Shown: positions 1 to 64,000 of the stretch, one piece after another
Numbering within the stretch: position 1 is the stretch's first letter
Layout of the letters: each line of letters starts with the position of its first letter
Source of the DNA: Hypomesus transpacificus
Lineage: Eukaryota; Chordata; Actinopteri; Osmeriformes; Osmeridae
NCBI RefSeq assembly: GCF_021917145.1
Contig: NW_025813704.1
Coordinates: 197,300 to 261,299, forward strand
Reading direction: 5' to 3'
DNA: 64,000 nt
Position numbers and translations under genes: made by a program
The notes under the pieces: model-generated
Database searches by the model: none
What the model was told of the DNA's origin: nothing
The model's input: only the letters and a program-made list of their open reading frames with translations

Positions 1-387
1 CTCTTGATATACCCCTGAGGGAGGCAGATGTGAGGAGAACAGTGTGATTCAGCAGGCAGTCCTAAAGAGGAGCAGCTCAGTGAGGTGCTCTAGATCATGT
101 CCCCTGCCTGCATCCTAGTGCTGCTGTTTCTGACCATCACAGCACAGCAGCGCACGCTGGCGCTATGTCAACACGCCGTGCTGTCGTGCACCTGCATGCG
201 TGTGGGGGTTTATCCAGATGTCTGCCTGCATTCATGCGTGTGCTTATTTCTTTGCGTGTGTGGCCGGTGTGTGGATGTGTGTGTGTACGTGTGCATACAT
301 GATGTGTGTGTTGATCTGTATGCTTCAAGGCTAGTGTGGAAGCTCGTAGCCAGCCCGACCAGACCCCCCGTTTCTGTGTGTCTCCAG

Positions 388-3300
388 GGCGACTGGGGGG
401 GGCAGAGGACCCTGCAGAAGAAGTGGACGTCGTTCCTGAAGGCGCGGCTGGTGTGCTCCGTGCCCGACTACGAGCTCCACCTCAACATGCTGCGGGCGGT
501 GAGCGTGCAGCAGGGTGCGGACGCTGGGGGCAGCATCCTCTACGGAGCCTTTGGACTGGAGTGGTGAGAGTCGGACCGCCAGGTGGACAGGGAGGCTAAC
601 TGATGATGTGCTGATCTGCAGAGGGTTATTCATGTGAAGGCCAAGCTTGCGGGGGGGGGGGATTTGAAAGTCTTTGTCAGTGAAATGCTCTGCCCACTAA
701 GCTAATGTCACTGTGCCAGTCTACCCTGTAGGTAAGGGGTAGAGTTAGCTGCTGGGTTCTAAGGGTGGTTATGTTCTGGGTTCTCAGAGTGTTTGGGTTC
801 TATGTTCTGAGGGCGGTTAACTTCTGAGGGCTGTAGACTGTACGAGCATGCAAAGGCAGAGTGGGTGAGGAGACTGATGATCCATGAGGAGGAGGGTAGA
901 GGGGGCCGGTGGAGGAGAGGACAATGTCAGGGAGTGTGTGTGTGTGCGTGTGTGTGGGTGTGTTTATGCTGACTCACGCGGCATAAAAGTCCCACAGGGA
1001 ATGAGAATCAGATGTCGGGTCTAACCACGACAAGTGCCCTTCTCTGCCTGGATCTCCGTCTGTCTCTCTTTCACTCTCTCTCTCTCGTTCACTCTCTTTC
1101 TCTCTCCCTCACTCTAAGGCTACTGTCACCTTTTTCTCAATTTCACCCAAAGCCAAAATGCCCTTGTGTGTAAGTGAGTGTGTGTGTGAGTGTGTGTGTG
1201 AGTGTGTGTGTGTGTGTGTGTAAGCCCCTGGGCCCCTCAGCTCTCTTTAATCTCCTGGGTCTCTTTCATCTGCGTTCCTCTCCCCAGTGTGGTGTTCAGG
1301 CCCTCAGACGACACAAAGAACCTTAGAACGTGACTCAGATCTTTCTGGCCCAGACTGATCTTACCTGCAGGGCTTCTCTCCACCTGACCCGGGCCTCCAT
1401 CCTCATTCCTCTGTGGTGAATCACAACACGATACCCCCGGGGTCATGGCTGCTAAGCCAGCGCTAAGCCAGGGCTGCACAGGGCCAGAGAGAGTCAGGGT
1501 CTCAACATGCTTGTGTTGTAACGGCGAAATGAAAACTGTGAACCTAACTCATGTCCGGTTCACACCCTGAAGGGAGTGTTCGTTGAAGGGAGTTGTAGTT
1601 TGAGATCTTTGGTACTCTGAAACCCTAACCCTGGTAACAAAGAGAACTTCCACCCCTCCTCCCTTCCCTCACCCCTACACCCCCATTCCCTCACATTTCC
1701 TTCTCACCCCCTTACCCTTACTCTCCCCCTTCCCTCCCCTTCTCTCCCACTTCCCTCCTCCTCCCCCCCTCTCCCCCCACACCCCAGCGTTGTGAATCAT
1801 GGACCAAACTCTACTTAACTTATTTACCTTCTCCTTGTCAAATGGAGACGTGGATTAGAAATGTTTGAAATTGGACCAGCGTGGCAGATAAACAATCTCC
1901 AGGTGTTTATACTCTGTCCAATGATTAACCCTGTGCCTTCTCCTGTGTCCTGGGTCTTTGTTCCCTTCAGGAAAAATATCAAAGCATCTGCAGTGTGCCA
2001 GTATTCCTTTTCCGACATCCAGAAAGCGTTCGACGGACCATACATGGAGGTCCAGGATTCAAAATGGCGGGAATACACAGGGAAGGTTCCAGAACCAAGA
2101 CCAGGCTCTGTAAGTCTCTACAGCTGATCTGTCTAACTTCCCTCCCATCCTCTGCCTCCCTTGGAACATGTTAGCTTTCAGTTCACTGATCTCATTCCCA
2201 CCCATCACTCTCTCTCTTCCCACTCCCCCTCTCTCTCTTTCCCTCCTCTCTCTTTCTCTCCCCTCCCCTCTCTCTTTGCTCTCCCTCTCCCCTCCCCTCC
2301 CCTCCTCCCCTCTCCTCTCCTCCTCCCCCCCCCCCTCCTCCCCTCCCCCCTCTCCCCCTCTCCCCCCAGTGTATAACAGACCTCCACAGATCTCAGAGTA
2401 TCAACTCCTCCAGAGACCTCCCAGACGACGTGCTGACCTTCGCCCGTAGGCACCCCCTCATGTCCACTCAGGTCCAGCCAATCAGAGGCCGCCCGCTCAT
2501 GTTCAAGAGGAACGTCAACTACGTGAAGATGGCGGTGCACCGGGTGGCCGCTCTAGACGGCCACGTCTACCCCGTCCTGTTCCTGGGCACCGGTGAGTCC
2601 ACACCACCTCAAGCACTTCCTGGATGGCTGCTGAGTGTAGCAGGAAGGTTAAGTGTGTTGTGTGTGTTCCTGCAGATGAGGGCTGGCTGCACAAAGCTGT
2701 GGATGTGGAGGGGGACATGCACATCGTGGAGGAGCTGCAGCTGTTCACTCCTGCTCAGCCCATAGACAGCATAGTGGTGTCTACAGCACAGGTAGACTAC
2801 ACCCTCACCCTGTCCCTCACCCTCACCATAACCCTCACCCTGACCCTGTCCCTCACCCTGTCCCTCACCCTGTCCCTCACCCTCACCCTGTCCCTCAACC
2901 CCTCACCCTGTCCCTCACCCTGTCCCTCACCCTGTCCCTCACCCTCACCCTCACCCTCCTCACCCTGTCCCTCACCCTGTCCCTCACCCCTCACCCTGTC
3001 CCTCACCCTCACCCTGTCCCTCCACCCTGACCCCCACCCTCACCCTCACCCTGTCCCTCACCCCTCACCCTGTCCCTCACCCTCACCCTGTCCCTCACCC
3101 CTCACCCTGTCCCTCACCCTGACCCCCCACCCTCACCCTGTCCCTCACCCTCACCCTGACCCCCCACCCTCACCCTGTCCCTCACCCTGTCCCTCACCCT
3201 GTCCCTCACCCTGTCCCTCACCCTCACCTTGTCCCTCACCCTTACCCTGTCCCTCACCCTGACCCTGACCCTCACCCTCATGTTGTTGTTTGTTTCCCAA

Positions 3301-5432
3301 CAGAAAAGTGTCTATGTGGGCTCCCACTCTGGCGTGGTCCAGGTACCCATGGCAACTTGTCGGCGCTACACTTCCTGTTTCGACTGCGTGTTTGCGCGGG
3401 ACCCTTACTGTGGCTGGGACAGGGCCCGCTGTGTGGAGATCACCTCACCAGCAGAGAGGTGAGAGGACACAAGCAAGCTGACTCACACACACACACACAC
3501 ACTGACACACACACACACACACACTGACACACGACACACACACCCTGACACACTGACACACACCGGACCTCCCCGCCCCCCCCCCCCCTCCTCCCTTTTT
3601 CTCCATCTCTCTCTTTTCTGTCTCTCTTCTCCCTCTCTCCCTGCCCCTCCCATCTCTCTGCTGTTTTCCCAGAAGTATAGAGGCTTTCATATTCCTCCAG
3701 TCTCTGTCCTCCTCTTAACCTCCTACCGCACTAACTGTGTTGGTTAAAATGTCATCAAAATTCACTGATCGATATCTTGACTTGACTTTCAAGATATAAA
3801 AATGATACATCTTGTCCTCATGTTGGGATGTATATATGTTATATTGTCGATATGGTATCGTAACATATGGTATGGTAGCGTATGGTCCGGTAGTGTGTGT
3901 AAACAGCTGAGGCTTGTGTCTCCGCTCAGCAGGTCCAGTCTGGTCCAGGACGTACAGCTCGGCACCAGAGGCTGTGCCAACAACACTGGAGAGGGTGTGT
4001 ACTGAACCAACACACACACACTCTTATACACACACTCTATCTCCCTCTCTTACACACGCACACACACACATTATTCTATTTCAAGATTGAACCTGGATGA
4101 CAGTGTTCCCTCGCGTGCCTCAAACGGGACGTTTAAAGAGCAGAAGGGATTTCATGTGTGTGTGCTTCTCTGGCCTCGCTAGACCTCCACACACCTTGTA
4201 ATCAGCTCTCCCCTATGATACAGGTCATGTGATCCCCCTGTCAGGGTCAGGTGATCACCCTGGTGTCATAGCCTGGTTGTTAAACTGTCATATCATGTGT
4301 GTGACTCCCTCCCCCCCCTCACCTCCTCCCTCCCCCCCCCCCCTCCCTCCCCCCTCCCTCCCTCCCTCCCTCCCTCCCTCCCTCCCTCCCTCCCTCCCTC
4401 CCTCCCTCCCTCCCTCCCTCCCTCCCTCCCTCCCTCCCTCCCTCCCTCCTCTCCAGTGCTCCAGCGTAGACGCTCTGTGATGTCAGGAGACGATGTCCTC
4501 CTGCAGTGTGAGCTGCGTTCTAACCTGGCGTCTCCTGGCTGGACGCTAAACGGCCGCTCGCTGAACACCCACAGCCCCGCCTCCGGCTACCGCCTGGGCA
4601 CCGACGGCCTGCTCATCGTGGGGGCGCGCCCTCAGCAGGGCGGGACTTACCGCTGCTTCGCCGTGGAGAACAACATCTGGGTCCCTGTGCGTCTGTACCG
4701 CGTCAGCGTCCACACAGAGATGCCCTCTCCGGGGGGTCCCACCGCCACGCCCTCCCCCGCACCACCCCCCACCCCTTCACCCAGCCCAGCCGCCACCCCC
4801 CAGCACCCCCACCGAGCGCACGCTGCCCTCCCCGCCCGCCCCCCCTGCCCCCGGGCCCTGACTTCCAGACCTTCAGGAACATGGAGGCTGTGTATATCTC
4901 CCTGGTGGCGGTGCTGGGGGGGCTGTGTCTGGTGCTGACTGTGGTGCTGCTCTATGTCAGCTTCTGCTCCAGGGGGCCCTACGGGGCCAGGAAGTTCCCC
5001 CAGCAGGAGTTCTCCATCCTGGGGATGTCTGACAGGAAGAGGAGCTTCCCCTTGGAGCTCCAGACCATCTCCAGCCACTGCAACGGCCGTCAGGACAGGA
5101 GAGGTCGGAGGTCGCTGTCGGTGTCCAACGACGACCTCGCTGGGGGGTTCCTCCAGATCGTCCCTGGGGAGGGACAGATGTCCCCCGGCACGCCCCCGGC
5201 CCCCCCAGCACCGCCCCTGCCCCTCCCCCCTCCGCTGCCCTGCTCCGACTACGCCAACGGGCTGTCGGCCACGCTGCCCAGCGTGCTGAGGAAGATGAAC
5301 GGGAACAGCTACATGCTGCTGAGGCCAGCGGAGGCCGATAGCACCTCGCCACTCTACCACTCCTTCACCGAGGAGCTCAACCAGATCCTGGAGAAGAGGA
5401 AACACACGCAGCCCGACGAGAGCTCTGTGTAG
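388..5432 (+). CDS. sema4g: Semaphorin class 4 (sema4g-like), 3' part of gene
   Basis: This is a transmembrane semaphorin that acts at the cell surface as a guidance ligand, classically through plexins. Exons read from splice sites: 388-563, 1971-2109, 2370-2592, 2676-2791, 3304-3458, 3930-3994 and 4457-5432. The phases agree across every junction. The first four encode the C-terminal half of the sema domain ([21 protein letters not shown], then the [11 protein letters not shown] block). Exon 3304 carries the PSI cysteines ([16 protein letters not shown]). The last exon holds an Ig domain (VLLQCEL...YRCFAV), a proline-rich stalk, a TM helix (about 4887-4965) and a cytoplasmic tail ending ESSV, a PDZ-ligand type terminus. 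The N-terminal sema exons lie left of the window. The family is certain. The name 4G rests mainly on the neighbouring mrpl43, which adjoins SEMA4G in human. The frame of the Ig part and that of the TM part disagree by one base within about 4700-4870 (see findings). Confidence 0.82.
2798..3283. repeat. 12-bp minisatellite (CCCTCACCCTGT-like)
   Basis: Tandem CCCTCACCCTGT units with variants fill a sema4g intron. The array starts right after the splice donor at 2791 and ends about 20 bp before the acceptor at 3303. It creates open but meaningless frames on both strands. Confidence 0.95.
4352..4450. repeat. (CCCT)n microsatellite
   Basis: About 25 copies of a CCCT tetranucleotide form the pyrimidine tract directly before the splice acceptor of the last sema4g exon (CTCCAG at 4451-4456). 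Confidence 0.95.
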
Positions 5433-7720
5433 CCCCCCCCCTTCCCACTCCCCTTCCTCCCCCGTCTGTCGGTTATTCATCCCCCCGTCCCCACAGCGCC
5501 CCACAGAGGATTGGAGGACTGTGTTGTGTGGTGAGTCTACTCCAGTGTTCCAGTGTTGAGGTACCTGTGGTTACTAGATGTACTTCACCTATCCAGACGT
5601 GAGACCACGCCCCCAATCTTTACATTCTGGACGTCCCAAAGCCCTGAAGAAGAGATCTACCTTTTAAACGTGAGAAAAAGACACATTTGAACGCACAGTA
5701 TTGTTTCTTTAAGTGGAGAACCTTCCAGGGCTACAGTCACACACCTACCTCAGCACGGACCCACGGACAAGGATGGAACTCCTGCTTACGCTGCAGTGCA
5801 TAATGGGACGATCGCAGCCACTCACAGTCACCATGGCAACAGAGCAGGACGGCCTAGGACTGTAGGACAGATTCTGGGAACTGTAGTGTTTACACGCATT
5901 GGGAGCAGTCTGTTTGTAGAGCTCATTCCCAGCACCACACTAAAGACTAACTGGTTGGGCACACGATACATTTCAACCTCATTTAAAGCAACACTTCTCC
6001 TTATTTCCCTTTTGTTCTCATGTAAATAGCAATAATTCCACTGTTACACCTGCCAGGACTGTAGCTACCTGTTGAAACGATGCCAAGGGGAAATCTGTTG
6101 CGAAAAAACACTTTGGATGGAATAAGTTAAATTTTTTTCTGTTGTTTCTCAACGCGATGAGTGAAAGATGAGGGGAGGAGGTGTAACAGCACTGATGAAG
6201 ACTACAGCCTCTCTCTCTCATCTCCCTTTCTCTCTCTCTGCTCCTCTATGTCTCTCTTTCTATCCTCTCTCTATCCTCTTCCTCCCTCTCTCTCGCTCTC
6301 CATGACTGGTTTGCTGGTACAACCTCCATCATGGACCTGAAGGCCTGGGAGGCTGGAGCACCACAGTAAGACACAACCCTAAACCTTACAGACCAGCCTG
6401 TTTACAGCTGCATTACATTTACATTGTCATGGTGCTCCTGCCCTTCCTCTCTCCTCTCTCTCCTCTCTCTCCTATCTCCTCCCCCTCCTCTCTCTCTTCC
6501 CCCTCCTCTCTCCTCTGTCTCCTCCCTCGGTGGAGGTGAAGGGCAGGCGTGTTGATTCAGATCCTTGTTCATGTTTGTGTTGCTTGTCCCGTGTGTGGAC
6601 GCATGCTGGCTCTGAACCAGAGGCAGAAGACCTTCAACGCTGAAGAACGCCCACGTCACTGTTCCTCAATGTCCTCTCTCTCTCTCTGTGTGTTTACCTG
6701 GCCTCGGCTCGACCAACACATACAGACAGACCTGCGGTAGCTCCGCCCGGGCGGTGACGTTAAACAAGCCGGCTGCTCAGCAGCAGCGGGCAGGCAGGTA
6801 GACGATCTGCGAGGTTTACGATCGTCACGGTTACAGGGTGTTAAACAGAGATCTCAGCGCTCAGCAAGTGATGAATCAGCTGTTGGAGGGCCCCTCCCTG
6901 GGGGTTCCCTAGAGAGCCACGGGGCGATCTGTCTGGGGGGGGGGACAGGAAGAGCCAGGCTTGGCATTGTGCCTGGGGGGGGGTACAGGAAGAGCCAGTC
7001 TTGGCAGTGTGCCTGGGGGGGGGGGGGGGGTACAGGAAGAGCCAGGCTTGGCAGCGTGCCTGGGGGGGGAGGGGGGGGGGGTGTTTGTTTGAGGACCATG
7101 TTGTTGCTCTGTAGAACAGCACCACACTGCAGAGCTCAGAAGGTTCCAGCTGAGAGTCCTGATCAGTGATGCAGTCAGCTGGTAGGAGCTGCTCTGTACC
7201 AGCAGGGTCTCCTCTCTCCCTCCTCCTCTCCCTCTCTCCTATCCTCCTCTTCCTCTCTCCCTCCTCCTCCTCTCCCTCTCTCCTATCCTCCTCCTCTCTC
7301 CCTCCTCTCTCCCTCCTCCTCTCCCTCTCTCCTATCCTCCTCCTCTCTCCCTCCTCTCTCCATCTCTCCTATCCTCCTCCTCTCTCCCTCCTCTCTCCAT
7401 CTCTCCTATCCTCCTCCTCTCTCCCTCCTCCTCTCCCTCTCTCCTATCCCCCTCCCTCCTTCACTCTGTCCCTCCCTCCCTCCTTCACTCTGTCCCTCCC
7501 TCCTTCCTTCCTTCCCTCCCTCCCTCCCTCCCTCCCTCCCTCCCTCCCTCCCTCCCTCCCTCCCTCCCTCCCTCCCTCCCTCCCTCCCTCCTTCACTCTG
7601 TCCCTCCCTCCCTCCTGTACCCCCCCCCTGCTGAGTTCACAAACGACCATGACGGCCCCCAATCCATTACAGTCGGTCTTCAGAGTCCTCCTGACCTTGT
7701 CTCTGCAGAGACAGCAGGGG

Positions 7721-8105
7721 AAACACTACAGTAGAGGATCTAACAGTGTTTTATTATCAGTTATAGAAACACTACAGTAGAGGATCTAACAGTGTTTTAT
7801 TATCAGTTACAGAAACACTACAGTAGAGGATCTAACAGTGTTTTATTATCAGTTATAGAAACACTACAGTAGAGGATCTAACAGTGTTTTATTATCAGTT
7901 ATAGAAACACTACAGTAGAGGATCTAACAGTGTTTTATTATCAGTTATAGAAACACGACAGTAGAGGATCTAACAGTGTTTTATTATCAGTTATAGAAAC
8001 ACGACAGTAGAGGATCTAACAGTGCTTTATTATCAGTTATAGAAACACTACAGTAGAGGATCTAACAGTGTTTTATTATCAGTAATAGAAACACTACAGT
8101 CAAGA
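7721..8105. repeat. 46-bp tandem repeat, about 8 copies
   Basis: The unit begins aaacactacagtagagg and ends gttttattatcagttatag. Copies start at 7721 and 7767 and then every 46 bp, with few substitutions. The last copy decays at about 8100. Confidence 0.95.
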
Positions 8106-8814
8106 ATCTGCCAGTGTTAAAACACTACAGCCTTCCTGGCGTAATAGAAACGCCAAGAAACATTTTCCCATGGGTGCAATAAAGTAAATAGTATAATATC
8201 GTCCAACAGTCTTCTGGTGTGTTTGCTGCAGAGGCGGGGACCCACTCTGTTGGCCCTCTGGCTGGTTCGAATATGTATGAGACAAGACAGGTGTTTCATT
8301 ACACATACAAACCCAAGGTGTCTGTAAGTGGACATGTGGAGCCGTTTAAACACCCCCCCCTGTCCCAGGCTGTCTATCACTGTGACAGGTACAGTCGTTT
8401 AAACACACTTAGACCAAGCAGGTGTAGTGGCAGGTGATAGCTAGGGCATCACTTAGCCTTGATGAATATGTTTGGCTACATTGAATGTATATTTGAGTTT
8501 CTAGTGCCAGCCGTTAGAAGTCTCCATAAAACACATTATAATTTGTTTTAATCTCATATGTCTTAAATGAGAATACAAGAACAATTTATTTCACAGACAA
8601 ACTGGAGTTGTGGTTGATTTTGGTTGACCTACGACCATGTCACTGTGGTCATTTTTTAGCTTGGTTTAAGGATAAACCTCAGTCTGCATGCACCTCAGTC
8701 TAATGCTGTATCACTGCAGTGTCCTGATGAATCCTATATCGTTTTGTCTTTCCTCTCTGTAGATCTGCAGGCTGCGAGCTGCAGACCTCGTGAGTCAGGC
8801 GACGGGCAGGACCA

Positions 8815-8925
8815 CAGGGATGCTCAACGCAGGATGGTGAACGGGTCCACATTAAGGGGTCCAAGGTTCAAATCCCCCCTGTTGGTAGCTTTTGATAAAA
8901 GCGCCTGCTAAGTGATATAATGATG
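8815..8925 (+). mobile_element. tRNA-derived SINE remnant
   Basis: A B-box-like ggttcaaatcccccc is followed by gataaaagcgcctgctaag, the characteristic 3' tail shared by many fish SINEs and their partner LINEs. The 5' part is degraded. Confidence 0.6.
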
Positions 8926-10652
8926 TATGAGATGACCCTGTATGTACCAGATCTTCAGACTGGACACTGTTGTGTGTGTAGTTCTCCTGGCAGCGTGACA
9001 AACAAGGCAGGCCAATCTCACACAGGATCACTCTGTTCTCACCAGGGTTAGCACGCACACACTCCTACTTCCACAATTCAAACACACAACAACGAATCAA
9101 TGTTCAAAAGTTTGTAGTATGTTTGGTTTTCTCCTGCTGAATACAATTGTTACACTACACAGTAGTTCATATACCCTTATTTTCCCTTGATTGTTCCATT
9201 CTGGTAGTGTTTTTGTTAATGTAAATACGGTTGACTTATTTAAACTCAATATTATTCAGTTCCCAGCACATGTCATAGTTTAGACATCTGAGCAAATGAT
9301 GGAAAACTCTTATATTTATAATAAAAGTCTTGTGTATTTATTTTCCCTGTATTTCATCGTCTGTTATAATGCGCTTGGTTTTGCTTGTGGAACAAACTAT
9401 TGTATGGCTTATCAACACCCTCGACGGGAATTTGCAGTGATCACATGCAAAACATGTTCATACCTAGCCGCTTTCTGCGCCACCCGTCCGGCTGGCGTTG
9501 AGGGACACTAGTAATTAGCTGGTGCTTGTGTTCTCTGGTGACAGTCCAACATGTCATGACGGTCTAATTCACACATCTGCTTCTGACAATCCGAGACCGT
9601 CACACTTGCGGGGAGACTGATGGGGGAAAAAGGCAAGTTTTGGCGTCCGGGACTGTAACGTAGCAACAACGATCTTTATATAGCGCTCTTCGTCTCATGG
9701 TGTGGGTCAGGCTGTCAGGTCGCATTGGGAGGAGAGGGTGTGATGTGAGAATGGTCAGGCTTGGCTTGGTGTTATACGTGATTAGCTATGAAAAAGCCTC
9801 AGGCAACTGTTGTCCAATCAATAAAAATACCTGCCGTTTATTTATCGAATGTTCTCATAAGGAGGAACATGTTTTTTAAATCTAGCAGTTGAACTCAAGT
9901 AAACCGTCCAGGAATGACACTAAAGACAAAACACGTTTGTACTGTATCCTACGGTAGATATCTGATTGCTCATCCAGTAGGCCTGTTTTGTAGACTATGT
10001 GGTGACATTTCTTTACGATTTAGCAGTTATTCCAATAAGTGATACTGTGTGTGCGGTGTGTGTGTGTGTGTGTGTGTGTGGGGGGGGGTTGTCCCTGGAG
10101 ACAGAAGAACATCAGGCTATAGTGTTGCTTCAATCTCTTCTGAATGTACTCCTCACATCTCAAAACCGTTTTTTGTTATTTTTTTACACAAATCCTCAGA
10201 ATGATAGCACTTCCTGTGGCCAGTGTAATGCTCCACTTGGAACCCATCTATCAGGGAGAATTAGACAAACTGTCAATGTCTGCCACACCCATAAACTGTT
10301 ATCAGAACAATTCAGCAGTGGGATTTTATAAGCATACATTTTTATGTTTTTATTTTATTTCTATGAACCCAGGTTACAACTCACACAGGCTGACTATCAC
10401 AGACACATTTGAACTAACATTTGATCTAAACCCACATTCAACAGCTCGCAAGCTCATGACCAAATCACACCGTTCCAGAATCATCAGTCCATCACTATGT
10501 TTAGATCCATCTGTACTGAAGGTTTTCAAGGAAGGCATTCGGTCGATCAGAAAACAAAAACAGCGATCAAAAAACGGATTTGTTCTGCACAGTCCTGTGG
10601 GGTTACAAACGAAGCTGCGTGAGACTGCTGGTGTAAGTTCTCAGTTGTGTTT

Positions 10653-11906
10653 TCAGTTGGTCTGCTGTTTCTGTGGCCCCACGGGGCCCCTGTTGGGGGG
10701 CCTGTTGGTGAAGGGGTGCCACTGGCCCTGGATGCTGGGGCTGTCCGTGTGGATGGGTTTGCGGATGCGGATGATGTCCAGGCCTGACTGATTGGCCAGT
10801 TTGGTCAGCAGCTCTGAAAGCTGCGGTGACGTCTTGCAGGTGATCGTCTCCTCCCGGACGCTGCCGTTCACTGAGGGGCGGAGAAACATCTGTCCTGTCA
10901 AGATTCTAGTAACATCTAGAATATTTGTTAATACATCATGTAACATGACCCCCCCACCACCACACCCCATATAACACACTCTACAGCTCCGTTGTGTACA
11001 AATAATTTTTCTTTGGACAAAATTCTGAAATCAACTACTGGCACAGGGTATGATGAATAATTGTACTTCATTGCCCCCTACCTACTTTTAAGAGTACTGC
11101 AATAAATATATGTAGCCTATGTAACTTTCAAACCATTAGACATGTCTACAGATGCCTCAAATCAGCACAAACTTTACAGTCTTAATCCAAGCCAACGAAC
11201 CAACATATCACCTCAAATTATGCACGACACTTACAGTATTCAGCCACAATTTTGGGAATCCGGCAAGACGTAGGGGATATGTACACAACTGTTCCGGGAT
11301 TCTTTTTAGCATAGTCCACGACTCCATCTTCAATAAAGTTCCTGTGGATACAGAGACTGTCGTTACACTGATATTACACTATCATTACACCGTGTCTACA
11401 TTTTGATTACACTGTTGTTACACTTACATTGTTGTTACACTGTTCTTATTAAACTATTATTACACTGTTATTATGTTGTTGTTATTATACTGTTATTATG
11501 TTGTTATTACACTGTTGTTACTGTCTTTACACTTTCTTACACTGTAATTACACTGATTACACACATAATGAATGTGTGTACTTTTGCCATCTCTGGATAC
11601 GATTGTTTTTCATTAGTTATCAACCGCCAGAATCGTCTGAATGATTGAGACCGACCTAGAGGCCTGCAAACGAAATACAACTAGCAAAGGCTAGGCTAAC
11701 TATTGATGACAAAAAGACAATCTACGAAATGAATACATGTCTGTGACTGGAATACATTAGTAGAGGATCACTTACCTGACACCAAGAGAACTTTGTGCAT
11801 TCTTGGAGAAGACGAGAGAGATGCGTTTCAACTGACTGACATACCGACCCACACCGTTTTGCAGAACGCTTTTTAGGAATCGACTCGGAGTGCCCCTTGA
11901 TGTCAT
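10653..11906 (-). CDS. mrpl43: Mitochondrial ribosomal protein L43
   Basis: A structural protein of the large mitochondrial ribosomal subunit, encoded in the nucleus and acting in the mitochondrial matrix. Three exons on the minus strand: 11776-11906 (start codon 11904-11906), 11235-11341 and 10653-10870 (stop 10653-10655). All junctions are GT/AG and in phase, giving 151 residues against about 159 in human. The N-terminus [18 protein letters not shown] matches the human start closely. The middle exon gives the NPGTVVYI block and the last exon gives EETITCK followed by [12 protein letters not shown] and [11 protein letters not shown], all hallmark segments of this family. The gene is tail-to-tail with sema4g, as in human, and head-to-head with the HARBI1-like gene. 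A TTTATT at about 10351 (AATAAA on the minus strand) is a plausible polyadenylation signal. Confidence 0.95.
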
Positions 11907-12459
11907 TTTGCTACTGTAGCCTGTGTAGATAGGTATCCCTTGTATATTTGTGTATTTTAAATACTTCAGCCAGACATTTAAACAATTCTCAAACCATGCT
12001 AGCAAGTAAATACACCGAAAACTAGGTAGAGGACGATTTGACGGATATACGTATTATCAAGTTGTCCGTCAATTACAAATTCCGGATGGAAACACAAGTT
12101 GGTCGAAGACGGTAGCACAGACGAAGATAGTTACACGGTCTCCGATAGTAAGGCTACATTTTGACATTATTTATTTTAATTAATGTTTATAATAAATATT
12201 AAATATTTATTAGGCATATTTATATAAATACAATGTCAAAGATTTGTGTTTTGCATGGTCAAAAATCTGTCTTTTAGTACGATGTGTTTCACACGAGCCT
12301 ATTTTTTAAACGCACCGAGGCGATTTGAAAACATGGCTTAGAAATTCTTTCATAAACGTTTCCTTTCCCATATTTCTGTTTTATTTGTATTGGAGTAGCT
12401 TGTTTGGTCTTGACATTTTTATCCCTCAATTTACTGGTGGAGGTTAGCGTAACAAAAAC
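11907..12459. promoter_or_regulatory. Putative bidirectional promoter, mrpl43 / HARBI1-like
   Basis: A 553-bp interval separates the two divergent start codons. A TTCCGG (12080-12085) is an ETS/GABP-type core, a class common in promoters of mitochondrial protein genes. No TATA box is placed convincingly for either gene, and the region 12160-12240 is very AT-rich. The promoter call is inferred from gene orientation. Confidence 0.45.
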
Positions 12460-13913
12460 ATGGCGTTTGCCCCAGCGGTTTGGTTAGCTGTTCAGGAAGA
12501 ACTCTGTGGGGACAACAGTTCGGAAACAAAGCCTGAAAACTACTTTGATGATTTTGAAGATGAGGAACTGTTTCAAATGTTTCACCTTACTCGACCATGC
12601 ATCAATTTCATTACAGACTATGTAAGTCACCAGATGACAAAAATACATGATACCAAACAGACCAGTCATTCTCCTTGCGGAATGGTGATGACCGCGTTGG
12701 ACTACTATGCTAACGGAATTGTATCAACGACAGTCCAAAATAAAGTCGGATTAAATCCCTTAGAAACGCCAGAAGTCATTTATATCGTTTCAAAGGTGTT
12801 GTCCGGTATGGTCAGTGATTTTGTCACTTTCCCGAGGACTCGTGACTCGAGAGCCAACGTCGCTAATGACATAAAGAACTTCTGCGGGATGCCGAACGTG
12901 TTGGGTGTGGTGGCTTGTCTGCATGCGAGGGTGAGACCGGCTCATCTCCAGCCCGAGCTCTTTCGGAATACTCTGGGTTTCTTATCAGTCATGATCCAAA
13001 TCATCTGCGACTGTGAAGGAAATATTTTGAGTGTGGAAGAATGTTGTGTAGGCAGCACTCCTCAGCAAAACATCTGGAACACCTCTGTTATAGGATCTCA
13101 ATTTAAGCGAGGGGTACATGGAACCAACTGGATTATAGGTAAACACCCGATCTAGTTTACTTCCACATGAGTTAATAAAGGCATGTCTTGAAAAGGACAA
13201 CGCTTTCCCAAAGCGCTGTGTGCTGTAGTTCTAATCCGTAGCCGTTTCTATACAACGACCACCGATAACACCACCTGTAGCAGCGACTTGGTTGTCATGT
13301 CAGTCATGTGTAGTAGGCCTTATTGCAGGTTTATTAAAAGGCTGTTGGGGGGGGGGTTAATATAATTGGACGGGGATGGGAACAGAAACAGTACAAGTCC
13401 TTTGTTTTTTGACTGAGATGTGTTCAGTTTGAGTATTAGGCCGAATATTCGTGTTGTCCGTGAACAAAATATCTGTTGTTAACCACAGCTGTCTGTGCTT
13501 TTCCTCACGGAGCGGGTTCCGGTTACACGCTCGGCTGTCATCTCCTGACGCCCGTGTTTCCCGCCAACAGCGAGCCGGAAAAGCGCTTTAACTCCGCGCA
13601 CGCCAAGGTTCTCCGAATGATGCAGGAAACTATCACGTCGCTGAAGAAGCGCTTCCTGTGTCTCAAGTTCTTCGGTTACGCGCAGCAGGACGCCCTGGAT
13701 AAGAAGGGTGATGTCATGAACGCCTGCTGCGTCCTGCACAACATTGCCAAGAAATTTTCCGTCCCGTCTGTGGTGGAACCGGGGGAGAACTTGGAGACCA
13801 TGCACCCGGGAGCGCAGTTCCGGGACTTGTCCGCAGAGCTGCCTCTCGAGATGGCAAAGGCCAGAGACGACATCATTGCTGGATATTTCTCTGTCTCTGG
13901 AGCGACAGTATGA
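12460..13913 (+). CDS. HARBI1-like (Harbinger transposase-derived) protein, catalytic acids lost
   Basis: Two exons, 12460-13138 and 13489-13913. The donor is ATAG|GTAAAC, the acceptor AACCACAG, and the phase is 1. They encode 367 residues, close to HARBI1 (349). It aligns along its length with HARBI1: an N-terminal helical region, GMPNVLGVVACLHARVRP, the ICDCEGNILSVEECCVGS strand, GSGYTLGCHLLTP, RFNSAHAKV, SLKKRFLCLK and ACCVLHNIAKKF. At each position where the family has a catalytic acid, this protein differs: GVVDC becomes GVVAC, the Asp after PGS is Gln, GDS becomes GSG, and the Glu of the VIEKTF block aligns with Gln. The frame and splice sites are intact. No flanking terminal inverted repeats were recognised, so this looks like a domesticated gene rather than a mobile copy. 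AATAAA at 14170-14175 may end the transcript. Confidence 0.85.
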
Positions 13914-14452
13914 AATGCTACAGGATGAACTCGCCGGTGAAGGTACACGGAGGGAAATGTAGAATGACATCACAAGCCAAGTCTTGCACGCATACAGGCA
14001 GTCTGGGAATCTTGTCCAGTTAAGATGAAGAAAATAATTATTTAACAGTTTCTGTTTCATTCTTGGAAAAGTAAAAAGAAAATAATAATAAGGTTTTGGA
14101 AAACGTACTTTTATGTTACAACATCCATACATTCCATATATTACTTGAAATTCAATACAACATTTAAAAAATAAAAAATGTGTGTATTTCCTTTGGAGTG
14201 CAGATAAAAATAAACATCAGGCAGCTTTGTGGTGCGCTTTCAAAACAATAACAAATACAAAAGCAGTGTTACTCTCCTCCAGCACCCAGAATCCCTCAGA
14301 GTAAAGAAGGATGGGAGTACAAGATGGCCTTAACAGGTCTATGTACATCTGGAAATGTGTTACTTCATCAGTCAGCGTTGTAGATGTGCTCGTCTGCGAT
14401 CACATTGTGAGTTTATATTCATGTTTTCTTGTAAGCTTACAGACTGTCGCAT
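13914..14452. other. Convergent 3' UTRs
   Basis: AT-rich sequence lies between two convergent stop codons, that of the HARBI1-like gene at 13913 and that of the ptprh-like gene at 14453. AATAAA motifs on the plus strand occur at about 14170 and 14208. No coding content is seen. Confidence 0.6.
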
Positions 14453-17400
14453 TCAGACGCTTGAATTGGCTTTCTGGAATTCTCTTAGTGCGGTTGCGTT
14501 AGCGTAGATCATGTCAGAGTTCTCGTACAGGTTCTCTGATGGCGCCGTCTTGGGTTCTAGAGAGTCCATGATGCACTGGTGCAGGTAAACGTACTGGCTC
14601 TGCAAGAGGGAAAACAAGATCATGGTAACTCGTGTCGAGGCGACACGTGACACAGTCATGTTCTCAATGCGTTTGCTAAGCCTCATTCTGTCATTTAAGT
14701 ATTTCTGAATTTCTCTTATGGCTGGATGGTCAAGACTTATGTAAGATTATGATCTGGTTTTGTTGTTGTTGAGAGAAGCGTAGTCTGAAAAGGGCAACAT
14801 TAGTGACCTTTTGGGATCAGTAGTGGAATTGGACTTTCCTCCTTTCTACCCTACCTTCCCTACTCCTTCCCTCTCCTCTTTCCCACCCCTCCCCCCACCC
14901 CCCTCCCCCCCCTCCTCTCACCTCTGTCTGGACCATGAGGGGTCGGCTCTGCCTCATCTTGTGTACGAAGGCGGCGATGCCCACAGCCCTCTCCCTCTCC
15001 ATCTGCTGCAGGGTGACGTCCAGGGCGATCAGCGTGCCAGTTCTGCCCACTCCAGCACTGACACACGCACACACACACAGACAGTCACATACACTACCAA
15101 CTAGACTAAAAGCTGTACAATTCCCACTATCCACTTTTTGCAATCGCCAACTACAAAATGAAATCACACAAAATGTTCCTAATTTTTTTATTCTCACTGG
15201 TCCAGTAACTGATAACAAAAAACAGAAATGACAGAAATGCCTTTGTGGGGCTGCAGTACCTGCAGTGCACCACCGTGGGGCCCCCGCCAGCCCCTGGGCC
15301 CTCGATGTGCTGGCGGACCAGCTGCCTGAACTGGATGAGGGCGGTGGTGCCCTGGGGAACCCCGTGGTCGGGCCAGGAGGTGAAGTGGAAGTGCTTCACG
15401 CTGCGCTCCTCCGCCGAGCTCTCCTGCAGGGAGGAGAGGCAGGGGGTGTAACACTGGGCAGGGGGTGTAACACTGGGCAGGGGGTGTAACACTGGGCAGG
15501 GGGTGTAACACTGGGCAGGGGGTGTGAACACTGGGCAGGGGGTGTAACACTGGGCAGGGGGTGTAACACTGGGCAGGGGGTGTGAACACTGGGCAGGGGG
15601 TGTAACACTGGGCAGGGGGTGTAACACTGGGCAGGGGGTGTAACACTGGGCAGGGGGTGTAACACTGGGCAGGGGGTGTAACACTGGGCAGGGGGTGTGA
15701 ACACTGGGCAGGGGGTGTAACACTGGGCAGGGGGTGTGAACACTGGGCAGGGGGTGTAACACTGGGCAGGGGGTGTAACACTGGGCAGGGGGTGTGAACA
15801 CTGGGCAGGGGGTGTAACACTGGGCAGGGGGTGTAACACTGGGCAGGGGGTGTGACACTGGGCAGGGGGTGTAACACTGGGCAGGGGGTGTAACACTAAG
15901 CAGGGGGTGTGAACACTGGGCAGGGGGTGTAACACTGGGCAGGGGGTATGAACACTGGGCAGGGGGTGTGACACTGGGCAGGGGGTGTAACACTGGGCAG
16001 GGGGTGTAACACTGGGCAGGGGGTGTAACACTGGGCAGGGGGTATGAACACTGGGCAGGGGGTGTAACACTGGGCAGGGGGTGTAACACTGGGCAGGGGG
16101 TGCGATTGCTCTGTTGGCTTCCAAACGAACCATAAAAGGTCCAATCAGGTTTGACCTGATGTATTTTTTTTAGGTTCGGTGTAGTATGTATATTTTTTTT
16201 ACGGCTAATCTTTCACACCCCACACTTTTTATAAGGAAAATTATATGAAACGTTAATCTTTGTAAGGATAAAGAAGCTGCCCTACCCACATTTGAAAACA
16301 AACTACTCTCGGTCTGAGTAACCTGCTCTAGGCTGTCTAGATCTAGAGTCAGTCCCCTGACTCTAGGCTGTCTAGATCTAGGGTCAGTCCCCTGACTCTA
16401 GGCTGTCTAGATCTAGAGTCAGTCCCCTGACTCTAGGCTGTCTAGATCTAGGGTCAGTCCCCTGACTCTAGGCTGTCTAGATCTAGGGTCAGTCCCCTGA
16501 CTCTAGGCTGTCTAGATCTAGGGTCAGTCCCCTGACTCTAGGCTTTCTAGATCTAGAGTCAGTCCCCTGACTCTGTTAGTGTAGGATGAAATGACAGCAT
16601 TTGTTAAATTAATTGATATATAACTGAGGACATTTCGCTTACGTTTTTCACCCGAAACTCCCTCAGTGTCCAGTCTGGGTCTCTGTGCTGTGACGTGATG
16701 GTGACCAGCAGGCCTCCGTACAGACAGGGGGCGCTGTCCAGGGGCCAGTATTGCTCACACTTACCCTGCACACACAGCCACCCTGGGGTGTCACTCAAGA
16801 GCTCCTCACACAATCCACTTTTTCATTTTCTTTATTCACGTCATGTTATTCATTTCACAAATGCTTTCATCTAAACCGGAATTTTCCCTGATAGTCAAAC
16901 ACTCACCCGCCCTCCTTCGACGCAGTTGGTCACCATGACTACGGCCCTCACCCTCTGCTCCCAGATCATTCTCCAGAAGTCGTTTATGGTGGAGGGCAAA
17001 GGCCCTTGAGCCGCGATGTACTGCTTGTTACCGCCATAGCCCTGACAGAGAGAAGAGGGGAGGAAGGGGAGAGGGAAAGAGAGAAGGAGAGAGAGGGGAG
17101 AGAGAGGGAGGGGAGAGAGAGAGGGAGGGGAGAGAGGGAGAAAAAGAGGTCAGACTCACCTTAATCACGTGGTTATTGCACAACATTCTATCAGGCCTCA
17201 TGGCCTCATTAGGTTGCTATCTGCTGGACCCATACACCACACCTTGAGTAAACACCTAAAGGAGATCCTGTCATGTCAGGAGGGCTATTATGCCGACTGG
17301 GGCAGGATCAAGAAGTGTTAAGAAGAAGGCTGTTACTGTACAGTAAAATAAGAAAATGTTCTTCATATGTTATGGACTTTCCTGGTAAAATGAAGGTAAA

Positions 17401-20400
17401 ATAAATTAAATCCTCACAGGCATGTAGCTGGCGTTGATATATTCAGAGGTTCTGTCAGGGTTGATGAAGGATAGCTTCACTCTGGACCAGTCATCTGAGG
17501 AACAGACACACAGAGTCACTCTACTGAACCACAACAGACCCACAGCGAGGGCCGGAGGGCGGGAGGGGCGGGAGGGCCGGAGCTCCCAGCGGTCAGCCCA
17601 CTTACACGGCAGCACGTTGGTGAAGCGGTTCTTGTCCTTCACCTCGGGGTCCAGCGCTGCCCTGCGAGACTGTTCCGTTCCCACCGGAGCAAAGTCCTGC
17701 ACAGACCAGAACACAGGAAGGTGCTTCCTCATGACTGCTGAGAGCAGCTGCCATGCAGGGCTGGACAGAGCGTGTGAGCCTGGTGAACAATCACAACAAC
17801 AACAACATACGAGCTGGGGAGCACACACAACAACAACAACATACGAGCTGGGCAGCACACACAACAACAACAACATACGAGCTGGGCAGCACACACAAAA
17901 ACAACAACAACATACGAGCTGGGCAGCACACACAACAACAACAACATACGAGCTGGGCAGCACACACAACAACAACAACATACGAGCTGGGCAGCACACA
18001 CAACAACAACAACATACGAGCTGGGCAGCACACACAACAACAACAACGTACGAGCTGGGCAGCACACACAACAACAACAACATACGAGCTGGGGAGCACA
18101 CACAACAACAACAACAACATACGAGCTGGGCATCACACACAACAGCAGCTCCAGGGAGGGTGTGCAGATCAAGAGGTCGCAGGTCAAATCGTGTTTCAGG
18201 ATGAGGAGGGTCGTGCCCCCACCTCCCCCCTGAGAGTTCCTCCCCTGGGTCAAGGTGTGACAGGGTTGTTTGTCCTTGTTACAATACCTCGTATTCCTCA
18301 CTGAAGCCTCGGTTCTGGTCGACACACAGCTGGTGATAGTGTTCTGGGAACTTCCTGGTTGGAATCGCTCTAGAGAGACAATCAACAGTTCATGTGACCT
18401 GGCTGGACAGCTGACATGAACAAGCTTGTAAATAAAAGATGGTCGATATATACATACTTCATCTGATTGGCAGATATTTTGGAGTGGCTGAGTGATACAG
18501 GCCTGTAAGAGGAGGACAAAGAAAAATAACGTTTTGTCTTTTGTGATTTTTCCCAGCAAATTGAGCTATAGCAAACTAGCAAAGTGTTAATTTATCACCA
18601 CGAGTGTTTTTCTACTGGAACGTTTCAATAAATCCACTCTTATGATATGAACTTTGATAAACACCCCTGGTGTTAAAGGAACCCTTTGAAACGTGATCAA
18701 CCCACTTGAGTAGCTCAGGTTTCCGTCGCAGAATGAAGACAGCCAGACCGGCCAGGAGGATGAGCAGCAGCACTGCGGTGATCGACCCTCCTATGACCCC
18801 TGCACAGGTACACACAGCTGCAGTCAGTCCAGCTGCAACATCACACGCAGGATGGGAACAGCACTAATGTTTCAAAGTTGTCCTCATTAGGATGGCTCTC
18901 ACCCCGAGGGTCTGTCCCACAGCTGATGACCACAGGGTTACTCCTCAGATCCCCTGAGAGGACACCCAGAGAGATGCTGTAGGTCTTGGCAGGCTGCAGG
19001 CCAGTGATCTGGGTGGACAACACGTTGGGGCTTATCTCTTTTTGTGGAGCTCTCCCTGTCAGGTTGGCCTCTGCAGCGCTCCACTCCCCAAGCTGGGCTT
19101 CCCAGGACAGGGAGAGGGCGTAGCCGCCTGCGCTGTAGTCACACCGCCAATTGGACAAGTCTGGAGGAACTACAAAAGACGAGGGGAAACACAGAAATAG
19201 ATGGCATGAGAAAATACAACTTGAGGTTTTGGATTTTTTTTGCCGACTGTGAGTAGACATGAGTCAGCAGTGGATGTGTTGAAGAAGAAGGTGTACTTTT
19301 AATAGTAGCTTCTACCCATAGTGACATATAGTGCAAAAGAGAAAGAGTGGGTTGGACATTTAATGGCTTCATCTGCAGTCAAATGTTGGAACCACTGATG
19401 CTATACCCACCCCTGGGACACAAACACTGTTTTGTTTAGGTTTACTCAGGAAAATGGTTCACACAGTGCAGTACACCGCAGCCTCATAAAATATTTACAT
19501 ATTTAAATAAAATGTCCTAAACCACTGACCACACTGCTGTGTGTTGCATCTTTCCGAGTGACTCACCCAGGGTCAGATTATGTTCACACTGCGTGTCGAC
19601 CCTGCCCTCCCTCTCGTAGAAGAGGGCCACTGTGTAGTTCGAGCCGGGAGACAGGCCTGTGAACCACACCTGACCACCACCCACACTGGTGTGCTCTCCT
19701 TTGCTGTTGGTTGCTGTTGCTTTGGTAAATAAACCCTCAAGGGTAGCCTTGATGGAGGTGTTGGACACTATCCACTTTGAGGCAGGACAGTTCATTCCTG
19801 CAGTCAAGAAGAGTACCTTGTTACTGGTGCATAGTAGAATCAATGAATTAAAGTCTAGGCAAAACTTTAAACGCGCACAAAAACATTTTTTCTATAAAAC
19901 AACAATTATAAAAAGAAGATTTACTCGTGACTGTGAAGTCATTTATTCCGCTACTTCGGACCCCTTCGAACACGCTGAAGAACGTGAGGTTGTATTCCGT
20001 GCCGGGGGTGAGACCAGTGACAACGTGCATCAGCTCAACCCTATCGTGAGCTGACACCTCGTCGGCTGAGATGTTAATCTGACGGTTATTTATCAGCAGT
20101 ATGTAATCGGAGATGCCATTTACTGGGATCCATTGCAGAGTGACGGTGTTCTGTGAGCGCTCCGTCACCTGGACCCCACCTGCTACGTTGACTGGAGCTG
20201 TGACAGACGAACAGAAGAGAAATCATCAGCATGTCAGATAACTTGACGCTTGATGAACTGGTCACTTTGAAATGTTGATTCTGAATATTTAAATTGTAAA
20301 GACATAATCCCCAACACCCAAACAAGCTGTGTGGGCGGAGCCCCGGACTTCAGCCACGCTGGAGGAGCTGGGTCACAGTAACAGAGCTGTTAGACATCCA

Positions 20401-23400
20401 TACACCCTGACCAGCCCACCATGTTACACCCTGACCAGCCCACCATGTTACACCCTGACCAGCCCACCATGTTACACCCTGACCAGCCCACCACGTTACA
20501 CACTGACCAGTCCACCATGTTACACCCTGACCAGTCCACCAGGTTACACCCTGACCAGCCCACCATGTTACACCCTGACCAGCCCACCATGTTACACCCT
20601 GACCAGCCCACCATGTTACACCCTGACCAGTCCACCAGGTTACACCCTGACCAGCCCACCATGTTACACCCTGACCAGCCCACCATGTTACACCCTGACC
20701 AGCCCACCATGTTACACCCTGACCAGTCCACCAGGTTACACCCTGACCAGCCCACCATGTTACACCCTGACCAGCCCACCATGTTACACCCTGACCAGTC
20801 CACCAGGTTACACCCTGACCAGCCCACCATGTTACACCCTGACCAGCCCACCATGTTACACCCTGACCAGCCCACCATGTTACACCCTGACCAGCCCACC
20901 ATGTTACACCCTGACCAGTCCACCAGGTTACACCCTCTCACGTAACACACCAGATATGCGGATATGTAGATTTATAGGGAACCTACTAGTGATGGCAGTC
21001 AACTTGGTTCCAGAGCTTCTCAGATCGTCCACCCCCACAGTGAAGAAAGTGAGATTGTATCTGGTGCCGGCAGAGAGGGAAAGGACAACGTGTGTCTGGC
21101 TGGTTCCTTCTGAGGCTGGAGGGATGAACACCTCTGGCTGGTCGTCAACACTCAGATTATAACCTTGAGAATTCTCCACAATGTTCCACTGCAGAGTCAC
21201 GCTGGTCTCAGTGCGCTCGGTCACATTGAGATCATCCACATTGGAGGGACCTGAGAAAACACAGGGATAACTTGAGGATAAGTTATAATCTAGGAACTCA
21301 TGTTGTATTAGAACTGTGTATTTGACAGGAAATGTCACAAGCTGCCCACACACAGCAAAACATCACATTCAACCTGAACCCTCAAAGGTGTATTATGATT
21401 TATTATGGGCTGTTGACATTCTGCATCACTGTTTTCACGTGTATATTGACACCTGAAAATGTCATGATACATTTATGATAATGTAAAGTTTGATATAAGT
21501 ATAGCTTTTATATACCATCTATAGATACAAAGATGTTGGTCTCAAAGTGACTGTCAGATTTATTTTATCTTTTACTTCCTTTAACGTCCGATTTCTTATC
21601 AGATCTACTGATATTTGAGGGTCTGTGGGTTGCGGACCAAGTTCATATTTAACATTAATGAGACAAACAACCTCTCATTTCGATGGTTAACTGTTTGCAT
21701 GAATGGAACCATAGAAAGATGGTCCAGTGAGCCATGAAGAGACCAGAACTGAGCATTAGTGTCTGTGATACTAAACACAGCAACATCACAGGACCAGGAC
21801 ATCCATATCTGAAAACATTTCCCCTTCCCAAGTTTCCCCTTGTAGTATAATAAACCTAGACTCAACCCTAATATAATACTCCTACCCCTAATTTAATACA
21901 ACTAATTAATACTGTATAATACATCCAATCTTTGCCATAGTATAATATGCCTAAGAATGATCCAAAATACTAGTTCAACGATCTCTTACATAACAGACCA
22001 GATATGTAGATTTATAGGGAACCTACTAGTACTAGCAGTCAACTTGGTTCCAGAGCTTCTCAGATTGTCCACCCCCACAGTGAAGACAGTGAGATTGTAT
22101 CTGGTGCCGGCAGAGAGCGAAGGGACAACGTGTGTCTGGCTGGTTCCTTCTGAGACAGGAGGGATAAACACCTCTGGCTGGTCGTCAACACTCAGATTAT
22201 AACCTTTAGAATTCTTCACAATGTTCCACTGCAGAGTCACGCTGGTCTCATTGCGCTCGGTCACATTGAGATCATCCACTTTGGAGGGACCTGAGAAAAC
22301 ACAGGGATCATTTGAGGACATCCATACATCCATCCAGGACATCCATATCTGAAAACATTTCCCCTCCTAAGGTTCCCTTTGTAGTATAATAAACCTCAAC
22401 CTTCATATAATATACCCACCCCAATATAATACACATCCCCTAATATAATACAACTAATTAATGCTGTATAATACACCCAACCTTTGCCCTAGTATAATAT
22501 GCCTAAGAATGATCCAAAATATTAGTTTAAAGATCTCTTACATAACAGACCAGATATGTAGATTTATAGGGCACCTACTAGTACTGGCAGACAACTTGGT
22601 TCCAGAGCTTCTCAGATCGTCCACCCCCACAGTGAAGAAAGTGAGATTGTATCTGGTGCCGGCAGAGAGGGAAGGGACAACGTGTGTCTGGCTGGTTCCT
22701 TCTGAGGCAGGAGGGATGAACACCTCTGGCTGGTCGTCAACACTCAGATTATAACCTTTAGAATTCTTCACAATGTTCCACTGCAGAGTCACGCTGGTCT
22801 CATTGCGCTCGGTCACATTGAGATCATCCACATTGGAGGGACCTGAGAAAACACAGGGATCATTTGAGGACATCCATACATCCATCCAGGACATCCATAT
22901 CTGAAAACATTTCCCCTCCTAAGGTTCCCTTTGTAGTATAATAAACCTCAACCTTCATATAATATACCCACCCCAATATAATACACATCCCCTAATATAA
23001 TACAGGACATCCACATCTGAAAACATTTCCCCTTCCCAAGTTTCCCCTTGTAGTATAATAAACCTAGACTCGAGCCTAATATAATACTCCTACCCCTAAT
23101 TTAATACAACTAATTAATACTGTATAATATATCCAACCTTAGCCCTAGTATAATATGCCTAAGAATGATCCAAAATACTAGTTCAACGATCTCTTACATG
23201 ACAGACCAGATATGTAGATTTATAGGGAACCTACTAGTACTGGCAGACAACTTGGTTCCAGAGCTTCTCAGATTGTCCACCCCCACAGTGAAGACAGTGA
23301 GATTGTATCTGGTGCCGGCAGAGAGGGAAGGGACAACGTGTGTCTGGCTGGTTCCTTCTGAGACAGGAGGGATGAACACCTCTGGCTGGTCATCAACACT

Positions 23401-24369
23401 CAGATTATAACCTTTAGAATTCTCCACAATGTTCCACTGCAGAGTCACGCTGGTCTCAGTGCGCTCGGTCACATGGAGACCAGCCACTTTGGAGGGACCT
23501 GAGAAAACACAGAGGATATGAGTTATAATCTAAGAATACATGTTCAACATAACAATCAACCCTAACCCTCAAAGATTCACTGTGATATCGTATGGACTGT
23601 GGACATTATGCACAACTGTTTTAACCTAACCCTAATATAGTCAACCTAATCCAAATGTTATCCACCTTACCCAAAATACACCTAACCCTAATATAATATA
23701 TACCAAACCCAAATCCCAGTTATAGATTCTTTCCTTAAACACATCCACACACTGACGAACAGCTGAATGAACAAAAAAAAGATGAAAACACAGTGCCATT
23801 GTATAGTTCAAGTCTTTTATATCATCATTGTATCGTTGTAATTAAAACGACCTGGTTATCAGGACACACCAACCAAGAGTCCTGAGAGACTTACGAGTTA
23901 CAGCAGAAAAGTTGTATCCTTTACTTCTTCCTCCCTCGTTCACAGTGAAGAGAGTGAAAAGATGTTTGGTGCCGGGTGTGAGAGATGAGACTGTTTTGGT
24001 CACGGTGGATCCACTTCCTAGTTCTGTGATGTTCACCTCAGTTCCGTTGCTAAACTGTAGTATGTATGTGTAGTCAGGGCTCTGCTTGTCCCACTGCAGA
24101 GTAACGCTGGTCTCAGTGTGCTCGGTTACAGTGACCAAGGTCACATCAACTGGAGCTGAATCAGAAGAAAAGCTAATTCAGTCAGATTCAGGTTCAAAGA
24201 CAAAATGGTGAAACACTTGAACAGTTGAACATTTTTGAAAAATACATGGAAAACATACAGGTTCTTTAAAAAGAACTGTTTTCACGATCACGAGGTATGG
24301 CAAATCACAACAAGAGGCAAACAATAATGACTTACGTGGTGTTGGGGTGGTGGTTGTTGGTGGATTTGT

Positions 24370-24410
<41 letters not shown>

Positions 24411-26518
24411 TTGTTGCTCTTACTGTTGCTGCTGCTGTAGTTGGTAGGGTGGTTGGTGATGGAGTTGAAATATTTTCTTGACCCTAAAAACAGAAACATT
24501 GCGCAGTTACTCTCTAACCCTAACACCAGGACCCTAACCCAGTTCTCTGAAGGGACCACTGCATTATCCAGGCTCTCGTTGTAAATAAGAATGTCTAAAT
24601 GATGAAAGGTTGGATCAAATCAACATGTGACTGAATTAGCAAAATATTCCCTGCTACACAGCTTGTATATGCTTGGTAAAAGCAATTATTGTTTCTGCTT
24701 TTCTGCACCATTATGCGAAACCATGTGATTTACCCCTCTGGCAAATCTCTGAGATTAAACATCCTTATTTTCAATCTTATATGGTTAAACAACTGTCCAT
24801 GTTGCTTTATGAAATACCTTCGTCTGTCTTGTAGGATATTTAGCATTTTTCCTACATTTAAATATTTTTTGGAAAATAAAAGGTTATTTCAGCCTCATGT
24901 GAGCAAGAAGGCCGTTGTTGTTCATGTTACAGTGACAGAGAGGGTCTTGTTGTTTGTGTTACAGTGACAGAGAGGGTCTTATTGTTCGTGTTACATTAAC
25001 AGAGAGGGTCTTTCACAAACACTAAAAGATCTCAAACTCAACTTAAATTTTTTGACTGCTGTGGACTTTAGTATTATACATGTAGGATTTTTCATTGTAC
25101 TGTATATCAGATTCTCATTTTTACTCTGTTGTCTTAGTGGGGATTTCAACAGTTTATCTCCTGCAATAGATTAAGATAATTCAGGGTTTCAATATCAGGT
25201 TGTGTCGAAACCCAAACCATAAAACAAGATGAAAACTTTGAATAAAAAGAGGAACCACTTAACAACCAGCATACTTCAGCAGATCCATGGGCAACATCTA
25301 ATTTCAACACAGATTTGACCTGAATAATACACATATGGTTTAGGTATAGTGATGTAATTAATACCTTCTGTCAGTAAGGAAGTTATCTCTTTATGTCTAC
25401 ATGTCAGTGTACCTACAGGAGCAGAAACACCATCCATTCATCCTTATTATAAAACTATTTTACAGTTAAGGTTTATGGTTAGGGCTGACATTACTGGTGT
25501 ATGATTTGGGCTGGGAATAGTATTAGTCTTATCAGGGTTTTGCTCCAAAAAAGAGAGAAAATTATCAAAGAAAAGGAGCTTTTTACACTGGGAACCTTCC
25601 ATGTCCAGCAAGGCACTTCCACACCTGAAACTACCAACCCTTCCCTGTACTTAACATCAACTTTATTTTGGCAACAAACCATGACGAACAGGCTCGCTGA
25701 ATATGCTTCCCTTGTTTACTGTCATGACGCAAAGTCACCAAAGGTCTGTGTTTGAGAGCTGGGCTCAGCTCAGGGTGACATGTAGCTAATGGCAGAATAG
25801 GAATAAGGGGACATTCTAACAATATGTGGAAACCAAGAAAGTATCATTGTGCTACGCCTTAAAATGTATGAAACTAATTCCAGTTTTGATCAATTTAGTT
25901 TCAGTGATTGATTTCAGTGTCTAGAGAGAGATATGGAGAGAGCACTTGGCACAGTGCAACATGAACCCAGAAGAATAACCCTGCTTGGAATTTAATGAAA
26001 CACATACACTCACAGACACATTATAATAATAATAATTCTGGTTTTTTTATAGCGTTTTTCTAATACTCAAAGTCGCTTTACATGTATGAGGACAAGCAAA
26101 ACAAGACAACAGTCAAATATAAAGACAAAGGATTTAACTAAACAGACAAACAGAATGTTATAAAGAAAACTAGCACATAAGTCTAATGCTGGAGAGGAGG
26201 GAGCAGGGGATGATCAGGTGAAGGCGAGGTTGAAAAGGTGAGTTGTGTGAATATGTTTACATGTGTATATTTTCTTACATATATATATATACATCAATGT
26301 ATACATGAATGTTATGAACAACTCGACACTGGCGCAGTGCGGGTCTTCTACAAAGATTGAACAAAAAAAATTGGGGGCAAAAAACTTACTAAACATTTTC
26401 AACACTTAGCAGTTATCCATTGTAAGCCCAATGAATGATCTGATCATATTTGAAAGTGAGAAGCACTTACCCACACTGAAGTCACAGCCAGGCACAGCAG
26501 GAAGTACACTGAGCCCAT
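14453..26518 (-). CDS. ptprh: R3-type receptor protein tyrosine phosphatase (ptprh-like)
   Basis: A single-pass membrane phosphatase that removes phosphate from tyrosines. Exons in transcript order: signal peptide 26471-26518 ([16 protein letters not shown]), Thr-rich stalk 24336-24483, FN3-type 23895-24155, 23235-23498, 22579-22842, 22027-22290, 20987-21250, 19925-20197, 19567-19797 and 18903-19169, TM about 18660-18799 ([15 protein letters not shown] then RR), 18458-18502, 18288-18369, 17606-17696, 17418-17494, 16907-17041, 16643-16765, 15260-15423, 14922-15057 and 14453-14599. The PTP landmarks are present: [23 protein letters not shown], and the P-loop [11 protein letters not shown], which is split across the exons ending at 15260 and starting at 15057. 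The enzyme should therefore be active. The tail has two tyrosines in [13 protein letters not shown], as in R3 phosphatases, and ends NSSV. One donor after the TM is not resolved: the likeliest sites do not give the phase 2 that the next exon needs, so a short exon may be missing. PTPRJ or PTPRB-like identity is possible; PTPRH is preferred because syt5 is near. Confidence 0.85.
15437..16101. repeat. 19/20-bp minisatellite, about 34 copies
   Basis: The unit ggcagggggtgtaacactg (19 bp), with a 20-bp variant containing tgaacactg, fills a ptprh intron immediately upstream (in transcript sense) of the exon that ends in the catalytic cysteine. It makes long spurious frames rich in Pro, Cys and Val. 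Confidence 0.95.
16330..16575. repeat. 35-bp tandem repeat made of inverted repeats
   Basis: About seven copies of a 35-bp unit lie in a ptprh intron. Each contains ctagatctag (a palindrome) followed by CTAGAGTCAG-tccc-CTGACTCTAG, which has ten-base arms around a four-base loop. Copies with agggtc have one mismatch in the arm. Confidence 0.9.
17795..18145. repeat. 34-bp minisatellite, about 10 copies
   Basis: The unit is built from acaacaacaacaacatac plus gagctgggcagcac and lies in a ptprh intron between the exons at 17606-17696 and 18288-18369. Copies are nearly identical, with one AAC insertion and a few substitutions. Confidence 0.95.
20403..20937. repeat. 24-bp minisatellite, about 22 copies
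   Basis: The unit ttacaccctgaccagcccac plus catg, with aggt and tcca variants, sits in the ptprh intron just below the FN3 exon at 20987-21250. It is open in several frames on both strands but is not coding. Confidence 0.95.
20987..23498 (-). repeat. Recent tandem duplication of FN3 exon cassettes
   Basis: Four 264-bp exons (20987-21250, 22027-22290, 22579-22842, 23235-23498) are nearly identical. They share acceptor, donor and phase 1-1 symmetry. Intron flanks are duplicated too, for example gatatgtagatttataggg beside each donor and gtagtataataaacct in the spacers. Start-to-start distances are 1040, 552 and 656 bp. Confidence 0.95.
24363..24430 (-). repeat. Coding trinucleotide tract, poly-Thr/Ala stalk
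   Basis: Runs of ACA and GCA codons lie inside the ptprh exon 24336-24483 and encode a Thr/Ala-rich, presumably O-glycosylated stalk before the first FN3 domain. Length variation here would add or remove whole residues. Confidence 0.85.
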
Positions 26519-28711
26519 TGTGAACAGCAACACCTGATCCTCCAAGATCAGAACAAACGATGGGACTTTGTTCGGATAGAAGTTAGAAACTCAATTTTCT
26601 ATTGAAAGTATAAGCAACACTTTGTTGATAAATGCAACAGTGTCTCGCCAAAGTAGCCTTCGTGTCTGGCAAGTGACAGTCGATTGTTTGCCTAATTTCA
26701 CTAGTGTTGACTTTTAATTTTCTAACACGTCCTCCTCTTGGTAATCTCTAATGGCTCTCGGTCTTTTGGAACATGTTAAATCGCTTCCCTATTTCTGCTC
26801 TGACTGAAATAACCACAAACCTTTGCCCTGATGTTACTTCCTTGTTAGGTTTAGTTTATGGCCAGTCTTAAACTGTATTTATCCAATGCAGTCATCTCTC
26901 TGTACACATGTATACATATTCTGCAAACTTTCTGTGTGTTTAAGCCGTACATGTGCTGGTGATGTGTGTGCATTCAGTACCAGTCTTTCAGGTTTGGGAA
27001 TAAAAGATCAAACCCTATAAAGAATTTCTTTACAATTTAAATAATGGGTGATAGATTTGGAAAATATAACTAAAGATCACAATTCATCACAACCATTGTT
27101 GTATGTTCTTATCTGTTCTGTCAGGCTTAGTCACTATACAACTGAACAGGAAGAGGGTGTTTTGAGGTTTTCCTTTCTGAGGCAAACCTCGAATTAGCTG
27201 CAAAGACAATTTTGACTTTAAGCAACAACAAAAGAGAAGAAGACAGGAAATGTGCTTGACACAAATAGCTTCCCAGCATCATTTATCATGAAATCCGTCA
27301 AACATTAACAGAATATAATAGTCATGATATAACATTTCCATTCATGTATTGCTTCAGTCAGTCCTAACCAGGGGACTTTACCCAACAATAAACTGTCAAG
27401 GAAGATCTCACGGTACAAAACAGACCCATCAACACCATGTCTGAATGATAATATATAAGGGAACTTATGAGACATTTGCACTATGTTGCCCACTCATGCT
27501 GCTCATTCATATTCTTATTCTTATGTTTATATATATTATATATTTTTAATTGTTTTACTTTTAGATTATTTCGTTCTTAGAATTGGTTAAACTATTGTAC
27601 TTTGACTTAAGTTAAGATCCGTATATGTTTTTTTGTTTGCACCTTCCTGCCACAGTAAATTCCGTGTTTGTGTAACATACATGGCGAATAAACCGAATTC
27701 TCATACTGAAAGTCCAGTATATGAATAGACCTGTTCTCTGTAACAGTGCATCTTTATCTATGACTCACTGAAAAACTCCTTCCATGTGTAATGATCCTTC
27801 ACATGTCACAGATTTCTAAATGAGGAATTTAGACACAAGTGCTTTTTGGCCCGTTTGACGTAATACTCTAGCCTGACGTTGTCATACTCATAATTCTAGT
27901 CAGAATATGATTTTTTTTGTGGGCGGGGATAAGATGGGCTGGCAGCCAGGCTAGTAATACTCAATACCTTCAGAGTATTTCTATCCTCCATTCGATAAGC
28001 GGCGCTAGAGTGTTACTTCACTGGAACTGAGGATCGAGGGGCGTGTCTTCGGGATATCTCATGGTCAACAAGAAAACATTGGAATAACAAAGCTACACGT
28101 TGGTTAACGAATTATCTGAACACAAGTTGCACGGTCCAACACATTTGCGAGGAAGCGCAGTGTAAAGTAAGTTATTTTAAAGGCAACAGCAACCTCGCTA
28201 ATCAGATTTACGCTTCTATTTTGCGTCTACAAATGGGCTTCTAGCACAATAGGGAATACGACGTTTGTGCAGTATGTGCTTTAGGAAGACGCAGTAACAG
28301 CGTTCCAAACCTAAAACTAAATGTGTTAAACTCTGCATAAAGACGTTTTAATTGCACTTTTTTGATTTGACTAAACCTACTCAACCGTTACCGACAGAAT
28401 AGTAGAAGGCCAGGGACTCGACCACTCGGTTCCACCTGCCCAGTCAGCAATTCAAATAGTGTTTCGTGTGTAGATTAAAATTAAGGTAATCACTGTATTC
28501 ACAGCAGCTTTTAAAATATTTGAGTGTACCCACATTTGGGCTGAAGATGCACCTTTTCAGTGCTTGACATTGTAACCTTCCTCGTGGTATACTGTGTAGA
28601 TATGCCTGACGGTGCGTTGCGGTAAGTCAAGGGTAGACATTGCCCCATAAAACCTGTCTGTGACACACAATTAAACGGTGCGACCTCCCTTAAAATCACA
28701 TGATGGCAGCG
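26519..28711. other. Intergenic DNA between ptprh and ferritin promoters
   Basis: No coding region is seen. It should contain the upstream regions of both divergent genes. Near 27640-27705 the sequence tggcgaataaaccgaattct resembles a common fish SINE 3' end. Just inside the ptprh intron, 26022-26100 resembles another common fish repeat end (tttttctaatactcaaagtc). Confidence 0.55.
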
Positions 28712-28718
28712 TATAAAG
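28712..28718 (+). promoter_or_regulatory. TATA box of the ferritin gene
   Basis: TATAAAG is placed so that transcription would begin near 28742. A non-coding exon then ends at AATCAG|GTAATG (28816/28817), and the next exon begins at 29015, two bases before the start codon. The predicted leader contains no CAGTGN hexaloop of the iron-responsive-element type. Confidence 0.6.
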
Positions 28719-29016
28719 GGAGGTTCTCCGAGTAAGAAGCCTACATACATTAGCGGCGAACACAGCAGGCTACACATACAGAAAGAAGACAACGGTTGCC
28801 CAAATCGCAGAATCAGGTAATGGATAGTTCAGCGTGACTAAACCGGCTTTTTCCACTCAACGCAAAGTTCTTAATTACACTTTACTCTGTGTAGTTGGTC
28901 ATTGACACTTTGGCAGGTAGAAAAGGCTTGTCGTTTATGCTCAGTCCGATTAACATCTAACATTGTTCTCATTCGGCAGACTCCTTTATTAAAAACTATA
29001 CATTTCTGTTTCAGAG

Positions 29017-30674
29017 ATGCAGTCGCTGGTGAAACACAACTACCACCCAGAATGTGAGGCGGACATCAACAAATTGATCAACACCAAGCTGGGCGCATCC
29101 TACACGTACCTGGCCTTGGTAGGACCTCAGCCTCACTACTGCTTTTAAATGGTTCTGTCCTAAAATAACAAAATGTTCGCTGTATGTAATATACCCTAAT
29201 CAACAAGACCCCTTATGTTACATTCCAGAACAACGTCTAACCTTTTATATCTGGCCCCTCGTTGTCTCTGTGAATTGCGGGTAGTTTTAAGGAATGAATC
29301 TAAATCATTTCATCAAGTCCATGTTGTCATATGGTCTGATGTTGTTGGTTCTTTGTGCCGCTTCCCCCTCAGGGGATGTTCTTTGACAGGGACGATGTGG
29401 CCTTGCCCAGCTTCTCCAGCTTCTTCCTGGAGCGCTCTGGGAAGGAGAGGGAGCATGCGGAGACCCTGCTGGAGTACCAGAACATGAGGGGGGGAAACGT
29501 TCTGCTTCAGACCGTAGCAGTAAGTCCAGAACCTCAGGGCTTATCTTTCTGTCATCACAACTGTCTCTCTTTCAGTGTTTGAAGTAGATCGTAAGTCTTT
29601 TATTTTTTTATTTTTTTACTCTCCCCTAACCCTTGGCTGTGTTTGTGTGCTGATCTGGAGTCCAAAGTAGTTTAACCATCAAAGTATTTTTTGTTTTTGA
29701 GGTTCCGCAATTTAAGTTCCACAATTGTAAAAAAAAAAAAAAAGAAAAGAAACCTTTTTTTTACCGTGTCTTTTTGTCTTCCTCCTTATCGCCCTCCCCC
29801 TCCCCCCCCGTCTCGTTATCAGAAGCCCAGCAGAGAGGACTGGAAGGGAGGTCTCGATGCGATCTCCTTCTCTCTGGACTTCCAGAAGTCACTGAACTCC
29901 TCCATCCTGGAGGTGCACCGCCGGGCCGGCTCACACACCGACCCTCACGTACGTGACAGCCCTCAGCTGGCTCTTCATCCTACTGGGTGGGATCCACACA
30001 CAATCCTAGTTTACCGTCCTGTCATTATTGTACCATAACAATAGTTATTATTGTACCAGATGACTGTTATGATGTTAAAGCCAGGTTATTTTTTGTTTAC
30101 ATGCATGTAATTTAGCTCGTTTAGCTTGAGTTCTGTGAATTCTCTCTGCGATCCCTGTGTGTCGTGTTGTTTGAAGCTTAAACTACCACAGAGTTGAACC
30201 TCATCCAGCTTCTCTCACACACCTCAACAAAGTGTGATTTGTGAAGGAAGCATGTAGATGGCGTGTGACCTAACCCTTTGGAGGTCTGTAATGTGTTGAG
30301 TGAAATGCTGCTCTGTGAGATCTGGCACTCCCAGCTCACCTCTCTCCTCACCCCACACCTCCTCCCTCACCTCTCTCTCCTCACCTCACACCTCCTCCCT
30401 CACCTCTCTCTCCTCACCCCACACCTCCTCCCTCACCTCTCTCTCCTCTCCTCACACCACACCTCCTCCCTCACCTCTCTCTCCTCTCCTCACCCCACAC
30501 CTCCTCCCTCACCTCTCTCCTCAGCTCTGTGACTTCCTGGAGCAGCACTTCCTGGACGACAGCCACAAGACCATGAAGCAGCTGGGAGACTACGCCGGCA
30601 GCCTGGGCCGACTGGTCTCCTCCCAGACTCATGGAGCCATGGGAGAGTACCTGTTTGACAAGCACACTCTGTGA
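29017..30674 (+). CDS. Ferritin subunit, L-chain-like
   Basis: A subunit of the 24-mer cytosolic iron-storage shell. Coding exons are 29017-29118, 29373-29519, 29823-29948 and 30525-30674, all phase 0 with GT/AG borders, giving 174 residues, the normal ferritin length. Family marks: [51 protein letters not shown] and the C-terminal [10 protein letters not shown]. Compared with H chains, the ferroxidase ligands are largely gone: Glu27 is Lys, Glu61 is Lys, Glu107 is Ser and Gln141 is Ser, while Tyr34, Glu62 and His65 remain. It should therefore store iron only when co-assembled with H or M subunits. Residues 31-45 resemble mammalian L chain more than H chain, and human FTL lies in the same 19q13 region as the neighbours, so orthology to FTL is plausible but unproven. 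Confidence 0.93.
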
Positions 30675-31129
30675 GGCTCCCCTGGCTCAGATGACCTGGG
30701 GAGCTGCCGGACAGAATCCCCCTCTCCTCTCACCCTTCGTCTCCCCTCCTCTCCTCTTCACCCCCCCTCCTCCTCGTGCCACCTTCCCTCTGTGCTCACA
30801 TCTCAGCAGTGACACCTCCAGGTTAGTCTATCAGCAATAACCCCATACCTCATGTATAGTATATACACTCAACACCCAGAACTGACAACTAAAGCAAAAC
30901 AATACCTAGATACCTCAACAATATCCTGTTTACCAGTGCTGCTGAAACATCGGTGTGATGTTCCAGTGTTTGTCAAATGAGCAAGCATTCCAGCAGTATA
31001 TGCTACTTTGTACTCTGCATTCCTTCCCACCTTCCAACTCTCCTGTACTGTCAACCTCATACTCAATATTCTAAATCTGAGATTGGTACATTTTAAGGAT
31101 TTCAGATCAATGTAAACAAAGTCAAATTT

Positions 31130-31135
31130 AATAAA
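31130..31135 (+). promoter_or_regulatory. Candidate polyadenylation signal of the ferritin gene
   Basis: AATAAA about 456 bp after the ferritin stop codon is the first clear match in the downstream sequence. Confidence 0.5.
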
Positions 31136-31707
31136 AAAGAAGGATTATATTGATGGCTTTGTGTGATGTTTACATTTACACCATAGTGTTTCTGCATAAT
31201 GCTGAAGAGTTACATGTATTCCTTAAGCAGACGCTCTAATCCAAAACGGCATAAAAAGGGCATTTAGAAAGTAGACTATAAATGTACATTTGCTAGCGAC
31301 ACGGCAAAGTAACCACATCTCAGCTACCAACCAGGCAAGGTGAACATGTATGTATTGACGAACTCTACGTTTAGAAGTTGCGTAGGACCACAAAGCAATC
31401 TTTTTAAAGACCATGTCAACCCAGTAAAGGCAGACTGTGCCGTTACCATAATCTCTTATCTATACCATGTTCTTTATGTACAGACGAGTTAGAACGTAGG
31501 GACAGAAAAGTGCTGAGTAACCAGGGCGGGTGCGGTTATTACCATGATCCTCCCACCGCGTGCGCTGCAGAAGCTGTTTGTCTTGTTCTTACCAGAGGAA
31601 GAACGAGTTGAGACCTGCTAAACTGCACAGTCATGGGTTCTGTTAAGTACAATAGCCTGTTATTGCTAGATGACTAGACAAAATGTCAGTTGTTGACAGA
31701 TATGTTA

Positions 31708-31980
31708 AATAGGGTGACCAGACGTCCTCTTTTACCCGGACATATCCTCTTTTCGAGAAGTAAAAAATGCATCCGTCAGGGATTCAAAAATTGTCTGGGA
31801 TTTTGTCTCGTCGGATATTTGTGTTTCTCTGGGTCTTTCGCAAACTTTTACGCCCTTACAAGTGTTGGAAAGGGTATCTCCCTTACGTTACACCTTCTTG
31901 CGCAAGCACTGACTATCAGAACTGTCATTTTAATTAGATAATGCGGCATGCACTACCCCCCCCCCCCCCCCCCCCCCCCT
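31708..31980. mobile_element. Possible DNA-transposon fragment ending at a poly-C run
   Basis: tagggtgaccagacgtcctc is a typical start of a repeated fish element with tagggtgacca ends. A run of about 24 C follows at 31956-31979. No matching right end was found, so the boundaries are guesses. Confidence 0.35.
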
Positions 31981-33010
31981 TCTCTGCCAACATTGCCAAC
32001 ACTTTTTAGTTGCACTTAATGTAGTTGTCCTAAAAAATTATAATACAAACTATCTAAAATCATAATTGAAACATTATTATATATAATTATAAAAATAGGC
32101 TACTTTCAATGCAAAAAAAGAAAAGAAATGTAACCTACGTTTTTCAAAGAGTCTGCAATTATTTAAGAATGTTTGTAAATCAGATTTCATCTCAGACTGC
32201 CCAATGTTTAAGAGCCTGTGAACTTAAGAGGGGTTTCAAAGCTAGGAGTGGATCCCAGGCACAACAGAGACATCACAGCATTACGCCTTAATAACTAAAG
32301 CCGTGGGTTTAATATCCAAATGGCTGCATGGTTACGCTTAGGCCACTAGGCGGCTGCTCAGCTCACAACTAGCGATAGACAACAAATGAAGTATTTGATC
32401 ACCATTATCACATCAGCTTGCTCAAAAATAAAATAAAATGTTGTTTGTAGCGTGGGTTCCCCCTCCAGAAGAGTTTTAACTTCTAAAGAGTGATCTATTT
32501 TTAGAAGCGATGAACGGAGAGGCAGACCAAACATGTGGTTAGTCATGTTGGTGTGTCTGCTACTGAGATGTTTACAACGTGACGCAAGAGTATCATCAGT
32601 CTGTACTCGTGAATAAACAAATACGTCTAGAGAACCACAAAAGAAAACCAGTAGCTGAATGAGCTGTAGGCATGGTCATGGTTTGAGTTCAATTTTATAT
32701 AACGGAACAACCCACATGTGAGATGAGAATGCCTTGAGATGCTGTCTCCAACACAGCAGGATAGGTGGATGCTGGATGCTCAAAAGCAGGGAGGAGCTGA
32801 AAGGACAATTCTCCATGAGAGCAGCGCATAGATTGATGATTGACAACAGTAATAGCTATGCCACAGGGATTAGTCAGGGGGGAAGCACTTCAATCTCTGT
32901 TCTGCTATATACCCCCTCCCCCCCCTTCCCTCTGTCCCCCAGGTGAAACATTCCCGTCCATTTTACCAATCAACAGACAGTAACTTCCTCATTTACACAA
33001 GGAGAGGAAT

Positions 33011-33180
33011 ACATTACATTTACATTTAGTCATTTAGCAGACGCTTTTATCCAGAGCGACTTACAGTAAGTACAGGGACATTCCCCCGAGGCAAGTAGGG
33101 TGAAGTGCCTTGCCCAAGGACACAACGTCATTTGGCACGGCCGGGAATTGAACTGGCGACCTAACAGGTCATGTCAGTTG
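33011..33180 (-). mobile_element. SINE-like element, minus orientation
   Basis: It begins acatttacatttagtcattt agcagacgctttt, the reverse of the fish SINE/LINE tail. It continues through gccttgcccaaggacacaac and gggaattgaactggcgacc, a reversed B-box-like segment. Confidence 0.75.
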
Positions 33181-34004
33181 GCTTGAGTTCCGTAGCAAAG
33201 TTAGGGAGCAATATTGTGCCAGGGCTGTAAAAGTATGTCCATGCTGAACATAAAGCAACAGATGTGTTGTTGACAAACTCATGGATGGAAGAGGAGGAGG
33301 AGGCATGGGGATTACAAGCAAGCACTGCTTTAGTGATTCGACAGTGATTTATCTGAGTGATGAGAGCAGAAGAGAGAGCATCAGTCGCTGGAATACAGGA
33401 GCGTGAACGATGCCTGTCTGAGGGCTGTCAAGGGCTGCACAAACACTGACATTTGGACACAAAAGTTTTTCAAACTTATTTTCCAATAGAGGAGAATTTT
33501 ACATCAGGTGAGTGACTACATTCCTTTGTTCCATAATGTATGTCTGAATGAATGTAGTTCCCTTGTTTTTGTTGTTGTGTGGATCCATCTGTGAAATCCA
33601 TTTCAAAATTAGAGTGGTCAATAATCAGTGGCTGTAAATATGGTTTACGTCATTTGTGTTGCAGTTGCAAAGAGCGAAAGTGAAGCTTTGAGGTGGGAGC
33701 TTAAGTAGACATGGTCATTTGATTTTGTACGTAACAATAAATATTGTTTACGGTACTCAAAAAAAGCAACAGACAGTCATGTAAAGGTTTGTGTGTAAAA
33801 CATTCAAAACTCTTCAAGCTGAAAGGTATCCATGGAAACAATGGATCATCACCTGTCACTCTGCCATGCAGGAAGCAACACCCGCTGTACACCTGGACAC
33901 AATCCAGGTCCTTTAGGAATCCTCACAGAGTCCCATTTGATGACACACAAACTGGTTTGAGTGGCTGTTTTAGAACCACACAATCAAAGCCATAGGGGCT
34001 AGGA

Positions 34005-34802
34005 GGCTGGGACAGGGGCTAGGAGGCTGGGACAGGGGCTAGGAGGCTGGGAAAGGGGCTTGGAGGCTGGGACAGGGGCTAGGAGGCTGGGAAAGGGGCT
34101 TGGAGGCTGGGACAGGGGCTAGGAGGCTGGGACAGGGGCTAGGAGGCTGGGAAAGGGGCTTGGAGGCTGGGAAAGGGGCTTGGAGGCTGGGACAGGGGCT
34201 AGGAGGCTGGGAAAGGGGCTTGGAGGCTGGGACAGGGGCTTGGAGGCTGGGACAGGGGCTTGGAGGCTGGGACAGGGGCTAGGAGGCTGGGACAGGGGCT
34301 TGGAGGCTGGGAAAGGGGCTAGGAGGCTGGGACAGGGGCTTGGAGGCTGGGACAGGGGCTAGGAGGCTGGGAAAGGGGCTTGGAGTCTGGGAAAGGGGCT
34401 TGGAGGCTGGGACAGGGGCTTGGAGGCTGGGACAGGGGCTTGGAGGCTGGGACAGGGGCTTCGAGGCTGGGACAGGGGCTTCGAGGCTGGGAAAGGGGCT
34501 AGGAGGCTGGGACAGGGGCTAGGAGGCTGGGACAGGGGCTTGGAGGCTGGGACAGGGGCTAGGAGGCTGGGAAAGGGGCTTGGAGGCTGGGACAGGGGCT
34601 AGGAGGCTGGGACAGGGGCTAGGAGGCTGGGACAGGGGCTAGGAGGCTGGGAAAGGGGCTTGGAGGCTGGGACAGGGGCTAGGAGGCTGGGACAGGGGCT
34701 AGGAGGCTGGGAAAGGGGCTAGGAGGCTGGGACAGGGGCTAGGAGGCTGGGACAGGGGCTTGGAGGCTGGGACAGGGGCTAGGAGGCTGGGAAAGGGGCT
34801 TG
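34005..34802. repeat. 20-bp minisatellite, about 40 copies
   Basis: The unit aggaggctgggacaggggct has A/T variation at position 1-2 (agg or tgg) and gacagg/gaaagg alternation. The repeat is extremely regular. It is intergenic, between the ferritin gene and syt5. Confidence 0.98.
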
Positions 34803-35089
34803 GCAGGGCTGGGTGGGTGGGTGGGTAAATCCCCCCTCCCTTAAGCTTGGCTGGTCTGGGAACGTGGATTAATATTGTAGATAATCCAGTTACATGTTGG
34901 GGATGAGAGTGTGGGCTGGGGGCGACCACGATGGGGGTGGGTTGGGGTTATGAGATGAGATGCTATAGTAACAGAGGGATTAGGGTCAGCTTGGATGAGC
35001 ATCTGGCTCAGAGATGTTCTGGTACTTGTGTGAAGCTCTGGATGTGGAGGTGATGCTCACACATAGTTATGGATTATGCAGCACTGGGT

Positions 35090-35290
35090 ATCTCTCTCTC
35101 CTCCATCTCTCCTCCATCTCTCTCTCCTCCATCTCTCTCTCCATCTCTCTCTTCATCTCTCCCTCCTCCATCTCTTTCTCCATCTCTCCCTCCTCTATCT
35201 CTCTCTCCATCTCTCCCTCCTCTATCTCTCTCTCCATCTCTCCCTCCTCTATCTCTCTCTCCATCTCTCCCTCCTCCATCTCTGTCCTCC
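35090..35290. repeat. TC-rich simple repeat (ctccatctctct)
   Basis: Irregular tandem ctccatctctctc units; no coding meaning. Confidence 0.9.
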
Positions 35291-35607
35291 ATCCTCCCAT
35301 CCGACTGCTAATTTAGACTGGGGGGTGTGGTGGAGAGTGATGGGAGGTTGGGAGGTGGTGAATTTACAATGATTTATGTTTCTGACTGTCTGAAGTTTCC
35401 AGATAATTCTACTCAACACACCCCAACAATAATTGATGCTAGAACCTATAAGCGACTTGTTCTAATCAATAATTATATTCCAAAGAGACACTCCATTCCT
35501 CGTGTGTCGCAGTAAGCGTCTAAGAGGGGGCCCTGCTGTGAGGATCTAAACGTTCCCCCCTTGGCTCCGCGGCCCCCCTGCGGCCCCCCTGCGGCCCCCC
35601 AGCGGAC

Positions 35608-38600
35608 ATGAGAATGGCCAGCTTGTTCCGGGATCGCCGTGCTGTGAAGCATGCAGAACCAGAACCACAAGAACCAGAACCACAAGAACTGGAACCACCA
35701 GAACCAGCCCACCACCCCCCTCCAGAACACCACCACCCCGGCCACGACTACGACCACATGAAGGATAAGTTCATGAACGAACTGGGCAGACTGCCTTGTA
35801 AGTAGCTCTGGGTGTTCAGGCCCATACTGGGCAAGGTCTGAGATAGGATAAAGGACAGCAGATGATGTCACTACGACACTTTATATTGATCTCTTTTGCA
35901 ACGGCGGAGAAGGGGGCATAGTGTATTTTAGTGTATAGTCATTTTTGTGTATACATTAAAGTGTCTTTAATAGGTGTACATTGTGTTATTGTTGTACTGC
36001 TAGGAACTGCAACCAAGACTTTCACCCATTTTTTCACTTGTGTACATGTTTGAGTGACAACTAAAGGATTTGATTGGATTGGGGTTTTGCTGTGTACAAA
36101 TCTCCCTCAAAGCGTTATGGGAGTTTCAAAATCCGGAAATAGACATTTGGAAAGAAAAAGGGGGGAGGTGAGCTATAGCTCAGCGGTGGAACATTGTACT
36201 GCAAATTATGAGGTTGCAGGTTCAAATTTCCCCTTCTCTGGATGTTGCTCTGGGTCAGATACCTGTCTGTGTGGTCTCTTCCCCCCCCCCCCCCCCCCCA
36301 GTACCCATGTGGGCCGTGGGAGCCATCGTGGTGCTGGTGCTGGCCCTGGTCAGCTGCTTCATCTTCTGCTTCTTCAAGAAATGCTTTGGCAAGAAGAAGA
36401 AACCGAAAAAGACCCGGGAGAGGAAGGGCGGCCGGCGGAGGAGAGGAGACAAGGAGGGAGAAGGAGAGGGGGGAGAGAAGGTAGGACAAGGAGGGAGAAG
36501 GAGAGGGGGGAGAGAAGGTAGGACAAGGAGGGAGAAGGAGAGGGGGGAGAGAAGGTAGGACAAGGAGGGAGAAGGAGAGGGGGGAGAGGAGGTAGGACAA
36601 GGAAGGAGAAGGAGAGGGGGGAGAGGAGGTAGGACAAGGAATTCAGGACATTGAAAACGTTAATGGATAAAATAAATGTTTTGATAGTAGCAGACAGAAA
36701 TGTAAATATTCTGTGTGGAACGCAGGAGGGTGAGGAGAAGAAGGAAGGAGAAGGAGAGGAGAAGGAGCAGGAGAAGCTGGGGAAACTGGAGTTCTCCCTG
36801 GACTACAACTTCACAGACGCCCAGGTCAGTTCCTTTTACAGGACGGTCCTCTCCTCTTTCTCACCGTTCTCTGGTCGACAGATGTTACAGAGGAAATCAA
36901 ACGATCACTAGGTGGTGTGATACCGTTCACTACAGTACCATCTAGCCTCACTCTTCTACCTATACCTCCCTCACTCACCCTTAATTTCTCTTCTTCCCCC
37001 ACCCCCATCTTCTTTCCTGTCTCCCTCTCCCTCCCTCCCTCCCTCCCTCCCTCCCTCCCTCCCTCCCTCCCTCCCTCCCTCCCTCCCTCCCTCCCTCCCA
37101 TCTTTCTCCGTCCCTCCACAGCTCATAGTAGGTATCCTCCAGGCCCAGGACCTGGCTGCCATGGACATGGGAGGAACCTCGGACCCTTACGTCAAAGTCT
37201 ACCTGCTGCCAGACAAGAAGAAGAAGTACGAGACTAAAGTCCAGCGCAAGAACCTGTGTCCAGTTTTCAACGAGACCTTCATCTTCAAGGTGTCTGAGTC
37301 GGCTTTCCTCCAACCATCGTGGCTTTGCTTGCTCCGTGTGTCCTGTCTTGTGTTCTGTCCCCCCCGTCTTTCTGTCTCAGGGGGCGGAGTCTGGGTTCAG
37401 GGGGAGGAGTCTGGGTTCAGGGGGCGGAGTCTGGGTTCAGGGGGCGGAGTCTGGGTTCAGGGGGCGGAGTACACCCCATGTTCATCCCACCCTTCCTAGT
37501 ATGTCTCTCCTTCTCTGATATCCGTCCGTCCAGACAAGGTATCCCTCTCAGAAAAACAAAATAAAAAAAAAAGTATATACTCTGCATATAGAGTTTATGT
37601 TGTACACAAGTATCTGTATGTGTCCTTGAGGGTTTCGGTTGGGGCAGTGGCATTGCCTGTAAAAAGGGCTAAACAAATACATTTTGATTTGATATATGTT
37701 GTATTGCAGTTTTGTGCAACAGACAAACCAGTATCTTACGTCAAGAATTGCACCCAAAAACTGATAGTTATGTACATAAAAAGCCACTTCTTGGTACTGG
37801 CGATATGAGCTCCAGGAAAACTACTTTCCTGTTCCAGTCTGCCAGCTGGATCCAGGCCTCATGTCCTCTCTTCTCTGTCCAGATCCCCTACGCAGAGCTG
37901 GGGGGAAAGACCCTGGTGATGCAGGTCTTCGACTTTGACCGTTTCTCCAAGCACGACGTGATCGGGGAGATCAAGATCCCCATGAGCAGCGTGGACCTGG
38001 GCCAGCCCATGCAGCAGTGGAGAGACCTGGAAGGAGGAGAGAAAGAGGAGGTCGGGAAAACGTTCCGTTGTTTTGTTTCGTTGCTAACTTTGTTAGCACA
38101 CTTCTTATTTCTCTGCGCGTCTTTGTTCTTCTTCCCTCAGCAAGAGGTGCTGGGGGATATCTGCATCTCCCTGCGTTATGTTCCTACTGCTGGGAAGCTC
38201 ACTGTCAACATCATGGAGGCTAAGAACCTGAAGAAGATGGATGTTGGCGGCCTGTCAGGTGGGCTGATCTGTTTCCTCAAACTCTGGGTGTGTGGTTGTG
38301 TGTGTGCATGTGTGGTTGTGTGTGTGTGGTTGTGTGTGTGCATGTGTGGTTGTGTGTGTGTGGTTGTGTGTGTGCATGTGTGGTTGTGTGTGGTTTTGTC
38401 TGTGTGGTTGTGTGTGTGTATGGGAGTAGCTTTGCTATTTACTTCCGGCTTGTTCTACCCCCCCGTCTCCAGATCCCTTCGTGAAGGTGGTGCTGCAGCA
38501 GAACGGAAAACGGATCAAGAAGAAAAAGACGACAGTGAAGAAGAACACGCTAAACCCGTACTTCAACGAGAGCTTCAGCTTCGAGATCCCCTTCGAGCAG

Positions 38601-39222
38601 ATACAGGTAGAGCCTTTTCACTTAACTGTGACGACAGGTCACCGTGACGACAGGTCACCGTGACGACAGGTCACCGTGACGACAGGTCACCGTGACGACA
38701 GGTCACCGTGAAGACAGGTCACCGTGACGACAGGTCACCGTGACGACAGGTCACTTAGTGGTGCGCCGGGACAAACAACACTATTCAAAATACTGTTAGA
38801 AAAACACGCCATATTCACTATTTGTACGTCCCTGAGAAGTGAAAGTTAACGCAGTGATGTAGTTATTTAATCCATAGCAATGCCCGCAGTCCAAGGGGTA
38901 TTTGAACCTGCAAACTCGTGATTTGCAGTGAAATGCTCTAAACCACAGAACCTCTTCCCTTACCTCCATTGAAGTTAAGCGATCTACTCTCTCCTCTTTC
39001 TTCGTGTGTCAGAAAGTGCAGGTGGTCATCACAGTGTTCGACTACGACAAACTGGGGAGCAACGATGCTATCGGCAAGACCTTCATGGGGTACGGAGCCA
39101 CAGGGGTCGGCCTCCGCCATTGGTCAGACATGTTGGCCAATCCCAGACGCCCCATCGCCCAGTGGCACACGCTCCAGCTGGAGGAGGAAGTGGACGCAGC
39201 GCTGAAGGTTCCGCCTCGCTGA
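35608..39222 (+). CDS. syt5: Synaptotagmin (syt5-like, syt1/2/5 group)
   Basis: A calcium sensor of secretory and synaptic vesicles. Exons: 35608-35797, 36302-36480, 36726-36824, 37122-37289, 37883-38050, 38141-38258, 38473-38606 and 39013-39222, in phase throughout, giving 421 residues. Order: short luminal N-terminus rich in Pro, Glu and His with [15 protein letters not shown] helix ([15 protein letters not shown]), Cys/Lys-rich juxtamembrane and a charged linker. C2A follows ([10 protein letters not shown]; calcium Asp in [10 protein letters not shown] and [10 protein letters not shown]), then C2B ([29 protein letters not shown] and DYDKLGSND) and the C-terminal [20 protein letters not shown]. 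All the usual calcium-binding aspartates are present in both C2 domains. The sequence is close to syt1 and syt2 as well; syt5 is chosen because human SYT5 adjoins PTPRH. ATG 35614 is an alternative start. Exon 36302-36480 ends inside a 37-bp repeat that copies its own donor. Confidence 0.9.
36173..36262 (+). mobile_element. tRNA-derived SINE head in syt5 intron 1
   Basis: An A-box-like gagctatagctcagcggtgg and a B-box-like ggttgcaggttcaaat are spaced as in a tRNA, followed by ttccccttctctgg. Similar sequence in reverse lies at 38875-38965, so this is a repeat family rather than a tRNA gene. Confidence 0.6.
36448..36632 (+). repeat. 37-bp tandem repeat spanning a syt5 splice donor
   Basis: The end of exon 36302-36480 and its donor (GAGAAG|GTAGGA) are repeated. 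Identical or near-identical GT positions follow at 36518, 36555, 36592 and 36629. The unit is gtaggacaaggagggagaag followed by gagaggggggagagaag (37 bp, not a multiple of three). Confidence 0.95.
37020..37099. repeat. (CCCT)n microsatellite
   Basis: About 20 CCCT units stand just before the splice acceptor of the C2A exon (acceptor AG at 37120-37121). Confidence 0.95.
37380..37470. repeat. 20-bp tandem repeat, 4.5 copies
   Basis: The unit ggggcggagtctgggttcag lies in the syt5 intron after the C2A exon, starting about 90 bp after the donor. Confidence 0.95.
38285..38425. repeat. (GT)n-rich minisatellite
   Basis: gtgtgcatgtgtggttgtgt units occupy a syt5 intron; non-coding. Confidence 0.9.
38626..38755. 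repeat. 16-bp tandem repeat with AGGTCA half-sites, 8 copies
   Basis: The unit gtgacgacaggtcacc lies in the syt5 intron immediately after the C2B exon donor (38606). Each unit carries AGGTCA. Consecutive units form AGGTCAccgTGACGA, an inverted repeat with a 3-base spacer. Confidence 0.95.
38875..38965 (-). mobile_element. tRNA-derived SINE head, minus orientation
   Basis: Read on the minus strand it has gaggttctgtggtttagagc and gcaggttcaaataccccttg, matching the layout of the element at 36173-36262. It sits in the last syt5 intron. Confidence 0.55.
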
Positions 39223-41298
39223 AACACAAGAACATTTTGTGTTATTATTTATGTACTTTTAGGCCATTTTGGTCTGTTTTTTTCTTCTTCAGTATGTATG
39301 TACGGTATATAAATGTAACTTTCTTTGTGTTATAAGTTGTTATTTGTCAGGTCATGTAGTTGTCCATCTGAGAGCGTGTGCTTGTTATTTTTTATTTGTC
39401 TGTTCGTGAATTCAGTTGATTGTTTTTCTTTTCCTTTTTACATTTTTCATTTAGTTGAGATATTTTTGTTGCATGTACTATATTTAATTAGACATGTAGC
39501 ATAATCCTTAGATTTTATTAAATCTACATTTGCAATCAGATGAAAGATTTATAGACTATTCTTAGACAGATAAAGTGGGGCAGTGATGTGGTTCAGCCTC
39601 TTGGTCTCCAGGGAACCCAACCTTAATGTGACCCTATTTACAGTTAGTTATTTGCATCCTCCTGCACAGGTACGTTCCTGTATTTGGGTCGGCCCTCCGC
39701 TTTTGTTTGACTGCCAGAGGAAAACAAAGAGGGAAATTAAAATCAAGCAAAAACAACTCGCCCATTTTTTTGGTTATTGTATTCAAATCTACCTTTAAGC
39801 GAGAGGGGGGAGACATGGATGGAGAGAGGAGGGGGGAGACATGGAGGGAGAGGAGGAGGGAGACATGGAGGGAGAGAGGAGGGGGGAGACATGGAGGGAG
39901 AGAGGAGGCAGACATGGAGGGAGGGAGGAGGGGGGAGACATGGAGGGAGAGAGGAGGGGGGAGACATGAAGGGAGAGGGGAGGCAGACATGGAGGGAGGG
40001 AGGGAGGAGGGAGACATGGAGGGAGAGAGGAGGGGGGAGACATGGAGGGAGAGGAGGAGGGAGACATGGAGGGAGAGAGGAGGGGGGAGACATGGAGGGA
40101 GAGAGGAGGGGGGAGACATGGAGGGAGAGGAGGGAGGGAGACATGGAGGGAGAGAGGAGGGGGGAGACATGGAGGGAGAGGAGGGAGGGAGACATGGAGG
40201 GAGAGGAGGGAGGAGACATGGAGGGAGAGAGGAGGGGGGAGACATGGAGGGAGAGGAGGAGGGGGGAGACATGGAGGGAGAGGAGGTGGGAGACATGGAG
40301 GGAGAGGAGGGAGGAGACATGGAGGGAGAGGAGGGGGGAGACATGGAGGGAGAGGAGGGAGGGAGACATGGAGGGAGAGGAGGAGGGGGGAGACATGGAG
40401 GGAGAGGAGGTGGGAGACATGGAGGGAGAGGAGGGAGGAGACATGGAGGGAGAGGAGGGAGGAGACATGGAGGGAGAGGAGGGAGGAGACATGGAGGGAG
40501 AGAGGAGGGGGGAGACATGGAGGGAGAGGAGGGAGGAGACATGGAGGGAGAGGAGGAGGGAGACATGGAGGGAGAGGAGGGAGGAGACATGAAGGGAGAG
40601 AGGAGGGAGACATGGAGGGAGGGAGGAGGGGGGAGACATGGAGGGAGAGAGGAGGGGGGAGACATGGAGGGAGAGGAGGTGGGAGACATGGAGGGAGAGG
40701 AGGAGGGGGGAGACATGGAGGGAGAGAGGAGGGGGGAGACATGGAGGGAGAGAGGAGGGAGACATGGAGGGAGAGAGGAGGAGGTAGACATGGAGGGAGA
40801 GGAGGGAGGGAGACAATAACATATACTCTTCTGACTGAGAACATAATGTAAATTTCGCGACACCTGGGGGTAAATGTGTAACAAATGATTACAGAGTCAA
40901 ATGTATACACTGAACATCATTTGCATGGTTCTCTGGAAATAGCAGGAGGTTCATGAACAACGTTATCCATCCCAGTCTGCTGTGAACATCCCCACGCTCA
41001 CGTCTCTCCTCAGGTAAGGTGCATTTAAGGACACTTATTGTCACCTGTACATTCCTCACATATCTGCTCCTTCTTCATAGTATAGGTCCTAGATGGATTG
41101 TCTTCCCAAAAGCTTTGTTAGACTTAATATCGGTATTGAATGAACTTAGTCAAACACAATAATTCCATTCATAATATATTTGTATCAGTTCAGTTATTAT
41201 GTATGTATGAATCTTCAGCAATTATGAAGTTAGAATTGTGTTCATATGTGTGTCTGGGTATACAATATTTAACTAATTGTGTGTGTGTGTATAAATAT
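39223..41298. other. syt5 3' UTR, then minisatellite and AT-rich DNA
   Basis: About 500 bp of AT-rich sequence after the syt5 stop is probably its 3' UTR. The remainder holds the 39.8-40.8 kb minisatellite and unremarkable AT-rich DNA. No coding region is supported. A 5' exon of the lectin gene could lie in 40.9-41.3 kb. Confidence 0.6.
39805..40815. repeat. Purine-rich minisatellite (gacatggagggagaggagg)
   Basis: About 37 copies of a 24-32 bp unit, gacatggagggagag plus a variable gagg/ggggga block. It gives very long open frames on both strands (over 350 codons) that are artefacts of the repeat. Confidence 0.97.
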
Positions 41299-41730
41299 TA
41301 GGGGTGTAACAATATATTGTGGAACAACATATCTTAATACAACATTTTTACAATATGTATCGTAGAATTATGGCAATATTTTTACAATATGACGTCCGTT
41401 TGAACCTATTTGTTGAGCTACCAGTGTGCAACCTGCTCTGCACCTGCATCATGCGTGCATTCACAGAAATAGCTTGAACTGAGTAAACAAAATTGTATGC
41501 ACAACAAAGAAAATTCTTGAAAATGTTTAATGTTTTGGAAATTAATCTGTTAATTGAATTTCAGTTTCATTTAAAATGTTGTTTAAAATATTGTGATATG
41601 TATTGTATCGTACACCCAGTATCATGATACGTATTGTATCGTATACCCACTATCGTGATACATATTGTATCGTACACCCAGTATTGTGATACGTATTGTA
41701 TCGTGATCTGAGTGTATCGTTACACCCCTT
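41299..41730. mobile_element. hAT-like MITE with terminal inverted repeats
   Basis: The left end is taggggtgtaacaatata. The right end read in reverse is aaggggtgtaacgatac. The flanks ataaatat (41291-41298) and gtaaatat (41731-41738) match in 7 of 8 bases, as expected of an old 8-bp target-site duplication. The interior has about 3.5 copies of a 31-bp unit starting gtattgtatcgtacacccag. No coding capacity. Confidence 0.75.
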
Positions 41731-41766
41731 GTAAATATGTGTGTGCGTGTATCTGTGTGTGTGTAG

Positions 41767-42756
41767 ATGAGAGCCATGCAGCGCAGAGTCTCATCTGTTG
41801 CCCTGCTCCTTGGTAAGAGTCTTTCAAGTCATCAGTCTAGTCAACACACTTCCTACAACCTTCCAGCCTCTCCAGCTCAGAACAAACTCAGTCATGAGAT
41901 GATTATGTGTTTGCAGAGTTCTGGGTGCTCTCTGCCTGTGCACTCCATCAGTATCATCAGGTCACAATTCTGCTGAATTGGTCTGATGCCCAGAGCTACT
42001 GTAGAGAGCACTTTGTTGACCTGGCGACCTTAGACAGCATGGAAGACATGCAGGGTCTGAATGAGCAGATGAAAGACCAGATACTTCCTGGATCATGGCT
42101 TCGGCTAGGATTGAAAAGAGACAGTAATGGCAGCAGCTGGAAGTGGTCGGACCAATCAACATCCTCCTTCAGCTACTGGGGGAGTGGCCAACCATATGAT
42201 CGCTCTGGCTGGGACTGTGTCAACATAGTGTGGTCTATCAGTGATTCAGGGCTGTTGTACGCACAGACGTGTTCTGCAAAAATGTATTTTCTTTGCCACA
42301 ACGGTGAGTGAGACTTATAATATATATAATATTGCATAATCTACCAATAATGTCCGACTGTGTCATAATGGCTAATTTACCCCAGGGAACATTGATATGA
42401 AACCTACTAAGGTGAAGCTGGTGGGGAGAGTGGAACTGGTTCCTAATTCACCTTCGGACTTAGAGGATCCTGCCATGCGGACTCCATCTTGCAGCAAGTG
42501 AGTGTCTCTCTGTGTGAGGGAGGGCAGTCCTCTGACTGTACATGATGTGTAGTCAAAGTCTCAGTCATTACAGACAACCAGCAGTTACACCCTAGAACCA
42601 TGTAAGGATTGTTATTGCAGTAAGAATACCCTTTACAGATGACAGTGACAGGTTGGTCACTGTCAAAACACATACTGATCCAAGACTAGTTCAGTGTTCT
42701 ACAATACACCCCATAATGTGGTGTAACCATGACAGTGTGACTGTGCCCCCAGATGA
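41767..42756 (+). CDS. C-type-lectin-like secreted protein, single CTLD
   Basis: Four exons: 41767-41812, 41917-42303, 42386-42497 and 42753-42756, phases consistent, 182 residues. The start follows a splice acceptor (TGTGTGTGTAG) directly, so an upstream non-coding exon exists. An N-terminal hydrophobic stretch (SVALLL then FWVLSACA) suggests a signal peptide. One CTLD follows: LLNWSDAQSYCREHFVDLAT, WLRLGLKRDSNGSSWKWSD, GQPYDRSGWDCVNI and CSAKMYFLC. The four core cysteines are present. The usual QPD/EPN sugar motif reads QPY and the WND motif is absent, so calcium-dependent sugar binding is doubtful. The third exon adds a short tail, and the last contributes only A plus a TGA stop. It resembles the CTLDs of the fish CLEC20A / mannose-receptor-like group, but exact orthology is unknown. 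AATAAA at 43167-43172 may end it. Confidence 0.85.
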
Positions 42757-44475
42757 AGGGAGCTGGGAGGATCCCAGAGCACAGCACGCTGAGATGGAAG
42801 AAGCAGAAGGATGGGAAGGTTTTCCACAAGAAGGAGGGAGGAAGAGGAGACACGTGTCACTAACAAGTCATATTTTTGAGCTTGGCCATGGAAGCTCAAC
42901 CATCTTGAAGCAGGCGAGCTAAACTGTAGCTTTGTATTTGTGGTTATGGCATTTCTTGTGTTCATTACAATTTGAACTCTTGTTTTCTGAAGTTTTTCAA
43001 TGTTGGTTGACAGGAGATTTCTGCAACATAAGCCAATTGCCAAGGAAAATATGACTAAGGATAGTTTGAACTTTTTATTGAAACAAAAATATTTACGTTT
43101 TTGTGTTGTTTCACGCAACAAAAAAATGCAGATGATAAAAACGTGCTGGTCTGAAGAACAAACTAAAATAAATTATGAAAACAGTCGCCATAGTAACTGG
43201 CCTTTCATCCATTAGGTTATTACAGGAAAGATTTAATTAACACGTCATTTTACATAATATAATATTTTGTTTTGTAGAAAATCGCTACTTAACAAATGTA
43301 AGATCATCCACTGTATACAGCATCTCCAGACTCAACACACAACATTCCCTAACACATCCTGTTCAAAATGTTAAAATATCAGCTTGCATCGTTTCCATAA
43401 CACAGAAGTAACATAGCTGGGACACAAAGCACTCAGTCGTGACCTGACAGAATGTGCGGTTTGTAGTGAAGAGGTTCAGCAAGTCCTCACCACAGGACTC
43501 AAGAAGTTCAAAAACAGAATATGAAGAGTTATATAAAAGATTAATTAAAATGACATTTATAATTCAATGATTTGTTTATCTATGTATTCATAACACAAGT
43601 TTATAGTTAAATAAGCAGGATCTTTAGTGGGCTCTGTTAGCAGTGCAGTCACCCCCCCAGACAACATGAAGCCTGGATGCTTCAGCTATCCCTGTGCAGT
43701 AACCCCCCAGACAACATGAAGCTAACATTCTCCACAACAAATAAATACCACAGTACAATCATGTGATTAAGAGGTCAACATCAATATGAAAGACCTTGGG
43801 AACTTCAAGGTTGAGAAGTACGTGTTTTATAGTGGCTGACAAGATGGAGTAATGGAATAAGGAGTAAGGAGAATGACTTGCTTGTTGATCAGAGCGGAAC
43901 ATGCGTCGCCTTGGTAACTATTGTTTCTAATCACTGCTGTGTGGAGCGTTCCGGAGAGGGTCACCTGATTTCCGCTCAGATAACTTTCCCCAAATATTTT
44001 TTACAAGCTGGGGTACTGGGCATCAAACAGCATTATGAAAATAGGAATGGTAAATATAGTTTGCTGACAGATTATCAATCCCTCCCAAAGACTCGGTTGG
44101 TATGATGAGAAACTGGCCACTGAAATCAAGTCCAAGTTTGAAAGTATAGGCGATAGTACAGAGTCGTACATGGCACATTTAGAGACGTAACTGTATATCT
44201 ATACATACAACAATATCCTTCTTTAAACATCCTATATTAAATCCATCCATTAAACGTTGAATCCAATATAGACTTTTTTCATCAAATGTGTAATATGTTA
44301 GACAGAGGACAGTCTGCTCCCACAGTCTGCTCCCACAGTAACAAACATCTACACTTTCAAACTAAATGACCTTTAAAACCTCATTATGCTATCCAGACCC
44401 TCCTCCACCTGACACACACCACCTCACTGGACTTCCTGGTTCCCTCTCCTCGTCCCTCTTCTTCCTGGCTCTCCT
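42757..44475. other. Convergent 3' UTRs of the lectin gene and cpt1
   Basis: No coding region is seen. The left part (to about 43180) is lectin 3' UTR. TTTATT at 43074-43079 is an AATAAA on the minus strand and could serve cpt1, so the two transcripts may overlap at their ends. Confidence 0.5.
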
Positions 44476-47400
44476 CTACAGCTCCTTCTTGGCCTGGCCC
44501 AGCGAAGCCTCCTGCTGGCTCCGCCCCTCCCTGTCCTCCTGCTGGCTCCTCCCCTCCCTGTCCTCCTGCTGGCTCCGCCCCTCCCTGTCCTCATGCTGGC
44601 TCCGCCCCTCCCTGTCCTCATGCTGGCTCCTCCCCTCCCTGTCCTCATGCTGGCTCCTCCCCTCCCTGTCCCCCTGCTGGCTCCTCCCCCCCCTGGCCTC
44701 CTGCTGGCTCCTCCCCTCCCTGGCCTCCTGCTGGCTCCTCCCCTCCCTGGCTTTCTGCTGGCTCCTCCCAGTTCTAGAAGGTTCTCTTTGGTCTGGGGAC
44801 AGCAGCTGCAGCAGGTCCATCAGGGCTCGTTTGATCTGAGCTCCAAACTTATGAGAGTCCTGATGGAAAGGAACACACGTACACTGAACAGCCGGGAACT
44901 TAACACTGTCTAGTTAACTTCATAAATGACTTCTTCAAGAGTATTCTTAGGTATGCACAGTCTGAGTGTGTGTGTGTGTGTGTGTGGGGGGGTCTACTCA
45001 CAGTTTGAGGGCAGGAGTGCTTGCAGGAGATGTGGAAGTTGATCATGCCCTCTCCCACAATGATGTAAGACACGCCGTAGCCATCATCTGCCACCTGAAG
45101 AGAGGAGCACGTCGTCATGACTACACAGGTGGGGCTTCGTGGTTGTCATGACTACACAGACAGGGGTCAGAGGGCAGGCTGGTACTGACCGGGCCAAAGC
45201 CGCCTCCACAGGAGATGTACTCTGGATGGTTGACCATGTCGAACAGCTCCACCTGCTGGACGGGAGTCTGGCTGGTGGACAGACGCCACGGCTCTGATAG
45301 CACCTGAAGCACACAGACACAGGAGAGAGAGAGAGGTGAGGACAGAGGAGAGGTTAGGACAGAGGAGAGGTTAGGAGAGGACAGAGGAGAGGTGAGGACA
45401 GAGGAGAGGTGAGGACAGAGGAGAGGTGAGGACAGAGGAGGGGTTAGGACAGAGGAAAGGTGAGGACAGAGGAGAGGTGAGGACAGAGGAGGGGTTAGGA
45501 CAGAGGAGAGGTGAGGACAGGTGAGGACAGAGGAGAGGTGAGGACAGAGGAGGGGTTAGGACAGAGGAGAGGTGAGGACAGAGGAGAGGTGAGGACAGAG
45601 GAGGGGTTAGGATGGGGCCAAACCTGGTTAAGGAAGGGAGAGTCCACCCCCAGGTACTTTGACACCACATAGAGGCAGAAGAGGTGGCGGTCGATGCCAG
45701 CGCCCGTCATGGCCAGGCGGTACAGGTTCTGGTGCTTCTCTGCTGCCGCACGGAGCAGCCTCCTGCACACCTCCGCCCCCTGGTGGATGAGGACGAGAAG
45801 GAGAGAGTAAGAAGAGGAGAGAAAGAGGAAGGAGATAGGAGAGTAAAGGAAGAGGGCAAGAAGTTCTGATGTGACGTCCAGTTTTCAAGCAGGGTGGATT
45901 ATGTCTCATATAAAGGGAGGATTTTATGTCTAAATGAAAGTGACGCTTAACACGAACCTATGAAGAGTAGGGTTGTTTGTTTAACTGTACCTCTCCTCCC
46001 TCCAGCGCCTTGACGAAGGCACAGCCCTCGCTGGAGCAGGAGCGCACAGTCTCTGTGCGGCCCTCCCTGAAGAGACGGGTCATGGAGGCCTCGTAGGTCA
46101 GACAGAACATCCCCCGATCCTGGGAGGGAGGGAAGGAAGAGGTGGGGGAGGGGGAAGTATTTAGTATATATGTATATATATATATATATATATATGGTGT
46201 GTGTGTGTGTGAGAGAGGGTATTCACCCTGTAGTAGGCCAGCTGCAGAGCCAGTTGGATGAAGGCGTCAGGGCTGATCCTGCACTTCTTCATCCTGCCCT
46301 TCCCAAACTCCTGGTAGGAGAACACGTGGAAGTCCACGTCATCAGCCAGAGCCTGCGCAACCTCCAGAGACCTGCTCACCTGCTCCTGGCACTGGGACAC
46401 ACACACACTCAGTACAGCAGCCAAGAAGAGGTGGAGACAGGCAGACAGGCTGACGGCTAGACAGGCAGACGGCTAGACAGGCAGACAGCTAGACAGGCAG
46501 ACAGGCAGACAGGCAGACAGGCAGACAGCTAGACAGGCAGACAGCTAGACAGGCAGCTAGACAGGCAGCTAGACAGGCAGCTAGACCGGCAGCTAGACAG
46601 GCAGACAGCTAGACAGGCAGACAGCTAGACAGGCAGCTGACCTGTGTGGAGATGTCCCAGGTGAGTCTCTGGGGAGGGGGTATAGACTGGTTCACTTCTC
46701 CTTTGCAGTGGCCCTCCTCGTTGTAGCCCAGCTGGAAACTGTCTGTGGCCAGCGCATACTGGACACACACACACACAGTCAGGTACACTGACAGCCATGA
46801 TTATGCCTCAAAATGACCAATAGCGGGCCTGTATGGTGGTGATCTGACATGTTTGGACCAATCCCAGCAGGGGGTCTTACCTCCCACAGGTGAGCCACCA
46901 CGGGGGCGTCGGCCCAGGAGTGCTCCGCGTTCAGCCCGTTCTTCCCGTTCTTGTAGATCACCACGGAGAACGACTTGTCAAACCACCTGGCAGGAACCAC
47001 GGCAACCACAGATCAGTAACCACAGCAACAACAATCTCATTAGCATCAACAACCTCATCAACATTAACAATATTATCAGTATCAACAACTACAAATGTAT
47101 CTTTCTGAAAGCCTTCTGATGGTATTGACTGTTGGGTAGAGAAGGCATCTGCTAACTGTGGTTTGTGGCGTTCTAAACACGAGTGTTGCCAACAGGGACG
47201 TTGTAGAGTGTCCTCTGGTGGACAAACTATGCAACGCCAACACTCATAACATGGTTGAAGGGTGTTTTGTCCGCTTTTTTAAATATGAAGTTATCAGGCA
47301 TTATAAATGCAGATACTGAAAATGCCTGATATCGGTCAGGCTCTAAAACCCACACTTACAGATACATTTAGTAATTTTTTATTAACGCTAGTGGCTAGCT

Positions 47401-50400
47401 AGCCTGGGGCGACAGATATAAGCAGTTCCACAAGTTCTGTCAGCGGTTCGTATCCCCCTTCAGACTGAGACACCAGCTCACCTGTCGTAACACTTCCCAT
47501 GGAGGAGAGACTTGGCGTAGCGGTCCAGACTGGCGCCCGGGTCTTCTCCCATCATGCCTTGCTCCTCGTCGTCCAGCGTGACGAAGAACGCCGCCTTCTC
47601 GATGCAGTCCAGTGAGCGCTTGTTCACCCCTGAGCTGAAGAACTGCTTCCTGGCTTTGGCCCAGGGGATTCTGGGAAGGAGAGCACCACAGGAGCGGTTG
47701 AGGTTAGAGTTAGGGCTGGGTTAGGGTTAGGGCTGAGTTAGGATTAGGTACTGAGGATGGAAGAGGGTTAGGGACGCCCTTGTCTCCAGGCGTGTCCCCA
47801 GGGGCGTGTCCCCAGAGGCGTGTCCCCAGAGGCGTGTCCCCAGGGGCGTGTCCCCAGAGGCGTGTCCCCAGAGGCGTGTCCCCAGAGGCGTGTCCCCAGG
47901 GGCGTGTCCCCGGGGGCGTGTCCAGGCTCACCTGTCCCCGGCAGTCAGAGCTCCCAGCTTGTCCTCGCCGGGCGAGGGGGCCGAGGGGTCGTCAAGGATA
48001 CGCTGCACCTGTGACTCCACCTCCCGCGGTGAGAGCAGCCGCCCGGCGCTGTACATCCACAAGCGGAAGTAGCGCCCCCGGTGGTACACCACCACATAGT
48101 CACTGTCCTGCCAGTGCTGCACCGTGTCTGGGGGAAGGGGGAGGAGGGGTGAGAGATGGAGAGAGAGAGACAGGGATGGAGGGAGGGATGGAGAGTGTGG
48201 ATTTAGATGACAGTCATCAGGGTAGGGGGCAGGATCAGGTCACCATGACAACACACAGGGAAAGGTGGAAAACAACAGTCAGACTGAGCCAGGGGCGGGG
48301 CCTGGGGGCAGGGCTTGGGGAGTCAGACTACCTGTGACGATTCCTGGGAGCCGACAAGAGGAGAACATCCGCTCAAACTGATAGGAGCAGCAGGGCACAG
48401 CAGACCTCAACAACCACTAAGACCAAGACCAGGAACCAGCGCAGACCAAGGCCAGAGGGTGAGGAGGAGGAGGAAGAGGAAGAGAGGAGGAACAACAAAG
48501 GGAAAGGAGGAGGGATGGAGAGAGAGTGAGAGAGCAACATGAAGACAGGAAACAGGGACCGGGGGAGGTTAAAGGGAAGGGATGAGGAAGGAAAAGGTGG
48601 AGCAAAGTGAAGAAGAACAGAGTTAGATCCAACAGAGTTAGTAGCAGCATTCTGTACAGCCACAGACACGCTGGACAGACACGCTGGACAGACACGCTGG
48701 ACAGACACGCTGGACAGACAAGCTGGACAGACACGCTGGACGACAAGCTGGACAGACACGCTGGACAGACACGCTGGACAGACACGCTGGACAGACACGC
48801 TGGACAGACAAGCTGGACAGACACGCTGGACAGACACGCTGGACAGACACGCTGGACAGACACGCTGGACGACACGCTGGACAGACACGCTGGACAGACA
48901 CGCTGGACAGACACGCTGGACAGACAAGCTGGACAGACACGCTGGACAGACACGCTGGACAGACAAGCTGGACAGACACGCTGGACAGACACGCTGGACA
49001 GACACGCTGGACAGACACGCTGGACAGACAAGCTGGACAGACACGCTGGACGACAAGCTGGACAGACACGCTGGACAGACACGCTGGACAGACACGCTGG
49101 ACAGACAAGCTGGACAGACACGCTGGACAGACACGCTGGACAGACACGCTGGACAGACACGCTGGACAGACACGCTGGACAGACACGCTGGACGACAAGC
49201 TGGACAGACACGCTGGACAGACACGCTGGACAGACACGCTGGACAGACACGCTGGACAGACACGCTGGACAGACAAGCTGGACAGACACGCTGGACAGAC
49301 ACGCTGGACAGACACGCTGGACAGACACGCTGGACAGACAAGCTGGACAGACACGCTGGACAGACACGCTGGACAGACACGCTGGACAGACACGCTGGAC
49401 AGACACGCTGGACAGACACGCTGGATGAAGAGATGGACGACATGAGGAGACGACATGAGGAGACAACAGAGCTGTTCTCACGGCCGACATATCAGGACGA
49501 CAAATGTGATTGACAAAACAGCTGTGACAGGACAGGAGATCCCATCCAGCCCAGCCCAGCCCAGCCCAGAGAGCATCCCCCTCCCTCCTCCTACTAGCTG
49601 TGTGTGTGTGCGCGTGATTACCAGTCTCCTCTCCAGGAGTGCGTGTGGTGTTGAACATCCTCTCACACTGAGCAGCACAGAGAGGAATGAACGTGCCTGG
49701 AATACGACTCTGGAGGACAGAGGAGGAGGGAGGAGGTAGAGAGAGGGAGGAGGAGGTCAGAGGGAGGAGGTAGAGAGAGGGTGGAGGAGGTGAGAGGGAG
49801 GAGGAGGTAGAGAGAGGGAGGAGGAGGTCAGAGGGAGGAGGTAGAGAGAGGGTGGAGGAGGTGAGAGGGAGGAGGAGGTAGAGAGAGGGAGGAGGAGAAA
49901 GGGAGGAGGTAGAGAGAGGGAAGAGGAGGTAGAGAGAGGGAGGAGGTAGAGAGAGGGAGGAGGAGAAAGGGAGGAGGTAGAGAGAGGGAAGAGGAGGTAG
50001 AGAGAGGGAGGAGGTAGAGAGAGGGAAGAAAGAGGAGGGAGCGAGGATGAGAGGAGGGAGGATGAGAGGAGGGAGCGAGGATGAGAAGAGGGAGGGAGGA
50101 TGAGAGGAGGGAGGGAGGAAGGGAGATGACATGAGATGAGAGCATGGACAGGTGACGGGAAATAACCAGAAAACAACCCAGAGGGGACAGAACAGTGATG
50201 GGATGTTCACCTCACACACTTACAATAACACACACACACACACACACAACACGTAACCTTAGAACACCCGGTGACACACACACAGAATATCATATCAATT
50301 GTGGCAGAGATGAGGTTCCTTTGTGTTTCTTTCTTTGACTAAACCACCAGAACAATGTTCAAATTGCACCTCTAATCTCTCTCCTGCTGTTCTGTCTATC

Positions 50401-52289
50401 AGGCCTGTCTGCATGTGTGGGTGGAGGGGTGTGTGTGTGTCCAGGTGAACGTACAGGCTTAATGTCTTCTCGGTGTAGCTTCCTGTGGTACAGCAGGATG
50501 GCGTGGAGGGTGTTACCCGCACGGGCTGCCTGGATAGGGGTGGGGGTCACAAACAGGAAGTCCTGTGAGGGGGGAGGAGGAGGGTGGGGGGGGGTGAGGA
50601 GAGGGAGGGAGAAAGGGAAGGAGGGAGAAAGGGAGAGGCAGATGGAGGGAGGAAGGATGGATTATTAATGGTTTTGATGGTATTCGTCCTGTAGCTGAAA
50701 TGTCCCCAATGTCAAACCAATACAATCATGTTGAATGAGCCCAACCAGGTCAACCAGGGTGTATGGAGGAGGGGCAGGGGAGGAAGGCAGAGGAGAGAGA
50801 TGGGAGAGAGGAGCGTACCATGCTGTAGGAGCGCGGGGGGAACACAGGAACATACATTTACATTACATTTATGCATTTAGCAGACGCTTTTTTCCAAAGC
50901 GACTTCCAAAACAGAGCTTTACAAAAGTGCATAGGTCACTGATCAACAACGAGATAGCCCCAAACATTGCGAGCAGCCAAAACATAAAGCATACATTTTG
51001 AAAACCAAGTAAGTGCCAAAGGGAAGACATACCATGCCCTTGGAGCACGGGGGGAACACAGGAACGTACCATGCCGTAGGAGCACGGGGGAAACACAGGA
51101 ACGTACCATGCCGTAGGAGCACGGGGGGAACACAGGAACGTACCATGCCGTAGGAGCACGGGGGAAACACAGGAACGTACCATGCCGTAGGAGCACGGGG
51201 GGAACACAGGAATGTACCATGCCGTAGGAGCACGGGGGGAACACAGGAACGTACCATGCCGTAGTAGTTGCTGTTGACCATGATGGGACTCCGCCCCCTC
51301 AGGTAGATGTACTCCTCCCACCAGTCGCTCACCTGAGGACACACACACACTGTCAGGACACACACACACTGTCAGGACACACACACACTGTCAGGACACA
51401 CACACACTGTCAGGACAAAGGTTGTGAAAAAACCTTTGAAAAAAATTGTACACATTGTCTATGTAGTGCAAAAAATTCCAAGCAGGCACACCTAATAATA
51501 ATACATTGTCACAGTAGGGGGAAAATCTCTGGAACCAAGAACACCATCCAATCAAGACTATAACGAACTGCGTCGATTCACCACTCTTAGACAGTTAGCC
51601 GTGATGAATCATTCAACACAACACCAGCAAGCAACAAAGACTTGCATCATTGATGGGATTTTAAATTGGCTTCAGAGGGCAGAGCCAGGTGTGTGTGTGG
51701 TTGGGGGGAGGGGGTGTGAAGGGTTGGCATTTCCTTTCCTTCCGCCCCTCCTCCATCACCCCCCTCCCCTCCTCCACCACCCCTCTCTCCTCCACCACCA
51801 CCCCCTCCCCTCCTCCACCACCCCTCTCTCCTCCACCACCACCCCCCTCCCCTCCTCCACCACCCCTCTCCCCTCCTCCACCACCCCTCTCCCCTCCGGG
51901 TGCTTACGTAGTTGGACGCCCACAAGGTCTTCAGTTTGAGGTACCACTGCAGCCGGTTGGCCAGACTGCTCTCAAACTGGGCTGCCAGAGACACTATGCC
52001 CTCAAACTGCTCGTCGTTCATCAGAGGACGAGCTGATTCCAGATACTGGAGGGAGGAATGTGATGATGAGGGTTAGGGTGAGTGAGGGTGTGTGTGTGAG
52101 GTGACCAGGGTGTGTGTGTGAGTGTGTGTGTGGCGACCAGGGTGTGTGTGTGAGTGTGTGTGTGGTGACCAGGGTGTCTCACCCTCTTCATGGTGTCCTT
52201 GACGGCAGGCAGGGGCAGGTTGGGCAGGGAGCCCTGGTAGCTGTACAGCAGGGGCTGTCTGCCTGAGAACATGCGCACCAGAGCCTGCG

Positions 52290-52334
<45 letters not shown>

Positions 52335-53299
52335 TAGGGGTGTATGTTCGTGAGTGTGTTTGTATCCTTCTGAAGAAATGGATGAGAGAATCAGTAGTGT
52401 GTGTGTGTGTGTAGGTGTGTGTGTGTGTCCACTGACCAGCCAGACTTTGGTGGTGATGGACATGTTCCCGTGCTGCTCAAACATCCAGCGGTGGTAGGAG
52501 AGCAGCTGCTTGAGGCAGAGCCTCATGGTGAAGATGAGAGCCAGCCACAGCAGGGTGCTGAACACCACTGCAGCCAGCACCACCTGACTCTGACTGCTCA
52601 GAGACTGGCTGCTGGGGGGAGGGAGGGGAGAGACAAGAGTCAAACTGGTTCTACAGAACTGTCTAGACTGTTACGACACACACTCAAGGAAACCCAACTT
52701 CTGCTAGTTTCTACAGTGTGTGTATATATGAGGTGTGTGTGTGTGTGTGTATATGAGGTGTGTGTGTGTGCGTACCTGGCAGGCAGGTGCTCCTGTATCT
52801 TGGCGATGAGGCCCATAGAGGGGTCAGAGCGTGTGTACATGGTGGCCAGGATGGCGATGACCACAAACAGCCAGGAGGAAGGGCTGGCGGGGTACACGCC
52901 CGTGATCACACTGTTCTGTCAGGGGGACAAGACAGGGGGTCAGCTCTATCATCACCACGGTCACCACGGTCACCAAGGAACCTGGAGTGTGTGGGTGTGG
53001 TGAAGTGCAGCGTTGCTAGGGAGCTACTATCATCTGTCCTATTAGCTGCAGCTGACAGAGGAGGCTAGCACCGGAGGAACTAGAACAGGGAGGTTAGTGT
53101 GAGGTCAGTGTGTGAGGTAGGAGTGTGTGGGGGGTAGGAGTGTGTGGTAAGTGTCCACCTTGATGCGTATGAGCCTCTTCTTCCAGGAGCGCAGGCCTGA
53201 CAGGTAGATCTGGGTGAAGGCCTGGTGGGACAGCTGCAGGTCGATGCCCTCGGGGGTCACCGTGAACTGGAACGCCACCGCCTGGTGAGCCTCTGCCAT
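44476..53299 (-). CDS. cpt1: Carnitine O-palmitoyltransferase 1 (CPT1A-like)
   Basis: Outer-mitochondrial-membrane enzyme that converts long-chain acyl-CoA to acylcarnitine, the gate to fatty-acid oxidation. It has eighteen coding exons in transcript order: 53159-53299, 52776-52915, 52437-52611, 52183-52284, 51908-52045, 51255-51332, 50455-50562, 49622-49709, 47932-48127, 47482-47670, 46881-46986, 46642-46758, 46227-46391, 45991-46119, 45624-45779, 45190-45303, 45002-45094 and 44476-44859. All phases agree; 872 residues, about 100 more than human CPT1A. The N-terminus [16 protein letters not shown] is the conserved CPT1 regulatory start. Two TM segments follow ([14 protein letters not shown] and [18 protein letters not shown]). 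Catalytic histidine: [10 protein letters not shown]. Other marks: [40 protein letters not shown] and [16 protein letters not shown]. The extra length is a repeat-built C-terminal tail. A second version of exon 49622-49709 lies at 48332-48416. Which CPT1 paralogue it is (1a or 1c) is unsettled. Confidence 0.95.
44505..44780 (-). repeat. 27-bp coding tandem repeat in the cpt1 last exon
   Basis: About ten copies of a 27-bp unit encode nine residues of the form GRSQQEDRE (variants GRSQHEDRE and GRSQQEARE). They follow the normal CPT1 end ([10 protein letters not shown]) and precede SLGQAKKEL and the stop at 44476-44478. Confidence 0.95.
45330..45612. repeat. 17-bp minisatellite in a cpt1 intron
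   Basis: gaggacagaggagaggt units, about 16 copies with variants, end about 10 bp before the exon at 45624. Confidence 0.95.
46435..46640. repeat. 12/16-bp minisatellite in a cpt1 intron
   Basis: acaggcagacagctag and acaggcagctag units run right up to the donor of exon 46642-46758. Confidence 0.95.
47775..47925. repeat. 14-bp minisatellite next to a cpt1 splice donor
   Basis: ggcgtgtccccaga and ggcgtgtccccagg units, about ten copies, end within 10 bp of the donor of exon 47932-48127. Confidence 0.95.
48332..48416 (-). other. cpt1: Candidate mutually exclusive exon of cpt1
   Basis: The 85-bp segment is bounded by TCTTAG| and |GTAGTC on the minus strand and open in one frame. It encodes [20 protein letters not shown] followed by IVT. 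This aligns residue for residue with the product of exon 49622-49709 ([20 protein letters not shown] then EET) and shares its entry phase (0) and exit phase (1). Including both exons would shift the frame, so they can only be used one at a time. No stop codon interrupts it. Confidence 0.75.
48661..49425. repeat. 13-bp minisatellite, about 58 copies
   Basis: The unit gctggacagacac, with gctggacagacaa and shortened gctggacgacac variants, lies between the two alternative cpt1 exons. It makes long open frames (up to 600 codons) that are not genes. Confidence 0.97.
49715..50040. repeat. Purine-rich minisatellite in a cpt1 intron
   Basis: ggaggaggtagagagaggg units of varying length begin next to the acceptor of exon 49622-49709. 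Confidence 0.95.
50815..51275 (-). repeat. 37-bp tandem repeat spanning a cpt1 splice donor
   Basis: Each unit repeats the exon 51255-51332 end and donor (TACGGCATG|GTACGTTCC) followed by tgtgttccccccgtgctcc. About seven copies follow the true donor, and a further, more diverged copy at about 50815-50850 lies beyond a LINE-tail insertion. Confidence 0.95.
50851..50998 (-). mobile_element. 5'-truncated LINE 3' end inside the 37-bp array
   Basis: Read on the minus strand it matches the 3' end of the LINE fragment at 55.8-56.7 kb: gggctatctcgttgttgatc, cagtgacctatgcac, ttggaagtcgctttgg and gcgtctgctaaatg. It therefore belongs to the same family and interrupts the minisatellite. Confidence 0.8.
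52295..52332. repeat. (CA)n microsatellite
   Basis: A short (CA)n tract about 10 bp upstream (in transcript sense) of the cpt1 exon 52183-52284. Confidence 0.9.
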
Positions 53300-53301
53300 G
53301 G

Positions 53302-53453
<152 letters not shown>

Positions 53454-54759
53454 ATCAATATTGAGTTAAGGAGATGGAGGACATGAGAACAGGTTAAAAG
53501 ATAACAGGTTTGGTGGTCAAGAGTCATTCACACACACAAACAAAAGTGGGTCTGTATTTACCAGGCCCAGTCCCCACAAAACATCCAGTAAACACTTCAG
53601 TTCACACACACCATGCTTCCGTCATGGGGCGTAAAAGTGGGCTGAACCGCAATGACTGATGGATGATTCCTCCAGTAGCAAGACACTGTCTGCTTGATGT
53701 AGCGAAAGGATTGGTTTAAAATCGTCAACAGGCAAACCTTTGGTCCAATCAAGATTAAGGGCCGGAGCAGCAGCTGTCCAGGACAGGCTGGGTCTGTTAA
53801 CACAGGATAGATTTTTTTGTCCCCATAACTAGGCTACCCATAACGCCTGGAGGGGAAGCCAGTGTCTATAGACACATCTGCTCATTACATGTCATGTAGA
53901 CACACACACACGCCATCCCCTGACCTCGGAGCTTGCCTGGGAGAGAGCGAGAGAGAGAGAGAGAGAGAGCGAGAGAGCGAGAGAGAGCGAGAGAGCGAGA
54001 CTGCAAGAGAGAGGAGCGCAAACTCAAGAATTTCCTTGGGGATCAACAACTTGAATTTAGTTCAGTTTTAGTAGTTGGAAGAGAAAAGGCCAAAGATAAG
54101 ATAGAGAAAGACAGAAAGAGAGACTGAGGAGAGAGAGAGACTGAGGAAACAGAGAGAGAGACTGAGGAGAGAGAGAGACTGAGGAGAGAGAGCGAGTGGC
54201 AGATGAATGGTTGGCCCTGCCAAGGACTAACAGCAGCAGGAGATCAGCGATGGCCACTACAGCCTGTCCTGACTGCCAACACACACACACACACCTTCTG
54301 TTCAGATGAACACTGGCAGCACAGCATATCACTCACACATACACACACACTGGCAAGAATGCTTGTTTCATCACTCATCCTGCTCAGATCCGGGCCTGAT
54401 TCTGCTGCACAGGTGTTAAAACAAGGCCTTGTCCAGGATACAATATTCCACACTGGCTATTAGTGTCCTGCAAGAGGCATAACAGTGATTCTGGATGCAC
54501 TGACACTTGACAGAGATTCACGTCAATCCTACTGATGTCTGAAGAGATTGCAGAACACCGGACCCACAAACCACTGCTGAGAAGATCTGCCTGAACACCC
54601 CAGCTGAGCTCTCAGTCTGCTCCCCTCATCTCCTCCTCACAGCTTCCTGAACAGACGGGTGGAAAACTACCAGGCCGAGAGGAGAGAGGAATGGGAGGTG
54701 GGCAGGGGAGAGGAGGGAGAGGGGAGAAAGAGAGAGAGGAGCAGCAGGGAGAATAGAGG

Positions 54760-55135
54760 AATAGGAGGGGGTTTGAGGCAGAGAGGGGAGGGAGGGAGAG
54801 GGTTTGGGGGAGAGAGGGGAGAGGGAGGGGGTTTGAGGCAGAGAGGGGAGGGAGGGAGAGGGTTTGGGGGAGAGAGGGGAGAGGGAGGGGGTTTAAGGCA
54901 GAGAGGGGAGGGAGGGAGGGTTTGGGGGAGAGAGGGTGGGAGAGGGTTTGGGGGAGAGAAAGGGGAGGGTTTGGGGGAGAGAGGAGAGGGAGGGGGTTTG
55001 AGGCAGAGAGGGGAGGGAGGGAGAGGGTTTGGGGGAGAGAGGGGAGAGGGAGGGGGTTTGAGGCAGAGGGGAGGGAGGGAGAGGGTTTGGGGGAGAGAGA
55101 GAGAGGGTGGGGGTTTGGGGGAGAGAGAGGGTGGG
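54760..55135. repeat. Purine-rich minisatellite (gggtttgaggcagagagggg)
   Basis: Alternating gggtttgaggcagagagggg and gggtttgggggagagagggg blocks of about 30-35 bp, about 11 in all. Confidence 0.95.
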
Positions 55136-55264
55136 ATGGGACTAAACTGGGTGAAAGGTGGATATCCCCTGACTATAGGGCCCCCTATGGCAGACTGACA
55201 GCAATCATGTTTGAACTCCAAGTCTGGTCAGCCAAGTCACACACTGTGGTAGTGGGCAGGGCAC

Positions 55265-55556
55265 TCTACTGGAGTGGGCTGGGCCCAGCGTTCTAGTAGT
55301 GGGCTAGGTCCAGCGTTCTAGTAGTGGGCTAGGTCCAGCATTCTAGTAGTGGGCTAGGGCTAGGTCCAGTGTTCTAGTAGTGGGCCAGGTTCTGCGTTCT
55401 AGTAGTGGGCTAGGTCCAGTGTTCTAGTAGTGGGCTAGGCCCAGTGTTCCTAGTAGTGGGCTAGGCCCAGTGTTCTAGTAGTGGGCTAGGCCCAGTGTTC
55501 TAGTAGTGGGCTAGGTCCAGCATTCTAGTAGTGGGCTAGGTCCAGTGTTCTAGTAG
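55265..55556. repeat. 25-bp minisatellite, about 11 copies
   Basis: The unit ttctagtagtgggctaggtc plus cagcg, with cagtg and gcccag variants. Confidence 0.95.
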
Positions 55557-55794
55557 GTTGTAGTTGTAGACTTTGAGTACAAGTCTAGCCCATTATATTC
55601 CAGAGAATTAAGATCTATAGTCTATCTCCAAAACTTGACAACACGCCCCAAAACCATCTATTCTAGATGGATTATCAGCCTTACAAGTATGAGGAAGAAC
55701 ATGGTATAACTTTTAGCTTATTGGGATGAACTGTCCCTTTAAAAGCAACCAAATGCACGCATGCACGCGCACACAGTAATGTTCACACTGAGCA

Positions 55795-56680
55795 ATCTAG
55801 TGTTATTGTCCTTGCAGTAGTCCTCTCCAAGTTGGACTACTGTAACTCGCTGCTCGCCGGTCTCCCATCATGCGCAACCCGCCCTCTTCAGAGGATTCAG
55901 AACGCAAGGCCCGTCTGGTCTACAATCTACCCAGACGCTCCCACGTTACCCCGCTCCTCATCTCCCTCCACTGGCTACCCATAACGGCCCGCATCAGATT
56001 CAAGACCCTGGTACTGACCTTCCGAGCAGTGAACGGGACTGCGCCCGACTACATCAAGTCTCTCCTGCAGCCTTACACCCCCACCCGCCACCTACGGTCT
56101 TCTTCAGACAACCGCCTGGTGGTCCCACCTCTCAAGACCGCCCGGTCCCAGCACAAGCTCTTCTCCTGCCTGGCACCCCAGTGGTGGAATCAACTCCCCA
56201 CCTCCATCAGAGACACGGACTGTCTCTCCACCTTCAAGAGAAGGCTCAAGACACACTTGTTCCGGGAGTACAATGGTACTTAGGAATGGTTTGCTGAACC
56301 CAACGCTAGTTTCCTCAAGGTTCACAATGACTCTTGCTTAGACTGTTGCTCTTGTTGGTTAGTGGTAGCTAATTTAAACTGTTGTATTCTTTTTTAGTTA
56401 ATCCTATTTTTATTGCTTTCCTACAGGTACACCTGCACTTAGAGATTAATGTTGTGTAATTTTTAACTTGTTTAACTACATGCTCTTATGGTTTCTTCCC
56501 TTTAGCACTATTTTTTGGTTGTTCACAATATGTACTTCTTGTTTTTGACTACCCGCAATGCTGTGGGGCTATCTTGTTGTTATTATCAGTGACCTATGCA
56601 CTTTTTAAAGCTCTCTCTTGGAAGTCGCTTTGGATAAAAGCGTCTGCTAAATGAATAAATGTAAATGTAAATCTTAAGGT
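55795..56680 (+). mobile_element. L2/CR1-clade LINE, 3' fragment
   Basis: The end of a reverse-transcriptase ORF: SKLDYCNSLLAGLPSC at about 55825-55875, then in another frame ARLVYNLPRRSHVTPLL, SLHWLPITARIRFKTLVLTF and the terminal WNQLPTSIRDTDCL...FKRRLKTHLF, stop at 56281-56283. A small deletion near 55900 breaks the frame, so the copy is dead. The 3' UTR ends ggataaaagcgtctgctaaa followed by aatgtaaatgtaaat. Everything 5' of the C-terminal part is missing. Confidence 0.85.
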
Positions 56681-58709
56681 AGAGGTAAAATTACTACAAA
56701 AATAGAATCGGTAATCATTGTCATTATGGTTTAGGCCTTTGCCTCACCGTAGCAACAGCAAGCGGTCTGTTTTTTTATTTCTTTATTTATAATGGCCATC
56801 TGTCATAACATCAGAGATACATTCAGGTAGAAGGAAACATAACAACTATTAAACAAGTCTTAGTTACCAGGTGATACTGTCAATGTTTGACTTGAACGAA
56901 TAGCTCACACAACGCTTCCCAATGGCAGAGATCGACACTTATTTCTTACATTTCTTTGCAGGGGGATGGGGTTACTGACGGTGACATAACTGACCTACTG
57001 TCATATATGTGTCCAGTCCACTGTGCATTAGCTAGATAGATAAAGGCTTCTGGGGGAAAGAGCAAAGGGTCATTGAGTGGTATTTACCTAATATTCAATG
57101 ACATACAATCTGCAAACGGTACAATATCTGCTGGAAGTAATGTGAGTAAGCGAATCTACTGTTGTGGACCTGTGCACTGATCCATAGCGTACATAACCTA
57201 TATAGCTACTCCGAAGTGGTAGACTAGTCAGCTTTCAAATAGCTAGAAGTATTATTTTCAAGTTAACATGAACTCCCTTATTGACTTGTGATGAAGGCCA
57301 ACAATGTAGCCTACTTCGCCAATACCGCAAGTGTGAACACATTCGTAACAGGGGGAGTGAAAGTGAAAAGTACAGCATTACTTAAAACGTAAACACGCTT
57401 TTGCTGAAGTTAGAGTAGACCTAAAGGCAGCGTTCGAGCCGTGCATCCTAGCAGCACTGGACCGTAACATACCGTAAAAAGCTCGGGTCGTGAACAGCTA
57501 GACAAGCGGTTCAAACCATATATCTATGGTTCAAACTACTTGAATATTCCACGACTAGTATTCTACATATAAGGCCGGTTAGCGGTAGCGTACGACTGGA
57601 TCTAAAGTGCCGTTATATTTCAACGGGCTTCATTGAGATGATTCTAGTGAACTGAACTAGGTTCGATCTTGTCGATAACGTTAGCACTAGCTAGCACTAT
57701 GGAGTTGCCAGACTAGAACGGGACCTTGCTAGTCAAGTCAGTTTTAATTTTAACATAGTAAAACAAGATTCACAAGCTAGCGAGCTAGTTTCGAGGCTAA
57801 CTGGCTATCTAGCTAGCGAGTCGGCTTGCATGTGGGCAAAAATGTCCGAGACCCAGACTTAATTGTACAGTTTTAACACGCCGATTGACTAGTAAGCACT
57901 AAGCATGTGGAATACGAACTCCTAACTTGATATTATTAGCTAGTACTGTACTAGTAGCTACAGAAGCGCGTAGTTTGGTCATTTAGCTGGCCGGTGTTGT
58001 TCCATGTTTCCTGACTGACATGGTCCTGTGTCTGACAATTCTGTCAACGACACCTGATAAGAATGATTGCGAGCGGAATCTCACCCAAGAACATTTCCAG
58101 CAGACCACTTTCTAATTGGTCATCTGTGTCTAAGCAAACAATTAAATGTTCAAATAATACGTCTGGTCAACATACCTGGGTGGGAAAATAGGAAACAGAA
58201 TTTTCGAGGACTGTCAGCAGTCAACTGAAGCTAACTTCTGACGTTGACGAGACTCCTTCCGTCTCTAGCTGCAGGGACCGATCAAGGCCTCTTCTCGTTT
58301 TCATGGAATGTTTTGTTTGACGATAAACTGATGTTTAACCTCAAGACTGCGACCGTATCTATGCAACACAAACCGATTGGCTCGCCCACCCACCCCTTGC
58401 TACAGGACCGCCCCTAGAAGTGGAGGGGCCATGATCGCTAGCCTGAGCCAGCCTTTCCCACTTTGCCCACTTATAGCTCTAATATTTTTGCGGACGCACA
58501 TCCCATAAATTCAATTAATTTGCGTTTATCACACATGTTTAACAACACCACGGGAGCCAAACAGTTCGCTTTCACGGCTTGAGCAAAGAAAAAGTCAGCG
58601 CCACAGTAAGCACACATTGTACAGAGGTAACCTGCGTAACTACCACGGCCAAATCTAGAACTCACGGTAAAGTTAGAAACGTGACTTTTAGTAACTAGAA
58701 CAGGTTATG
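56681..58709. other. Gene-free DNA, probable cpt1 promoter side
   Basis: No coding region is supported. The sequence is of normal composition and low in tandem repeats. A donor-like CCCAG|GTATGT on the minus strand at 58174-58176 may mark the non-coding first exon of cpt1. Confidence 0.45.
58176..58320 (-). other. cpt1: Possible non-coding first exon of cpt1
   Basis: On the minus strand a donor CCCACCCAG|GTATGTTG is preceded by a purine/pyrimidine-mixed leader with no long frame. The cpt1 start exon (53159-53299) begins two bases after a splice acceptor, so such an upstream exon must exist. Its placement here is a guess from one splice-like signal. Confidence 0.25.
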
Positions 58710-59586
58710 TTAAAGGTCCCATGACATGAAAATGTCACTTTAGAAGGTTATTTAACATTAATATGAGTTCCCCTAGCCTGCCTTTGGTCTAGCCTGGTCT
58801 TAACCAGACTCCTACATTTAATTTGTACAGGGTAGTGATGTGTCGTTCGTGAACGATTCGTTCATTTTGAACGAATCCTTATAAGGACTCGGGAGTAACG
58901 AGTCCTCTCAACGAGTGATTCGTTCATTTCCCGACTCGGTCTTTCTACGAGTCTTTGGATCATGTTTCACGTGACCTGCATAGGCTCTGTAGCTAGAGGA
59001 AACGAACGATTCGTTCCTTTCCCGACTCGGTCTTTCTACGAGTCTTTGGATCATTTTTCACGTGACCTGTATAGGCTGTAGCAAGAGGAAACGAACGATT
59101 CGTTCCTTTCCCGACTCGGTCTTTCTACGAGTCTTTGGATCATTTTTCACGTGACCTGCATAGGCTCTGTAGCCAGAGGAAACGAATGATTAGTTCCTTC
59201 CCCGACTCGGTCTTTCTACGAGTCTTTGGATCCTTTTTTCACGTGACCCGCATTGTATTTTTTAGTAGAGGAAACAGTTTCCTTATTCCCTTTCGCGTGG
59301 CCGCTGTTTTAGTAAGACGTGAATGAATGATATTCGCTCAAGTCATCATACTGACTGGTTTTGTTATTTTCACTTTACATTTACACTTACAGTTTAGTGC
59401 AGTGTAATTGTTTGACGTGATAATTAAATGCTAGTGTGATAATACATGACCAAATCATACAAACTCATGATACATTTTAATGCAGGAATTTATTTTGAAA
59501 TAGTATTTGCTGGTGCACATGTCATGCACTAACCTACAGTGGACGTATAGGGGCTATACGTCCTTTGCAGTGGACGTATAGCCCCC

Positions 59587-59619
<33 letters not shown>

Positions 59620-60200
59620 TGAAATGAACAAATGACTCGAAAAAAGATTCGTTCATTTTACTGAACGAGATTCAAAGAACCGAATCAGTAAAAAGAACCG
59701 AACTTCCCATCACTAGTACAAGGAGTCTGGGCTTGCTTCATTGACAAGCATTGACTCCCTTGTAGGCGGGTACTCTGTTGAAGTTTAAAAGTATTGGATC
59801 TGCCTAAAGCTACTCTGATCTGCCATAACCAATCGCTAGCGTTCGCCTTAGCCAATTCCTTCACCACTACTGTAACAGAGCTAGCTGCCATAGCTGGAAA
59901 ATCAAACTGTTCCCGAACCCCGTGGGGAGGAGGGCCACAACATCATTGCCACCAACAAAACTCAGCAAAACTTGTTCTTGCTCCAGCTTTAGCTTATGGA
60001 TATTCGGCAGCGTTGCCACAACGGACAACTTTCTCCTCCGCCATCACGGAACTACAACTCAAACTAGCTCATGACATCAACGTCATCGTTCTCAGCCACT
60101 CACTCTGTTCGCTGATTGGACAGGTAGAAAGTTAACCTGAGACATCTGACTTACTTCATTCCCAGACAGAGTACAGAAGCAAAATCAAAACTGAGCAGAA
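58710..60200. mobile_element. Older fish repeat interrupted by the hAT-like MITE
   Basis: 58710-58824 (aaaggtcccatgacatgaaa through cctagcctgcctttggtct) has the look of a common fish interspersed repeat. It appears to continue at 59724 (agtctgggcttgcttc) after the MITE. The right boundary is uncertain, somewhere between 60150 and 60450. The family was not identified. Confidence 0.45.
58833..59715. mobile_element. hAT-like MITE with 8-bp target-site duplication
   Basis: It starts tagtgatgtgtcgttcg and ends cgaacttcccatcacta, inverted copies of each other apart from a few changes. It is flanked by gtacaggg (58825-58832) and gtacaagg (59716-59723), seven of eight bases alike, the duplication length of hAT transposons. 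The interior has four copies of an 80-90 bp unit (cccgactcggtctttctacg, then cacgtgacctgcatagg) and a C homopolymer of about 30 bases at 59588-59619. There is no transposase frame. Confidence 0.85.
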
Positions 60201-60399
60201 GTACGTTGTAGGACAGAGCTAGGCTACCTTGGTCCCCCAGTGGCTAGATATGTTGATAGGTGTAAACCAAGCCCTGGGTATTCTTCTCGGCCTTTGAGAA
60301 AATGAAAGCTCAAATGCTCGGTTTGGAAAATCCTCTCCTCAGTTTTCATTGGCCTAAGCGATATTCCCCGGGTATGGAAGCAAATCAGTGACATCATGT

Positions 60400-63300
60400 T
60401 TTAAATTGTAAAAGGCATTTTAAACACCACCAAAATTGTTGGTCTTGAATCCTCAAAATGAACATTTTGGGTGAATAATTTGGAGATGAAAAACTTTGAG
60501 GCAAAAAACTTAGAAGTGATAACAAAATAATAATAATCCTGGATGCACATATTTTCAGAGTTTATTATAATCATAACAATAAGGTGGATGCCTCTTTATT
60601 TTGACCATCAATTCAACCATAATAGTTATTTTTTAATCACAGGCAATAGTTATAATAGTGCACTTTTTAAATTATGATACAGACATTTCTTTTTCTTTTT
60701 TTACACCTTATTCTACTGACCCTTAGGAATGGAGAATAGTTTACAATCTTAGCTAGAGTAAAGTTGATGAAGATGATGGTGGTAGTGTTGAGGATGATGG
60801 TGGTGGTGACATTGATGATAATGATGATGATGAAGGTGAACAATCATAAAGTGAATACAGTGAAGCCACAGACGACGGGCCTTTTGCCCTTACAGCAGAG
60901 AGGTGGGGGCAGATAGGGGTGTCTCTTGCCCTGACAGCAGAGAGGTGGGGGCAGATAGGGGTGTCTCTTGCCCTGACAGCAGAGAGGTGGGGGCAGATAG
61001 GGGTGTCTCTTGCCCTGACCGCAGAGAGGTGGGGGCAGATAGGGGTGTCTCTTGCCCTTATAGCAGAGAGGTGGGGGCAGATAGGGGTGTCTCTTGCCCT
61101 TATAGCAGAGAGGTGGGGGCAGATAGGGGTGTCTCTTGCCCTTATAGCAGAGAGGTGGGGGCAGATAGGGGTGTCTCTTGCCCTTATAGCAGAGAGGTGG
61201 GGGCAGATAGGGGTGTCTCTTGCCCTGACCGCAGAGAGGTGGGGGCAGATAGGGGTGTCTCTTGCCCTGACCGCAGAGAGGTGGGGGCAGATAGGGGTGT
61301 CTCTTGCCCTGACCGCAGAGGTGGGGGCACATAGGGGTGTCTCTTGCCCTTATAGCAGAGAGGTGGGGGCAGATACGGGTGTAGGACTAAGCAATAAACA
61401 AGACAGGTAGAATTAGCGAGCGTGTGATGTTAGTGAGACAGTGTGTGCAGGTAAGGGGGATGGTGGGGATGGGGGTTTCAACATATATAGTCTGTTTTGG
61501 ATCGGTAATGTTGCATGGTCATGTCTTCATTTCCCTCGCCATCCAGCCTGTTGATGCATGACCTTCTTGCTTCGGTCTACAGTGTGTCAACAGTACACAA
61601 AAACACTGTTCTAGTGCATGTCATATGTACACACAAACACACACACACACACAAAGTATCTTTCTAGTATGTGAAATATGTACACACAAACATCCGTTGT
61701 CTATGTATAATGATGTCCCCGCAGTCATACACCCGAGATCCACTGTGACTCTTTTCCATGTTCAGAAGAAGCACGAGAGAGGAGGTTACTAAGAAACACT
61801 GGTAACCACGGCAGCTGTGCCGGGAGGAAAACAGATAGAAGTGTCTCGGAATGTCGTGTTGGAGCCATGAAGGGAAAACAACATGACGATGCTCATGAGA
61901 AACAACGAAAAGAGGAAGAATTATCGCTTGTGATAGTTCCTGATATATTTCTCTTGGTGTAAGATACATGCCTGTGAAATAAATAAATACAATAAATTAA
62001 CACATGTTAAGGATCTAATCACCTCAAACAAATGATGTAATATCCTGCTGGAGACATTCGGCTGATGTAATATCCTGCTGGAGACATTCGGCTGCATCCA
62101 TTGCATATTGAGCAGTATGGAAGACTGGTTATGATGAGTAACATCTGTATCTTATAATACTACAGTAGGACATGAACATCAGAAAACACTGCGTTGTCTT
62201 CCAGCATGGTGATATTTAGTGATGTGGGTGGTAAAGTAATCGGTTACTTGTCTCGTTGCTGAGGACTGGGAAAATACTCTTTCCCTAGCTTCAAAGTCCA
62301 GGTTTAACAAGGAATCAGTCAGTGTCTGCTTGTTGAGTCCTGCGTGACGGGGATGACCATTGATCAATGTTCAAGTTCTGAGTCACAGCATGAATCCTGG
62401 AGCTCAGAGAGAACCTGGTAGCCTTTTCTCTGTTAGCCGACTCACACACCAGCGGGAGACGGAATTGTTTGCTCGCTCACAATGTAATTTTTTTCTTTTG
62501 TTTTAGTTCGTTTTTTTATATATATTTTCATATTTATTTTTCAAATCAAAAAATACTTTGAATTTTCTTCAGAGCAAGCTTGTCCAACGCACAAACCTTG
62601 TATTGTCTCTGAGTTTCCCAAAAAATATTAAAAACACGTTGCTTGTTTCTTTGCAGTTCCTTTTCACGAGGCGTGAGCTCGGCTCAACACCAAACACTCT
62701 CTTCTTCATCTCAGCTGACAGCCTCAACACCGTTGAAAACGAATAAATAAATAAATAATCTTAAGTAAAACAAAATAAAAAAATATTTTTTTCACATTCA
62801 CTTAGTTAGCTTAACTGTTGTATTTCTTTACAGCGAGAGGCCGATGTGTAGCTAGGCTACGCTCGACCCTGGAGAGCTGTCGCCTTTCTGAGCAGGATCT
62901 TTTGGTGTTTGTCGACTCATTCATTAGTGTCAGCAGGTTCCAACGTCCAGAGCTGATGTGGATGGTGATCGGCAATTCTTTTGTTTGTTTGTTATATTCG
63001 TTTTGTTTGTCCTCTTACACTCAATGGCTTAAAGGTAGTCTACTTACAGTGGGCTGGATCATGTTTCCTGTGGGAGGGGCGCTGTGGGGTGGGATTGGGG
63101 GGTTAGAAATGGTTTTATTTCTAAAATCTACCCCAGGATTATAAGCCTGTTCTTAGTTTTGGTTTTAGATGCGATATTGCGAATGAAATGTCACCCAAGT
63201 CAACCAGAAACAATGTGGCCTGCTGTATCTTCATGACCTGCTAACGAGCTAGCATGCAGCTAAGCGTTCTGGAGCTCCTGACCTGGGACCCAACCCTCTT

Positions 63301-63671
63301 GCAGTCGCAGAAAAGATTCATATCCATTTTTTTTTTCCAGAGCACGATTCCTACTGGATCTGGTGGGTCAACTTAGTTGTCCGTTTGAACGGATGTGTGA
63401 GTTGTGCAAAAGCAATTTTCTATCATAATATTTGTTCCTTAAGGAGGACGAGGCTTTAAAATGGACGTTGTGAGAAAAGCTTCTTCCTGGAAGCAGGACA
63501 GATCAGATCGCTGACAGCTGACAAGTTTGTGTTTTGGTTTTTCGTCCCTGGTGATGTTTTCTGCTGATTCCTGTTTTGTGGCCCTGCTTCCTGTTTGCTC
63601 CGTGGGCCGGGTCCTAGGGCTGGGACTGGGTCCTAGGGCTTGGTCCTAGGACTGGGTCCTAGGGCTGGGTC
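60400..63671. other. Gene-free interval, possibly a long 3' UTR of the next minus-strand gene
   Basis: AT-rich with one minisatellite at 60.9-61.4 kb, a (CA)n at about 61635 and a duplicated 29-bp segment near 62040-62095 (gatgtaatatcctgctggag). No coding region is supported. A TTTATT at about 60593 (AATAAA on the minus strand) could end a long 3' UTR. Confidence 0.4.
60895..61380. repeat. 42-bp minisatellite, about 11.5 copies
   Basis: The unit gaggtgggggcagatagggg plus tgtctcttgccctgacagcaga is a multiple of three and is open on both strands. Only a few sites vary (gacagc, gaccgc, tatagc). Confidence 0.95.
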
Positions 63672-63695
63672 CTAGGGCTGGGATTGGGTCCCGTT
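63606..63695. repeat. Short tandem repeat ggtcctagggctgg
   Basis: About six ggtcctagggctgg-like units. The last reaches the stop codon of the terminal exon on the minus strand, so part of the repeat encodes its last residues. Confidence 0.85.
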
Positions 63696-64000
63696 GGAGG
63701 ACAGAAGGCGTGTCCTCTCCTTCCCGGAGCCCCGGCGCTGGAGGACACCACCGCTGCCTCCGATCCCCGCTCCGTCCGCTCGCTCACCCCACTCACATCG
63801 GTCGCCCCCACCCTCGGAACGGCGGGAGTTCTGGCGGGTGGGGGTCCCGTGGGGACGGCCGTTCTTCTCGTCTGGGAAGGGGTCAGAGGAGAGAGAGAGG
63901 GAGCGGGAGGTCAAGTGACTCTGTCGTACATGACGGTGTGTGTGTGTGGTGTGTGTAGGGGTGTGTGTGGGGGGGGAGGGGCTCACCGGAGAGGGCCTGC
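63672..64000 (-). CDS. C-terminal exons of an unrecognised gene
   Basis: Two exons on the minus strand: one entering from the right edge and ending at 63987 (TCTCCG|GTGAGC), and a last one at 63672-63871 (acceptor CCTTCCCAG). Joined they are in phase, and the join reads ALSDEKNGRPHGTPTRQNSR. The remaining tail, up to the stop at 63672-63674, is rich in Gly, Arg and Ser with basophilic phosphosite-like stretches (RQNSRRSE, LQRRGSGKERTRLLSS). I do not recognise the family; such tails are typical of cytoplasmic C-termini of membrane proteins or scaffold proteins. The gene body is outside the window. Confidence 0.45.
   Translation of the reverse strand, partial: RPSPVSPSPPTHTPTHTTHTHRHVRQSHLTSRSLSLSSDPFPDEKNGRPHGTPTRQNSRRSEGGGDRCEWGERADGAGIGGSGGVLQRRGSGKERTRLLSSNGTQSQP

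Follow-up and report, generated by a model that had tools for sequence, protein, structure and literature searches.

CPT1 is the gatekeeper of fat burning: it sets the rate at which fat enters the mitochondria, and its variants differ in how far malonyl-CoA restrains them. The 64,000-nucleotide stretch of Hypomesus transpacificus DNA analysed here (the window) holds a cpt1 gene in which two neighbouring exons appear to encode alternative versions of one segment of this enzyme. The locus thus raises the question of whether these exons, A and B, form a genuine pair from which one member is used at a time, how old such a pair would be, and whether its second member is still maintained. Our analysis makes it probable that A and B are tandem-duplicated, singly used versions of a catalytic-domain segment of 28-29 residues, and that the pair is older than the split of cpt1a, cpt1b and cpt1c.

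The exon pair and its reading frame

The cpt1 gene of the window is complete and lies on the minus strand, from the ATG at 53299 to the stop codon at 44476. Each transcript would take up 18 coding exons, which leaves one to spare. Its relevant elements, with the evidence for each in brackets, are:

53299-44476, minus strand: coding part of the cpt1c-like gene (open exon chain with phases in both isoforms; Pfam CPT_N and Carn_acyltransf)
50562-50455, minus strand: exon 7, constant, precedes the pair, exit phase 0 (exon chain)
49709-49622, minus strand: exon A, 88 nt, phase 0 to 1, 29 residues plus the first base of an Asp codon (exon chain; PF00755)
49621-48417, minus strand: intron separating A from B, 1205 nt, with a minisatellite inside (exon borders; repeat listing)
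48416-48332, minus strand: exon B, 85 nt, phase 0 to 1, 28 residues plus the first base of an Asp codon (exon chain; PF00755; intron scan and shuffles)
48127-47932, minus strand: constant exon after the pair, entry phase 1, completes the Asp codon (exon chain)

An earlier note on this DNA had described two homologous, phase-matched exons, and its coordinates, AG/GT borders, phases from 0 to 1 and shared Asp codon were all verified. Both exons are preceded by AG and followed by GT, and either of them completes the same Asp codon with the next exon. Isoform A comprises 872 amino acids and isoform B 871, each open to a single terminal stop. The loss of frame on double use or double skipping is likewise borne out, since the first stop falls at codon 338, within exon B, when A and B are joined, and at codon 355, within the next exon, when neither is included. 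The claim that only single use is possible holds for a functional protein but not for splicing as such, which could physically join both exons with 1205 nt between them.

At the protein level, the two isoforms were scored with the tail past residue 768 (A) or 767 (B) excluded. CPT_N reached 94.5 bits in both, and Carn_acyltransf (PF00755) 607.1 bits in isoform A and 604.5 in isoform B, so that each carries the combination of CPT_N and Carn_acyltransf that marks a CPT1. Taken alone, the segments encoded by exons A and B matched PF00755 at the same positions, with 25.9 and 22.5 bits, respectively, against a cut-off of 22.3. When exon B and its neighbours were aligned to solved structures, the best alignment was to carnitine acetyltransferase, with SSCRVPG facing its SSCRLPG (E 0.011). 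The second-ranked structure is a non-relative, phosphatidylinositol transfer protein, matched through the constant part, and carnitine octanoyltransferase (FSTCKVPGI) is among the remaining matches.

Tandem repeats were noted at two places within the gene. A 13-bp minisatellite of 59.1 copies (48662-49425) occupies the greater part of the intron that separates A from B, and differences in its copy number might shift the spacing of the two exons. A 27-bp minisatellite of 9.7 copies (44508-44769) lies inside the last coding exon, where its unit of nine codons yields a repeated, charged, GRSQxEDRE-like C-terminal tail.

Counterparts in the same genome and the age of the pair

The gene was compared with its relatives through a protein search of the 437 Mb assembly, in which the window corresponds to C36:197300-261299, all comparisons being made within this one genome. 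The search returned at least 64 matching stretches. All but a CPT2-like stretch on C26 fall into cpt1 genes, at least four in number, namely that of the window on C36 and paralogues on C17, C62 and C14, the exon chains of these three paralogues comprising 17/18 exons each. Outside the segment, the window gene and C17 share 79% identity and every other pair 64-67%, as expected for one close pair and three old families.

The identities of these genes were approached through their neighbours. PF14740 (DUF4471), which we take to represent DNAAF3, was found on C36 only, about 185 kb from the window gene on the same contig, and a choline kinase gene, one of several in the genome, lies 6.5 kb before the C14 gene. 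In the text available from a review of vertebrate Cpt1 genes, Dnaaf3 stands beside Cpt1c in zebrafish and elephant shark, Chkb is found near Cpt1b, and the conserved neighbours of cpt1c (also called cpt1a2) are given as Dnaaf3, Kcnc3 and Ap2a1 (PMC4589379). Because the neighbours match this synteny, the window gene through one of the three, DUF4471, and C14 through choline kinase, we read the window gene as cpt1c-like and C14 as cpt1b. C62 was taken as cpt1a by elimination and on the basis of its N-terminus: against human CPT1A it reaches 81.3 bits, compared with 64.6 for C14 and 64.2 for the window gene. Of the neighbours probed for C62, glycosyl hydrolase 31, presumably the SITS-binding neighbour, was absent from this contig among 28 matches, and ribosomal L21 matched on C19 only; an NCBIfam search with part of C62 gave no match.

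Two points had been overlooked in the earlier note: a paralogue has such a pair as well, and exon B belongs to the 85-nt type, the sole version present in cpt1b. The counterparts in the cpt1a-like gene are:

C62, 193189-193276: A-type exon, 88 nt, 29 residues, AG/GT borders
C62, 193917-194001: B-type exon, 85 nt, 28 residues, AG/GT borders

Here too the A-type exon comes first and the B-type second, in the same intron and with the same phases as in the window, and the frame is also broken by using both or neither. The C62 pair is preceded by exon 7 at 192431-192538 and followed by an exon at 195917. At this place C17 has a single exon, the 88-nt A-type, and C14 a single exon, an 85-nt B-type with CSYQ. 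Introns 7 and 8 of C17 and C14 are free of N, and a relic of the missing type within them was not detected in any of five tests, in which 24 to 78 of 100 shuffles scored equal or better; on these grounds we discarded the idea that C17 conceals remains of B, or C14 remains of A. Pattern scans of genome contigs and of viral contigs gave 78 and 66 matches, respectively, none of which was confirmed as a relative.

Two residues, as well as length, intron and order, follow the exon type and not the gene. In the A-type segments the Cys is preceded by Leu, with Ala two positions after it (3/3); in the B-type segments it is preceded by Met or Cys, with Tyr or Ser two positions after it (3/3). Within the window gene, A and B share 11 of 28 aligned residues and 40 of 84 nucleotides, with dS undefined, so that exon B amounts to more than exon A with GIVT in place of GEET, the replacement described in the earlier note. 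The 11 common residues are precisely those that B retains among the 12 family-invariant positions, and the two exons therefore share nothing private to their gene. Exon A of the window and that of C17 are identical at 76 of 87 nucleotides (dS 0.51), a far smaller divergence, and hence A and B would have parted long before the C36 and C17 genes did, unless B has evolved very fast.

The cpt1a and cpt1c pairs (C62 and C36) resemble each other in exon lengths, intron and order, and on this basis we lean towards their common origin. The competing reading is that two independent exon duplications took place, in which lengths and order came to coincide by chance or by convergence on limits set by the enzyme. 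The site may indeed be prone to duplication, the same segment being reportedly duplicated in insects, and trees of so short a segment do not reject separate events. The separation of A from B received a support of 50/71 in the DNA tree of the 84-nt segments and was missing from the protein tree, which warns of long branches; a duplication restricted to cpt1a, or one restricted to cpt1c, was not rejected by the AU test (p 0.31-0.32 for DNA, 0.40-0.45 for protein), and parsimony over all 105 trees, with the length change counted once, ended in a tie at 117 steps. Independent events would, however, require that the same codon was lost in each B, in the same intron and in the same order, and they sit poorly with the lack of common residues in window A and B beyond the invariant ones. 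On average, moreover, identity between genes within a type exceeds that between A and B within genes, the bootstrap difference being zero or less in 398 of 10000 replicates for nucleotides and 182 of 10000 for amino acids. For window B alone the corresponding figures are 495 and 15 of 10000, and for C62 B alone 1452 and 2642 of 10000, C14 B not being favoured over C62's own A. On this evidence we consider two separate duplications unlikely. The notion of a retrocopied or inserted cpt1b exon was not favoured either, as B is found in two genes, in each of them after A in the same intron, and has its own splice borders.

Under the reading that we prefer, the exon duplication would have come first, and the families cpt1a, cpt1b and cpt1c would have separated later. 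Both versions would have persisted in cpt1a and in the window cpt1c, B would have been lost in C17 and A in cpt1b. The choice between two enzyme forms would then probably be an old vertebrate feature, given the matching pair in another cpt1 gene of this genome. The contrast between A and B is the one seen between human CPT1A, which has the longer type and reads CSAQ, and human CPT1B, which has the shorter type and reads CSYQ. In vertebrate CPT1A and CPT1B the versions are fixed in separate genes, whereas here they are joined in one. A more far-reaching idea, which we put forward only tentatively and hold to be rather doubtful, is that a single CPT1 of the vertebrate ancestor (perhaps of the bilaterian one, in which case the insect pair would be the same) had both versions, and that CPT1A later fixed A and CPT1B fixed B, the switch surviving in fish cpt1a and cpt1c; whole-genome duplications would in that case have handed the choice of splice form out to separate genes. 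Should the pair predate the cpt1a/b/c split, it would offer a clean case of splice variants becoming separate genes, and it would single out a short segment in which the differences between CPT1A and CPT1B may originate.

Maintenance or decay of exon B

The main rival to a pair in use is decay, because exon B evolves fast and has lost two conserved residues. Exon B would then be a relic, formerly an alternative exon and now unused, with the transcript constitutively of type A, even if the cpt1a-like pair may remain in use. Window exon B forms the longest end branch of the DNA tree, at 1.24 changes per site. It has Ser in place of an Asn shared by all five other segments, and Val before Thr where those five have Glu or Asp. 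Its donor is weak, and the C17 paralogue has lost B altogether. Nonetheless, exon B retains its frame, its AG and GT and 11 of the 12 residues that are invariant in the other five segments, a state that is improbable after long neutral drift. In simulations starting from either of the other B-type exons and requiring that the 11 invariant residues, the frame and AG/GT be kept, the chance of reaching the observed state was 1.3-1.6% after 15 hits and 0.2-0.4% after 20; the 36 of 84 nucleotides by which window B differs from each other B-type are spread over two branches. Pairwise rates were dN 0.49 and dS 1.57 against C62 B (dN/dS 0.31), and dN 0.53 and dS 1.13 against C14 (dN/dS 0.47).

Splice sites were ranked, weakest first, with a leave-one-out matrix built from the four cpt1 genes (70 donors and 67 acceptors). 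The donor of exon B is 16th of 70, that of exon A is as weak (17th of 70), and the acceptor of exon B is in the middle of the range (23rd of 67), that of exon A being 63rd of 67. The weakness of the donor is thus not peculiar to B. The window gene has 18 donors, and T at +5 occurs in those of A and B only. Overall, we regard a decayed exon as quite improbable. Equal and modest donors of A and B would suit a regulated choice between them. For the C62 pair, the A-type exon has the strongest donor of 70 and the 5th weakest acceptor of 67, and the B-type exon shows the reverse tendency (donor 21st of 70, acceptor 46th of 67).

The intron scan covered 65 introns (26,596 nt) of the four cpt1 genes, without the last intron of the three paralogues, whose models hold 17/18 exons, and took as candidates all stop-free, phase-matched AG..GT stretches of similar length. 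Among 551 candidates, the CPT1 segment was matched at two places only, window exon B and one place in the C62 paralogue, with scores against three references of 44 to 74 and 67 to 95, respectively, the next best being 3. In 1000 dinucleotide shuffles of intron 8 of the window gene, the maximum was 26 and none (0/1000) reached the observed 44. Consequently, that exon B is a chance open stretch of intron with the mere looks of an exon, a view to which the abundance of simple repeats around it might lend some colour, is ruled out as next to impossible by these shuffles, by the Pfam match of the segment alone (22.5 against 22.3) and by the counterpart in the paralogue.

Proposed exon choice and possible functional consequences

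Mutually exclusive exons are recognised by WebScipio through similar length, same frame, conserved splice sites and homology, rules that other kinds of exons rarely satisfy (6 of 1705 genes on the fly X chromosome), according to the text available from that work (PMC3228551, Pillmann et al. 2011). The window pair shows similar lengths (88 vs 85 nt), the same frame and borders (both phase 0 to 1, AG/GT) and homology, with a score of 44 against a shuffle maximum of 26 and the same PF00755 positions. The defining rule of this class is exactly one exon per transcript; for the window pair, transcripts with both exons or with neither would run into an early stop. The designation of the pair as mutually exclusive in the earlier note can be kept in part: homology and interchangeability of A and B appear well supported, and the same arrangement in the cpt1a-like paralogue strengthens them.

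As to how one exon would be selected, we propose that A or B is chosen by ordinary regulated splicing and that transcripts with both exons or with neither would be removed by nonsense-mediated decay. Steric exclusion is not favoured, A and B being 1205 nt apart, nor is U2/U12 exclusion, as both introns are GT-AG. No regulatory motif common to both pairs was found beside the exons. CTCTCT occurs 22 times upstream of A, against 2.0 expected, and tracks local repeats; TGCATG occurs 3 times downstream of the C62 B-type exon, against 0.4 expected, and is absent beside the window exons.

The closest parallel comes from insects, where CPT1 (withered in Drosophila) likewise has two alternative exons of one gene giving rise to two enzyme forms. 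Price et al. are said to have reported in 2010 that the alternative exons of insect CPT1 cover a stretch of 21 residues that binds substrate and malonyl-CoA, the same segment being duplicated there. Insects, however, have one CPT1 gene, whereas H. transpacificus has at least four, two of them with both exons. In Drosophila, as described in the available text of the source, the two CPT1 forms produced by alternative splicing differ in kinetics, as well as between flight muscle and fat body (PMC7767417). By analogy, the two proteins encoded by the window gene might differ in their affinity for acyl-CoA or malonyl-CoA.

Mutations that cause CPT1A deficiency include changes at C304, T314 and R316 of human CPT1A, as listed in the accessible part of a published account (PMC10076611). 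The segment has residues with the same spacing, Cys304, Ser314 and Arg316 in isoform B and Cys305, Thr315 and Arg317 in isoform A, so that swapping A for B would preserve the critical Cys and Arg and alter their surroundings. In view of the analogy with Drosophila and of these three deficiency positions in the segment, a change in the response to malonyl-CoA or to substrate is plausible, as the earlier note had suggested, and A and B can be expected to differ in affinity or inhibition as well as in the tissue or state in which they are used. If one gene can indeed swap a 28-residue catalytic piece, fat burning could be adjusted to tissue or diet from one locus.

In vertebrates, a literature search by title and by the start of abstracts, which took in few subscription papers and no annotation databases, returned no report of the pair, and an earlier notice is possible; in the available text of the review of vertebrate Cpt1 genes mentioned above (PMC4589379), 'splic' and 'exon' occur 0 times. 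Many CPT I cDNA isoforms have been named in fish, such as goby CPT I alpha1a-1a, -1b and -1c in the available parts of two studies (PMC6070261, PMC5713373), and some of them might be splice forms of this kind.

Several other features were observed in the window. Pieces of a DDE_Tnp_4 transposase lie on the plus strand at 12448-13152, below the Pfam cut-off, and at 13464-13910, above it, and a UnaL2 LINE 3' element on the minus strand (33024-33077) scores 58.9 bits, the gathering score being 55. The plus-strand neighbours at 3160-3459, 37688-39219 and 41898-42308 carry a PSI domain, C2 domains (one above and one below cut-off) and a C-type lectin domain, respectively; in our reading, the first is semaphorin-like and the second synaptotagmin-like.
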